DNA of 64,000 nucleotides from Chamaelirium japonicum (lineage: Eukaryota; Streptophyta; Magnoliopsida; Liliales; Melanthiaceae). Numbering within the stretch: position 1 is the first letter of the stretch; each line of letters begins with the position of its first letter. Made by a program: the position numbers and the translations under genes. The stretch is from assembly GCA_947650365.1 (NCBI GenBank), contig OX393549.1, positions 97,646,016-97,710,015 on the forward strand, in the 5' to 3' direction. Of this stretch, positions 1 through 64,000 are shown one piece after another. The notes below the pieces were generated by a model. The model was not told where the DNA came from, ran no database searches, and worked only from the letters and a program-made list of their open reading frames with translations.

Positions 1-893
1 CCCTTTCTCGTTGGGTTCTGCAAGAGGTTGGATCTGACCCCGGATGTTGAGGTCCTCCGCCGGTGGATGTTTAGACCTCTCCTCGGGGCGGTGGGAGGTT
101 CCTGGCAGGTGGTGGCGATAGTGGTTCGAAAACACAGTGCGACTCCCTTCAGGTAGAGTTGGCGGCAGATCACCGGTTTTGGCATCTTTTTGTTGGTTTG
201 ATTGTATTTTTCCTTTCTTTACCTCTGTATTTCTTGTTTCTTTCGGATTTGGCCCGATCTCCTGATGTATGGTGCGTGAAGGTCATGTTTTTTTCCCTTT
301 TTTTAGGGTTTGGTCCCGGACGCAGTGGCGTCTCGTTGGTGTCCCGTCTGTGTGCGATTTCTCCCCCCTGGTGGTGGGTAGGTTTCCGGCAATGTGTGTT
401 GGTCTTCTCTACTAGCGCCAGCATCAGACGGCTCTGAAGGTGGTATGGCACCAGCTGGGAAAGGAGTAGTACGATGCCATGTCTCTGTCCCTGTCCCTGT
501 CCCGTCCCTTGGATCCATTGTTTAATTTCTCCACGTGGGCAGTAAATGCCTTTCACCAAAAATAAAAAAGGAAAAAAAAGTACGATACAATACAAATGGG
601 AAAACAAGGACGGACGGAGTCACATGTGTCTGTATAGGAGAGATAGGACTGTGATGTCTAACTTTGCCATTGTATGACCATTTAATATAGTATAATACAT
701 TGAATATGCCAGCTCTTGGCATTGCATAATATTATCTGAAATATTTTGCCCCTTAACAAATGATGCCTGCTCTTTCGAGATTAGTGTGGGCAAAATAATT
801 TTCAATATGTTAACCAGGATTTTAGTTATCAACTACTTGTACGTACAGCACAACGTGATGTTTATTCTAATATCGAAGCAATTATGTTAACAG
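1..893. repeat. Left arm of a long inverted repeat (cut by window edge)
   Basis: Bases 1-893 read on the minus strand match 1760-2661 with only scattered differences. Position 1 pairs with about 2661 and the inner edge is the shared CTGTTAACATAATTGC at about 880-893 and 1760-1775. The arm is a mosaic of a LINE reverse-transcriptase scrap (about 620-835) and unrelated sequence. Because the arm runs off the window, its outer end and any target duplication cannot be seen. It could be the terminal repeat of a Mutator-like element or two head-to-head copies of one chimeric fragment. Confidence 0.8.
620..835 (-). pseudogene. LINE reverse-transcriptase fragment in left arm
   Basis: The minus-strand translation contains LPTLISKEQASFVKGQNIS followed by DNIMQCQELAYSM and KLDI. 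This is the conserved fingers region of plant LINE reverse transcriptases, just before the first catalytic aspartate motif. Only about 65 residues are present. The sequence leaves the LINE immediately after KLDI, so the palm domain is missing. It is a scrap carried by the inverted repeat and cannot be functional. Confidence 0.75.
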
Positions 894-912
894 GGGTAGG
901 TTTGACGCTTTC

Positions 913-1395
913 TTGGGGCAATCCTACGAGGAGTTAGTCAACCGGTTACTGGCAGATGATCAGGAGCTGAAGGAGTCCTACCAGATCATGGAGAAGCGGG
1001 GTAACGGCAGTCGCAATGGTCCCCCGACCCAGAAGAGGTTCAGACCCACGGAGGCTCGACCCCCGCCTAGTCAGCTTCAGCACTTCCGTGGTCCTCCAGG
1101 TCCTGGACCCTAGAGGCGTGGCTGTTTCCAGTGCGGCTCGCTAGATCATCTGAAGTGGAGCTACCCACAGCTCCGTCGGCAGCTGCTTCTTCCAGCTCCA
1201 CCTATGAGTCCTGCTTTGTCGGCACCACCTGTGAGCAGCAGAGGCTCCCGCAGGGAGGTCAGCAGCAGCGTCCTCCCCAGCCACAGTAGCAAAGGCTTTC
1301 CCCCGTCAGGGCTGAGGAGGCAATTAGGCCCAGGGCAGGGCATACTTGTTGGTCGGTCAAGACCCAGAGACTTCTGGGGAAGCGATCGAAGGTAA
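913..1395 (+). pseudogene. Ty3/gypsy gag C-terminal fragment between the arms
   Basis: One reading frame covers the loop of the inverted repeat. It starts with a polar segment (GQSYEELVNRLLADDQELKE), then a proline/arginine-rich linker, an in-frame TAG at 1111-1113 and a zinc-knuckle remnant CFQCGSLDHLKWSY (from 1123). The knuckle has Cys-x2-Cys-x4-His, but its last Cys is replaced by Tyr. This is the usual layout of the end of gag in plant Ty3/gypsy elements. The stop and the lost ligand make it non-functional. No protease or reverse transcriptase follows. Confidence 0.6.
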
Positions 1396-1759
1396 CCCTG
1401 AACTTAGTAAGTTCAATTCTTAGTTCTTCAGTCGATCCTCCTTGATGTAGGAACCATTGGACGAAGAGGTTGGCTGGCAAAGTCAGCTCTCGGACTCGAT
1501 CCTTGATGTGCCAAATATTGATAAATTCATGAGATGTAGATAGGTAAAGGATAAGATCAGATGTGCCTACCCAATCCAGGAGTTGTGCAAAAAGGGTGAT
1601 ATGATGATAGCACATAGTGATCAATTGCAAAAAGGGTGGCCAAGATTAGGCTGCGCCTGGGTCTTGGAATCCATGTTGCGCAACCTGATTTCCATCACTA
1701 ACCCTAGGAGAGAAATGGCCTGGCAAAAAAGAACGGCGTTACGAGCAGAACTGAAAAGG

Positions 1760-2661
1760 CTGTTAACATAATTGCTTCGATATTGGAATAAACATCACGT
1801 TGTGCTGTACGTACAAGTAGTTGATAACTAAAATCTTGGTTAACAGATTGCAAATTATTTTGCCCACACTAATCTCGAAAGAGCAGGCATCATTTGTTAA
1901 GGGGTGAAATATTTTAGATAATATTATGCAATGCCAAGAGCTGGCACATTCAATGGATTATACTATATTAAATGGTAATATAATTGCAAAGTTGGACATC
2001 ACAGTCCTATCTCTCCTACACAGACACATGTGATTCCGTCCGTCATTGTTTTTCCATTTGTATTGTATCGTACTTTTTTTTCCTTTTTTCTTTTTGGTGA
2101 AAGGCATTTACTACCCACGTGGAGAAATTAAACAATGGATCCAAGGGACGGGACAGGGACAGGGACAGGAACAGAGACAGGGCATCGTAACTACTCCTTT
2201 CCCAGCTGGTGCCATACCACCATCAGAGCCGTCTGATGCTGGCGCTAGTAGAGAAGACCAACACAAATTGCCGGAAACCTACCTACCACCAGGGGGGAGA
2301 AATCGCCCACCGACGGGACACCAACGAGACGCCACTGCGTCCGGGACCAAACCCTAAAAAAAGGAAAAAAAAAACATAGCCTTCACACACCATACAGCAG
2401 GAGATCGGGCCAAATCCGAAAGAAACAAGAAATACAGAACTAAAGAAAGGAAAAACACAATCAAACCAACAAAAAGATACCAAAACTGGTGATCTGCCGC
2501 CAACTCTACCTGAAGGGAGTCGCACTGTGTCTTCGAACCACCATCGCCACTACCCGCCAGGAACCTCCCACCGCCCCGAGAAGAGGTCTAAACATCCACC
2601 GACGGAGTACCTCAACATCCGGGGCCAGATCCAACCTCTTGCAGAACCCAACGAGAAAGGG
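1760..2661. repeat. Right arm of the long inverted repeat
   Basis: Reverse complement of 1-893, about 9 bp longer because of small indels, for example in the poly-T and GGGACA stretches. It contains the plus-strand copy of the LINE reverse-transcriptase scrap (about 1821-2030). The sequence continues past 2661 with no counterpart visible, so the true outer end may lie as far as about 2960. Confidence 0.8.
1821..2030 (+). pseudogene. LINE reverse-transcriptase fragment in right arm
   Basis: Mirror copy of the fragment in the left arm. The plus strand reads ITKILVNRLQIILPTLIS, then KEQASFVKG, an in-frame TGA, and NILDNIMQCQELAHSM. It retains the expected VNRL where the left copy has VNIL, so the two arms have diverged independently. 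The extra stop shows it is dead. Confidence 0.75.
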
Positions 2662-3415
2662 CCTAAGACGCTGAGCTTCGGACAACAACCGAGCGGGAAA
2701 GAATGTCGCGTGGCTCCAACTCGACGGAAACAAAACACCGACCGCCGGAGACACCTCTATACATAGACAAACGGATCCAAAGCCTGACCTCCCCGGATCC
2801 GCCAGTGGTGGCCGCCGAGGAGCCTAGAAGGACGCGGCGAAACCCTAACTGATGTGGGATAAGGGGGGTTTTGCAAATCTTATAATCGTAACCGAGGGTA
2901 GAGAATCGAGGGAGAAATAAATAGAAAGATAAGGGGAGATTGTACCAGGGCTCTTGCAAACCCTACGGCCTCACGCCGTCAGCCTCTCACCAGGTATCCC
3001 TAGGTCTTACGCCATCGAGAAAGAAGAACCCTCACGGCCAATTTCATTGCACAAAGCAATTTGTTTATCGATTTTTTCATTGATTAAAAAGACAAGCTTT
3101 GGAGTCTTTTTATAGATTCCCAAGCAAATACAAAACGTGTAGGACTTGTAGTTCCTAAAACTAAAAGACTTGGACACCTGAAGGACTAGCAAATAAATAA
3201 TTAAAAATAGCAAAATAAAATACTAATAGGCCTCAAACAAGTGGGCCATCAAAACTGGATTGTGCTTGGGCCTTGGAATCCAAGTAGCGCAAATCCCCAT
3301 CAAATTCTTTGCGTGGAACTCGTCACGAGTTCTGCTGTAACTGTAGCTGATGGAATCATCAGAATCACCACCAATGTAACTCATAATCAGACTCAGAAGC
3401 TGATAGTGGAGACCC
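2662..3415. other. Non-coding stretch beside the inverted repeat
   Basis: No convincing gene. The segment 3246-3330 (around TTGTGCTTGGGCCTTGGAAT) resembles 1625-1750 in the inverted-repeat loop, suggesting both derive from the same degraded retroelement. The rest is unassigned. Confidence 0.4.
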
Positions 3416-5376
3416 TGTAGTGGATGTCATATCATCAAACGATCACCTCTTGGATCCCATACAAGCAGTATGCTAGAGTAGTGGCTGAAGTAGTTGTATG
3501 CGCAGAAAAAGATCTGGGTCGTCTTTATTGCAAACACACGAATATTACAGAGGCCGGGATCCGGGGACTCGCGGGTGGTGAGCCGGGTGCAGCGAATATT
3601 CGATCAGGAGATTGTGGGAGAGATCCTCTAGAGGGTCTCTTTGATCCGCGTCTCCATATGGTATTCGTGCTAGAGCTCTGAAGGGGTTGCCCAGGGCAGA
3701 GGTCTTTACAGGGTGAGGGTTTTTGAAACGCTAAGGAGTATTTGCAGCTGCTTTTGTCCCTTCCGTGCTTCGCGCTTTCTCGGCTAGGGGATTTTTGGCT
3801 TCGTTCCTCGGTTTTCGTGTCTTCCTCGACCCTTGCACTTGAACGTAGACGAGGGAGACTTGCGATGCTTTCATTCTTCCGGACTTCGCGTCGTATCGGC
3901 TAGGACGTGCGGTGCTTTGCTTTGCTCTGGCGCGGGCTTTACTGGGGCTTTTGCTTTGGCTTCTTGCGTTGCTTTTGCTTCGGCGTTGACTCGATCTTCT
4001 CCTTGAATGGTGGTGGCTACTTCTTCAAGGCTTCTAGCTTCCTCAACGGTTTAGTCGTCGGCTCGACTTCTCTTCTTCTCCGGACTTCTTTGGCGTGATC
4101 GGAGTTGAAGGTTTTACTTTGAAGACGACGGGTGTAGCGCTGGCTTTGCTTCTCTTCTTCTCTGGGCTTCTTTGGCGTGATCGGAGTCGAAGGGTTCCTT
4201 TGAAGATGGCGGGGGTAGCACCGATCTCCGTGCGACGGTTGCAGCGTCGGCTTTGCTTTGAAGACGACGGGTGTAGCGACGCTTCGGGTGTTCCTCTCCA
4301 AGCTTTCTTCTTTGTGGATGGAGCGGGCGTTTGTCGAAGGCGACGGGATGATGACGCTTCGGTCTTCTTCTCTAGGCTTTTGGGCTTGAACGGAGTCAAA
4401 ATCTTGTTGGAGACGACGGGGTAGTGTCGCTCCGATCTTCTTCTCCGGCCTTTGCTTCTGGCGTCTTCGAAGGGTTCTTCTCCGAGCTTTCTTTTTCGTG
4501 CACGGAGTCGAAGGCTTGATCTTCTTGTGCAAGGGTCTTCACGTTGATGAGGACTTTCAATGGACTAAGCTGGTCCCGAAGGGATAGGCTTGCCCGTGCC
4601 TCGTGAAGCCTTGGGTCGATGAAGGGCGCGTCTCCTCCTCTGCAGAGTTTCACTTTGTCTTCAGCTTCCAACCTTTTGAGCCTTCCCCCTCCCCCTCTAT
4701 TTATAGGTGAAGGAGAGGAGGGGAGAGATATGGGAAGATTTATTTGAATCCCTTTAATATCTCTCCTATAACTATCCAAGATTTATTCCTCCATTGATGA
4801 GGGAAATAAGCCTTTATTTGCTTTTATTTTCTGGCGGAGTAGTTATGGCTCAATCTCTTTTTGAATTTATTTGATTCTTGCACATAAAGTTGATGACGAC
4901 CCGTCTTCGTTTCTTGTCCGTCGTATCGAGGGATCGGCGCAGATCTACGCTTATGTAGACGTCATAAGCAGCCTCCCCCCGCGCATGGCGATATTTGTTT
5001 CCTTTTTCTTCTTTTCTTTTCTTTTCTTTCCTTTCTTTTCTTTCTTTCTTCCTTTTCCTTCTTTTCTTTTCTTTTCTTTCTTTTCTTGCATGGCCGGCCA
5101 CCCCTCTAAGGGTTCAGATTGCTAGCAAGGGGACCAGGTGGGCCCCACTTGGGGATGGGCCCACCCGGCCCCTTGTTTGGTGCGGGTCGGGTCCGGTTTG
5201 TGTGTCGGGTTTGCCTTCGAGTCGGTGCATGTGAGTCGAGTCCGGGTCCGAGTGCGTGTCGGGTTTGCCTCCGCATTGGTTCATACAAGTCGGGTCCAGA
5301 TCCGAGTGCGTGTCGGGTTTGCCTCCGCATAGGTGCATGCAAGTCGGGTCCAGGTTAGACACAATTTGTGTCTACA
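3416..5376 (-). repeat. Probable gypsy-type LTR, minus strand
   Basis: The plus strand begins TGTAGTGG and ends GTGTCTACA, giving TGTAG/CTACA ends. Just outside the 5376 end the minus strand carries a purine-rich run (TTGAGGGGGCATT) like a polypurine tract, which would make this a 3' LTR. A minus-strand TATA motif (CTATAAATAG, about 4700) lies inside. The interior has imperfect tandem copies of a phrase around TCTTCTTCTC..TTTGGCGTGATCGGAGT (about 4060-4190). No partner LTR, primer site or target duplication was found, so the boundaries are tentative. Confidence 0.35.
5185..5360. repeat. 54-bp tandem repeat, about three copies
   Basis: The phrase GTGCGTGTCGGGTTTGCCTC recurs every 54 bp through about 5360, with a more diverged first copy near 5190. 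It lies at one end of the probable LTR. An imperfect TTTTC/TTTCC simple repeat occupies about 5003-5090 just before it. Confidence 0.7.
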
Positions 5377-6290
5377 AATGCCCCCTCAAGGATGAGTGCA
5401 CTGGCAAAAACGCGGAGTACTTGTGTACGTAGGAAAAGCGGAGCACTTGTCTTTGATTCCTTTCTTGGAAGGGATTGGTGGCTTATTTAAGGGCCACTAC
5501 CCCTTTCATCTAACACCTTGCTCTTGCGAATGCTCTGCTGGCGTTTGGAGACCGCCGTCGGAAGTGTGCTGCCCGGGGTTACACGTGACTTGCTCCGTCT
5601 TCCTGGTGTCGCTTCTTTCGTCAGCGGCGGCGGTGGTGCGCGAACTGAAGGTTGTTGCGAAGGTGGGCTCGAAGCGACAGAGCAACGATGACCGCGGCGA
5701 GGAAGACGGGGGATCACGGCTGAGGTGTTGATCGCCTTCGCCTTCCTCCTCTTCTTCCTTCTTCTTATTCCTTCTTCCTTCTTCTTCTTCTTTTCTCTTT
5801 TCCTTTTCTTTTTCTTTTCTTTTTCTTTTTCTTTTTCTTTTTCTTTTTCTTTTTCTTTCGCGGAGGCAGCAGTGGCAGCGGCGGCGTGGCACGAGCTGCG
5901 CTGACGGCGTGCGGCGGGAGGTTGGGTGCGAGCGGCGGTGTGCGGCGCAGGCGTGGCCGGCGCGCGGGAGGCGGTGTGGGGCGCAGCGGCGGTGCTGGTG
6001 GTCGGAGCGGCGCGGGCGCAGCGGCGAGCGGCGTGCGGGCGCATGCGCAGCGGTGCGGGTGAGCGGCGACGCTGGTGTTCGGAGCGGCGCGGGCGCAGCA
6101 GCGCGGGCGAGCGGCGTGCGGGCGCAGCGGTGCGGGCGAGCAGCGGTGGCGCGCGCGGAGGTCGGGGCGATGACTGCGGCGCGTGCGGAGGCCGGGGCGG
6201 CGGCGCGAGGTGCGGCCCCCGACGGGGTCGGAGAAGGGGGGCCGGGCGGCTGCGGCCTCGACTCGAGTGCCCCCCCCTCGTTCATGTAGG
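5377..6290. other. Promoter-like segment, CTT/TTTC tract and GC-rich block
   Basis: About 5480-5500 has a TATA-like GCTTATTTAAGGG followed by a leader-like stretch on the plus strand, but no credible reading frame follows. About 5741-5858 is an imperfect CTT/TTTTC tract. About 5870-6290 is extremely GC-rich and built of degenerate repeats around GCGGGCGCAGCGGTGCGGGC. Long open frames here on both strands are composition artefacts. Confidence 0.5.
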
Positions 6291-6837
6291 AGAAGGGAGG
6301 GCGGGCGGCACGGCAGAACGATACCTCGGTACGCTGTCCACCAACTTTTACAAAGACACAGTCTGGATTTAGAGGATTACTGGATATGATAACCTTTTCA
6401 ACAAATATACTCTTTATAATAGCTCTTTCCTGGACGACCCTCAAGAAGCTCTTCCCGACATGCGGTGTCGCGTGGAGAGAGTGGAGTTAAAGGAGGGAGC
6501 GATACTTGAGCTCTCGAGAAAGGATTTAATAGACGAACCACCAAATCATCGTCTACTGTGATCAACCAGTTATCGAAAGTCCCACAGCACCGCTTATTGT
6601 GGAGCTCGGGGAGATGAAGCTTGAAAGCCTTCTTATCAACGGGGTCATATAAGTTGCAAATCTCAGCATCGTCCTCATAGGAGGTAATCAGCAATGGATT
6701 AAGAGATGGCAGGTTTCCATGGCAACTGAGCGCCACGTGAGACAAACAAAAGCAAACTGCCGGATGTCTGAGAGAAATTCCAGCCTTTCAACAATGAGTT
6801 GAATGATATCCCTCGGAAGGTTCGACCAATCGACCAT
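6291..6837 (-). pseudogene. F-box/KIB1-4 (DUF295) protein pseudogene
   Basis: From an ATG at 6837 the minus strand encodes an N-terminal F-box: MVDWSNLPRDIIQLIVERL, then EFLSDIRQFAFVCLTWRSVA. After a frameshift near 6705 it continues with LPSLNPLLITSYEDDAEICN and LITVDDDLVVRLLNPFSRA, the start of the KIB1-4 (DUF295) beta-propeller region. A second frameshift near 6400-6440 leads into VEKVIISSNPLNPDCVFV, again typical of that family, before the sequence runs into the GC-rich block. Intact family members are about 350-400 residues, so about half is left. In plants these proteins are predicted SCF ubiquitin-ligase adaptors. This copy is broken. Confidence 0.75.
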
Positions 6838-7936
6838 GAACTTCCTTTTAAAACAGGGGTCTGAAAAATAATAAAGGAAATGAGCAGAATTTGCATGTAA
6901 GGATAAGGCTTGACGAAGTCTTCAATAGTCTGATCTTAAATCAAAAAGATAATTGCATGTCACTAGATATATATTTTTAAAACAATCATAATACCATTGT
7001 GATTTTTCAGCACCCAGAGATTGAGGCGCAAAAAAATTTATCGAACATTTTATGTTAGAATTTACATATCTATTATGTTTTCATTGTCATCTTTCTTTTA
7101 GGAGTTCACAATGGGCCAAGGATGCCACTATCATCATTCTTTCAGATAGTCACGATGGGTCAAGAGAGCCACTATACAGTAGCAACATAGTAGTGTACTA
7201 GTTAAAAAAGAAAAAAAAAAAAAGAAAAAAGGAAATGTACAGTGACAACATTCGACTCACACAAATGGCCATTGTCCTTTAGACACATAGAAAAGCGATC
7301 CCAACTTAAGAAGTGAGGTCTAAGGCCCAAAACGTCTAAGCGGATGCTCGAACCGCTTTTTAGAATAGTGTATGTAATGAGTTCACATACAAAAGATGAG
7401 TCAATCAAACATACCTTAGTAGGTTCACAGTCAGTGATTGGACTGGGCATCCGATCAATAGACTGTAAGTCTGTAACACCCTGATCATCTCGTTAGAGGG
7501 AGGTGGTCTGCTCAACCACTGGATAGTGTTTCTAAGTCAAGTGGTGTTGGTGTACTTGGTGTGCACCAAACGGAATCAAGAGAGACGACCTACTCCAAAA
7601 TATTGTTACCGGGACAAAGGTCTATCTTCCATTAGTTAGCTAATCCTAAATCCCAAGATACCTTGTGTATCCTGGGTTCAGTCCCTGTTACTTTGATTTG
7701 CAATCATTAAGGTCTACTTTAGGCCAATACCTATGCAGGTTGGGTAGCTTGGATTGGATGCTGGGGACATAGATAAGCTGTAGGATTTTCTAACTCCCTA
7801 AGAGGGGAGGCTGGTGTATCCTTGAGTATCCCACCATCAATAGCTGATCACTAAGTCTGGATAGACGATTCCAAGATAAGATGGTGATCACAAGGTTTTG
7901 GTGAGTTGGGAATCAAGTAGGTGACCTATACCGGGT
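6838..7936. other. Non-coding stretch upstream of the F-box pseudogene
   Basis: AT-rich sequence with no convincing gene or RNA. A short repeated phrase (CACAATGGGCCAAG and CACGATGGGTCAAG, about 7107 and 7150) is the only local structure seen. Confidence 0.4.
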
Positions 7937-8078
7937 TGTAACATCCGTCCCAAATACACAAGATATTGTTCGCTTTGCCCGTGCTCACACAAGGACTTTC
8001 CAGGGAGGTCACCCATCCTAGTACTACTCTTGCCCGAGCACGTTTAACCATGTAGTTCATATGAAATCTGATGGTGCA
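7937..8078 (-). mobile_element. Cassandra-like TRIM LTR segment with embedded 5S rRNA sequence
   Basis: The minus strand of about 7986-8078 reads as plant 5S rRNA from about nucleotide 30 to 110. It contains GTTAAACGTGCTCGGGC (box A region), GAGTAGTACTAGG and GATGGGTGACCTCC (box C region), with changes that argue against a working 5S gene. It is followed by a unique stretch ending in ATGTTACA at 7937, as an LTR end would. Cassandra terminal-repeat retrotransposons in miniature carry 5S sequence, including the pol III internal promoter, in their LTRs. No second LTR or primer site was found, so this is a solo or truncated LTR whose other end is not resolved. Confidence 0.7.
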
Positions 8079-10059
8079 AAAATTTTCACCAGTTTGTTGT
8101 CCCCGTGGCAATAGCGGGAGGCAATTTGAGCAGGACACAAAGAAAGAAGAAATCGCTCGTGGCCGTGACTCATAGCCCGCCTAGGGCCGACCCTGGCCGC
8201 ATGCGACTAACTCGCACATGGTAGTGGTCGCCCAATGGTTGGTGCTCACATGTGATGAGGGTTCACATGTGGCAGGGTTCACATGTGATGAGGGTCATAA
8301 AAGTAAACCCAAAAATAAGCAATATGTGGCAATTGGGGGTCATTTCAGAAAAAACCTACAAGAAATACAAGACGGACAAGTTCGACTCCTCTTTTTTTTT
8401 ATCAGAACTAAGGGCGATCTATTCATGGTGCCTAATCCAAACGAAATTCATAACTACATTCCAAAGAAACATGGTTATCATTGGAAGACTCTTCCGTAGA
8501 TGAACCATTGCACTCTCTATTAATGTGAGTAGACAACTCGGAATAGAAGTTGATCACAAATCACTAGCTCCATCGACGATAGATTTGGCCAAAACATGGG
8601 CGCATTCGTTGCATCTCATCGGAATATGAGTCATTGCATCTCCTCGGAATTTGAGTTAATGCAACTCAATTTTGAGTACTAGGCAAAATTCAACTCAATT
8701 TTGAAAAACCCCAAATTAGATCAAGTGAAAAACTATCAAACAGCCCACCTAGACAATGCCTAAGCACCACTTTGACTACTATGGCTCCACATAGGGAGAG
8801 ATTGGTGGCGCACCTCAATAACGTTCGCGACCACATCGCACGGGTGGTGACGTGGCACCTTGTGATTGCCTTTACATGTTAGGTGATTATTGTTAGGGAT
8901 TCACTTCGATCTACTGAGCAGCCATATGTCCCTGAACAGGAGTTGTCACTCTGTAACCATCGCCTTTGGCGAGAAGATCACGGGACAACTACGAGTGTGT
9001 CATGATAGGGTGCCATCGGGGTGAGCCCTTTACGAGAGGCGGATTTCCCGGCGAGATTCTCGGACCACTCTTTAGCATGAATGTTGAAGCAAACTTGGCA
9101 CGAGAATGTCGAAGCCCCCTGGTTGTGTCGTTTCCCTATTGAGTCTGACCGATCAATTTGTAACTGATCAGCTTGTCGGTCAACTGACTGATTGGTCGAT
9201 CACTCAACAATATTGATTTACCAAATAGCTTTGCCCTCAGCCTTAGCCTCAGACTCAGTCCTTAGAATCAGCTTCAGCCCTCAGCATTCAGTTTCTGCCT
9301 CAGACTCAGCCCTTTGAATCAGCTTCAGACCTCAGCATTCAGTCTCTGCCTCGGCCCTCAGCCCTAACCCTCATTGCCTTGTCACACTGGCCGGTCGATC
9401 GATGCTTGCAAGCCAACCGATCCGCCGATTATTTTCCTTCATGGAGTCCCAATGTTCACTATACTATGCGCCAGCAAATCGGTCGGTCAACTCCTCTGTA
9501 GCACCGGTCGACCGATGGGTCGAACCTCTGATGGTGGTGGACTCACAGCGGAAGCGAATGTTAATATAACAACATTCGAATGGATCGGATCATGCTATCC
9601 TCTTACTGTTTGTGTGTGCAGGTGGAGATCAAGTAAACAACCAGCATTATGATCCTAGAGGAATATTTGCATTGTCGGATTTTAAGAATAATTGTACGGT
9701 GACGAAACGAATCAAGAAATCTTTGGAGATTTGAGGTGCAAACTAAATGTTTGGTCATATAAAATTTGATATTTGTAATGGAAAACAATGTTATGGGATA
9801 AAAAGATGCAAACATTACTCTATGGGATGAAAGGCAGATGCCAGCATGATCTTCAAACACAAAAAAGCATTGATTGAACATGGACTCAAAAACCACAAAT
9901 CCATTGAAAAAATACTAACAAAATTCATAGAAAGTGGATAAAAGCCATAAACATTGACTGAACATTGATTGAAAAAAAAATCAAAGATAACAAAACCAAA
10001 TTCTGAAAACCAACAGATTTCTGAACAAAACACAATTGCAGGTATTGCCTAATTGAACT
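8079..10059. other. Intergenic sequence, no gene seen
   Basis: No convincing coding region. About 8240-8310 has three copies of a TTCACATGTG(ATGAGGG) phrase. About 9130-9540 contains scattered GGTCGACCGAT-like self-complementary words, similar in style to the word clusters in the receptor-kinase introns, but no terminal repeats were found. Confidence 0.4.
9248..9349. repeat. 51-bp tandem duplication
   Basis: Two adjacent copies of a 51-bp unit beginning CTCAGACTCAG (9248-9298 and 9299-9349), followed by a partial third. Built from CTCAG/CTTCAG words. Confidence 0.7.
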
Positions 10060-10275
10060 AAACATTTAAAAAAAAAAAACCATTAAGAGAGAAAGAGGGA
10101 GAGAGAGATCTGACCACTTCCTTCAGCTTTAAATAAGGATCGGGGGATGCAGATCTGAGTCCTTTCTAAAAAAACCTGAAACAAAATCCATCTTCAAACA
10201 AAAAAAATTGTTTTTTTTTTGAGATAAACAAAAAAAAATCTGTGAGAATTATGATTGAAACATTGAGAAAAACCC

Positions 10276-10336
<61 letters not shown>

Positions 10337-10530
10337 ACCACTTCCTTCAGCTCTAAATAAGGATCGGGAGATGCATATCTGAGTCCTTTCTAAAAAACCC
10401 TGAAACAAAGTCCATCTTCAAACAAAAAAAAAAATTGTTTTTTTAAGATAAACAAAAAAAAATCTGTGAGAATTATGATTGAAACATTGAGAAAAACCAA
10501 TTAAAAAAAACCATTAAAAGAGAGAGAGAG

Positions 10531-10575
<45 letters not shown>

Positions 10576-10752
10576 ACCACTTCCTTCAGCTCTAAATAAG
10601 GATCGGGAGATGCATATCTGAGTCCTTTCTAAAAAACCCTGAAACAAAGTCCATCTTCAAACAAAAAAAAAATTGTTTTTTTTAGATAAACAAAAAAAAA
10701 ATCTGTGAGAATTATGATTGAAACATTGAGAAAAACCCATTAAAAAAAAACA

Positions 10753-10805
<53 letters not shown>

Positions 10806-10990
10806 CACCACTTCCTTCAGCTCTAAATAAGAATCGGGGGATGCAAATTTGAGTCCTTCCTAAAAAAAACCTGAAACAAAGTCCATCTTCAAACAAAAAA
10901 ATTTTGTTTTTTTTGAGATAAACAAAAAAAATTTGTTAGATAAAGAAATCTGTTAGAGAGAGAGAGATCTGACCCGGGGAAGCTCTCAAT
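10060..10990. repeat. Tandem array of about 230-bp units with (GA)n cores
   Basis: The marker ACCACTTCCTTCAGCT recurs at about 10114, 10337, 10576 and 10807. Each unit holds A-rich phrases, CTGAAACAAAGTCCATCTTC and a (GA)n run of 30-55 bp. A fifth copy lies at 13165-13560 as part of a larger duplicated block. No coding content was seen. Confidence 0.8.
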
Positions 10991-11073
10991 CGCCCCTTCG
11001 GGATGCAGATCGGGCGGATGCAAAGGAGAAAAAAAAAAAAGAAATTTGGGATTTGGGGAGGGAGGGAGAGATC

Positions 11074-13334
11074 GCGTGATGGTGCTCAAGCTGAGGGATT
11101 TGGGGAGGGAGGGCTGGGGCGATCAGGCTGCGAGATTTGGTGAGGGAGGGGGCGATCGTGTAATCGCGGGGGAGTAATAATAATAATGCTAAATAGCCAA
11201 CTCGTTTGACTTTGACGACGTTTGCTAAATAGCCAACTCACGTGATGTGGAATGCTGGCGGTCCTCATTGTTGGGAACATATTTGCGGGGGTAATGGGAT
11301 GATGCCACGTAATGTTTGACAAAGTAGAGATCTCGGTCTCTTTCTGTACGGAAGCACGGGTCTGACCCGAACCGGACCCGCTCAATCCGAACAATAGATA
11401 ATTATAGGTAAACCTAGTTAAAATTTTGAACGGATTTGAAAAAAATAAAAAATAGAAAATTTTTTCTAAATAACCACATGGTATTCCATATATCCAAAAA
11501 TAACCACCAGGTTTTCTTATTTACTATTATGATTACTTACACTTGTGAAATCCTATGCACGTGTGTCTCCATTTTATTTCTTCCAAACATCCCCATCCCT
11601 TTAATCGCTTCCTCTAACTGCATCAAAACCATCTTTTATCCCTTTCTTTGTTGTTTTCCTTGCCATCACCGGTGAATATTCCGGCCGGACCCCTTCAATC
11701 GATGAAAATCGACGGGAATCACACAGGAACCATGCCGGAGTGACGCTAGAACCCATTTTCCCCAAGTGTTTCTTCGTTGGCGATCGGATCTCGTGAAGAA
11801 CCGTCGCACGGTAGAAATCGTTGGCGATCGGATCTCGTGGATTGAGGCACGCCGAAATACCACCTAAATTCCACCGAAACGCGTGATGGTGCTCGATCAG
11901 GCTGCGAGATTTGGTGAGGGAGGGGGCGATCGTGTAATCGCGGGGGAGTAATAATGCTATATAGCCAACTCGTTTGCCGACGTTTGTTGACGACTCCACG
12001 TGATGTGGAATGCTGGCGGGTTCTCATTGTTGGGAACATATTTGTATGGAAGCGAGGGTCTGACCCGAACCCGACCCGTTCAATCCGAACAATGGTTAAT
12101 CATAGGTAAAACTAGTTAAAATTTTGGACGGATTTGGATTAAAAAATAGGAAAATTTTCCTAAATGACCACCTGGTATTCCATATATCCAAAAATAACCA
12201 CCAGGTTTTCTTATTTCCTATTATGATCACTTACACTTGTGAAATCCTATGCACGTGTGTCTCCATTTTATTTCTTCCAAAAATCCCCATCCCTTTAATC
12301 GCTTTCTCTAACTGCATCAAAGCCATCTTTTATACCTTTCGTTGCCGTTTTCCTTGCCGTCACCGGTGAACATTCCGGTCGGACCCCTTCAATCGATGAA
12401 AATCGACGGGAATCACGCCGGAACCATGCCGGAGCGACGCTAGAACCCATTTTCCCCAAGTGTTTCTTCGTTGGCGATCGGATCTCGTGAAGAACCATCG
12501 CACGGTAGAAATCGTTGGTGATCGGATCTCGTGGATTGAGGCACGTCGGAATACCACCTAAATCCCTCCGGAACTGCCATTGCTAGAGGAAGGAAGAACA
12601 CTCATTGTTGCAATCGACTGAAATAGAGGTAAAAATCCAAAAAAATGAAGCCCTAGATATTGTAGAAATTTGATTCTGTACAGGTTGTCTAGGTGTAAAG
12701 TTTTTACGCTTATTTGTGCTTAGCAGTTTCTGTATTATGTACAGGTTGTCTAGACGTAAAGTTTTTGCGCATATTTACGTTTAGCAGTTTCTATATTACG
12801 TACAGGTAGTTTAGACGTAAAGTTTTTGCGTTTATATGCGCTTAACAATTTCTATATTATGTACATATTGTTTTAGGGGTAAATATCAATAAATTTTAGC
12901 ACTTGTTTTATACATCTATATCTGCGCTTAGAATGTTTTCAAATTTATTAAAAATTTTACAAATTTTTACAGTGTGTTATGCGCAAATCTGTATTATTGA
13001 TATGTTGTTTTAAGCGTAAATCCGCGCTCAGTAGTATCTGTATGTTTTAGGTGTAAAGTTTCTGCATATTTATTTAGGCACTCATATGCGCTTATGTACG
13101 CTTATCTACGCTTAGAAATTTATGTATTATGTACAGGTTGTTTAGGCATAAAGTTTTTGCGCTTATAAGGATCGGGGGATGCATATCTGAGTCCTTTCTA
13201 AAAAACCCTGAAACAAAGTCCATCTTCAAACAAAAAAAAAATTGTTTTTTTTAGATAAACAAAAAAAAATCTGTGAGAATTATGATTGAAACATTGAGAA
13301 AAACCCATTAAAAAAAAACCATTAAGAGAGAGAG

Positions 13335-13369
<35 letters not shown>

Positions 13370-14578
13370 CACTTCCTTCAGCTCTAAATACGAATCGGGG
13401 GATGCAGATTTGAGTCTTTCTAAAAAAACCTGAAACAAAGTCCATCTTCAAACAAAAAATTTTTGTTTTTTTTGAGATAAACAAAAAAAATTTGTTAGAT
13501 AAAGAAATCTGTTAGAGAGAGAGATCTGACCCGGAGAAGCTCTCAATCGCCCCTTCGGGATGCAGATCGGGCGGATGCAAAGGAGAAAAAAAAAAAAAAT
13601 TGGGATTTGGGGAGGGAGGGAGAGATCGTGTGATGGTGCTCAAGCTGAGGGATGTGAGGAGGGAGGGCTGGGGCGATCAGGCTGCGAGATTTGGTGAGGG
13701 AGGGGGGCGATCGTGTAATCGCGGGGGAGTAATAATGCTATATAGTCAACTCGTTTGCCGACGTTTGTTGACGACTCTACGTGATGTGGAATGCTAGCGG
13801 GCCCTCATTGTTGGGAACATATTTGCGGGGGGCAATGGGATGATGCCTCGTAATGTTTGACAAACTAGAGATCTCGGTCTCTTTCTGTACGGAAGCGCGG
13901 GTCTGACCCGAACCCGACCCGCTCAATCCGAACAATGGATAATCATAGGTAAAACTAGTTAAAAATTTGGACGGATTTGGATAAAAAAATAGAGAAATTT
14001 TCCTAAATGACCACCTGGTATTCCATATATCCAAAAATAACCACCAGGTTTTCTTATTTCCTATTATGATTACTTACACTTGTGAAATCCTATGCACGTG
14101 TGTCTCCATTTTATTTCTTCCAAAAATCCCCATCTCTTTAATCGCTTCCTCTAACTGCATCAAAACCACCTTTTATCCCTTTCGTTGTTGTCTTCCTTGC
14201 CGTCACCGGTGAACATTCCGGCCGGACCCCTTCAATCGATGAAAATCGACGGGAATCACGCCGGAATCATGCCGGAGTGCCGCTAGAACCCATTTTCCCC
14301 AAGTGTTTCTTCGTTGGCGATCGGATCTCGTGAAGAACCGTCGCACGGTAGAAATCGTTGGCGATCGGATCTCGTGGATTGAGGCACGCCGGAATACCAG
14401 CTAAATCCCATCGGAGCGCGTGATGGTGCTCGATCAGGCTGCGAGATTTGGTGATGGAGGGGGCGATCGTGTAATCGCGGGGGAGTAATAATGCTATATA
14501 GCCAACTCGTTTGCCGACGTTTGTTGACGACTCCACGTGACGTGGAATGCTGGCGGGTCCTCATTGTTGGGAACATAT
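11074..14578. repeat. About 0.8-kb tandem units within a 2.5-kb duplicated block
   Basis: The marker GTGATGGTGCTC begins units at 11074, 11881, 13628 and 14417, giving spacings of 807 and 789 bp. The GCTCTCAATCGCCCCTTCGG leader near 10980 recurs near 13537, so a block of about 2.56 kb including part of the GA array is duplicated. Each unit contains GACCCGAACCCGACCC words, the phrase CATGGTATTCCATATATCC or a close variant, and GGCGATCGGATCTCGTG twice. The fourth unit is interrupted at 14578 by the copia element and resumes at 20691. Short open frames are not conserved between copies, so the units look non-coding. Confidence 0.75.
12676..13165. repeat. 61-bp minisatellite, decaying
   Basis: The phrase GTACAGGTTGTCTAG..GTAAAGTTTTT..GCTTAGCAGTTTCT repeats about every 61 bp from 12676 to about 12870. 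It continues as increasingly degenerate copies to about 13165. It separates the truncated second 0.8-kb unit from the next GA array copy. Confidence 0.65.
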
Positions 14579-15367
14579 TGTTGGTTGATTTTAATATTTA
14601 TAATTTTAGTGTATATGATTTTGGGAATCCAAACCCTTTTATCCTTTTGTCTCTTTTGGCTGAATCTTTTGAGAGTTATTTATTTTGTAAGTGGAAATTG
14701 GGTCCCACAAGTCTTGTTATGGTGGTGTACTTGTTTGACTTGGTACACACACTCTTTTATGAGGGTGTTTGAATATTGAATTCACTTTATATTCTTTAGG
14801 CTAACCAAAGTACAGCACTTGAGTGCTATGGTACGGTGAGCCACTAGTGAATCAATGCACCTTTTGGTCCAATGGGTTTTTGTGAGTCTCTAGTGAATCA
14901 ATGCACATTTTGGTCCAATGGGTTTTCGTGCGACTCTTCAGGAGTTGGGAATAACATCTCTTCAATTTTGCATCCCAATACGAGGGACACATCCCTATGA
15001 AGGGTCACACCTCTATCCAACAGGTGAATGGGTGCTATGTGCACTGTTCATAACTTTATAGGGACTAATAGGGCTTTGAAAAGAGATACGGGAAAACCGA
15101 GACATAGAGTTTTTGTTTTTTCTTTCTTATTTTTGAGTCTTGGACAACAGTTGTGATTGCAATCCTTGAGTTCGGAGATTCCTTAGTTCTTGTGCACGTT
15201 AAGGGATCTGACGGTCCGTTGTATCTTGGGAGTAGTTTGCCAAATAAGCCTGTGCACTTAAAGGTGGCAATATCTATTCTTAAGTCAGCGCCAAGCGTGC
15301 CTCGGATCATTTTCTTGTTTTTCATTCTTATTTTATCTCTGTGTTATCCATTCTATTTTCACCAACA
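14579..15367 (+). repeat. 5' LTR of the copia element
   Basis: 789 bp, TGTTGG to CCAACA. It differs from the 3' LTR only at 15240 (C versus T) and 15299 (G versus A), both transitions. It contains a direct repeat GTGAATCAATGCAC..TTTTGGTCCAATGGG at about 14846 and 14894. The 18 bases at 15266-15283 are almost perfectly complementary to the bases that follow the LTR. Confidence 0.95.
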
Positions 15368-15387
15368 ATTTAAGAATAGATACTGCC
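15266..15387 (+). other. Unusual primer-binding region: self-complementary 18-mer
   Basis: Immediately after the 5' LTR there is no TGGTATCAGAGC, the initiator-tRNA primer site usual in plant copia elements. Instead 15370-15387 (TTAAGAATAGATACTGCC) is the reverse complement of 15266-15283 (GGCAATATCTATTCTTAA) with one mismatch. The pair spans the LTR junction with an 86-base loop. Either the element primes on an unusual RNA, or the transcript folds back here. Confidence 0.6.
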
Positions 15388-15391
15388 TTCT

Positions 15392-18300
15392 ATGACTAGT
15401 ATGGATAATTGTGCCAAGAGATCCGATAAGATTGATAGGTCCCTCAAACCCAAAATTTTTGATGGCAAAGATTTCAAACGGTGGCAACGCCGTATGAAGT
15501 TTTGACTTTCATCTTTGAATATCTTCTATGTGATATCTGATCCCACACCTTCTAGTGTTCCAACACTTTCTGAAACTGGTGAAACTGTCAAATCCGATTC
15601 CGAGAAAATTGTCAAATTCAATCTAGATGATTATTCTTGTCATGGACATATTCTGAGTGCTATGAGTGATTCTCTTTATGATCTTTATTGTGAGACACCA
15701 TCTTCCAAAGAATTGTGAGAAACCCTCGAGAAGAAATATGGGCAAGAGAATGCTGGAGAAGAGAAGTATGTAGTGGGAGAGTACTTTGACTTCAAGATGG
15801 TCAATGATCAGCCCGTGATAGAGCAAGTACATCAAGTTCAAAACTTGGTGACGAAGATCATAGCCAAAGGTATTCCCATCGATGAACGTATTCAAGTACC
15901 GGCATTGATCGACAAGCTTCCGCCATCCTGGAGTGACTTCCAAATCCTTCTCAAGCATAAAAGAGAAGCGATGACATTGGATGATCTCATAATGTCGATT
16001 CAGATAGAGGAGAAGCATCGAATCAAGCACAAACCGCTTTCTACTCATGAGCAAGGAGGTATGGCTAATTTTATTCAATCAAAGAATAAGTCTTTTCCAA
16101 AGAAATCCAAGAAAGGAAAAAACAAGTTTAAGCCAATTGGCAAGATCCAGAAAGATCAAAACAAGAAGACTTGTTGGGTGTGCGGCAAGTTTGGTCACTT
16201 TGCCAAACAATGCCGACAAAGGAAGGATAAGGAGATTGGAGAACAATCTCGAAGTGTTGCTCTTACTCCTCAGGCAAATATGATATGCAGCACTACCACT
16301 GGGGTATCAAATTTAAGGTTAGAAATATCTAAACCTGAAGTAAATTTGACTTATCAACCTACTGATTGGTGGGTTGATACAGGTGCAAATATTCATGTGT
16401 GTTCTGAATTCTCCTCATTTATATCCTATCAGGATACCCGAGGAAGAACTGTGATAATGGGGAACTCCACTATTGCACACGTGCTAGGAGAAGGGAATGT
16501 GAATCTACGCTTCACATCTGGGAACGTGATTACTCTTCACAACGTGCAATATGTGCCTGAAATCCGGAAAAATCTTATTAGTGGTGTGATCTTAAGCCAA
16601 GAAGGCTATAAACTTGTATTTGAGTCGAACAAGTTTGTTATTTCTAAAAATAATATCTTTATTGGTCTTGGATATTTGTGTAATGGCTTGTTTAAATTGA
16701 GCATTCTATCTAATAAAATTAAGTATGCTTCATCGTCTATGCTTTTAAATGTGGAATCTTCTGATATTTGGCATATTAGACTGGGGCATGTTAATTTTCA
16801 TACTATTAGAAAAATGATGAAATTAGGTTTAATTCCTATGTCTAATATTATAGTTGATTCTAAATGTGAGATTTGCGTACAAGCAAAACAATCTAGAAAA
16901 TCATTTTATTCTGTTTGTCGTTCTACTACGTTGCTAGAACTCGTTCATAGTGATATATGCGAGTTAAATGGAGTTCTAACAAGGGGAGGTAGAAGGTATT
17001 TCATAACTTTTATAGATGACTTTTCTAGATATTGTTATGTGTATTTGATAAAATCAAAAGATGAAGCATTTCTAAAATTTTGTAATTTTAAGTCTGAAGT
17101 GGAAAACCAAACCGAAAAGAAAATTAAGCGGTTAAGAACCGATCGGGGAGGTGAGTTTTGCTCTGCTGAATTCACTAAGTTTTGTGAAAGTAATGGGATA
17201 ATCCATGAAACCACAGCACCTTATTCACCACAATCTAATGGTGTGGCAGAAAGGAAGAATAGAACATTTATAGAGATGATAAACTCTTTGTTAACTTGTT
17301 CTGGTTTACCCAAGAACTTGTGGGGAGAAGCATTATATGCATCTAATAATGTTCTAAATCGAGTTCCTTTCAAAAAGCAGGACAAAACCCCTTTCGAACT
17401 TTGGTTTGGTAGAAAACCTAGTTTGAATTTTTTGAGAGTATGGGGATGCCTTGCTAAGGTAAAAATCCCTAACTCTAAGATTGACAAACTAGGACCAAGA
17501 ACTTTTGATGGCATTTTTATTGGTTATGCTTTTCATAGTCATGCATATAGATTTCTTATTTTAAAATCTGATAATCCTGAGTATGCTCCTAACTCTATTA
17601 AGGAATCTAATGATGCTGTATTTTTTGAAAATATATTTCCTATGCTTAATATGAATAATTCTTCCATTTCTACGACTTCCTCTATTTCAAAATCTTCTGA
17701 GAAAACTGTAGAAACTAGAGAGCCGGAATTATGTCTTGAACCTAGAAGGTCCAAAAGACCTAGGGTTGAGAAAAACTTCGGTGATGAGTTTTATACATTT
17801 TCTCTTGAGAGTGAGCCTATAACCTATGGAGAAGCCATGTCTAGCTCTGAAGTTTCATTTTGGAAAGAAGCCATCAAGAGTGAAATGGACTCTATAATGG
17901 CTCATGGTACTTGGGACTTGACAGATCTTCCTATTGGGATCAAACCAATTGGATGCAAATGGATCTTTAAAAAGAAATTCAATTCAGACGGATCCATAAA
18001 TAAGTACAAAGCTAGACTAGTGGCTAAGGGGTTTAAGCAGAAGGAAGGTATTGATTATTTTGATACATATTCTCCTGTAACTAGGATGACTACCATTCGA
18101 GTGCTAATTGCAATAGCTGCATCATATCACCTCGAGATACATCAAATGGATGTTAAGACCGCATTTCTTAATGGGGTTTTAGAGGAAGAAATTTATATGG
18201 AACAGCCAGAAGGATATGTAGTCAAAGGACAGGAAAATAAAGTATGTAAATTAGTGAAATCTCTATATGGGTTAAAGCAGGCACCAAAACAATGGCATGA

Positions 18301-19366
18301 AAAGTTTGATAGTGTAATTCTTTCCAATGGTTTTTCTATATGTGAATCTGATAAATGTGTATATTGGAAATATTTTGGTTCTTCTTTTGTTATTATGTGC
18401 CTGTATGTAGATGATATTCTAATCTTTGGCAATAATATTGATCATATAAAGAAAACTAAAATATTATTGAGTACTAACTTTGAGATGAAGGATCTTGGAG
18501 TTGCAAATGTAATATTAGGTATCAAGCTTACAAGAACTACAAGTGGTATATCTCTACATCAATCTCATTATGTGGAAAAGGTTCTAAAAAGATTTGGTTT
18601 CTATGATTATAAGCCAGTAAGTACTCCTTATGATGCAAGCTTAAAATTAAAGAAAAATTGTGGGGATGCTGTATCACAACTTAAATATTCACAGCTAATA
18701 GGAAGTTTAATGTATCTGGCTAATTCTGGAAGGCCAGACATCTCCTATGCTGTAGGAAGATTAAGTAGATACACTAATAATCCTGATGATTCTCATTGGG
18801 CTGCACTGATTAGACTCGTAAGGTACCTTAAAGGAACCATGGAGTATAGTATATTATATACTGGAGATCCAACTGTGCTTGAGGGGTACAGTGATGCTAA
18901 TTGGATCTCAGATTCTGAAGAAACCAAGGCCACTAGTGGATATGTATTCACTCTAGGAGGTGCAGCAGTGGCTTGGAGATCTTCTAAACAGACCATAATT
19001 ACAAGGTCGACAATGGAGGCCGAGTTAGTGGCTCTCGAGTTAGCTGGAAGTGAGGCTGAATGGCTTAAGGGATTATTATCCGAGCTACCTGGTATAGATA
19101 AGCCAATTCCTGGGGTTCTCATACACTGTGATAACCAAGCCACTCTAGCAAAGATTAAGAGTAAGAACCATAACTCTAAAAATTCTAGACATATAGAGTT
19201 AAGGTATAAGATTTTGAGAAAGCTAGATACGACTGGGGTAATAACTCTAATTTATACAAAGTCGGAGGATAATTTAGCAGATCATCTTACTAAAGGATTG
19301 TCAAGAGGACAAGTCCTTAATTCTTCTAGGAGGATGGGTCTTAAAGACCTAAAGCCTATATCATAA
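15392..19366 (+). CDS. Copia Gag-Pol polyprotein, two internal stop codons
   Basis: One frame runs from ATG 15392 to the stop at 19366 (1324 codons), broken only by TGA at 15503-15505 and 15716-15718. Both sit where Trp is expected and fit TGG to TGA changes. From the ATG at 15773, 1197 residues are open. Gag ends with zinc knuckle [14 protein letters not shown] (16172). The protease has DTGA (16376). The GAG-pre-integrase His/Cys region spans 16772-16876. The integrase DD35E triad is at 16952, 17141 and 17249. Reverse transcriptase has YVDD (18404). RNase H has Asp at 18893 and Glu at 19016. Length and order match complete plant copia polyproteins. All pol catalytic residues are kept, so only the gag stops impair it. 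Confidence 0.95.
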
Positions 19367-19896
19367 ATCACCGTTAGCAGCAACCCAACCTTATTGAACG
19401 GAGATCCCGGGATTAAGGTTCAATGGGAAAAACAAGCTAATTGGGTGACCAGTGGAGCACAAAATAATCCTCCTAATATTGTGTGCTCGCCTACAGATGT
19501 TAAGGAAGACTAATGTCTAAATGTTGTCAAGGCCTTTAAGGCAGGATATGGCAGGATATCCTTGGAGACAAACACCTATATGAGTGTGACTGTGAGGCCG
19601 CAGTCTATGAGAATTTGAGAGGCTTATTCTCTAGATCACTCAGGAATTCAAGATACTGTCGCAAGGCCGTAATGCGAACCACTGATAGAACTCAAGCTCG
19701 ATCTTACAGTATGTTGTTCGATATAATAAAATCTATGTATATGGGTTCAAGTTCAAAACTTCGGTTACTTAGGACTTGCATAGATGGAATTATATCAACT
19801 AGAAGTGGGTTCAAATCCAAAAGATACCCATCTTTGAAAACATATTGTACTGTTGTCAAATTTTATTGTTTTAAATATTTAAATCATGTGGGGAAA
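19367..19896 (+). other. Copia 3' non-coding region and polypurine tract
   Basis: 530 bases between the pol stop and the 3' LTR contain no reading frame. They end in the polypurine tract GTGGGGAAA (19888-19896), directly abutting TGTTGG. Confidence 0.8.
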
Positions 19897-20685
19897 TGTT
19901 GGTTGATTTTAATATTTATAATTTTAGTGTATATGATTTTGGGAATCCAAACCCTTTTATCCTTTTGTCTCTTTTGGCTGAATCTTTTGAGAGTTATTTA
20001 TTTTGTAAGTGGAAATTGGGTCCCACAAGTCTTGTTATGGTGGTGTACTTGTTTGACTTGGTACACACACTCTTTTATGAGGGTGTTTGAATATTGAATT
20101 CACTTTATATTCTTTAGGCTAACCAAAGTACAGCACTTGAGTGCTATGGTACGGTGAGCCACTAGTGAATCAATGCACCTTTTGGTCCAATGGGTTTTTG
20201 TGAGTCTCTAGTGAATCAATGCACATTTTGGTCCAATGGGTTTTCGTGCGACTCTTCAGGAGTTGGGAATAACATCTCTTCAATTTTGCATCCCAATACG
20301 AGGGACACATCCCTATGAAGGGTCACACCTCTATCCAACAGGTGAATGGGTGCTATGTGCACTGTTCATAACTTTATAGGGACTAATAGGGCTTTGAAAA
20401 GAGATACGGGAAAACCGAGACATAGAGTTTTTGTTTTTTCTTTCTTATTTTTGAGTCTTGGACAACAGTTGTGATTGCAATCCTTGAGTTCGGAGATTCC
20501 TTAGTTCTTGTGCACGTTAAGGGATCTGACGGTCCGTTGTATCTTGGGAGTAGTTTGTCAAATAAGCCTGTGCACTTAAAGGTGGCAATATCTATTCTTA
20601 AGTCAGCGCCAAGCGTACCTCGGATCATTTTCTTGTTTTTCATTCTTATTTTATCTCTGTGTTATCCATTCTATTTTCACCAACA
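19897..20685 (+). repeat. 3' LTR of the copia element
   Basis: 789 bp, starting TGTTGG after the polypurine tract and ending CCAACA before the target duplication CATAT. Confidence 0.95.
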
Positions 20686-20900
20686 CATATTTGCGGGGGC
20701 AATGAGATGATGCCACGTAAAGTTGACAAACTAGAGATCTCGGTCTCTTTCTGTACGGTACGGAAGCGTGATATCTATCTTTTATTATAGCGATGGGCGG
20801 GTCTGACCCGAACCTGACTCGCCCAATCCGAACAATGGATAATCATAGGTAAAAGTAGTTAAAATTTTGGATGGATTTGGATAAAAAAATATCAACCCGA
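20686..20900. repeat. Remainder of the interrupted 0.8-kb unit
   Basis: Continues the fourth repeat unit after the copia insertion (TTTGCGGGGGCAATGAGATG, then GACCCGAACC and GGATAATCATAGGTAAAA). It then diverges into AT-rich sequence. Confidence 0.75.
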
Positions 20901-22117
20901 TTTCAATTTGAACGGATTTGGACATCATCTTTCTTAACCCGAGGAACCCGAAGAACCTAAGGAACCCAAGTAGACGAGTATTGTGACATACATATTTGTA
21001 GGGCTGCTGTTATTAATCCATCACCACACCACAACCTTTCGATAGATGTTTCATATAATTAGAAAGAGAGGTGTTGGCTGATTTTACTTTTTGTAGTTGT
21101 GGCAAATGGTGATTAGTGGAATTATTTTTTTTTCTTGTTTTGGTTTTAAGAGATCAAGTATTTTTATTTATTGTGATCAAATTAAACCCGTCAAATCCGA
21201 CCATTTTTTTGGCAAATTGGGCAACCCAAGCAACTTGACATGAGCAAGCACATGTTAATTCCATGTGTTCCCCAAGCTCCACGGGCAAAACGGATTGATA
21301 TGTGTGTAGGCCGAGTTAGGCATGAGCAGACTCTTCAACGCACCCAACTAGCCCAAGTCCAACCCCTACCTACTATAACACTAGCAAAAAATACTGTGCA
21401 TCATATCTATCTACTATAAACACTAGCAAAAAAACTCGTGCATCGCAGGATTTATCTGATTTGATGCCATAAAAACAAATATAACAGAAGCAATGGATTA
21501 CAATTAACACATGAAATTTGATCAAAGTCTCAGAGGGATAATGCAACACACATCAACTATTTGAATTTCGGCCTAATACTTGTGCATGAAATTAAATTGA
21601 TAAAAACTAATTTATTATTGTGCTAATACTTGAACAAAAATTATTTTTTTATTCAAACTACTAAAAAACATATTTGCAAATTGTGTACGCCAACATAAAA
21701 CCTAAACCAAGTGAATGAGTCATCTTTTTCTTATATCATCATTATAATCATCATTATGCATCATCGTGACTCTGTGCTCTATAAAAAAAATATTTAAATT
21801 ATTAAACAAATTATACAGAACCAGGTCATAAGGTTAATTTATAATAAATGTTTAAATAAATATTAACCATTTGTTTCTTTTCTTCAACATGTAATCCATC
21901 TCAATGGATCTGAATACTTTATTATTTTTTTTATAGGAAAAGTAATATAAACCATAAATTTGTGTGTTTTTGGATCATTTATCAATATGATTAGTTTTTC
22001 AATTACAAAAATATATCGATCATAGATTCTAGAACGTACATGGTCCTGAATATATTCCTTTGTTAAAATCTATGTCATAAAGTGTGACGTTCAATTTAAA
22101 ATACAATGACTTTAGGT
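20901..22117. other. AT-rich intergenic sequence with Helitron-like phrases
   Basis: No gene. Two adjacent copies of CTA(T)CTACTATAA(A)CACTAGCAAAAA occur at about 21369-21395 and 21408-21432. The second runs into CTCGTGCATCGCAGG. This resembles 5' ends of plant Helitrons, but no CTRR 3' end or hairpin was found. Confidence 0.3.
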
Positions 22118-23171
22118 CTAATAAGTTAGTATGTCATGATCACCACCGAAGAAATCAACCTTTGCTAATTGTTGCTCATCATGATCCAATAACTTCACTA
22201 CTGGCTTTGGGTCTACAGCATAAGCTTCAGCTAGCAGAATTGCAGTTGCTAAGTTAGGCAAGAACACTGCTACTTGAGGATTTAGCTTGGGTTCAGCATC
22301 TGTTAGACACGAACCCATTGATCAACAACCACCAAGCTCTGCAGGTTACAATCAATACTTGCAGCCTGTGAGCCGACACGTGTGATCTCCGGGGCTTCCT
22401 TTGCGTTCCCAGCAGTTGGTATGGGCAGCATAGGCTCATCAGCTCCTGCATAGCCCCCCAATCGGGCTTGCTGGCAGCCCCCCAATTGTGTCCTGCCAGC
22501 AAAGTCTGATGAAGAACCCTCCCCGTCATCTATAGATTGATCACCTCCAAGCAATTGGGAATGGGAAGAATTGCCAGCAATATTAACCCATCACCACTCA
22601 CTCCCTCATCGAACCCTGCCAGAGGAGTAAAATGTGAGCCTGCGCAAACCTGGGCTAATTGAGGCTTTTCAACGATCACCTTGCCTACAGCAGATTCCCT
22701 TGGATTTTCATCGATCTGTACATGAGGGCATTGCACCGAATCACCCCCGCTGTCCTCATTAGTAGCCATTAACCCATCTCTACTCTTACCAACTGGGATC
22801 CAAGCCGTCCTTATTACTCCCCGCCCCTTCGTTCTTGTATATCGAGGCACATATGTTTGTTGTCCAGACTGGGTTGGACCCGTCGCAGCAGGCCTTATGT
22901 CCCTCGAATTCTTTGCTTGGCAGCTCCCCTCCGAGTGTCCAAATATACCCCCACACAGCACCTTGCAAATACCATCCTTTGGCGGCCGTGGGGTGGTCAC
23001 CATTGATTGGAGAAGGGGAAAGTATGGCCGCCGCCCAACAACGTATCCCACAAGCGTACTCCTCCAGTTCTCCAAGTTCGGCTCTTCTTCCTCCCTCGGT
23101 AGGACGACAACCTTCATATCATCTACAACCACCAAGGCCACATAACGGAGCTTGAATCCTTCGCACTGCAT
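22118..23171 (-). pseudogene. LINE ORF1 (DUF4283-like, zinc-knuckle) remnant
   Basis: The frame beginning at 23171 reads NWRSTLVGYVVGRRPYFPLL, typical of the RNA-binding domain of plant LINE ORF1. It goes almost at once into a degraded knuckle (ICKVLCGGIFGHSEGSCQ) and then YVPRYTRTKGRG. The expected stretch between them is deleted, and downstream frames (22554-22118) are broken by shifts. ORF1 proteins coat LINE RNA. This one is dead. Sequence at 23200-23350 on the same strand may be its N-terminal part in another frame. Confidence 0.6.
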
Positions 23172-23375
23172 GGGACCTCCGACTATCGAGCTCCAGGAAT
23201 TAGAGGGAGTCGATCTTTACATGCCCTAAGTCACCCACAACTCCTCCATCGACATTACTTACGGCTGCATCCGGATTAGCCTCGGCATTTTCGCAAGCTT
23301 TCTCCCTCCCTACCACCTCGCCGAACAGCTCCGCGTTTGCTGTTTCTTTGATTTTTTTTCTTCTTGGTAACCAGA

Positions 23376-23879
23376 TTACACTAGTATGAGGGCATGCCGC
23401 ATCACTTCTGGAGGAAAACTGGAGTTCCAAAACCTGGAGGGGCCTATCCCTTGTGCAGACATAACGAACCAATCAGCCATGGAGTTCCCTTCTCGGTAGA
23501 TGTGTGATATCCGAACGCTCACAAAAGGCTGGATCAGATGATTGCAGTCGGCTATAAGAAGGGACAAGATTCATTGTGAGTCTCCTTCGATCCACAGTGC
23601 GTGCCTAGAAAACAAAGTAGTGGCTGCGAGGAGACCTTCGCAGAAGCCCCTTGTTTCCGCCACCTGCACAGAGGCCATGATTAGATAAACAGCACTAGCA
23701 ACCAAAAAAGTCCCATTATGATCATGGATAACAAAGGTTGCGCACGCCAACATAGTCGTTTGATCCACCAAGTCATTAAAAATCAATTTATATTCTTGTA
23801 ATTTCAGGGGAATCCACCGGACAAGGATTGCATCCATCCTATGTGGGATGGGCAGCTGGCACAAGTCTGCTGGAATCAA
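23376..23879 (-). pseudogene. LINE-type RNase H domain remnant
   Basis: The minus strand reads VIHDHNGTFLVASAVYL, VQVAETRGFCEGLLAATTLF and LWIEGDSQ. A single in-frame TGA (23571-23573) follows, then LLIADCNHLIQPFVSVRISH and REGNSMADW. This is the RVT_3 RNase H fold found at the C-terminus of many plant LINE ORF2 proteins; the first acidic-strand motif is degraded. On this strand it lies before the ORF1 remnant, the reverse of normal LINE order. The two are therefore parts of different insertions or a rearranged one. Confidence 0.7.
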
Positions 23880-24518
23880 GTTAGCAGAACAAAATGAATC
23901 AAAATCTCATTGATTAATTCAAAAGTAATATGGACCGTCGGATTTATTAGGACAAATAAGGCTCTGTTCCTTGCTTTCCACATGTGCCAAAGCGTATACC
24001 CGAGAGAACGGCGAGCAAGGGGTCGATGGTGGTTCTATTTTCCATGAGGGAGGGCAGTAAGGATGAGGAAAGATGAGCAATGAGATGCTCACACACACAC
24101 ACACACACACAGATGTTGAAGATGTGGTTCCAAACAAGCCACATACAACTCCAAGGTTCGTGTGCGAAGAAACGGTAGAAGACAAAGCACAGGAACAAAA
24201 AAAAGTCGCCTAGGAAAGTCATGCGCACGACCTCCCAGGTCGTGCACATGACTGCATCGGCATAAAGTCAGACGAGAAAACAAGACATGGTCGTGCGTAC
24301 GACCTCCCCAGGTCACGCGCACTACTTGGTATGGCAGCACGACTGTGAGGCAGTTCGGTCTGCGTTTTCTCGTGGGATTCCTTCTACAACTTGGATACGA
24401 ATGTATGCCTATAAATAGGTGGGTCTAAGATAAACATAGGTACTAAAGAGGAGCATAAGAGAGGATTTATCAAGTCTCTATTAGGATTTAGAGCGTAGCC
24501 ATTATCAAGGAGAGGGAG

Positions 24519-24821
24519 CAGGGCCAGCCCAATAGCGAGGCAACTCAGGTAACTACCTAAGGCCCCGCTTGTGAAGAAGGCCCCCATTAACTGGGCCTTC
24601 AATTATGATTTGGGCCCAAAACACTATTACAGCAACAGTTTTGCATGGCCCATGGCACCAAAATAAGAAGAAGAAAAAAATTGCACGGCCCCACGTACAA
24701 TAATATAAATGTCTGTTACACTTACCAAAACTTTCATCGGATTCCGAGACATCAGCTGTCAGCCATGCATAAAACCTGTTACCAAAATTTAAAAAAAAAA
24801 ATCTTACCTTTTTATACATCT

Positions 24822-24917
<96 letters not shown>

Positions 24918-25242
24918 GACGCGGCAACACCGACCACCGACCGAGCGATGCCGTCGGCCCGTCATATCGGGTGCCCACCAAGGCACCGACACCGGCAACC
25001 ACCGTGCCCACAGCTCCCCTCTCTTTTTTGTCTTTGTGCCTGATGGCCCATGCTAACTGAGCCACCGACGACCGGCGACTGGACGACAATCGCTTGACTC
25101 TCACGGCTGGAAGAATAAATTTTAAATAGTTTTTTTCATATTATCTATTTTTTAGTAATAATATTATTTTAAAAAAATTTAAATAAAAATGTCCCATTTA
25201 GAATTTTTGCCTTAGGCCTCAGTTTGTATCGAGACAACCCTG
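24519..25242. mobile_element. Non-autonomous hAT element nested in the solo LTR
   Basis: 724 bp, CAGGGCCAGCC...ACAACCCTG, flanked by a perfect 8-bp duplication AGAGGGAG (24511-24518 and 25243-25250). The homologous LTR at 63252-63977 has the empty site, with one uninterrupted CTCCCTCT at about 63590-63597. CAGGG ends and an 8-bp duplication define the hAT superfamily. It has no transposase. It contains GGCCCC-rich subterminal phrases and an 89-bp (CT)n tract. Confidence 0.92.
24824..24912. repeat. (CT)n microsatellite, about 89 bp
   Basis: Uninterrupted CT dinucleotides inside the nested hAT element. Confidence 0.95.
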
Positions 25243-25514
25243 AGAGGGAGAGGAATCCAAGGAGATTTGTGGGCTTCAGGAAGGATTTCTTCTTGTTCTT
25301 CGGGGTGAGAGGATTGTGGAATCTTTTCTCTTGTGGAAGGGCTTCTCATTGTGGGGGTGTGAGGGATTGGAGAGAGACAAACAAACGTGTACTCGGATTA
25401 TCCCCATACTAGTGAATCCATTAATCATTGTTGTCTGATATCGCGTGTGATTTCTTTATGCTTTGTTTATTTGATCGTCTTCTCGGTGGTGGTAAGCCAT
25501 CGTCTTCTTCTTGG

Positions 25515-25572
25515 AGGTTCTTCACTCCTCGTGTTACCTCACTCCTTCCACTGTACGAGGGCCTCGGATCAC

Positions 25573-25626
<54 letters not shown>

Positions 25627-25680
25627 TCTTCACTCCTCGTGTTACCTCACTCCTTCCACTGTACGAGGGCCTCGGATCAC

Positions 25681-25769
<89 letters not shown>
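25515..25769. repeat. 108-bp tandem duplication of LTR end plus (GA)n
   Basis: The last 62 bases of the solo LTR (from AGGTTCTTCACTCC) occur at 25515 and again at 25623, each followed by a (GA)n tract (25576-25624 and 25684-25769). The duplication probably arose by slippage or unequal exchange between GA tracts after the LTR inserted. Confidence 0.85.
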
Positions 25770-25772
<3 letters not shown>

Positions 25773-25812
25773 CATGAGGTGAACCTAAATTCCGGGTTCG
25801 TAAGAGATCCAT

Positions 25813-26408
25813 TGTGTGGGGTTCGGAGGGATTGAAATCACACAAGCTTATCAATCACTTGGTACAGCTCAACTCCATTGCACACAGACCTTTATAGCAG
25901 ATTCAATGGACTTTGGAGTGGTCATGTTTTTTTTAAGACAGAGATCAAAATCAAATGTGAATTCAAACCGAAACTCGAGCGGCATCAAACAATCAATCAA
26001 TCAATAATTCAACCTTTTCATAAGTAGATAATGAAAATCAGCCTTGATTGCAGGCATGAGAACCCAAGAGGGGGGTGGAAAGAAAAGAAAAGAAAAGAAA
26101 AAGAAAGGGCCCCCCTACGCACACCAGCACAACTTCTGAGTGAGTAGTGAGGAGGTTGTGGGCTCCATTCCTCCTCCCTCCAATTATCCAGGAGTGCCTA
26201 GGAAAACTTTCGAGGGGGTAAGTATGCATTTACGGAGGGATTAGTCCAAGCTTGAAGTGGGCCCATTGCTCGAAAGGTTTTGGAACACCCGCTGATCTCA
26301 AAAAAAAATACAGCATATTTGATACATCAGTCCTTGTACATGCTTCATATTGTACCCCAAGGATTAACTACATAAATTTCTACTCTTACATTGGCCCACA
26401 CTATAGTA
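25813..26408. other. Promoter of the truncated paralogue and 3' flank of the intact one
   Basis: 25813-25905 matches the promoter of the intact gene (29966-30035), including GGTACAGCTCAACT and the TATA box. 25965-26075 (AAACTCGAGCGGCAT, AATCAATCAATCAAT, then AAAATCAGCCTTGATTG) matches 30757-30845. The duplicated unit therefore included at least the receptor-kinase start and about 0.9 kb upstream. 26230-26408 is the 3' flank of the intact gene, with no poly(A) signal that I would insist on. Confidence 0.7.
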
Positions 26409-29400
26409 TCATGCATTCTCGTCTTTAATCAAAAATAGCTCCCTGATCTTATTGATTTCGGTGACCACCTCTCGCATCTCCATTCGTTCTTTTGGTGCGT
26501 CGCTCGAACATAATAGGCCGATTCTAACAAAGGAGAGTATGCATCTTCTGCTTCTTTCTCTAGCACTGCTCTCATTCATGAAGTTGTCGCCCTCTGCTTC
26601 CCCTCCGCCTCGCGATACTAGCTGCGGATCAAGGATCTTCATGTCACCTTCTGGAAACACCTTCTCCACATGTCTTCGAAGGTTCATACCATCTTTAAAC
26701 ATGTCATCTGTAGGTCTCTTTCCTGTCAACATCTCCAGCAAGAGTACTCCGAAGCTGTAGACATCACCCTGGGTGGAGACTTGTCCACCCATCCCGTACT
26801 CTGCAATCGATTCCTACATTAGTTTGGAGATGCTAATTATCATGTTTGTCACATGAACGAAGTTTATGGATCAATACCTGGCGCAACATACCCTACGGAT
26901 CCTTTGATGCCTGTAGAGCTATTTAAGTTCTTAGATGCCACAGAGAAGGTTTTAGAAAGGAGCCGTGCCAGACCGAAGTCCCCCACATAGGCTGTCATAT
27001 CACCGTCGAGAAGAACGTTGCTCGGCTTTAGATCACAATGGACGACTGGTGGCTGACAGCTGTGATGAAGATAATCTAGCGCAGAAGCCACGTCGATGGC
27101 TATGTTCAACCTCTGGATGAGGGTTAACTTAACTGGCTGAGGATGCTCAAGTCCAACTTCTGGATGCAACCACTTCTCTAGGCTCCCATTAGGCTTGTAC
27201 TCAAAGATCAATGCTTTGAAATCATTACCCCTATGGTCCACACTTGAGCACGCGGTTATGATCTTGACGAGATTCCTATGCCGTATGTTTCTTAAGGCCT
27301 CACATTCGGCGGTGAAACTCCTCGAAGCACCTTTTCGGTGAAGGTTGAGTACCTTCATAGCAACGATGTCTTCTTCTGGACCTATCTTCCCTTTGTACAC
27401 AGAACCAAAGCTTCCAGCGCCGATCAAGTTGGATGAAGAGAACCCATCAGTTGCTTTATAAATATCAGAATAAGAGACCTTTCTGTAAATCTCACCATGG
27501 AAAGAAGGCGTATGAGATGGGCCTCTTGTCTTCCTCCACCTATATAGACTACCAATGAAACACAACAATACAATCACAACTGCACCCGCAACTAGGATTA
27601 CTACTCTAAGGTAGCTCATTCGTTGCTTAGGAGCATGGGCGAAGCATGATGGCAGTTGTAACTTTGGATAACCCCCGCAAAGCTTCTTGTTCCCGAGGAG
27701 AAAAAATTCACTTGCATTGTTGAACACACCGCCACTCGGAACTTCACCCTCAAAATCATTGAATGACAGATTAAGAGACAGCAGAGAACCATATGTCTTA
27801 AAGAAATCTGGGATTTGTCCAGACAAATTGTTACGAGATAGATCTAGTTCCTTGAGACCCTTTAAGTTTTTGAAAGATTGGGGGATTTTCCCTTGAAAGG
27901 AGTTGCCTTCCATATTTAGCTGTTCCAAGTGCTCACATGCACCGAGGGTGGGAGGTATTTCTCCGGACAGTTGGTTCTCTGAGACAAGCAAGCCCCCAAG
28001 GTTGATCAGCTGACCGACTTCCATCGGTATGGACCCAACGAGGGAATTATGTGATAGGTCCATGAACTGAGAAAAATAGGAAAGGCTAAGAAGCTCCCTC
28101 GGTATGGTTCCTCCAAGCACATTATGTGAAAAGTTAAGTATCCCCAGACTAGTGCAGCCTCCGATACTCGCAGGTATAGCGCCATTCAACTCATTTTCTT
28201 GAATAAAAAGTTTGGACAACTGATCGAGGTTGCCTATATCAGATGGGATCGGCCCCGAAAGATTATTTACCGATAAGTCCAGGATTTGCAGGTTCCGGAG
28301 CTTTCCGATGGCAGCAGGAATGCTTCCTCTGAAAAGGTTTTTACTTAGATTCAGGACGGTTAGGTTGACATGGTTCCCGATCGCTGCGGGGACAGAACCA
28401 GATATTCGATTCTTTCCGATCACAAGTTGTTTAAGCCATGTGGAGAGGTTACCGAAGGAGGCAGGCAATGGTCCCTCAAGCTTGTTGTCGTATAGATACA
28501 GAATCTCCAAGAAGCTACAATTGGCCAAGGAAGAGAGGAAGCTCCAATCGTCGGCTTGGAGCTGATTCCAGCCCAGATTCAGTACCCCCAGGTTTCGAAG
28601 AGAGCCCAGATTGGAAGGCACTACACCGCTGAACAAATTATTGCCGAGATCGAGAAATCCAAGCCCGGAAGCATTGGACAATGAAATTGGGATCGGCCCG
28701 TCGAATCGGTTCGATTGCATCACCAGATTCTGGAGGTTAGGAAGGGTGAGTCCCAAGTCTGGTGGGAGAGCTCCGGAGAGATTGTTGACTCCGAGGTCGA
28801 AGTATGTGACGGTCGAGAGGTTATAAAGCGAGGAGGGGATTGTGTTGGACAAGCTGTTGATCGAGAGATCGAGCATTAGCAGGCCGGGGATTTTGCCTAG
28901 GCTTTCTGGAATGCTTCCCTCCAAATTATTATCCAGTAGAACAAGATACTGGAGTGAGGAGCGGTTCCCCAATGAGGGTGGGATCTCACCCGTGAGATGG
29001 TTCGTCGAGAGATCCAGAAAGCTGAGCGGCGAGGGGTTGGTCCAGAAGGGCGGGATGCCACCGGTCAGTCCATTCGTCCCCAGGACGAGAATGACGAGGG
29101 TGGTGATGTTACCGAGCGAAGGCGGGATCCCTCCCGTTAAATAATTGCGCGATAGGCCGAGAAACTGCAGGGTGGAGCTGTTTGCGAGGAAGGGGGGGAT
29201 GCCGCCGGTGAGGCTGTTGTTCCATAGCCCGACATTGACGAGCGAAGGGCTGCTTCCCAGCAGTGGAGGGATGCGGCCGATGAGATTGTTGCCGCCGAGT
29301 ACCAGTTTTTCGAGCACCGGAAGGGAGCCGATGTTGGCGGGGATCTCGCCGCCGAGCATGTTGTATTTCAGGTTGAGGTGTTTGAGGTTGAAGCAGCGGG

Positions 29401-29965
29401 AGAGATTGGATGGGATGGCGCCGCTGAGCTTGTTGTCCGTTAGGCCGATGGTCTGTATATAAGAACAATGAGAGAGGGTGGCCGGGATTTCACCTTCGAG
29501 GAAATTCACGCTCAGGTCGAGGTGGCGGAGCCGGGAGAGACGGCCCAGCTCCTCCGGGATGCGCCCGTGGAGCTGGTTGTCCGAGAGGTGGAGCCTCCTC
29601 AGGAAGGTGAGGTTGGAGATGAGGGGTGAAATGGGTCCGGCGAGACCGAGGGATTCGAGGTCCAAGGCTACGACCTGCAGCGGGTGTCGCCGGCCGCACG
29701 TGACGCCCCGCCACTTGCAGTAATGGAGGGATCCACTGTTGTCGTCCCAGGACGCCAAGGATCGGAGGGGGTCGGATAGAAGGGATTTGAAGGAGAGGAG
29801 GGCAAGCCGGGGGTCGGTGGTGGTTTTGTTTTCCATGACCGGAAGGGCAATAGCAGCAGCAGGAGGAGGAGGAGGTACGAGCGATGAGCTGCTCACACAG
29901 AAAGAGAGAAGGACGAGGGTGAGTGCATGAAGTGAACCCAAATTCTGGACTCGTAAGAGATCCAT
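26409..29965 (-). CDS. LRR receptor-like kinase, Xa21/EFR type (subfamily XII), two exons
   Basis: Exon 1 is 29965-26878 and exon 2 is 26800-26409. The 77-bp intron runs from GTATTG to TTGCAG and splits the Glu codon in GYVAPEYGMGG. Product: 1159 residues. Signal peptide at about 1-28, LRRNT with CKWRGVTCG, some 22-24 extracellular leucine-rich repeats, then the transmembrane segment (about 787-806, VVILVAGAVVIVLLCFIGSL). The kinase has a Gly-loop GAGSFGSV (849), VAMK, HCDLKPSN (Asp978) and DFG (Asp996). Cys rather than Arg before the catalytic Asp makes it a non-RD kinase, typical of pattern-recognition receptors such as Xa21, FLS2 and EFR. Intron position and length fit the family. It acts at the plasma membrane, probably in microbe sensing; the ligand cannot be inferred. 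No defects seen. Confidence 0.95.
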
Positions 29966-30022
29966 CGACTGAGATTCGTAGGGATTGAAATTTGGTACAG
30001 CTCAACTTCATTGCACATAGGT

Positions 30023-30030
30023 CTTTATAG
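30023..30030 (-). promoter_or_regulatory. TATA box of the intact receptor kinase
   Basis: The minus strand reads CTATAAAG about 58 bases before the ATG, leaving a leader of roughly 30 bases. The same motif and spacing are kept in the truncated paralogue (25890-25897). A (GA)n tract begins just upstream at about 30036. Confidence 0.65.
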
Positions 30031-30033
30031 CAG

Positions 30034-30037
30034 ATTT

Positions 30038-30068
<31 letters not shown>

Positions 30069-30924
30069 CGAGTCTTATGTACATTTGTGGATGGCGTTTT
30101 CCTGTAGACTCAAGTCCCAGCCAGTTTCTGAGTTAGTGGATGGCTTTTTGCTGAAGACTTGGAAATTGACCGCTCTATCCGGTGGGGGGCGACTTCGAGT
30201 CTTCTGTTCATCCGTTTCTTTCTCTCTCTAGCCCGGTGTTTCTCTCTCTATCTCTTGGCCTCACGTAAGAACAGTAGGCACATGGATAGGTGAATCCTGT
30301 GGCAGAGCAAAGGAGATGTCCAGCCGCCATGAAAACAATCGAAGGATAGAAACATCATGTGAAAACCTTCTGGTTGAGTTCCTAACCATCACGGCCCCCA
30401 CTTGGTGAGCCACCTCATCCAAATTTTCTCCTGTCTAGGAGCTCCTCACCAACCGACTCCCAACTAGGAGCTCTAGAGTTCTGGCAAATGCACGAGAGGG
30501 AGAGGGACCACTCCTCCGAAGAAGCGAGCTCTAGCATATGAGGAGGCAGTTGGATCTCCCGAGCAGGCAAATGGGCCCCATTCCTCCTGTCACGTAGATC
30601 TTAAGAGGTGCGCTCGGAGGTTGTTGGAGATGCTCTTATCGACCGACTGCAACAGACCTCTTGTCACTGTGATTCAGAATTACAAACAGATACCCAGCAA
30701 ATTGAGAACAATTTAACTTACAAACAGATGCTCTTATCAACCGACTGCAACAAACCGAAACTCGAGCGGTATCAATTAATCAATCAATCAATCAATAGTT
30801 CAATCTTTTCATAAGTAGATAATGAAAATCAGCCTTGATTGAAGGCATGGGAACCCATGGGAAAAAAAAAAGGGGGGTGGGGGGGTGGGGGGGTGTTAAA
30901 CTCCAAACAAATGTACAAAAATTA
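30034..30924. other. Spacer between the two receptor genes
   Basis: Contains (GA)n at about 30036-30066, unremarkable sequence, and at 30757-30845 the copy of the segment downstream of the intact gene. 30867-30895 holds three to four long G runs on the plus strand separated by single T. This is just beyond the stop of the pseudokinase gene, so it is C-rich in that gene's 3' UTR. Confidence 0.6.
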
Positions 30925-33452
30925 TCACATCGTTATAGAGCATAGATCGTCATGGACCGTTCTGATGTTAGGCCTGTCATTTAAAGGAAGAATACACCTA
31001 AGAGATATGGAGAGCAATTCATCCATCACCCTCGGAGCCTCCTCCAAGCCCACGATGTCTCGGTCGAAGCAATCGGTCCCTCGTCCCTCCCTGGTGCACA
31101 TTTGGACCCAATCCGTGAGATCCACCGCACCTGTCTGGCCTGAAATAATATCACCAGCACTCTTTCGGGTCAGCAGCTCCATTAGGATCACCCCAAAAGC
31201 GTACACATCGGCCTTGAACGACGGGGATGGCTTGGGTGCCGCTGCCAGCTCCGGGGCCCGGTACCCGAGTGCGCCCAGGTTTAGGATCTGCTCGGCAGTG
31301 CCACTTGGTGTCATGAGGCGATGCAGGCCGTAGTCCATCAACCGGGCGGTTAGGTCAGAGCCGGTCAGGAGTATGTTTGATGGCTTTACATCTCCATGAG
31401 GCAGGCCCCAATCGTGATGCAGGTGATACAGACAGCGAGTTATGTCGACTGCAATCTTCAACCTTTGCCTAACTGATAGTCGGGAGTATCTTCTCGGTGT
31501 CGACTCTGCAGAGAAAATATAAGAACATTTAAATCTAATTTTCAGCTCAGAAGAGCATAAATGAGGGAGACAGAAAGAAGTAGTTGAGAACTAGAAAGTT
31601 TCTATTAGCATCTCATCGGCGTCGGTTGACTTTACGAATGAAAGGCATGGTTAGGCTTTATGGATGAACCTGTGGGCTATGTATGAGTCGTATGACCATG
31701 ACGAATTAAGACAAACACCGTTCTCCTTGTCAGTGTTTAAAACTCGATAAAACTCAGCCATGACTGATCGAGTCGACTCGACTCAGCCAGATTTCGAGAA
31801 GAGTTAATCCGTCTTGTGAGACCCGACCGAGTTTACTTAACTCGGCATACTTTTAAGTCGAGTTCAAGTTTTGATTCTTGAACAGTGCTCCCCATCCCAA
31901 ATTCTTACCCAAACTAAGGTTAATAGAGGGGCTTACCATAAGACCTGGAAACCAGTTAGCCGATAGGTAAAACCTATCTTATAGAAAATTCAAGCACATT
32001 TTATTATCAACAAACTAGACTTCTGATACCATGACTGATAAGAAGATGAGTATCTTCCAACAGCTCCGACTGTTAGTGACCGATGAATTGACTTCTAATA
32101 GATCCAAGTTTCTAAAAAGCACTAGGAGCTAATCGGGCAATGGGGGACCGCCTAGCGCCTAGACAGTACCTAAGCGTGTTGACTTATTTTTAATTATTTT
32201 AATATTATATATAATATATAATATTGTCAACCAGTCCGTCTGAGCCCGCCTGGACTAGCCCACCTAGATTTCTTTATATGAATCTGTAGAAAAGATTAGA
32301 AATTGTTAATATTGTCAACCAACCCGTCTGGCCCGCCTAGACCGCCGCCTAGCTCCGCCTGGGAGATTGGCCGCTTTTCTGCAGCACCTAGGGATTAGGC
32401 TGGGCAGTGGGGGACCGCCTAGCGTCTAGGCGGCCGCCTGGGCCGCTTTTTAGAACAGAGGATAGATCAACCTTACTGTTTGAAAATCTGAAATATCTGA
32501 GCTAGACCGATCTTGTCCTTGAATAGACTTCTGATACCATGACCGATCTTGTTTATCAATCTTGTGCTTCTGATAGACTGATACCATGACATTTTATCCA
32601 TGAGGAACTTTACATAACATTTTATTATCCGAAAAGCACAAGACCGATGAATAGACATCTGATACCATGGCATTTTATTATCAACAAACTAGACTAAAAT
32701 AATCGCCTAGGTTGGCGACCTATGAAGCATTGATAATTCAAAAACCCCTGCCATCAGATTTTTGAATACTCAGGGATACATATTCGATACTTGAGAGATG
32801 TATCCGATACTTGAGAGACGTATCCGGTACACGTCGATACTCGAGGTGACGTATCTGATACATTTTAGACGTATCCTGAATAAAAAGAAAACATATACTC
32901 AGATACATGGGGATATAGTATGGATACAACGGTTTACGACTGAATATAACTCAATTACGGGTGTAGGTTAAAGGTTGAGCAGAGTTGGGGGTTGCAAGTC
33001 AGGCATAATTACTTGTCAAGATGCGGATAATCACTTTTACACATGACACACAACCCATATATACTCAAAATCTCACTCACCGGGATATTCTCGGTCCTGG
33101 AGTTCAAGAGCTCGTCTCCACCACCCCTTCCCTCTCTCTTTTAGCCCAACCACCACCGTGCATGTTCCCTCCCTCAACTCCATCTCTCGACTTTGAATCT
33201 CTCACTCTATGGCCCCACATTGCACATGTTCCCTCCCTTAATTCTCTCTGGGTCGTTTGAGAGATCGAGGATCATCGCTTGGCCCGCCTCTTGATACACT
33301 AAAGGTTTGGACTCTCTTCTCTATGGATTTAAACTATTTATCATTGTATCTTAATTTGTTTTATATATATTGTGAATTTTAAAATGTTTGTTATTGATAG
33401 TTTTGAACCACCCCACCCCCCCCCACACACACACACACATATATGTGTGTGC

Positions 33453-33543
<91 letters not shown>

Positions 33544-34397
33544 AAACGGGAGGTGAGCTGCCAGCCTTTTTTTTTTTTTGAGCATTCCCTATCAACCGTT
33601 CGATTGGTGGAGATTAAAGGGCTCAGATCGAGCTGTATTACAGCTGCATTACAGCACAGCCGTAAATACAGCTGTGTGCCTCTCCCCCTCCCGACCTCCA
33701 GCCAACCTCCCGACCACCCTCCACCTCTCCCGTCTCCGGCCCCGATCCCCTCCGGCGCCCCCGGTCCCATCCGGCCGTCTCCGGTCCGGCCCCAAGCCCT
33801 ACGCCCGCCTCCGGCCCGGCCCCAGGCCTTACGCCCTGCGCCTCCCGACCCCTGCTCCCGCCTCCGGCCCGGCCCTGCGCCTCCCGACCTCCAGCCCACC
33901 TCCCGACACCTCCAGCCCACCTCCCGACCCCTGCGCCCGTCTCCGGCCGGCCCCCGGCCCTGCGCCCGCCTCCGGCCAGGCCCCCGTCCGCCGCCCCCTG
34001 TGCCTGTCGGATCGGAGCCGATCGCAGTCCCCCCTCCTCCGGCGGAGATCGCCGGAGTCGAGCACAGTGGTCCGCAAGTGGCTGGAGTCGAAGGATCTCG
34101 CCGTGGGAGAAGATCGCATTTGAGGAGGGCGCCGGAGATGCAGATCTCGTCACCGGAGGTCGGATCTGAGGGAGACCCGGTGCCGAAGGGGGGAGCCGGT
34201 GCCGGTGCCGGAGGGGGAAGCTGGAGCGGGAGGTGGTCGCTGTCGGGGAGGGGGCTGCAGCTCGTGAGAGAGAGGGAGAGAGAGAGCTGTTGGGTGATTA
34301 TTGGGTTTTTTTTTTAAGCGGATGGTCCATGATGGCAATCGGAGGGCTGTAAGCTGACAGCCCAAATGAAGTAATAGGCTGTCAGCTCATACCCCGT

Positions 34398-34460
<63 letters not shown>

Positions 34461-34963
34461 AGAGAGAGAGAGAAAGAGAGATGATAGGATGCAGCGTGCG
34501 GCGTGCTGAGAGAAAGTGCGATGGAATTTTGGGCTGTCTGATTTATCCGATCCAACGAATAGGATTCACCCGGAACAGCCCAAATCATTGTTACTGTAGG
34601 TCGTTCGGGTGAATCCCATCCGTTGGATCCTAACAGTGAAAAATTTTTGGGCCGTCCGATCGGATGGATCCAACGGATGAGATTTTTTGGGCCAAGTGAA
34701 TCCCATCCATTGGATCCATCCGATCGGACGGCCCAAAAAAAATTTGTTGTTACTGTAGCAACTACAGTAACAGCATTAAAAACTTGGTCGTCCGATCGGA
34801 TGAATGCAACGGATGGAATTCACCCGGACGACCCAAATCATTGTTACTGTAGCCGCTACAGTAACAGCGATTTAGGCTGTTCCGGGTGAATCCCATTCGT
34901 TGGATCAGACGGCCCAAAATTCCACCGCACTTTCTCCAGGCAGTGCACAGCGTACTGTATCAG

Positions 34964-35041
<78 letters not shown>

Positions 35042-35185
35042 GCATGCTATAATGCGGCATGCGGTAAGTGCGGCACCATACCGCAACCGTCTGATGCACC
35101 CTCTGTGTGCATCGCATGCACGCAACGGTGCATCATACGGTTGTAGTGCGGTGCCGCACTTACCGCATGCCGCATTATAGCATGC

Positions 35186-35262
<77 letters not shown>

Positions 35263-35617
35263 AATGATACATTGCAGCCGGTAACGTGCAGCCTTAACGT
35301 GCGGCACCCCCTTCCGTGGTGTTTTTCAAAAAAAAAAATTGGGATTGATCACCTACCCTTGGATAGCACACACAAAAAATTTCAGCTCAATCCAAGACCT
35401 GTAAGCCGTCCAAATGGTTGATCAAAATGACGGTAAAAATAAAAAAACGATAAAAGTCGATCACATTTGAACGGCCTATAAGTCTTGGGTCGAACTGAAA
35501 TTTTTTGTGTGTGTTATCCAAGGGAAGGTGATCAACCTCCAAAAAAAATATCCCAAAAATACCTCCGAAGGGGGCGGCCGCACGTTAAGCCCGACGTTAC
35601 CGGTTACAATGTATCAC

Positions 35618-35674
<57 letters not shown>

Positions 35675-35929
35675 AAAATGCAGCATGCAGTGTTGCACCG
35701 CAGCCGTCTGATGCACCGCTGTGTGCATCGCACGCACCGCAGCGGTGCATCAGACGGTTGCGATGCGACGCCGTAGCCTAACACGCCTATATATATATAT
35801 ATATAGGGGAATGCTTAGGTGCGGTTTGCGGTCCGTGCGGTCCACGGTCAGCAGCAGTCCAATGCACTGGCCGTGTGCATTCGATGCACGGAGTGGTGCA
35901 TCGGACAACTGCGGACCGCACCTAAGCAT

Positions 35930-36007
<78 letters not shown>

Positions 36008-36151
36008 GAATGATAAAATGCGGCGTGCGGTGCGTGCGGCGTCGCACCGCAGTTGCCTGATGCACCGCTGCGTGCATCGCATGCACCGCAGCAGTGCATC
36101 AGGTGGCTGCGGTGCGACGCCGCACGCACCGCACGCCGCATCCTAACACAC

Positions 36152-36217
<66 letters not shown>

Positions 36218-36399
36218 TTGTCGACCGTTGATCGGATTGTTTTAAGTTTTTTTTTTATTTTTTTTTAATCATGATCTAAGTAGAGTGGATTGACCATCTA
36301 TAAAAGAAAAATAGTTAACAAGTACAACACGGCACCTGAATATAGGAGAGGAGTAGCGTGTTTGCTAGTCAGGAGGACCATGTTCCCTATTTCCAATTC

Positions 36400-36480
<81 letters not shown>

Positions 36481-39400
36481 CGGCATATCGTATCCTACTT
36501 TTTCAAAAATTCTCGTATCAACGTATCCGTATCATGTCGTATCTGTATCCAGGCTTCACAATTGGTGACCAAATATTCACTGTGTATACATCATGTTTGC
36601 AGCAGAGGTTCAACGACAAAAAAAGACCTTGTTCGTAGTTTTAGCTGATCCATTGACATCTGCATAATTTGGTATGGTGTGGAATGCAACAACTTGAAGC
36701 CAGTTGGTCCATTGTGTTAGTTGATCAGCTAGCGATGGGCACTAAAGCAGCTGCTGCATCTACAGCTAATGCAAGGCCAACTCGGAGAGTCCAGTCCAAG
36801 GTTGGACCTCGCAGCACCCAACACAGCTAGTGTGTAGCGCTCAGGTGATCATTTTCCTTATGAAAATTTCAGATTAGGTGTTAAGGGTAGATTCAAAGTT
36901 GTGTAATTTTGATAGAGTTAAGGTACAATGAAGCTGGACGAGTCTATGAGCCTTCTGTTTAGCCCATGAATACATGAAAAATGTATTGCTACAGAACACT
37001 TCGATGTATAATCAAGGATGAGATTAGGACATACGTTGTTTGTGAAATTAGAATTCCAAAATACATGCACTCAAAGATGTATAAACTTCATCATTTGCAT
37101 TCTATGATGCATGGATACTTCTAGACCATATTGAATCCGTATCGGGTACCGATACTCATCGAATACACAAGGATACATATCTGATATATTGTATGCATAT
37201 CTTAAATTAAAAAGGTGAATTATATAGAGGTATATGTGGGAATACGATTTTTATGCCTAGGGAATGACAGGGATAAGTGGTTAGAGTCTTTTTAATTACA
37301 AACAAGCATATTTTTTGTTGTCTAATTTCTAAGCATCAAAGTGAAATGGATTAATGGGCACCAATTCGTATTCCTTCACAGAAAAATTTATAAACTTTCC
37401 AAATATAGAGGAGAGGATGTTAGGTCGAGTATGCTGAAGTCTTGTAAGCTTTTGATGTGTTTTCTACTTTCGATTCCTTACATGATAGAAGAAACTTGAA
37501 GCCATAGACTTGGTGATTGATCAACAACGCTTCTAATCCATGCTTACCCCGGTAAAATTTCAGTTTCGTTTTGGTTTCGGACCATGTCGAAACCGAAATT
37601 TCGACCGAAATCTAAAAATTTAAACCGAAAATGCTATAAAAATTTTGAAAAGGTAAAAAAAGGGAGTTCTGCTAATTTTTTGAATTTTAAAAGTCTTTTA
37701 TAATTGTGCATACATATTTATATGAATTGTTTTAAGAAAACACACACCAAGGTGGAATACCAATAAATTAGAAGAAAAAAAACTTGATAATCATAATATA
37801 TTTATATTACATTGTTTTCAACATGATGAAGTCAAAATCAATCTTCACTCGTCCAAGTAATCTCTTATTCACTCGCAAATCGCAACTAAGTTCATCATCA
37901 TTAGTCCCCCGACGCACCACTATAACCTCCAGCTGGCATCTGCACCAACATCCAACCTCTCTCAATTCAATTTTATCGGATTTATCTCTAATCTAAGACC
38001 GTCTTTCGATATTGAGACAGAAGAGCAATATTGAGTCATCTGCTCTTTTGTCTCAATATCTTGAGGGTACTCGATGACATCATCTGAACGACTTGGGGTA
38101 CACGTATGTCTATGGGCTGGTTTCGATCAAAATGACCCGAAATATCAAAATTTTGTCAAAATGGCCACCGAAACCAATTCACATCTTTCAAACCCACACG
38201 GTCCCCCCCCCCCTGATTTTGACCAAAATTCATCGTCATTCACTTGAAATGTCGAAACCCAATCGAAGTGGCCAAGTCCCCCCGGTTTCGGCCCTGCATT
38301 TTGTTTTGGTCCCTACCGAAACCGAAATATTTCGCCGAATTCCACAGTTTCAATCGAAATTTGAAACCATGAATCGTTTTCATCATTATATTGTGAAAGT
38401 CAAATCAGTGTTTTAAAACTCACCGAGTCGACTCGACTCGGCTGAGTTTCGATCCGACTCGGTCCAAAACTCGATTTAGTAACTACTCGGACCAAAACTC
38501 GAGTGACTCGGGCGAGTCGACTTGAGTTTTTGGGGTGTGTGACTCGGTTCGAGTCTTGATAGTTGTATTTTTAGGGGTAAAATCGGGATCCGGTTAAACA
38601 ATTTATGTTTTGTAATGACATGTTATTTGGTGATAAGCTTTAAGGTCATCAAAACTTGATATATATCAATTATAAAATTTTGTTTTATGCTTTAGTTACT
38701 TCATATTTATCATTTTTAAATCGAGCTATATATATTAATAATAATAAATATTAAAATAATATTATATTTTTCGAGTTTTGGGTGTAACTACTCGACCGAG
38801 TTTTCGAGTCGACTCATATTTTTCGACTTTTGGGTGTAACTACTCGATCGAGTTTTGACCGAGTTTTCGAGTCGACTCTACTCGGGAAGGTTCCGAGTCG
38901 AGTCGAGTTTTCGGGTTTTAAAACACTAAGTCGAATACTTCCTCTTTTGTCCATTTAACGAAGAGTAACAAGACGCATTGACATCGTGTCGAAGATTTAA
39001 TAATTATACATACCAATCTTCATGTTCTATGAAGAAAGAGTAAACAATATAGAGGGGAATTGGAGAAAGAAAGATCTAGAATATTGGATCCAGTGCCTTT
39101 GATCCATTTGTGATTCAGGGCACGAGAAATTGCAAATTTCCTTGACGAACTAGATATGGAGGTCATGCTTTTCATCGATGAAAGCAATGGTGATGACTTT
39201 ATTGGAGGCATGCAAATTGAAGACGGGCTTATTTGTATTTTTGGAAATGAACATGGCGGATGTTTAATTTGTAACATTAATGTTATTTTGGGGATTTTCT
39301 ATGAATGATGAATTTTTTGATGGTTAATTACTTAATTTGCAACCATGATGTTGTTTTGTGGATTACGAATTTGTTTTATGATTATTCATCCTTGTATCAT

Positions 39401-42400
39401 AATTGGTTTCATAGATGTTTTGTACCTATTGATGTTTTAGACCAATAACTAACAATATATCTATTTTTTTATTGATGCAACCCTGCCATATGGTACCCAA
39501 GTATCGTATTGTATCTGATTTATATTTGTATTTTGTATGTCATTTGTAGAATCAGAGCCAAATAGCAAAATCTACTGGAACACTGCTTCCTTTATCCATC
39601 ACGCATATGATTTGAAAACCAATAATGATTAGAAGTGACAAATCCAAAGGAATTCCTCTGATTGCCATTATCAGGACAGCAAGGAAGCACATGTTGAAAC
39701 CATAGAGATGCAATGTCCAAAAACGCATATAGTAGTCCCTATGTTAATTATTATTCTCACATAATAATAATGCATATGTGCAGAACAGTGATTATCAGAC
39801 CTGGGACTCAAAATCAATAAATTCTATTATGCTGAAAACCTCTGTAAGAAAGCTGAGTTATGAACAAAAATCAAACTAATAATTGCAGCATATAAATAAT
39901 CGTATAGTTAGGAAACCTTAAAGGAAATAGAAACATCCAGAACTTCAAATAGAAATCAAGCCATGGAAATCTTACCATAAAGATGGAGTGACAAACTATC
40001 TCCGTTAACATAATCTGTTATTATCAACCTTTCTTGCTCCCTTGGACCCCAATAATAACCCCTCCATGAGATGATGTTTGGATGCCTAATGACTCCAATC
40101 CTTTTTGCTTCCTTAGCAAACTCTTTTTTATGTTTCACAAGGCCAACTCGCAACCACTTCACAGTCAACATATGACCGCTATCTAATGTGGCTTTATATG
40201 ATGTCCCATGACTGCTTCTACCAAGAACTTCTGCGGGGGCACGTGACAGTTCCTCAGCTGTGAAAATTAAAGAGCTGTCCAAGAAAAATAACTCTCCAGC
40301 CAATCGATCTGGTGAGTACACATCCAAAATCACGGGTTGCTCAGGCACAAGTGAATTGATAAAATGAGGTGAAGATGACAGTGGTGACCCTGGAGAAGAT
40401 TTCAATCCGGAGGTTGGAGGACAATGTTCTAGCTCATCAAGCTTCATAGATGCTGATCCGGTTTCTTTTGAATCAGAGTAGCCATATTCCACGGTCTCAG
40501 TTAACAATTCTTTTTGTGCAGATAATGATCGAGAAGCCGAAGTTAAGAGATGGTCGTTTGAAAAACTCATTGAAATTGGCACAGAATCATCTTTCGGAGA
40601 CTTAAAAATGTTAGTACGACCAAACCTCCCAAGCTTCACATCACTTCCAGAGGCTTGGCCTCTCGATCCATTTCTTCCACAAAATTCCTGGGACCTTCGT
40701 CTATAAAATGCCATTAATACAAACAAAATCAACATGACTGTCCCAATAGAACTGATAATGAATGCTACTCGTATGCTAGACTTCATACTACGATGTTGAC
40801 TTCCATCAACTCCAGTATTATTCGTTTCTACAGCCACAACACCTGAAGGTAGTAGTAAATTGTTTCCAGGATGAAATGAGGTACTTGGGAACCTCTCCAA
40901 ACTGTGAGGAATAGTGCCTGATAAATCATTATAGGAAACATTTAATACCTTTAGACCTGGTGGAAGCATTTCAGGGATCCTACCCTTGAAATGATTAACT
41001 GATAGATCTAGAAATTCCAACTCATCAAGCTTACTTATTTCATTTGGCAGCTCTCCAGATAAGGTATTATTTTGAAGATTGAGCAACTTAAGTCCTTGCA
41101 TGTTACCAATTTCCTGAGGCAATGAACCAGATAATGCATTGTCTGACAAATCAAGACTCTCCAAATGAGAATAAGAGGCAAGAACTAGTGACTCAGTTGA
41201 ATGTGGAATTTGAAATATAATAGCTCCAGTAAAGAAGTTCCCCGAGAGGTTCAAACTTGTCAGAGTTAATGATGAAAAAAGGCTTGGTAACATAGGCCCT
41301 GTGAGTTTGTTTAAACTAAGATCGATTACGGATAATCTTGGATAGCTTCCTAATACAGAAGGAAGATTACCTACTAAAGAATTATTTCTAATCTTGAGAG
41401 TGACAAGATTCCCAAATCCAGATGTCTCATTCGGATAGTACCCTGACAATGCATTTGAACTCAAATCAATGTACTCCACTGTATCACCCCAATTTTTTAT
41501 CACGGATAGGTCACCAGATAGCATGTTCTTGTTCATATCCAATGAAATGCAGCCCCCTAAATTTGAGGGCAATGAACCTGATAATGCATTTGAAGAAAGA
41601 TTCATAACCTTCAAAGTTGTAGAGTTAACAGACTGCATTTTACCTGCATGAAAGAAAATCATATTAAATTCAGATGTTGACTCCAACAAACTGAAGGTAG
41701 ACGGCGATGATTAGTAAAGCAGAATATTGAATCACGATTCACCAAAATCTCACTGTAAACGAATGTTGCTACCCACCATACCTCTCAAATTCAAATAAAT
41801 GCTATGGAAATTCAAGTACAAAGCAGATGCACACATCAAGAAAACAAGAAAAAAGCATTAAGCATCTCATACAAACCAGTCGACTAGTATGCTATGCACT
41901 TTAACATGTCAACAGTTGAAGTAAAAACATTGTGAGTTTGTGGATGCAAGAGGAATAGTTATATAAAGCATTTTAAGCAAATTAAGTCTGATCAACATGC
42001 AACACCAGCTATACCATCAAAATGCGGCATTTGATTTGCGTCATTTGGTTCGGGTGAGCGGAATAGACATTGAATGGGAATGAAAATTAAAAAGGAATAT
42101 GAATGAAAATGGGAATAATAAATGGAATGGGTGATGCAGCGGTAGTGGAAGAGATGGGTGGCAGCGGTAGTGGCCAATTGTGCAGTGGCGGATGGTGGTG
42201 GCAGTGATGGGTGGCGATGACGATTATGTTGTGGTGCGGTGGTGATGACAGTGGTTGGGTGCAAGTGGTGGTGATGGTGGGTTGTGCAGTGGTTGTGCTA
42301 GTGGTGGGTGGTGCGGTGGTTTATAGTGGTGGTCTATGCAGTTAAAGACTTAAAGGTGCACCTGGTTCACTAGGCTCCTCAAGGCTCAAGCCTGGCGCCT

Positions 42401-45400
42401 CCCCTAGGTAGCGCCACGTTACAACCAAACAAAAAATCTGCATTCATGCTCTTCCAGTATCCCAAAAATGAAATACTATGCATGCTGATTTTTAGGACAG
42501 CAAACCATAGATTTAGAATCATTTATAGGAATTAAAACATAAGAAAAACAAAATGGATTTATCAACATCTCAAGAACAGGTACTGTGAGGGGCGAAAATT
42601 GTAACCTTGATTTTAACCCTCTCTGTCTAAATTCTATCTCCTTACGGACCTTACCCCAACTAAGTCGGTCTGAAACCAAATTCCTCTGAGAGAAGAAAAC
42701 AACTCTATGGTGCCAATAAAATAGAAACCAAAGGATGTTACCCAATCATTATGAACATCATAATGATTTTAACCACTGATTGGAATGAGACTTTGATGGA
42801 TGAGACTCTCTTTCCCAAAGTTGACTTTGCCAAAAATTCAGCATCAATTCATAAAAAGATTAATATCACATCAAGAGTTAAGATAAAATTTCCTCCAATA
42901 TAGGGGAACATCCTTTGACTCATAAAGTCTGCCCCATATACATGGGATAAGTTTTGTTTTGGTTATCATGACATAACAGCTTACAGACCGGAGTTCTCAT
43001 ATGCAAATAGCCACAGAAGTTTTTACAAGAAAATATGCTACAAACAACTAACATAGATATTTCACTGGCATTGTATCTCATCAACCATTACTGAAACTTG
43101 GGGTGAACAATGGATGTATATGTACATTTTTAACAAGAAATGATTCTGTCAAACGGTATGTACATGCAAGGAATCAAATATCAACAAATTTCCTAAGAAA
43201 TGACCGAATTGTTTTTTTATTAAGGATCTCATATAGAAATTGTCTGAAATTTTGATACTACCAAAGTTTTGTTCGATATCAAGAAATATCGGACGAAATA
43301 ATCAACATTTGATCGAAATCCGACATTCTTATCGAACAATTTCATTAAAAAAATCTCTTTTTTTAAGTAAATGATTCCATATTTTTTCTGTGAAAATTCA
43401 ATATTTTCAGTAAAATATTTCATCTTTCCGATAACACACCAATATCGAAGAAATTTGACTAAAATTGACAAATTTCCATAGAAATTTTTACTTGGAAAAT
43501 ACAAAATTTCTACCGACATTTAACCGATAGCAGACAAATTTCGTTTTCTTGACCGACCAAAATCGACATTTAAAACCTTGTGTACGTGAGAAAAAATGTA
43601 TGGGCATGTATATACACATACAAGTACACAACCGAACACACAAGGAACCAGTCATCTATTTCATCTAGTAGAAACTTCGAAAAAGTGCAGTAGTACTGGT
43701 TTTTGCAAAGAAGTTGCTCTGTATATAGTACAAAAGGAGATAAGAGTAGTGGACTAAGAAGCACTGACACTGGTACGGGGACACGGGTACGACACGACAC
43801 GGGTTCGCCGACACGGCAAATCCTAAAAAAGGAGGACACGGGTACGGCGGGGACACGGCAAAATAAATTAATATTTTTAAATTTATATTTTATATATGTT
43901 TGTAATTCATATATATTTCGATAACCGAAAAAACCTCATAGAAAACAACTAAAATAAAAATTTAATGCATACTACATCGCTATCGTTAGTTACATCTAGC
44001 CCGATCGGTGAATCACAGACAGCTCTAAATGATATAGAAAATAACGGTTGTGTTTCAGTTTTGACTTCAACCTATCCGAAACCTCAGAGGATAAGATAAG
44101 TTAAAGCCAAACCTAAATCGTAACCGTCCATCATACCATCTTGACAAGTGAATCACACTCAGGCCCAAATGGCATGCAAAAGAACGGCTGCGATTTAGCT
44201 TTGGCTTCAACCTATCTGATTCTCTGAGGTTATAATCTCAGAGGATCAGATAGGTTGAAGCCAAAACTGAATCACCACAGCTTGTAACCCGACCCTATAT
44301 CGAACAGTCCGTCAACCCGCAGTGTCCCGAGTGTCCGAGGAGTGTCCGACAGTGTCCGGCTCCCGGAAGCACGTAGGACACGGCACATGCGTGTCCGGTG
44401 CGTGTCCGGCGAGTGTCCGACACATGTCCGACACGGGTACGGGAGGCCTGGGGAAGTGTCCATGCTTCCTAGGTAGTGGACTTAAAGTGGCAATGGAAAC
44501 TAGCATCTGATTTCAATATGCTTCCACTACTGGTAAAGTTATGATAATTAGAAATCTAAAATTCATTCAGCTGTAACAGTAGACAGTAATAATCGATGTA
44601 AACATGTCATGGCCAGAGCGAGTAGAACATTTGTATGAATCTAGGAAGCACGGATACTTCATTATACCCCATGTATCCGTATCCGATACGTAGCGGACAT
44701 AGATATAGCTCGGATACCCGATACACACAGATACATATCAAATACAGATTTGAACTATCTAGAATTAAAAAAACAATACTCGATACGGCCGGATACGTAT
44801 GGCCCGTATGGGATACACCTCGGATAAGTTGCCCCCCCTTTGCCTTGCATCCAATCCGATGACATCCACATTAAAAAGAAGAGGAAGACGAACAAATCAC
44901 AATCATAGTTTGTGATTTTGATTTCGTGTCTGGTTTCAGTCTAGTTTGAAACCAAATAATAAAAAAAATTTAACCGAAATTGTGGAAATTTTTTGAAACG
45001 GCCTAAAAAAGTGGTATTTTGTTGGATTTTTTTAAAATTTTAAATTATAGACTTTTATTGTTGTACTTGTGCATGCATATTTACTTGAATTGTTTGAAGA
45101 AAACACACATCAAAGCTTAAATTATTTATATAAATTTACATTGTTTACGTCACGAATAAGACAAAATCACTCATTCTCACTCGTCCAAGTCAACTCTTCT
45201 TCGCTCGACGTCCATTTGAACTCATCATCATTAGCCCCTGACATACCAACGCCACAGTAACATCTGGCTGACGAACCAGGTCATTACCACTGGGTCCAAG
45301 TTACACCGGTATCCAGTCTCTCTCAGCTTGCTCCCGTTGGATCCGTCTCGAATCTAAGACTACATGTCGATATTAAGCCCTCTCCTCTTTTGTCTTGATA

Positions 45401-46703
45401 CCTGAAGGGTATTCGATATCATCATTTGGTTCTGAACGACACCAAGTAGATGGAGTTTGAATCCGTTGCTTCTTCTTCGATGCATGGCCACATGGGGGTC
45501 CAAATCTGAACTTCGTATGCCCCGCTCCTTAATAAAATGTGCATGGCTATTTTGACTTCAGTCGAGACCTTCAAGCACTCTGCTACATCAAAGAAACAGC
45601 TAGCGAGGTGTTGCTTCAACCGTGTAACACCTCCACTTCCGATCCGTTTGTCACAGTATGAATACTGTGACTTCTGCTTCTTTGCATCCGAGGGAAACCC
45701 ATGCTGCCAGTCTACCTTTTGACCCTGAATCCTTGTGCAAGGGAAGTTGTGACTTTGTGAGATCATCTGTAAGAAAAAATTTGATTAATACAAAGTAATT
45801 TCTAAGTTATTATAATATATAAATATGGATTAATTTACAAGTTTTTGTATATGGCAACAAGAACAAACGAATCGGGCGGCGAGATCCGGTGAATCAAACG
45901 ACGAATCCAGTGAATCCAACTAAATCCGACAAGGTCGGTGTCGAATACCAGTGAAATTCGATGACTCCTACGAGGTCCAACCTCGAATTCCGGTGATTCC
46001 GGCAAGCTCTGGCAACTCCGGTCCTCCACGTGGCGAGATCCAACGAGGTTTCGACGATTTCGATCAAAATCCGACGAAGTTGGTAGGTTTGGTTTGAAAC
46101 CCGATGGTTTCGGTCGAAACCAGCCCCTCCACCCCACCATTTTAAAAGCCCCCAAGTTGTCGAAAGGTCCGAAATAGGCCCACGATTTCACAAAATTCGT
46201 GGGTTGGTTTCGTCAAAATGACTGAAATGCCCCAACCACGAAATTACCGAAATATCTCAACATCGAAATGTACCGAAATTCATCGAAATTCATCGAAATT
46301 CATCGAAATGCATCGAAATTCATCGAATTTGATCAAAATTAAGGTTTTGGAGTTTCACACATATCTTTCGTTTCGGTCTTGACCGAAACCCAAAATTTTT
46401 ACTGAAATTTTGTAATTTCGGTCGAAATTTCAATCCATGATCACAATCCGTTAGGCCTTTAGTCTCAAGCCCAACTTCATAAGACCCAACCCATTGGACT
46501 TAAGTTCTAAATTGACCTAAATTTGAACTCGATCCAACTCATCCAACACAAACCCGCTTTCCCAAAGAAGCTTGTTAGCCCACTTTGGTCATAAGTTGAA
46601 CCTCATCAGATTTGGGCAATATTGGGCTCGTTTCGGCGCTATCGCCAAGCTCGATCATCCTGCTATGTTTCCAACACCACCCAACAAGTTCAAACAAGCA
46701 ATA

Positions 46704-46793
<90 letters not shown>

Positions 46794-49700
46794 GTCGTAT
46801 CTGTATCCTCGATTTTCATAATTTGTCGTGTCCTCTGTGTCCATCTCCGTGTCTGTATCTGTATCCATGTCCATGTTTCCTAGGTATGAATGGATAGGCA
46901 TGGACTAGGATCGGCAAATGCATGCAACATGGGCTTGAGGTAGGTTCGGTCTTGAACATCGAAGGTGAGTTGGACAAGGACCAAACATAGCCCATCCCAA
47001 GCCAAGTAAATGACAAACAAAGTTACAAAATGGGAAAAATATTTCTTTGGTAGGAAAAGTGACAAAGAAGGATTGATAAAGGTGAGGACATATAGAATTT
47101 GCAAGGGTTGTTGGTTACAGTTATGTTCCCCTTACCCATCTCCAAAATGTCATCAAGCTAAGATATATTTTAAGTTTCTTAAGGCGTAAAACGTATATAG
47201 ACTTCTAATGAACACCTTAATGTTAATATCCTTCTCAAGGAGGAAAAAGAAAAATATAAAAAGATGTTGAACCTTCAATACCAAAATAGAATGGAAGTGG
47301 AGACATTAGAATTGCAATAAAAGAAAAAATTCTTAAAAGAATAGTATGATGCCCTCATACCAAGTTGATATGGAAGTATTGATCAAACATAAAGTAAACT
47401 ACAAAAGAGAACCATCTTTAAGAGAACAATTGCTCCTCCCTACATGAGAGAACCACCTATAAGAGAAGAATTGTTCCTCCCTTCCTTAAACAACCAACTC
47501 CCCCCCCCCCTCCCTTCTTTTTTCCCCTCATTTTGCACAACTACTTCTCACCCACCCATATACCATTGCAATCTCATAAATCCCAGTAGGATGGACCGCT
47601 CATGCATTTTCCAGCTGCTCATGAACCATTTAGTGCTTTATGACTTCATGTATAGTGTTTTGAGGGTTGAACCAAGAGGCACTAGGCTAGGTTTAACCCT
47701 TTAATCCAAAGGTTGTTGGATCAACTGGAATTTAGTTGCCCATGTTGGGTATTTGGAGCTCTAGTAGACTAGTATTACCTTTCTTAACTTTCCTTCACTC
47801 GTTTCTTTATTTCTTCAATGTCTAGGATCTTTGTTCTAGATCGGGGATTCCAATTCCTTCTCAATTTCAACCCACTTCTCTCGTTTTTCTTCTCATACTA
47901 TTATGTCTAGTTTTGTCTAATCGTGCATTGTCCTACTTTCATCATCTTCTTCCGTGCATGTTTATCCTTCTTATATATTTGGATTATTAGACCTAATTTA
48001 AACCTTGATTCCATGTATGCACACATTCGAGCAATCCCTCTTGCTCTCCTTGCATGCTTACACTTAATTTAATCATTATTTTGGTCATTGTCCAATTCTT
48101 GTACATTACTTGGGTTAGTTTTTATCCAGTAGAACTTCATTATGGATCCCCTATGTTCTATTGTATAATAGACCTAATATGGTTGGGAGCATGCATTTTT
48201 TTTTTTTCTTTCGTACTAGTTGCTTGCACCCCTTTGGTCACTGCACTGAAGATCCAATTTACCACATGTGTTTACTAAGCCATTTTTTAGGCCATTTCTT
48301 CTTGACTGTTGGCTTATATTTCATGGTTTTTCCCACTTAGATGCTTGGCCATATATGAGACAAGTTACCTCATTGATATCACGATTGGTGGTCACTTGCC
48401 TAGTCTAGAGTTCAATCGTCTAGGAAATGTAGGGTTTTATCTTTCGTGACAGGGGAAGGGTTTGAGACTTGTGTTTAGTTGGATTCAAAATTTATTTATA
48501 AGATAATTCTAAGATTTGAATAAAATATGCATAATACCATCAAAAACTTCATGTGAAATCAAACATTCTAATCGAAAAAAGAGTATTTTTGTCATCAATG
48601 TCATGCTAAATCAGTGAAATGTGACTACATAAAACCATGGATATCATGCATCATCATCAATATAGACAAATCAATGAATAAGATGATGTTATTATTAGAA
48701 TGTCAAAACTTAGACGTTAGAACATACGTAAACCCTATGTCCCTAGCATTCATTATGAAACAAATCCAGCAAATTAATAATAAAGGAAAACCCTAAAAAT
48801 TCAGCACAACCCTTTGGAGGAATGGAAGCACTAGAGAGGATAAATTACATGTATATGGAAAGAAATTTCAAAGAGAACGAAAAAGCCCATGATCAAACAA
48901 TAACATTAACCGTAATAAAACCAAAAAAACGTGATACAAACTCTAAATTATAACCTATAGATAGATAGATAAGCAAAAAGACAAAGGAAATGTCACTTAA
49001 GTATATGGATCATAAGTACATATGAAAAGAAGACAAAAATTAAAAGAGAAAAATTAAAAGTTAAAAATTAAAAAGGCTTTTTGATACATGTCGCCCGCAA
49101 CCTAGGCGACTAGGCCCAAAATCGCCTAGGCGATGCCTTGACAACATTGGACCGTATTGAATCCTATTAACGCTGTAACGCATATGTCGAGTTCGACGGC
49201 GTTTCGGTTTGAATTGGCCTAAATCCAAATTAGTTTGGCATTTTTATTTGGGCTCGAATGAAATCTCAAACTATGGAATTGGGCTTCCTTGTACATACAC
49301 TTTTTCCTTTTATTTGTTCACATTATCTTCAACATCACAATTACCGTCTCTTAATTAAATAAATTCTTTTATTTTGTGCATAAGAGAGCCAAATAAAACA
49401 AAAAATTTGTAAGAACTCAAGCAACATTCCCAACCTTCATTCAGTTGTATATGGCAACTTAAATCAATTACATTTTAATATGTGAACATCAATGATAGGA
49501 ATCGCCTTCGAGACTAATGATACTAGTGAATAAGCAATGACAATGTCGTATGGATAGTATTTTTGGCAAACTAAAACTTATTCTAGTGTAAAGAATAACA
49601 CAAGAAGAATTCACACCAAAACTAAAATCTTGTGCGACTGAAACACCTCTAAGATTTAGAATTTCCTTTACAGCGCTTTGGCACAAGAATATAGTACAGA

Positions 49701-52442
49701 AGCAGTAGCAAAATTATAGCCTTGATACTTTGCAAAACCTTAAAGGTAAACCTTCCCCTTTGATTCCCTATCTTTCGCCACTTCTGATCATGCAAAAACT
49801 CTAGAAAAGGATTATCCCCTCAGATCCTAGATAACAAGACACCTGAATGCTAGTTAGTAAAACATAGGCTTCTGCATTTCACATTATGCACTTAGTGGTT
49901 GTCAAACGATGATTGCATGTGATTTTGATTGTCATGCTACCTTAGAGTAACAAAGCACATTGAATTCAAGTCATTGGATAAAATTAGATGGTCATGCAAG
50001 GAAATCTCATCACTCCTCTCTAACACAAGGAATTATCTTTGACATGTAACCTTTTGTAAAGCTAGAATAGGTATACATATTAGTAAGTGACATCAAGTCA
50101 AGCAAAACATGATATCCAAATTCAGCACACTCTCTTTCAAGCTATACCTCCATCATCGAAAATCAGGTATGGTATCATTGAGGTCACCTACAGAAATCAA
50201 ACCCAACCATACTTAGATCTTGTTTCATCTAGGTCCACCCGCATTCCCCTTTTTCAATTGAAACATGAGCATTTCGTTGAATTGAAATTAACTATAGCCT
50301 CCCCGCGATTTGGATTTATTTTACAGATCAACCTAATGACGCAAGTGACCGGTAAGGTTCGTGTCCCTGTATAATGCCAACTAAGGACAGAAAAAAGTAT
50401 TTTTTGATTGTTCAAATTTCTTTCTTTTTATATTCCAAAGTCCCTCCTAAACATATATCTAAAACCAAGGTTCAAAACTTCGATTTCAACAACTATACAG
50501 GATATGAAAATATTGCATGAAAATATTTCTGACGGTGAGGAATTAAACATTGAGGTTTATAAAAATGATGAAATATTGATCAAATGAGAAAATATTTCAA
50601 CGTAACTCTAGCCAATCATAAATCAAATGTAGTTATACAATTTGGAACACTTAAATCATTATTCCACATTGTCTAGGGGTGCGGAGCACCACATAGCATG
50701 TGTTTATATGTATGTTGTGCAGCAGACAACAATCAAAAGTACTTAAGCTTATTTAAACCCTAATTGCATCAATCTTTCCAATCATTACATTTGGAATATT
50801 ATGAGGACATGTGGAGCTTGACAGCCCAATTTTTTTAGATGCTTAATACAAGGCAGTTTCGTGAATTTAGACTTGTTATGTGTAGCCCTAAAAGTGGAAT
50901 GAACTCAAGAAATTGATGTAGACACGAAGGCCAGAATTTGGAAATAGAGGCACACTGCAATGTTGCACAAGACTTCGATGAATTAATCTCCTCAAGAGCT
51001 ACACCACGAAGATCGTCCAAATCAACAAAGTAGAAGGTCAAGGTATGGGCTAAGAGCCAACCAAATCCATTTGAAGAAGTCGGGTCGGTTTGGATGCAAA
51101 CTAGAGAGGGGAAGGTAAGGGAAGTTGGGGAGTGGCGGTTGGTTGCTTGGGGAGATTGGCGACTCCAGCAGCTCCGGGCAGCAGTCGAGCATGGTGACAG
51201 GTGAGCTCCCCTTTCTCTTCTTCTTCTTCTTGGATCAAAACCCGAAATCAGGGCAAAATTATATCTCCGGCCCGAAATCAGGCCGAAATTTCTGTGAAAT
51301 TTTGTGCCGATACAAATTTGTGTCTTCGTTGCAGAAGTTACTTTTCAGATTTTTGATGGGCTATTTTTCCAAGATACTTTGCAACATGCAAAATATTTCA
51401 CTATTTACTATCATGTCTAAAACACAATGAAGAACTTGAATAGATCTTAACAATAATAAGCATCTTCCAATCAGTCGAGGATGAAATTAAAAACAGCTCC
51501 CATAATCTGCAATAGATTACCTGTGAATCCATTTCCACTGAGATCGAGTTCCTCCAACTGCATTGTGCTAGCAAAGAGCCCTTCTGGAATAGATCCGGAA
51601 AGAAGATTGTTACCAGTACGGAGGACCCTCAAATTGGGCAGGGAATGGGAATCAAACGACGGAAGTTCCCCAGTAAGCTGATTGTTACCCAAATCCAAAA
51701 CCTCCAAGTTCCTGAACAGCTGGAAAGAATCATTCGACAGGAAACCTCCATTGAGCTTATTGTTACTCAAGTTCATGTATCGGACAGTATTCACCAAGTT
51801 CCAGATGTTCCCGGGCTGCATGTGAAGCGCCCCGTAGAACCCATTACCGCTCAGGTCGACGTGCTCCGCGTTCCGCAGCGCCGGCAGCACGACCCCTACG
51901 TCCCCCCACAGGCCATTGGACCGCAGGTCCAGCACCCTCAGCTGCTGGAGGTTCTGGATCCCGACCGGGAGCGGCTCGACGAACGCGTTGCCGGAGAGGT
52001 TGATGTGGAGGAGGCCCCAGAGGTCGGCGATCCGGTCGGGGATCTTGCCGGAGAAGCGGTTCCCGGAGAGATCCAGGCGCTGGAGGGAGGTCATGGAGCC
52101 CATGGCCGGGACGAGGCGCCCGGTGAAGGAATTGCCGGAGAGGGAGAGGTTGCGGAGCGACGTCATGCCCGTGAGCGTGGTGAACTTGAGGTCGCCGGAG
52201 AGTCCGAGCCCGTCGAGTGCGACGGCGACGATGGAGCCGTCGTCGCCGCAGGTGATCCCGTGCCAGGAGCGGGGGCAGGCGCCGGATCCCGACGGGGGTG
52301 GGGCCCATGAGCCGAAGACGACGCCGGAGGGGTCTTCGCGGATGCCTTTCCTGAACTCCAGGAGGGATCGGATGTCGTCGGCGAGAACCGAGAGGCAGAG
52401 CAAGCGGAGGAGGAGGAGAGACAGAGGGATATGTGGATGCAT
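30925..52442 (-). CDS. LRR receptor pseudokinase, GHR1/At5g10020-like, three exons with giant introns
   Basis: Exons: 52442-51521, 41643-39976, 31505-30925 (922+1668+581 nt, 1056 residues). Donors read G|GTAATC and G|GTAAGA, acceptors CATGCAG|GT and TCTGCAG|AG, and phase is kept. Exon 1 gives a signal peptide ([15 protein letters not shown]), LRRNT and leucine-rich repeats. Exon 2 adds more repeats, a transmembrane segment (about 598-620), a Ser-rich juxtamembrane region, [13 protein letters not shown] and the kinase N-lobe. Exon 3 is the C-lobe. The Gly-loop is GRSSHG (782) and Lys803 is kept, but the catalytic loop is HGD (Asp902) and DFG is DYG (Asp921). This is the profile of the Arabidopsis subfamily III receptors At5g10020 and GHR1, thought to signal without kinase activity at the plasma membrane. 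The two introns (9877 and 8470 bp) are packed with mobile DNA, but the coding exons look intact. Confidence 0.92.
31731..31887. mobile_element. Short hAT-like word-array element (CGAGTCGACTCG words)
   Basis: Begins CAGTGTTTAAAACTCG and ends with the complement of CACTGTTCAAGAATC (11 of 15). The interior carries GAGTCGACTCGACTC, GACCGAGTTT and similar words. The flanks CTCCTTGT and CTCCCCAT differ only by transitions (5 of 8), a possible decayed target duplication. Same family as 38406-38928. In intron 2 of the pseudokinase gene. Confidence 0.5.
32105..32460. mobile_element. hAT-like word-array element (CGCCTAGGCG words)
   Basis: 356 bp. Terminal repeats CAAGTTTCTAAAAAGC and, at the right end on the minus strand, CTCTGTTCTAAAAAGC (12 of 16). 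Flanks AATAGATC (32097-32104) and GATAGATC (32461-32468) match at 7 of 8. The interior is dominated by CCGCCTAGCG, GCCTAGGCGG and related self-complementary words near both ends. No coding capacity. Confidence 0.8.
33545..34402. mobile_element. Terminal-inverted-repeat element in (TA)n with GC-rich interior
   Basis: Ends ACGGGAGGTGAGCTGCCAGCC-like on the left and, on the minus strand, ACGGGGTATGAGCTGACAGC on the right. Between them about 33680-34260 is very GC-rich (CCTCCGGCCCGGCCCC-type repeats) and may be captured DNA. Long open frames across it are composition artefacts. (TA)n flanks both sides. Confidence 0.6.
34481..34966. mobile_element. Foldback element in (TA)n, about 486 bp
   Basis: Left arm from ATGATAGGATGCAGCGTGCG through GAGAAAGTGCG and TTTTGGGC pairs with the right arm ending at 34966. 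Internal phrases ATCCGATCGGA, TTGTTACTGTAG and CCGTCCGATCGG recur in both orientations, so nearly all of it can fold into a long hairpin. Flanked by (TA)n on both sides. Confidence 0.75.
35040..35188. mobile_element. Near-perfect foldback element in (TA)n, 149 bp
   Basis: Arms GGGCATGCTATAATGCGGCA / its complement, continuing GCGGTAAGTGCGGCACC, with the centre TGTGTGCATCGCATGCAC. Almost the whole length is one hairpin. (TA)n on both sides. Shares its centre with the elements at 35671, 35806 and 36007. Confidence 0.85.
35261..35620. mobile_element. Foldback element in (TA)n, about 360 bp
   Basis: Left GTAATGATACATTGCAGCCG pairs with the right end, which on the minus strand reads GTAGTGATACATTGTAACCG. 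Inner parts (GATCACCTACCCTTGGATA, AAAAAATTTCAG) also pair, with a loop near 35430. Different interior from its neighbours but a similar ATGATA-type outer motif. (TA)n on both sides. Confidence 0.8.
35671..35787. mobile_element. Foldback element in (TA)n, about 117 bp
   Basis: Core GCCGTCTGATGCACCGCTG pairs with CAGCGGTGCATCAGACGG around the centre GTGCATCGCACGCAC. The outer part TGATAAAATGCAGCATGC matches the start of the element at 36007. (TA)n on both sides. Confidence 0.8.
35806..35934. mobile_element. Foldback element in (TA)n, 129 bp
   Basis: Ends GGGAATGCTTAGGTGCGGT and the complement. The centre GTGTGCATTCGATGCAC is a diverged form of the family centre. It is a second hairpin family by its ends but a related one by its core. 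(TA)n on both sides. Confidence 0.8.
36007..36154. mobile_element. Foldback element in (TA)n, 148 bp
   Basis: Left GATAAAATGCGGCGTGCGGT, continuing GCGTGCGGCGTCGCACCGCAG, pairs almost perfectly with the right arm. Centre TGCGTGCATCGCATGCACC. Preceded by (TA)n plus (GA)n and followed by (TA)n. Confidence 0.85.
36562..37538. other. Intron 2 sequence with a GATAC word fragment
   Basis: No gene. About 37102-37230 starts CTATGATGCATGGATACTTC, like the left end of the GGATAC hAT family, followed by GATAC words. No right end is visible, so it is a truncated copy. Confidence 0.5.
37539..38371. mobile_element. hAT-like element (CCGAAATTTCGG words), related to 44904-46439
   Basis: Left word cluster (GTTTCGGACC, CGAAACCGAAATTTCG) at 37545-37630, right cluster at 38110-38371 ending GAAACCATG. 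The interior (AAACACACACC, CACTCGTCCAAG, GGGTACTCGATGACATCATC) matches 45060-45440 of the other copy. A convincing 8-bp duplication was not found; only AATC is shared. The stretch coding for the BED finger in the other copy is missing. Confidence 0.65.
38406..38928. mobile_element. hAT-like word-array element (CGAGTCGACTCG words)
   Basis: 523 bp. Left end CAGTGTTTTAAAACTC; right end on the minus strand TAGTGTTTTAAAACCC (14 of 16). Flanks AGTCAAAT (38398-38405) and AGTCGAAT (38929-38936) match at 7 of 8. The first and last 150-180 bp are built of ACTCGG, GACTCGAGT and GAGTCGACTC words. The middle is AT-rich. No coding capacity. Confidence 0.85.
38937..39975. other. Intron 2 proximal part
   Basis: AT-rich sequence up to the exon 2 donor at 39975. 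No gene or element ends recognised. Confidence 0.5.
41644..43166. other. Intron 1, 3' part
   Basis: Ends at the acceptor CATGCAG. About 42340-42430 has GGCTCCTCAAGGCTCAAGCC and GGCGCCTCCCCTAGG words without readable ends. The rest is unremarkable AT-rich intron. Confidence 0.5.
42130..42330. repeat. GGTGGTG-rich degenerate simple repeat
   Basis: Repeated GTGGTGG, GCGGTGGTG and GCAGTGGT phrases on the plus strand, with no fixed period. Open frames here are artefacts. Confidence 0.6.
43167..43580. mobile_element. hAT-like word-array element (CGATATCG/ATCGAAAT words)
   Basis: 414 bp. Left end CAAGGAATCAAATATC; right end on the minus strand CAAGGTTTTAAATGTC (12 of 16). Flanks TGTACATG (43159-43166) and TGTACGTG (43581-43588) match at 7 of 8. 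Interior words include TTCGATATC, AATATCGGACG and CCGATAA. Confidence 0.75.
43754..44472. mobile_element. hAT-like word-array element (GGACACGTGTCC words)
   Basis: 719 bp. Left end CTAAGAAGCACTGACAC; right end on the minus strand CTAGGAAGCATGGACAC (14 of 17). Perfect 8-bp duplication GTAGTGGA (43746-43753 and 44473-44480). GGACACGGGTACG, GACACGACACGG and GTGTCCGACA words crowd both ends, and the same GGACAC word is part of the terminal repeat. The middle contains a separate inverted phrase around AACCTATC..CTCAGAGG. Confidence 0.9.
44904..46439 (-). mobile_element. hAT element with BED-finger transposase remnant, nested
   Basis: 1536 bp with perfect 8-bp duplication ATCACAAT (44896-44903 and 46440-46447). 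Ends CATAGTTTG and, on the minus strand, CATGGATTG. Word clusters of CCGAAATTTCGG type are sparse at 44940-45000 and dense at 46050-46435, with CATCGAAATT repeated in tandem at about 46262-46330. It encodes the N-terminus of a hAT transposase on the minus strand (45766-45422). It ties the word arrays to the hAT superfamily. Confidence 0.9.
45422..45766 (-). pseudogene. hAT transposase N-terminal fragment (BED zinc finger)
   Basis: The minus strand reads [20 protein letters not shown], then [15 protein letters not shown] and [16 protein letters not shown]. This is the BED-type DNA-binding finger found at the start of plant hAT transposases. The first Cys of the C-x2-C pair is Tyr, and the frame closes after [18 protein letters not shown], far short of the usual 600-plus residues. 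The dimerisation and catalytic parts are absent. It is a decayed DNA-binding fragment. Confidence 0.8.
46706..46790. repeat. (TA)n microsatellite, about 85 bp
   Basis: Uninterrupted TA dinucleotides immediately inside the right word cluster of the GGATAC element, in the same relative place as 36402-36477 in its larger relative. Confidence 0.95.
46892..51520. other. Intron 1, 5' part
   Basis: About 4.6 kb of AT-rich intron from the donor at 51520. 49083-49145 holds a small cluster of CGCCTAGGCGATGCCTTG-type words whose right end (AACATTG) looks like the CGCCTAGG family, but the left end and a duplication were not found. No coding region recognised. Confidence 0.5.
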
Positions 52443-52680
52443 CTCTTTGATTCACTTCCTCTATTTCAAGAAAATGGAGAGGATTGAGCCATAGAGAGAG
52501 AGAGAGAGAGAGAGAGAAGGGTTATTTGTTTGGGTAGGGGGGAGGGAGAGAGGGGTTGAGGTTGGGGGGGGGGGGGGGAGGGGGTGGAGTGGGAGGGAAC
52601 AAGAACAAGAACTAGCAACACAGTCTGTAAAGGACAGTCTGGACTTAAAAAAAAAAACAACAGAGCCCCCCACACCCCCA
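52443..52680 (-). promoter_or_regulatory. 5' leader/promoter region of the pseudokinase gene
   Basis: Upstream of the ATG at 52442 lie a (GA)n tract (about 52492-52518) and long G runs on the plus strand (about 52561-52582), which are CT- and C-rich in the transcript sense. CT-rich leaders are common in plant genes. No clear TATA box was found. Confidence 0.4.
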
Positions 52681-52850
52681 CATGATGAGTGGGGGCCTTG
52701 GTGTCCTTTTCAGCCTTTAAATCCAGTTGTTACTGCATTAACCCATTATTTAATGCTCTCCTAATCCTCTTTGGGGGAAGAAACACTTTCTATCTATAAG
52801 GTTTATATTTAAATTCTAATTATGTCATGTCATTACCGTTAGCGTTCAAG

Positions 52851-53045
52851 GATTTTTTTTTTTTTTTTTTTTTTAAGATCGACGGATGTCTTGAAGCCTT
52901 TCGGCAATTACCTACTACAGACTTGGACTAATCCCACCGTCAATCGATAATTCCCACTTCACTCTCAGTAAATCGATGGGAGGTGGAGTCGAACCAACAA
53001 CCTCCTTACCAAAGCATCGACTGCTTTCCCAACTCTCCAATTTCT
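52851..53045 (-). mobile_element. tRNA-derived SINE
   Basis: The minus strand has a pol III box B GGTTCGACTCC (52985-52995) about 35 bases after a box A-like GAGTTGGGAAAGC (53023-53035). A unique body follows and then an A tail of about 25 bases (poly-T on the plus strand, about 52853-52875). Head, spacing and tail are those of plant tRNA-related SINEs. Target-site duplications were not identified. It lies about 0.4 kb upstream of the pseudokinase start. Confidence 0.75.
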
Positions 53046-54117
53046 TGGTGAATCTCTTGTTTCTTATTTCCTCATTAGAGATGTGCATGTGCGGTGCACA
53101 TGCATGGAAAAATGACAATGAAAGAGATCATGAGGGGTTTTATGGTAGGGGGCATTAAGTAGAGGTGATAAAGCCATTAGTGACTTTGCATTTTTTTTAT
53201 TCTCTATGATGTAGACATTAGTGACTTAGCAATGTAGGTTTCTAACAACTCTCAAGAAAACTATCGGTTTAGTATTACCGACTAGCAATGCATGTATGAA
53301 TCTACAACACCTATTCATAGAATGGATTATCAAAAACAAGAGGGACAATATAAGTCACATATGTTTTTTAATCTTAGGGTTCGATAAGAAATGCTAGGGT
53401 TCGGTGCAAGTCTAATCGTTCCAACGACGTAGGTCAAGAAAAGTGTTCGTCCACAACGAGCCACTTGGGAGTGATTAACAGGCGTGATGATCATTGGCGT
53501 AGAGCCTAAGGTTTTCGTTTTGTTTCAATGAAGAATCTTCTAGAGAAATGATAGGGTACATCTTGAACAACAATGTCAAATTGTTCTATTTTTTTATATA
53601 AAAAAGATAGAGAATATAGCTTTACATAAACTTGGTTAAAGGCAAAGAGTACTTATTGTCCTATAAGATTTTTTTTTAAAAAAAAGATATTGAATCGTAA
53701 CTTGGAATAGTTGTTTCGATCCGCGCCAAATCATTTCTTTAATAAGTTCTCGAATAATTATGCTTCCGGTACCAATGATGATATTAACAATAACATATCA
53801 ACACTGAGAATGCTACATGGTTCAACAGCGATCGCTTCCTTGCGATAAAGCTGTTGTTCCCCTCGAGAGAGGTCACAGAATCAAATCATGAGTTTGTCGT
53901 ACGCATCTATGGACCTATGGCGTATAATAATTTAGTGTTCCGGTGGTCAGATTAGTCCAAATCTAGTCTTAATCAGCATATCTAGCTGATCTCCTGTGGC
54001 TGTTGCAGGTTTCGAACCATGGTTTCTTTTATGCGTAGATACTAACAGGCGCCGCTTAAATAGGTCAGGTATGTCTGAACAAAATAAAAAATAGAAAGAA
54101 AGAAAATAATTTTACAT
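53046..54117. other. Intergenic, no gene seen
   Basis: AT-rich sequence with short poly-T/poly-A runs. No coding region or element ends recognised. Confidence 0.4.
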
Positions 54118-54303
54118 GGAGAAATGCTATTCAACCCGAAGGTTTTTCCGAATTCACCGGCCCGATTGACGTGGCAGCGTGCAACTGGTCCTGTTAAAGA
54201 TTTTAAAATCGCTGATGAGTTTCAGCCACCAATTGTACCCTGCCACGTCAATCGGATCGACGAATTCGGAACAAACCTTCATGCTGAATAGCATTTCTTT
54301 TTA
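54118..54303. mobile_element. Foldback MITE, about 186 bp
   Basis: Left arm AGAAATGCTATTCAACCCGA and the following CCGATTGACGTGGCAG pair with the right arm, which on the minus strand reads AGAAATGCTATTCAGCATGA then CCGATTGACGTGGCAGGG. Arms are about 75 bp. The target duplication and superfamily are unclear. Confidence 0.8.
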
Positions 54304-54412
54304 ACATGATAATACATGTAGACCTACCTACTTTACCTTAGCCTTTAAGAAGGCGGCATCAACTAGAGGCATGTGGGTCTCATCCCTTGGAATTTATGTG
54401 GGTGATGAAGTG

Positions 54413-55759
<1,347 letters not shown>

Positions 55760-56162
55760 TAGGGGTGGCAATGGGTTGGGTTCGTGTTGTGTCTAGTTTC
55801 GGGTCATGTCCAAAACCCCTAGACCCGGACCCGACCTTTTTAACTAATCGTGTCTAGACCCTAAACCCTTTACCAGACCCGTTTACCACACTGGTCTATT
55901 CAGTTGACCAGATCTGACCCAATCCGACTCGACCCAACCTGACCCAATAAGACCCGCTGGTACTACATACTATAGTATCAAATTGCAGGTAGACCCGACC
56001 CAACCCGTTGAATTTTAAACGGGTCTTACTAGGTCTACTGTGTCCAGAACCTAAACCCGAACCCGACCCGTTTATTAAACGGGTCTACCGTGTCGACCCG
56101 AACCCGTTTAACCTAGACCCAGATCCGCTAACTTCGTGTCGGGTTCAGAATTGCCAACCCTA
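55760..56162. mobile_element. hAT-like word-array element (GACCCGACCC words)
   Basis: 403 bp. Left end TAGGGGTGGCAATGGG; right end on the minus strand TAGGGTTGGCAATTC (12 of the first 13). Flanks GCCGTAGG (55752-55759) and GCCTTAGG (56163-56170) match at 7 of 8. The whole interior is GACCCGACCC, AAACGGGTC and ACCCGAACCC words. No coding capacity. Confidence 0.85.
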
Positions 56163-56205
56163 GCCTTAGGAGGCTGTCTTTAGCTGCCTCACTATTGGGT
56201 CGGGT

Positions 56206-56207
<2 letters not shown>

Positions 56208-56280
<73 letters not shown>

Positions 56281-56510
56281 GGGAAGAGAGAGAGGGAGAG
56301 TTAGAGAGCGAGAGAGAGAAAACCAGGGAGAGAGAGAGAGAGCCGAGGGGAGAGAGAGAGAGAGAGATTGTGGGGAAGAGAGAGAGAGAGATCGGAGAGT
56401 AAGAAAGAGATCGTGGAGAGAGAGAGAGAGAGAGAGAGAAAACCGGGGAAAGAGAGAGAGGGAGAGAAAACCGGAGGGAGAGAGAGAGAGAAAGAGAGCC
56501 GGGAACGGGA
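56208..56510. repeat. (GA)n tract and degenerate GA satellite
   Basis: Pure (GA)n to 56275, then about 230 bp of imperfect GAGAGAGA with recurrent AAAACCGG and GATTGTGGGGAAG interruptions. Confidence 0.85.
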
Positions 56511-57137
56511 CCATATCAAAATGGGATTCGCCAAAGGATGAATCATGCAACAATTTATCCTAGTGTGATTCATTGAAATTATGAGACGATTCACAGCCTT
56601 CCATTTTTAATCATGCATTAATTAACTCCATATATTTGCTAAATACTAATTTATCACCATAATAAAACATTACTTTATGTTTCATAGAGGTACCGATGGG
56701 CTCTTACCTCTAGAATACTTTCTCTTTTTGCTACCTGAACGGTTTACTGCACACAGGCCCAACGGGTTGTGAGATGTCAACCATTAAAAGGCCAGCAAGC
56801 GCAGCATACATTAGCCAAGCATAGCATACTTCCCGTAGCCATTAGTCAACGTGGCACAATACGACTGGGTCGTAAGTGTAGAAAACCATTTTGGTAGAAA
56901 AAACACTCTCCCCGAAACCTAATTCAAGGCAAAGTGCACAAATCCCTACAAAGATAGTGGTGGCATGTGTTTCGAGCAAGAATGGCAATAGGGAGGATTT
57001 GGGATTTGGGTTGAGTGCCCAGATTAGGAAGTTGAGAGGGGATTTCAGATCATCCAACTGATTTATAGGATATTTTATTTAAAAAATATTTTATTTCTTT
57101 CCAAATATTTATGGCTAGATAAGGAAGCAATTGATCG

Positions 57138-57179
<42 letters not shown>

Positions 57180-57360
57180 CAAAGGAAGGAGTTGGTTGAT
57201 GGGGAAATAGAGATCATGCTTTGATTTTTAAACGAATGGTTAGATTTATTCGGTCCATTTTGTCTAGTAAGTGTTCGTTTTTGTCTAGTCAGCGTTTGTT
57301 TTGCCTAATCAACTTTTGGTTCCGTTTTGTCTAGTCAGCATGTAGACCGTCATCCCTTGT
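56511..57360. other. Intergenic with (GA)n and TTTTGTCTAGTCAGC repeat
   Basis: (GA)n at 57142-57178. About 57260-57345 has three to four copies of a GTTTTGTCTAGTCAGCGT-type phrase. No gene. Confidence 0.45.
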
Positions 57361-57698
57361 TATATAGATATCGGTTAGAATAAATACACCGAAGGTTGTG
57401 CTTTGTCAGAAAAAAGAAGAAAAAGACTAGTTGGTTAGGCTTCGATGGTATCATTTGTGTGACTTAAAATCGATTTGAACTTTGACCAGATTTAATAGAA
57501 TGAATAGTAACCCAGATCAACCCCCACAAATTCCCTACCAAATTCAGCAGCCAACTAAGTCGCCGCAAAAAGTCTTCAAATACAGTGGCCATTGTCGAAA
57601 TAGGTTTTTTCGACGAACTCTTTTGCGGCTACTATATTCGACGGCTGAATAACCATAAAAGTGTTTAAACGGTGTTTTTTAGCCACTGAGATAGCACG

Positions 57699-57874
57699 TT
57701 ACAAAGAGAGAGGGAGAGAGAATAGGTTTGGGGAGAAAAACTCATTGTGTTATCTCTTCATTGATGTATATCATTACATAAAACCGTCTCTCCTTATATA
57801 GAGAGAGAACGCACACCTTTACATTACCACAACCGAGGTGGGACTAATAGAATACTAACACACTACATCTAATA
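57699..57874 (-). repeat. 3' LTR of the non-coding element
   Basis: 176 bp. The last two bases (CA) of the LTR, seen in the 5' copy, appear lost at the junction with the target duplication. Confidence 0.85.
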
Positions 57875-58319
57875 CCCCCCGTCAAACTGATATAAGGTAT
57901 AAACTGACATCAGTTTGCTTAATCAAAGAAAGGAGAAAAAAAAAAAACATAAAATATCCATTTTTATGCTGTAAATGAAAGATAGTGTCAGGGCGACCTA
58001 CAAGCAAGTCATCCTGGAAACCCGATTGACCTACAAGCAGGACAACCGGGGGAATCCGGCCAACCTGTAAGTAGGTCAACCGGGGGAATTGACAATAAAC
58101 ACTAAGGATCGGAGCGGAGGAAGCTGACGGTGATGGAAGTCGGCAATAAAGGAGGCCAAAAGGAAAGAGAACAGCTAAGAAAATGTGTGAATGCATGAAA
58201 CTTTATAGGAGACAAGCACCCGACCGAAGCAAGCACTTGACACCTCCCAAAAGATCTCAATCATCACAGACAAAGAAGAAAAATAGAGGAATGAGATAAA
58301 GTAGAGTCGTAGCTCTGAT

Positions 58320-58510
58320 AGGGCCACATGACCAAGGAAAGTGAGAGGATCCGAAAGCCGGCACAAATATGACCGGTAAGAGAGAGGATCCGAAGGCCGG
58401 CACAAGTGTGACCAAAGAGAGAGGATCCAAAAGCCGGTACAAGTATGACTGGAAAGAGAGGATCCGAAGGTCGTCACAAGTATGACCGGAAAGAGAGAGA
58501 GAGGATAACA
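58320..58510. repeat. About 40-bp tandem repeat in the LTR element
   Basis: Four to five copies of GAGAGGATCCGAAAGCCGGC followed by ACAAGTATGACCGG(A)A. Further shorter repeats lie at 57990-58090 (about 35 bp, GACCTACAAGCAGG..AACCGGGGGAA) and 59205-59300 (27 bp, GATCACAGCCGTCCGATGCA). Confidence 0.75.
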
Positions 58511-58599
58511 CAACGACCAAGAAAGAGACATCGGAGGGAGAGAAGCTCGATCGGAAGGAGGAAGAAGATCTCGATCGATAGAGAGCAGGGAGTAGATGG

Positions 58600-58985
58600 A
58601 CCGGCAAAGCATAGGGTGCAAGGTGCAGGGCACTAGTGCAGGCGCAGGCGGATCGGTAGAATGCAAGGGCGCAGGGCACAAGTGCAGGCAAGTAGATCGG
58701 TAGAGTGCAGGGCGCAGGGCACTGGTGCAGGTGCAGGCGGACCGATAGAACGCAAGGGCACTAGTGCAGGCACAGGCGAACCGGTAGAGTGCAGGACGCA
58801 GGGCACAAGTCCATGTGCAGGCGGACCTGTAAAACGCAAGGGCGCATGGCACAAGTGCTGGCGAGCGGACCGGTAGAGCGCAGGGCGCAGGACACGAGTG
58901 CAAGCGCAAGCGAACCGGTAAAGCACAGGGCGCAGAGCATAAGTGCAGGCACAAGCGCAGGTGGACGGACCAGTGGAGCGGATTA
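58600..58985. repeat. Degenerate 45-65-bp tandem repeat in the LTR element
   Basis: Six to seven copies built on GCGCAGGGCACAAGTGCAGG and CGGACCGGTAGAGCGCA. The long frames seen on both strands here follow from repeat phase and are not genes. Confidence 0.75.
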
Positions 58986-59639
58986 CCGGACTTAGAGGGT
59001 GTTGATAGAGCACATGGCACATGCAAGCCGGCAAGGAGATCCGAGATGGGTTGCCAAGTAAGGAAGGTCAGGGGCTCGAGTGGCCAAGGTAGCAAGGCCG
59101 GGATCGGATGGCCAGGTGCAGCAGAGAGGACCAAATCCAGGTGGCACGAGAATGGAGTAGACAAGCGGGTCAACCAGCAGGCCGAAAAAGGAGATCAGAT
59201 AGAGAGGGCCACAGCTGTCCAATGCAGCAAGCCACAGCCGTCCGATGCAGCAGATCACAATCGTCCGATGCAACAGATCACAGCCGGTCGTCCGGTGTAA
59301 ATCACATAAGAGAGAGAGAGAGAGAGGAGGAGGTTCGGTTGAGATCAGATAAGGCAAAGAGAAATACAGAGAGAAGAGAGAGGGCGATCGAGTCGGTAAG
59401 AGAGAAAAGGGATCGCGCAGGAGGTGGTAGGCCGGAGATGGAGCAGGCGACCGAATCCGATGGTGCAGAGCTCCGACGAGTGGCCGGATCCTACAGGTGC
59501 AGGGCTCCAACGAGCGCAGGGGATGAGTAGGGGCGGCCAAAGTCGGAGACCTGCAGGGCGGCGCAAGGATCGCACGATGCAGAAGACGGCGTCTCGTAGG
59601 GGGTGTCGCACAGAGATCGGAAAGGGGGGGAAGAGCCCT

Positions 59640-59745
59640 TTGTGCCAGATCTAGTCGGATATGGTTGCCATTCTCATCGAGGAGGAGGTTCACCGGCTTG
59701 AGATCCGGTGGAACACACCGCGCGCATGGAGATCTCCGATCGCAG
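59640..59745 (-). pseudogene. Captured CIPK/SnRK3-like kinase catalytic-loop fragment
   Basis: The minus strand reads LHARGVFHR in one frame and LKPVNLLLDENGNHI in the next; one missing base at about 59707 explains the shift. Together they give the catalytic loop of a Ser/Thr kinase, closest in wording to CBL-interacting kinases (HARGVxHRDLKPENLLLDENG). Only about 35 residues are recognisable; LDLAQRA stands where the DFG region would begin. It is host sequence carried inside a non-coding LTR element. Confidence 0.6.
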
Positions 59746-60522
59746 CAGCCAGAAGGGGCTATCTCTGATCGCAGCAAGGAGAGAACAATGCGCAGCAAAA
59801 AAGGCTGAATCGGAGCAGGGCTCGGGCTTCAGGAGGTGGACGGCCGGACAGCACAACAGAGCGTGCAGCAGGGGAGGCCGTCCGGAGACAAACGCGGGTG
59901 CAGGGGCCGGGACCTGACGGCCTAGATCGGACGGAGGGCGCGGGGACCGGCACGTAGGGAGGAGGAGGCAGGCTACGATCGGAGGCCAACGTGGGCAGTC
60001 GAATGTGAAGCATTGGTTGCGGCGGAGCAATTAAGGGTGACCGGCGGTGTGCAATCCGACGAGGCAAGTTGACCGGCATGCCAGATCTGGGGGAGGAGAC
60101 CAGATCGGAGTAGGGCACGACGTGGATCAGAGTTCACAGGGGAGGTTGGAGGCGTCAGCAACAAGGTGAGATCGCAGGGGTTCTCAGGGGGCGCTGCGCA
60201 GGGGATCAAGGGAGCGCGCAGGGGCGATCGCAAGCGGCGTTGCACTCGGGATCAGGGGCGCAGGGATCATAGGCGCACGTCGCACAAAGAGGCCAGGTGC
60301 TCAACGGCGAGGGGTGCAGGCGTTCGGTTGACGAGACTGCTGATCCGGTGGTTCTATAGATCCGGCGGTTCTGTAGATCTGGGGAAAGCTGACTGAGGGA
60401 TCGAGCGAGGAGAGAGTTTGACAGAGAGAGAGAGAGAAGAAGAAAAAACTTTTGACTATTTTCGGCCTCCTCAACGCCGTCGAGGAGGCCGAGGCAAGAG
60501 GGGGTCTTCGAAACCCTAGGCT

Positions 60523-60713
60523 GGCTCTGATACCATGTTACGAAGAAAGAGGAAGAGAGAATAGGTTTGGGGAGAAAAACTCCTTGTATTATCTCTTCAT
60601 TGATGTATGTCATTACATAAGACTATCTCTCCTTATATAGAGAGAGAACGCACACCTTTATATTACCACAACCGAGGTGGGACTAATAGAATACTAACAC
60701 ACTATATCTAATA
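60523..60713 (-). repeat. 5' LTR and primer-binding site of the non-coding element
   Basis: LTR 60713-60536 followed directly by TGGTATCAGAGCC on the minus strand, the standard plant initiator-tRNA primer site. Confidence 0.88.
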
Positions 60714-60850
60714 GCACGTCTCTTCTTTTTTTTTGAGGGGTAAGATAGCACGTCTCTAGCTTGTTGTATTGTTCTGACTACAAACTTCACGCAACACTAC
60801 ATCAAAAAAGGATATTTCTCAATGATTTTTCATTGTTGGAAGTGATGAAG

Positions 60851-62398
60851 GCTGCAAAGAGCTGAGTCGAATTTTGATCAGTTTAAAATCAGCCTGGTCG
60901 ACTGGTGGTTCAAGCTCGCTTGGTTTGATAAAAAACTGAACCGAGCAGAGCTTTCATCTATTTGCGCTTGGCTCTTTTATTAGCTCAATAGTCAAACCAA
61001 CTCGGACGGGTTCTTACTGAACCTGTTCTCAGACTCTAGACTCGGTCAAAAGATTAGACTATATATATCGAACCGATTCACGATCCCTAAACAAGCATAT
61101 TCGTAGGGCCCAACTAATTAAGTCGAGATTTGGCTTGTTTGAGCTTAGATCGATGGCAAACCTGAACCCGAGGAGAGATGGTGGGATGAATCTGAGAGTG
61201 GAGGAAGAGGAGGAGCATTGGCGGGATGAGGTGAGAGTTTGGAGGAAGAAAGAAGAACGATCAGAGTGTGCACTCCTTCATGAAGTTCACATCCTTCATA
61301 CGATTCAGCTTTAGAACCATAGCGGAAACCCAAGCACAAAAGCTGATGACCACAATTTTCTTTAGGAAAAGTTGACGACTTTCACTGCAACAAAGTGAGC
61401 TCCTGACACCCCCCCTTTTGCTCCCCCACAATCTACATCAATCATTTTACCCACTTCTCTTCCTCCATTATCCCTAACCTTACTACATGATAATATATAG
61501 TACGGATGGTACGGGGATCCTAGTACTCGGATCCTACGTGGATCACAAGCGGATCTTATGTGCAGCACACACGGATCGGGGGACCCTAGTACTTGGGTTA
61601 CACTCGGATCCTACGCGTATTCGCGCATGGATCTTACTCGAATCCTACATGGATCACATGCGGGTTCGAAGATCACACACGGATCATACTAGAAGGTATA
61701 TTTTAGACCCGTGACATCTAAATGGATATTGTGGTCTCTAACCGACTAACCCATCAAAAACCTATGTGAATTAAAGGACGACATATTTGATAAGGAATAT
61801 GTTACATAGTAACATATAAAAGAACAATAATTAAGATTAAAGGTATCCGTATGTGAATTGAGCAGCGCCATGAAAAATTTGATTAGGAAGGGGTTTTGGT
61901 TACGAGAAGAAATGGAGTGTGATCGATTATTGGCGAAGCGATTCCATACAATGGTCCTTCAATTCGTCTCCTATGTCTGCATAAGAGTTTTCGAGCAAAT
62001 CATATCCCCAACAGTCTGGAGGTACCAGTTATATATGCAGTTGCCCCTGTGATCAGAACCTAGTCAGTGGTGGATTCATCCCCCAAGCCTGCAGAGGGTG
62101 TTGGGTTTGGCCACACATGGGCATAAGGATGGCCTAATACAAACCCTGAAGGGTTGGCCTTTAATGAGAAACAAAGATCATACGTTTTGTGGGGTTAAGT
62201 AAGGAATCTCAATCCTTCATCTAATTTGGCAATTAGGGTTTTGATAAATAGATACCTCGCCATCTATTGGGGTAATAGTTTAGCCAATGACTAAATTAGA
62301 AACACCTCCCTCTCTTCTGTCTCTTTCTCTCTTGATCAGATGAGTGCAGCATGTACCCGAATGGTAGGCACCATCGATGGTTAAATTAAACCTAGTTC
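60851..62398. other. Intergenic with GGATCCTACG word cluster
   Basis: No gene recognised. About 61500-61690 repeats CGGATCCTACGTGGATC and GATCACACACGGATC words, another self-complementary word cluster without readable ends. A 64-codon open frame at 61858-62052 has no recognisable similarity and I do not call it a gene. Confidence 0.45.
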
Positions 62399-63226
62399 CA
62401 CTACAACATAAACACACTATCTCGTTGGTATAATCGTCGATCGGTGTAAACCTAGCTGGTTATATAGTATATTTTTTTAATCCAAATTCATAATCGGGGG
62501 CTTTGTCATCATATTAGGCATCTAATGCGACAAGTGCCACCTGCCACCTAATTAGGTAAGCAAAAATAAAACGATCGGCGTGACCACCGCAAAAGGTAAG
62601 CCATCGAATATTGAGCCTAATATAGGGCATGTCCATCGTAAAAGAGTATAGATATATCGGACATAATAATAAATTGAAAGTTGTGTTTTGACTAAAAAAA
62701 ACTAGTTAGCTAGGCTTCGGTGGTATCGTATACATGACCGGCCATGATCGATTCGAGCTTTAGTCATATTTAACAAAACGATTAGTAACCTGTGTGTGTT
62801 CGAATCGAGCCTTAGGGGTTGGAAGCAAGCTTCAGGCTCGAGACAGGTGTGCCCCAAGCGTGAATCCTTTTTTTAAAAAAATCAAATTCTCATAATCGGC
62901 GGCCAACTCCCCGTAAAATCCACACCAAATTCGGCGGCCAGCTCAGCCTATCCGCTGCAAAATACGTGATCAAATTTGACGGCCTGGCTGCCTCAAAAAG
63001 GTCTTCAAATACGACATAGTTGAAATATGTTTTTCGACGAACACGTTTGTGGCCACTATATATATTTAACACCCAAACGACCGCAAAAGTGTTTAAACAA
63101 TGTTTTTTAGCTAGCCACCGAGATAGTGCGTCTCTTGTTGTAGTACGTGTTCTGACTACAAACTTCACCCAACACTACAACAACAAAAAAAACTTCGATC
63201 TTGACGGCTTTTCGTTGTTGGTAGTG
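62399..63226. mobile_element. CACTA-like non-autonomous element
   Basis: Begins CACTACAACATAAAC and ends TCGTTGTTGGTAGTG (minus strand CACTACCAACAACGA). Subterminal words CGGCGGCCAACTC, GACGGCCTGG and TTTGTGGCCAC occur toward the right end. A 3-bp target duplication was not confirmed. Related to 57361-60850. Confidence 0.5.
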
Positions 63227-63251
63227 ATTAGGGTTGCAAAGATTCGAGCCG

Positions 63252-63977
63252 TATTGTAATCCGAGGCTCTCGTGCAGCGAAAGGAGCGTGAAACACGACG
63301 TGCGAAGGACCACAACAGTGAAGGTGATGGCTCGCCACCACCGAGAAGATCGAACAAAGAAACCCAACACAAACAATCACACACACGATGATATCCAACA
63401 ACAACAATCAATGGATTCACTAGTATGGGGATAACCCGAGTACACGTTTGTTTGTCTATCACCAATCCCTCATACACCCGCAAAGAGATACCCACCCCCT
63501 CCAAGAAAATAGATCATGCAGCCCTCTCACCCCGAATAACTAGAAGAACTCTTCCTGAAACCCTCAAGTACGTCTCTCTTGGATTCTTCTCCCTCTCCCT
63601 TGATGATCGCTACCTCTAAACCCTAATAGAGCCTTGATATTTCCTCTCTTGTGCCCATAGGTTTGTCCTAGACCCTCCAATTTATAGACACACATTCGTG
63701 TCCAAGTTGTAGTATGAATCCCACACGTAGGCCGAACCTCCTGACCCACGTGCAGCTAGAGTCGAACGTGCGCACAACCTAGGGGATCGTGCTCACGATA
63801 CATCTCGACTACTCTCCCGACTTTTCTGCTAATGCCAGTCGTGTGCACGGCCTGAGATAATTGTGCGCACGATCTTCTTGGCAGATCCCTTCCTCACTCC
63901 TGTGATCTGTCTTCCGTCAATCCTTCACGCACGAACCTTGAGTTGTATGCAGCTTGTTTGGAGCCATATCTTCAACA
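63252..63977 (-). mobile_element. Solo LTR with intact target duplication
   Basis: 726 bp. On the minus strand it starts TGTTGAAGAT and ends GGATTACAATA (CAACA expected). It is flanked by a perfect 5-bp duplication AGCCG (63247-63251 and 63978-63982). TATA motif CTATAAAT on the minus strand at about 63680. Homologous to the solo LTR at 24114-25576, whose hAT insertion site is empty here. No internal sequence, so it arose by LTR-LTR recombination. Confidence 0.9.
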
Positions 63978-64000
63978 AGCCGAACTTTGATATGTTCGAA

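Follow-up and report, generated by a model that had tools for sequence, protein, structure and literature searches.

The analyzed window, i.e., a stretch of 64,000 nucleotides of the Chamaelirium japonicum contig OX393549.1 (positions 97,646,016 to 97,710,015), contains seven inverted-repeat elements of 116 to approximately 860 bp, arranged one after another between (TA)n tracts at positions 33456-36214 (Table 1). The tracts bounding these elements measure, from left to right, 44, 56, 73, 44, 51, 18, 54, and 60 bp. All seven foldback elements reported in a row by a first-pass annotation are present at about the positions given there and between TA tracts. The same annotation described the spacers as (TA)n only; TA was found at every spacer, but on the left of four elements (1, 2, 4, and 7) a (GA)n run separates the (TA)n from the element. 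Likewise, its count of seven is right for whole elements, but an eighth, truncated segment (36215-36401) also belongs to the array.

Table 1. Features of the (TA)n-linked array, with positions in the window.
Feature	Position	Remark
(TA)22 tract	33456..33499	left edge of array
(GA)n run	33500..33541	left end of element 1
Element 1, ~860 bp	33542..34401	ends GAAAACGGGAGGTGAGCTGCCAGCC / GAATACGGGGTATGAGCTGACAGCC; interior GC-rich
(TA)28 tract	34402..34457	
(GA)n run	34458-34480	left of element 2
Element 2, ~487 bp	34480..34966	several inverted repeats inside
(TA)n tract, 73 bp	34967..35039	
Element 3, 149-bp hairpin	35040..35188	inward reading of right end is GGGGCATGCTATAATGCGGC
(TA)22 tract	35189..35232	
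(GA)n run	35233-35260	left of element 4
Element 4, 360 bp	35261..35620	ends GTARTGATACATTG
(TA)n tract, 51 bp	35621..35671	
Element 5, 116-bp hairpin	35672..35787	outermost left bases apparently replaced by TA tract
(TA)9 tract	35788..35805	
Element 6, 129-bp hairpin	35806..35934	ends GGGGAATGCTTAGGTGCGG / GGGTAATGCTTAGGTGCGG
(TA)27 tract	35935..35988	
(GA)n run	35989-36004	left of element 7
Element 7, 150-bp near-perfect hairpin	36005..36154	ends GAGGAATGATAAAATGCGGC / GAGGTGTGTTAGGATGCGGC
(TA)30 tract	36155..36214	
Eighth element, truncated	36215..36401	right-hand part of a 403-bp inverted-repeat element; break adjoins (TA)30
(AT)38 tract	36402..36477	right edge of array

The arm scores of all seven elements exceeded those of all 200 dinucleotide shuffles, and for elements 2-7 none of the same-length controls from the window reached the score of the element. 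In the case of element 1, the highest-scoring arms lie inside the element, and scores as high were reached by 7 of 184 controls of the same length from the window; the true ends of this element (Table 1) pair as inverted repeats. G...C ends were found at the junctions of all seven elements, none of which has an internal TA tract of 8 bp or longer. The core previously noticed in four elements was recovered in elements 3, 5, 6, and 7, and the related hairpins of the window are 73-89% alike pairwise (aligned columns, either orientation). Elsewhere in the genome, among the best 40 of 3390 candidates, element 5 has copies with an identity of 91-92% across 115-116 bp and of at most 96% across 89 bp. 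The alignment of ends suggests that, on the left of this element, the TA tract has taken the place of the outermost bases.

Within the segment 36215-36401, 177 bases align to the right-hand part of an element in locus L017 (81% over 182 columns), which is 403 bp long, TA-flanked, and bears inverted repeats of approximately 81 bp. This alignment ruled out that the segment is plain flank; by the same comparison it is a truncated copy of another TA-flanked inverted-repeat family. A captured gene in element 1 was also considered and rejected, as a Pfam scan of its four open frames gave no match above the cut-off, the sole match being DUF3915 (E 0.019, 15.4 bits versus a cut-off of 26.9). Scans of the window against Rfam (gathering threshold) and for tRNAs returned no matches.

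The window has ten perfect TA tracts of 18 bp or more. All but one are located at 33456-36477; next to the remaining one (46707-46790), no element end was recognised. That this last tract is an empty paralogue of the array site was rejected, since self-comparisons revealed no match between the flanks.

The association with (TA)n was examined genome-wide for an end of element 7; for elements 1, 2, and 5, samples of fetched loci were used. The element-7 end has 697 copies in the genome. Reverse-strand counts, read as once per copy, were used (forward-strand counts, with overlapping starts, were set aside); TATATA occurs within 30 bp of 246 of the 328 reverse-strand copies and within 60 bp of 311, compared with 2.0% and 3.5% of control positions, respectively, and 17 copies have no TATATA within 60 bp. 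Twenty copies, taken in steps of about five from the top 100 of the listing (all on contig C1), had TA on the left in every case and on the right in all 18 for which that side was fetched. For an overlapping end with 559 copies, G/C at both -6 and -3 was found in only two, both of them GA-run variants.

The fetched loci (except L041-L060) were picked for holding such elements. Among 40 scored copies of element 5 (the best 40 of 3390 candidates, one being the window itself), 38 are flanked on each side, within 100 bp, by a TA tract of 10 bp or longer. For element 1, all 12 ends of six nearly full-length copies (among the best 40 of 1669 candidates) run into TA, directly or via a short or (GA)/(CT) run, and TA tracts of at least 8 bp flank both sides of 10 of the 12 fetched relatives of element 2 (from the best 40 of 1464 candidates). 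Targeting of (TA)n, one of the two readings offered by the first-pass annotation, is supported genome-wide for the element-7 end and in the samples fetched for elements 1, 2, and 5. The exceptions are loci L005 and L025, with a short or broken right-side TA, L089, where TA on the left is matched by (TAC)n(AC)n on the opposite side, and L090, which breaks off inside the element on the left without TA.

The (GA)n/(CT)n runs are consistent with slippage at a terminal GA. Copies of element 1 elsewhere carry (CT)n at the opposite end, and within a given element type (GA)n/(CT)n was found at one end or the other; for this reason, a compound (TA)n(GA)n target was rejected. Moreover, all 140 GA-run junctions (four in the window, 134 in fetched loci, and two in random regions) follow a tract ending in A. 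The flank phase of 118 segments with G...C ends was A/T in 84, A/A in 15, T/T in 13, and T/A in six, so that parity was even in 90 and odd in 28, and a 9-bp duplication as a general rule was rejected on this ground. The phases of the two ends vary approximately independently, which suggests that erosion of the ends could shape the phase.

Comparable arrays recur in this genome. At least two TA-linked inverted-repeat segments are present at 28 of the 39 other element-5 loci, and an inverted-repeat score of at least 12 was reached by 92 of 115 TA-bounded segments at these loci versus 30 of 500 random segments. Among random 10-kb regions, one of 20 holds four TA-linked inverted-repeat segments, which belong to other families, and only 5 of 19 TA-bounded segments score as inverted-repeat elements. 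Clustering of termini yielded 16 clusters of at least three junction ends, one of which consists only of a TA run and one of which merges several related elements (250 ends). Neighbouring elements are mixed, as 46 different end-type pairs occur among 76 doubly labelled tracts; the motif list behind this count was hand-made, with the two ends of elements 5/7 forming two types and 212 of 486 ends unlabelled. With elements 1, 2, and 4 taken as hosts, the fetched loci yielded no nesting candidates. The window (locus L001) was left out of the end clustering, segment scoring, flank phase, end-type pair, and nesting counts.

We observed TA flanking of the sampled families, a modular, un-nested order where checked, mixing of families, and G...C ends at the junctions, and the array very probably represents short non-autonomous DNA transposons of the Mutator-like (MULE/SaTar) type, serially inserted into (TA)n. 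A Mutator-type transposase, presumably supplied in trans, would paste each element into (TA)n, splitting the tract and leaving TA on both sides, so the locus would remain a target and later elements, of the same or other families, would land beside, not inside, earlier ones. The self-renewal of the target proposed by the first-pass annotation would fit such a course. Afterwards the tracts may expand, and replication slippage may make their lengths drift; in some elements the terminal GA may slip out into (GA)n/(CT)n, and element ends could be eroded by the tract. No duplication of 9-10 bp was observed outside (TA)n, and for the end with 559 copies no copy in such ordinary sequence was found; a Mutator-type duplication is thus unproven here. 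A target site duplication (8-11 bp for MULE) would be masked, because the flanks are TA.

It is conceivable, although we put it at somewhat less than an even chance, that the TA tracts owe their existence mainly to the elements, i.e., that an element enters a short TA site and large expansion follows, the long tract being more a product than a target. In maize, TAFT-type empty sites of 6-8 bp expanded to up to (TA)50 per side (as recounted in PMC5907723), and in Medicago, according to the relevant passages of PMC4486113, filled flanks are longer than empty sites, the additional filled sites averaging 15 repeats per side versus nine. The concentration of nine of the ten long TA tracts within the array is in line with this reading, whereas the element-free tract at 46707 is not, and the later elements of the array must have entered pre-existing TA. 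An origin of the tracts from the elements is compatible with serial insertion.

Homologous recombination, in which circular intermediates with microsatellite filler enter existing (TA)n (a speculative model of Valdes Franco et al. 2018, PMC5907723), seems unlikely. It would swap only the pasting step and therefore overlaps with the serial-insertion account. Recombination would account for unlike microsatellites at the two ends, e.g., in L089, and for truncated elements directly adjoining TA (the segment at 36215; L075), and the near-independent phases of the two ends also speak for it. However, (GA)n is not confined to one particular end of a given element type, slippage without circles predicts GA runs after a tract ending in A, as at all 140 junctions, and there is no evidence of circles here.

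Growth of the array by tandem duplication, or by copying of hairpins within one tract, was the other origin offered by the first-pass annotation and is highly improbable. The core common to elements 3, 5, 6, and 7 and the neighbourhood of elements 1 and 2, found again at locus L092, would agree with it, but the mixed end types of neighbours favour repeated independent insertion, and the related hairpins of the window resemble one another less than element 5 resembles its copies elsewhere. TA tract lengths are error-prone in assemblies, but an assembly artefact is scarcely credible, as the element sequences differ from one another and the same architecture is present at many fetched loci.

The locus is a well-populated example of a pattern known in guayule, rice, sorghum, citrus, and pineapple, and the view that several families in one tract are unusual does not stand, since multi-family non-nested arrays have been published (PMC5907723, PMC8449440) and recur in this genome. 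By description, the closest likeness includes SaTar, i.e., small inverted-repeat elements with microsatellite flanks, often (TA)n, truncations, and mixed un-nested stacks, which form arrays in guayule, rice, sorghum (a cluster of eight), and citrus, and whose features also include fusions (PMC5907723). In guayule, members of 11 of 15 SaTar families have 10-bp duplications outside microsatellites (PMC5907723), whereas none were seen here. The Ac-mMITEs of pineapple have TA flanks, ends that are mostly GA/TC, and (GA)n and (TC)n ascribed to slippage, and 46.1% of their full-length copies lie in non-nested clusters (PMC8449440); TA flanks, GA-type runs at ends, and un-nested clusters are, again by description, present here too. 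They comprise two families, of 210-270 and 510-570 bp, whereas more terminus clusters, and hairpins down to 116-150 bp, were found in this work.

MuTAnT of Medicago truncatula, for which the passages of PMC4486113 considered here report an autonomous mudrA-like partner, is similar in its foldback structure and TA targeting. Long arms and G...C ends are present in the elements studied here, and the ends GGGGCATGCTATAATG in the window and GGGGTTTGCTATAATA beside L085 resemble the MuTAnT end mask GGGGTTTGCTAGAACA, a likeness judged by eye only. The same passages give 9-nt duplications and do not describe stacked arrays, whereas flank parity here favours an even length and the elements are stacked. 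SaTar, Ac-mMITE, and MuTAnT were all assigned to Mutator-like elements (PMC5907723, PMC8449440, and passages of PMC4486113). Rice Micron and maize TAFT are (TA)n-flanked as well (via passages of PMC5907723, PMC8449440, PMC4486113, and PMC12550479), in agreement with what the first-pass annotation stated about Micron. A literature search for the name MULE-MRS gave no match, and wider ones yielded no report of this host.

Tc1/mariner (Stowaway-type) MITEs have a TA duplication and short conserved ends. Within (TA)n such a duplication would be invisible; the long arms and GRGG/GGGG ends found here look unlike the end motif of these MITEs, which is a lead only.

More broadly, many terminus families may share a rule of TA, G...C, TA, near-absolute for the one end tested genome-wide, by which insertion would renew and lengthen the target and the tracts would become landing pads that maintain themselves, shared by a community of elements that one or a few transposases mobilise; we consider this idea tentative and rather doubtful. 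The genome joins those described as rich in microsatellite-targeted transposon stacks. The very strict TA specificity of one end (two exceptions among 559 copies, noted above) makes it suited to testing (TA)n recognition by the putative Mutator-type transposase, and it is likewise suited to asking whether insertion lengthens the tract. It is also worth mentioning that, in genomes of this sort, a TA microsatellite marker may often have a transposon next to it.

The array in the window consists of seven inverted-repeat elements in an end-to-end row, with (TA)n tracts of 44, 56, 73, 44, 51, 18, 54, and 60 bp (in order) as spacers. The first-pass annotation had described this row with (TA)n alone between its members; the row itself was recovered, but not the purity of the spacers, as four tracts continue into a (GA)n run lying between (TA)n and the next element. 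In each of the seven elements the arm scores exceeded those of all 200 shuffles, and the scores of elements 2-7 were reached by no window control. Element 1 was equalled by 7 of 184 window controls because its best-scoring arms are internal; its ends nonetheless pair as inverted repeats. At the TA junctions, G is the first base and C the last base of all seven elements. A core common to four members, also proposed earlier, was found as a hairpin core in elements 3, 5, 6, and 7, which are 73-89% identical in pairs (aligned columns, either orientation). Arm scoring of the segment following element 7 revealed no inverted repeat of its own, and this segment is read as a truncated eighth member because it aligns with the right side of a TA-flanked element of 403 bp at another locus, L017 (inverted repeats of ~81 bp).

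Coordinates of the features distinguished in the window
Position	Feature	Remarks
1-893 and 1760-2661	Inverted repeat of ~900 bp, 94% alike	Extends to window start; may represent a larger foldback element
10086-14579	Tandem-repeat block, unit ~239 bp	(GA)n inside; neighbouring sequence copied, ~93% alike (10596-12042 vs 13165-14579)
14579-20685	Copia-type LTR retrotransposon	1215-aa open frame with RVT_2 and integrase domains
26864-30001 and 30925-31590	Receptor-kinase coding stretches	One side of the array
33456-36214	Elements 1-7	Starts at ~33542, 34480, 35040, 35261, 35672, 35806, and 36005
36215-36401	Putative truncated eighth member	
36402-36477	(AT)38	Right array edge
33456-36477	Whole array	Holds 9 of the window's 10 perfect TA tracts of at least 18 bp
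39956-41710	Receptor-kinase coding stretch	Other side of the array
46707-46790	Perfect (TA)42	Recognised element end on neither side; unoccupied potential target

The expectation that copies of such elements are flanked by (TA)n was borne out as nearly general for the four families tested (elements 1, 2, 5, and 7). Element 7 has a 21-base end signature that is present in 697 genome copies (369 + 328), and in the 328 reverse-strand copies TATATA lies within 30 bp of it in 246 and within 60 bp in 311, compared with 2.0% and 3.5% of control positions, respectively, in 200 kb of random sequence. Among 20 copies fetched in steps of about five through the first 100 listed, all from one contig, TA was present on the left in all 20, directly or after a mostly-(GA)n run, and on the right in all 18 with that side fetched. 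Next to the end GAGGAATGATAAAATGCGGC, G/C at both -6 and -3 was found in only 2 of 559 copies, both GA-run variants, while ~18% would be expected by arithmetic from the GC content measured in the control regions (42.6%). For element 5, TA tracts of 10 bp or more were located within 100 bp on both sides in 38 of the best 40 of 3390 candidates, the exceptions (L005 and L025) having a short or broken right-hand TA. Six nearly full-length copies of element 1 besides the window copy (from the best 40 of 1669 candidates) carry TA at 12/12 ends. Both-side TA was found in 10 of 12 fetched relatives of element 2 (from the best 40 of 1464 candidates), including L092, with two tracts of just 12 and 10 bp; of the other two, L089 is flanked by TA at its left end and by a non-TA microsatellite, (TAC)n(AC)n, at its right end (~1040-1085, reversed orientation), and L090 is flanked by TA at its right end, its left side being broken off within the element with no TA. 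Relatives of elements 3, 4, and 6 were detected by BLAST within the fetched loci. At L076, two element-7-type hairpins are apparently fused with no intervening TA, resembling fused SaTars of guayule, and at L075 an element-7-type copy cut mid-element is directly followed by a short run of TA and then by a copy of the element-6 type.

Arrays of TA-linked elements are not special to this locus, contrary to the earlier view of it as unusual. Apart from the window, 39 element-5 loci were compared (3.1 kb for seven, 1.3 kb for 32): 28 contained at least two TA-linked inverted-repeat segments, and two of these contained six; the inverted-repeat threshold was passed by 30/500 random segments. In the 20 random 10-kb regions, TA tracts of 16 bp or more numbered 13 and were confined to four regions, and just 5 of 19 TA-bounded segments (shorter tracts also counted) passed the threshold; one region (L041) carries a four-element array of families other than those of the window. 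Clustering of the junction ends gave 16 groups with three or more members, one being a TA run only and one merging several related elements. Recognised end types occurred on both sides of 76/243 tracts in 46 different combinations, the labelling having left 212 of 486 ends without a label. As the loci behind these counts were mostly picked for containing elements 2, 5, or 7, the counts characterise the surroundings of such elements rather than the whole genome. With elements 1, 2, and 4 taken as potential hosts, no interruption of one element by another was detected.

The window array is a further instance of an already described type, since SaTar, Ac-mMITE, and MuTAnT elements are known. SaTar arrays have been described in guayule, rice, sorghum, and citrus as stacks of non-autonomous Mutator-like elements (MULEs) that are not nested and often combine several families, with an eight-element cluster in sorghum (PMC5907723), and 46.1% of full-length Ac-mMITEs of pineapple lie in non-nested clusters (PMC8449440). 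For MuTAnT of Medicago, an autonomous mudrA-like partner is known, and the 14 of 218 copies that lie outside perfect (TA)n show indications of 9-nt duplications (PMC4486113). In a survey of 207 plant genomes, Micron-type elements are reported to be extensive in Poaceae and Rosaceae and otherwise to occur in few species (PMC12550479). The elements analyzed here are likely, though not proven, members of the Mutator superfamily.

The best-supported account is that a transposase acting in trans would insert elements repeatedly into (TA)n, every insertion leaving TA on both sides, so that the site would stay open to further insertion. The flank phase of 118 G...C segments was A/T in 84, A/A in 15, T/T in 13, and T/A in 6; this mostly even phase fits a 10-bp duplication, the length known from guayule, better than one of 9 bp, the length known from Medicago. 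No duplication outside TA was seen among the element copies examined. The phase at one segment end is about independent of that at the other, and tract-driven erosion of element ends may therefore contribute as well. The tract preceding a GA run ends in A in 140/140 cases counted, and within a given element type (GA)n/(CT)n was found at one end or the other; the pattern agrees with the slippage explanation given for pineapple Ac-mMITE (PMC8449440). Truncated elements abutting TA (at 36215 and at L075) suggest that deletions, too, end at TA.

The genome comprises 1.52 Gb in 3253 contigs, at least 12 of which are of ~70 Mb or more. Its genes mark it as a plant: the window carries stretches coding for LRR receptor kinases, and a copia-type LTR retrotransposon, which probably inserted recently, given LTRs 99.7% alike over 789 bp. 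The array is bracketed by the receptor-kinase coding stretches.
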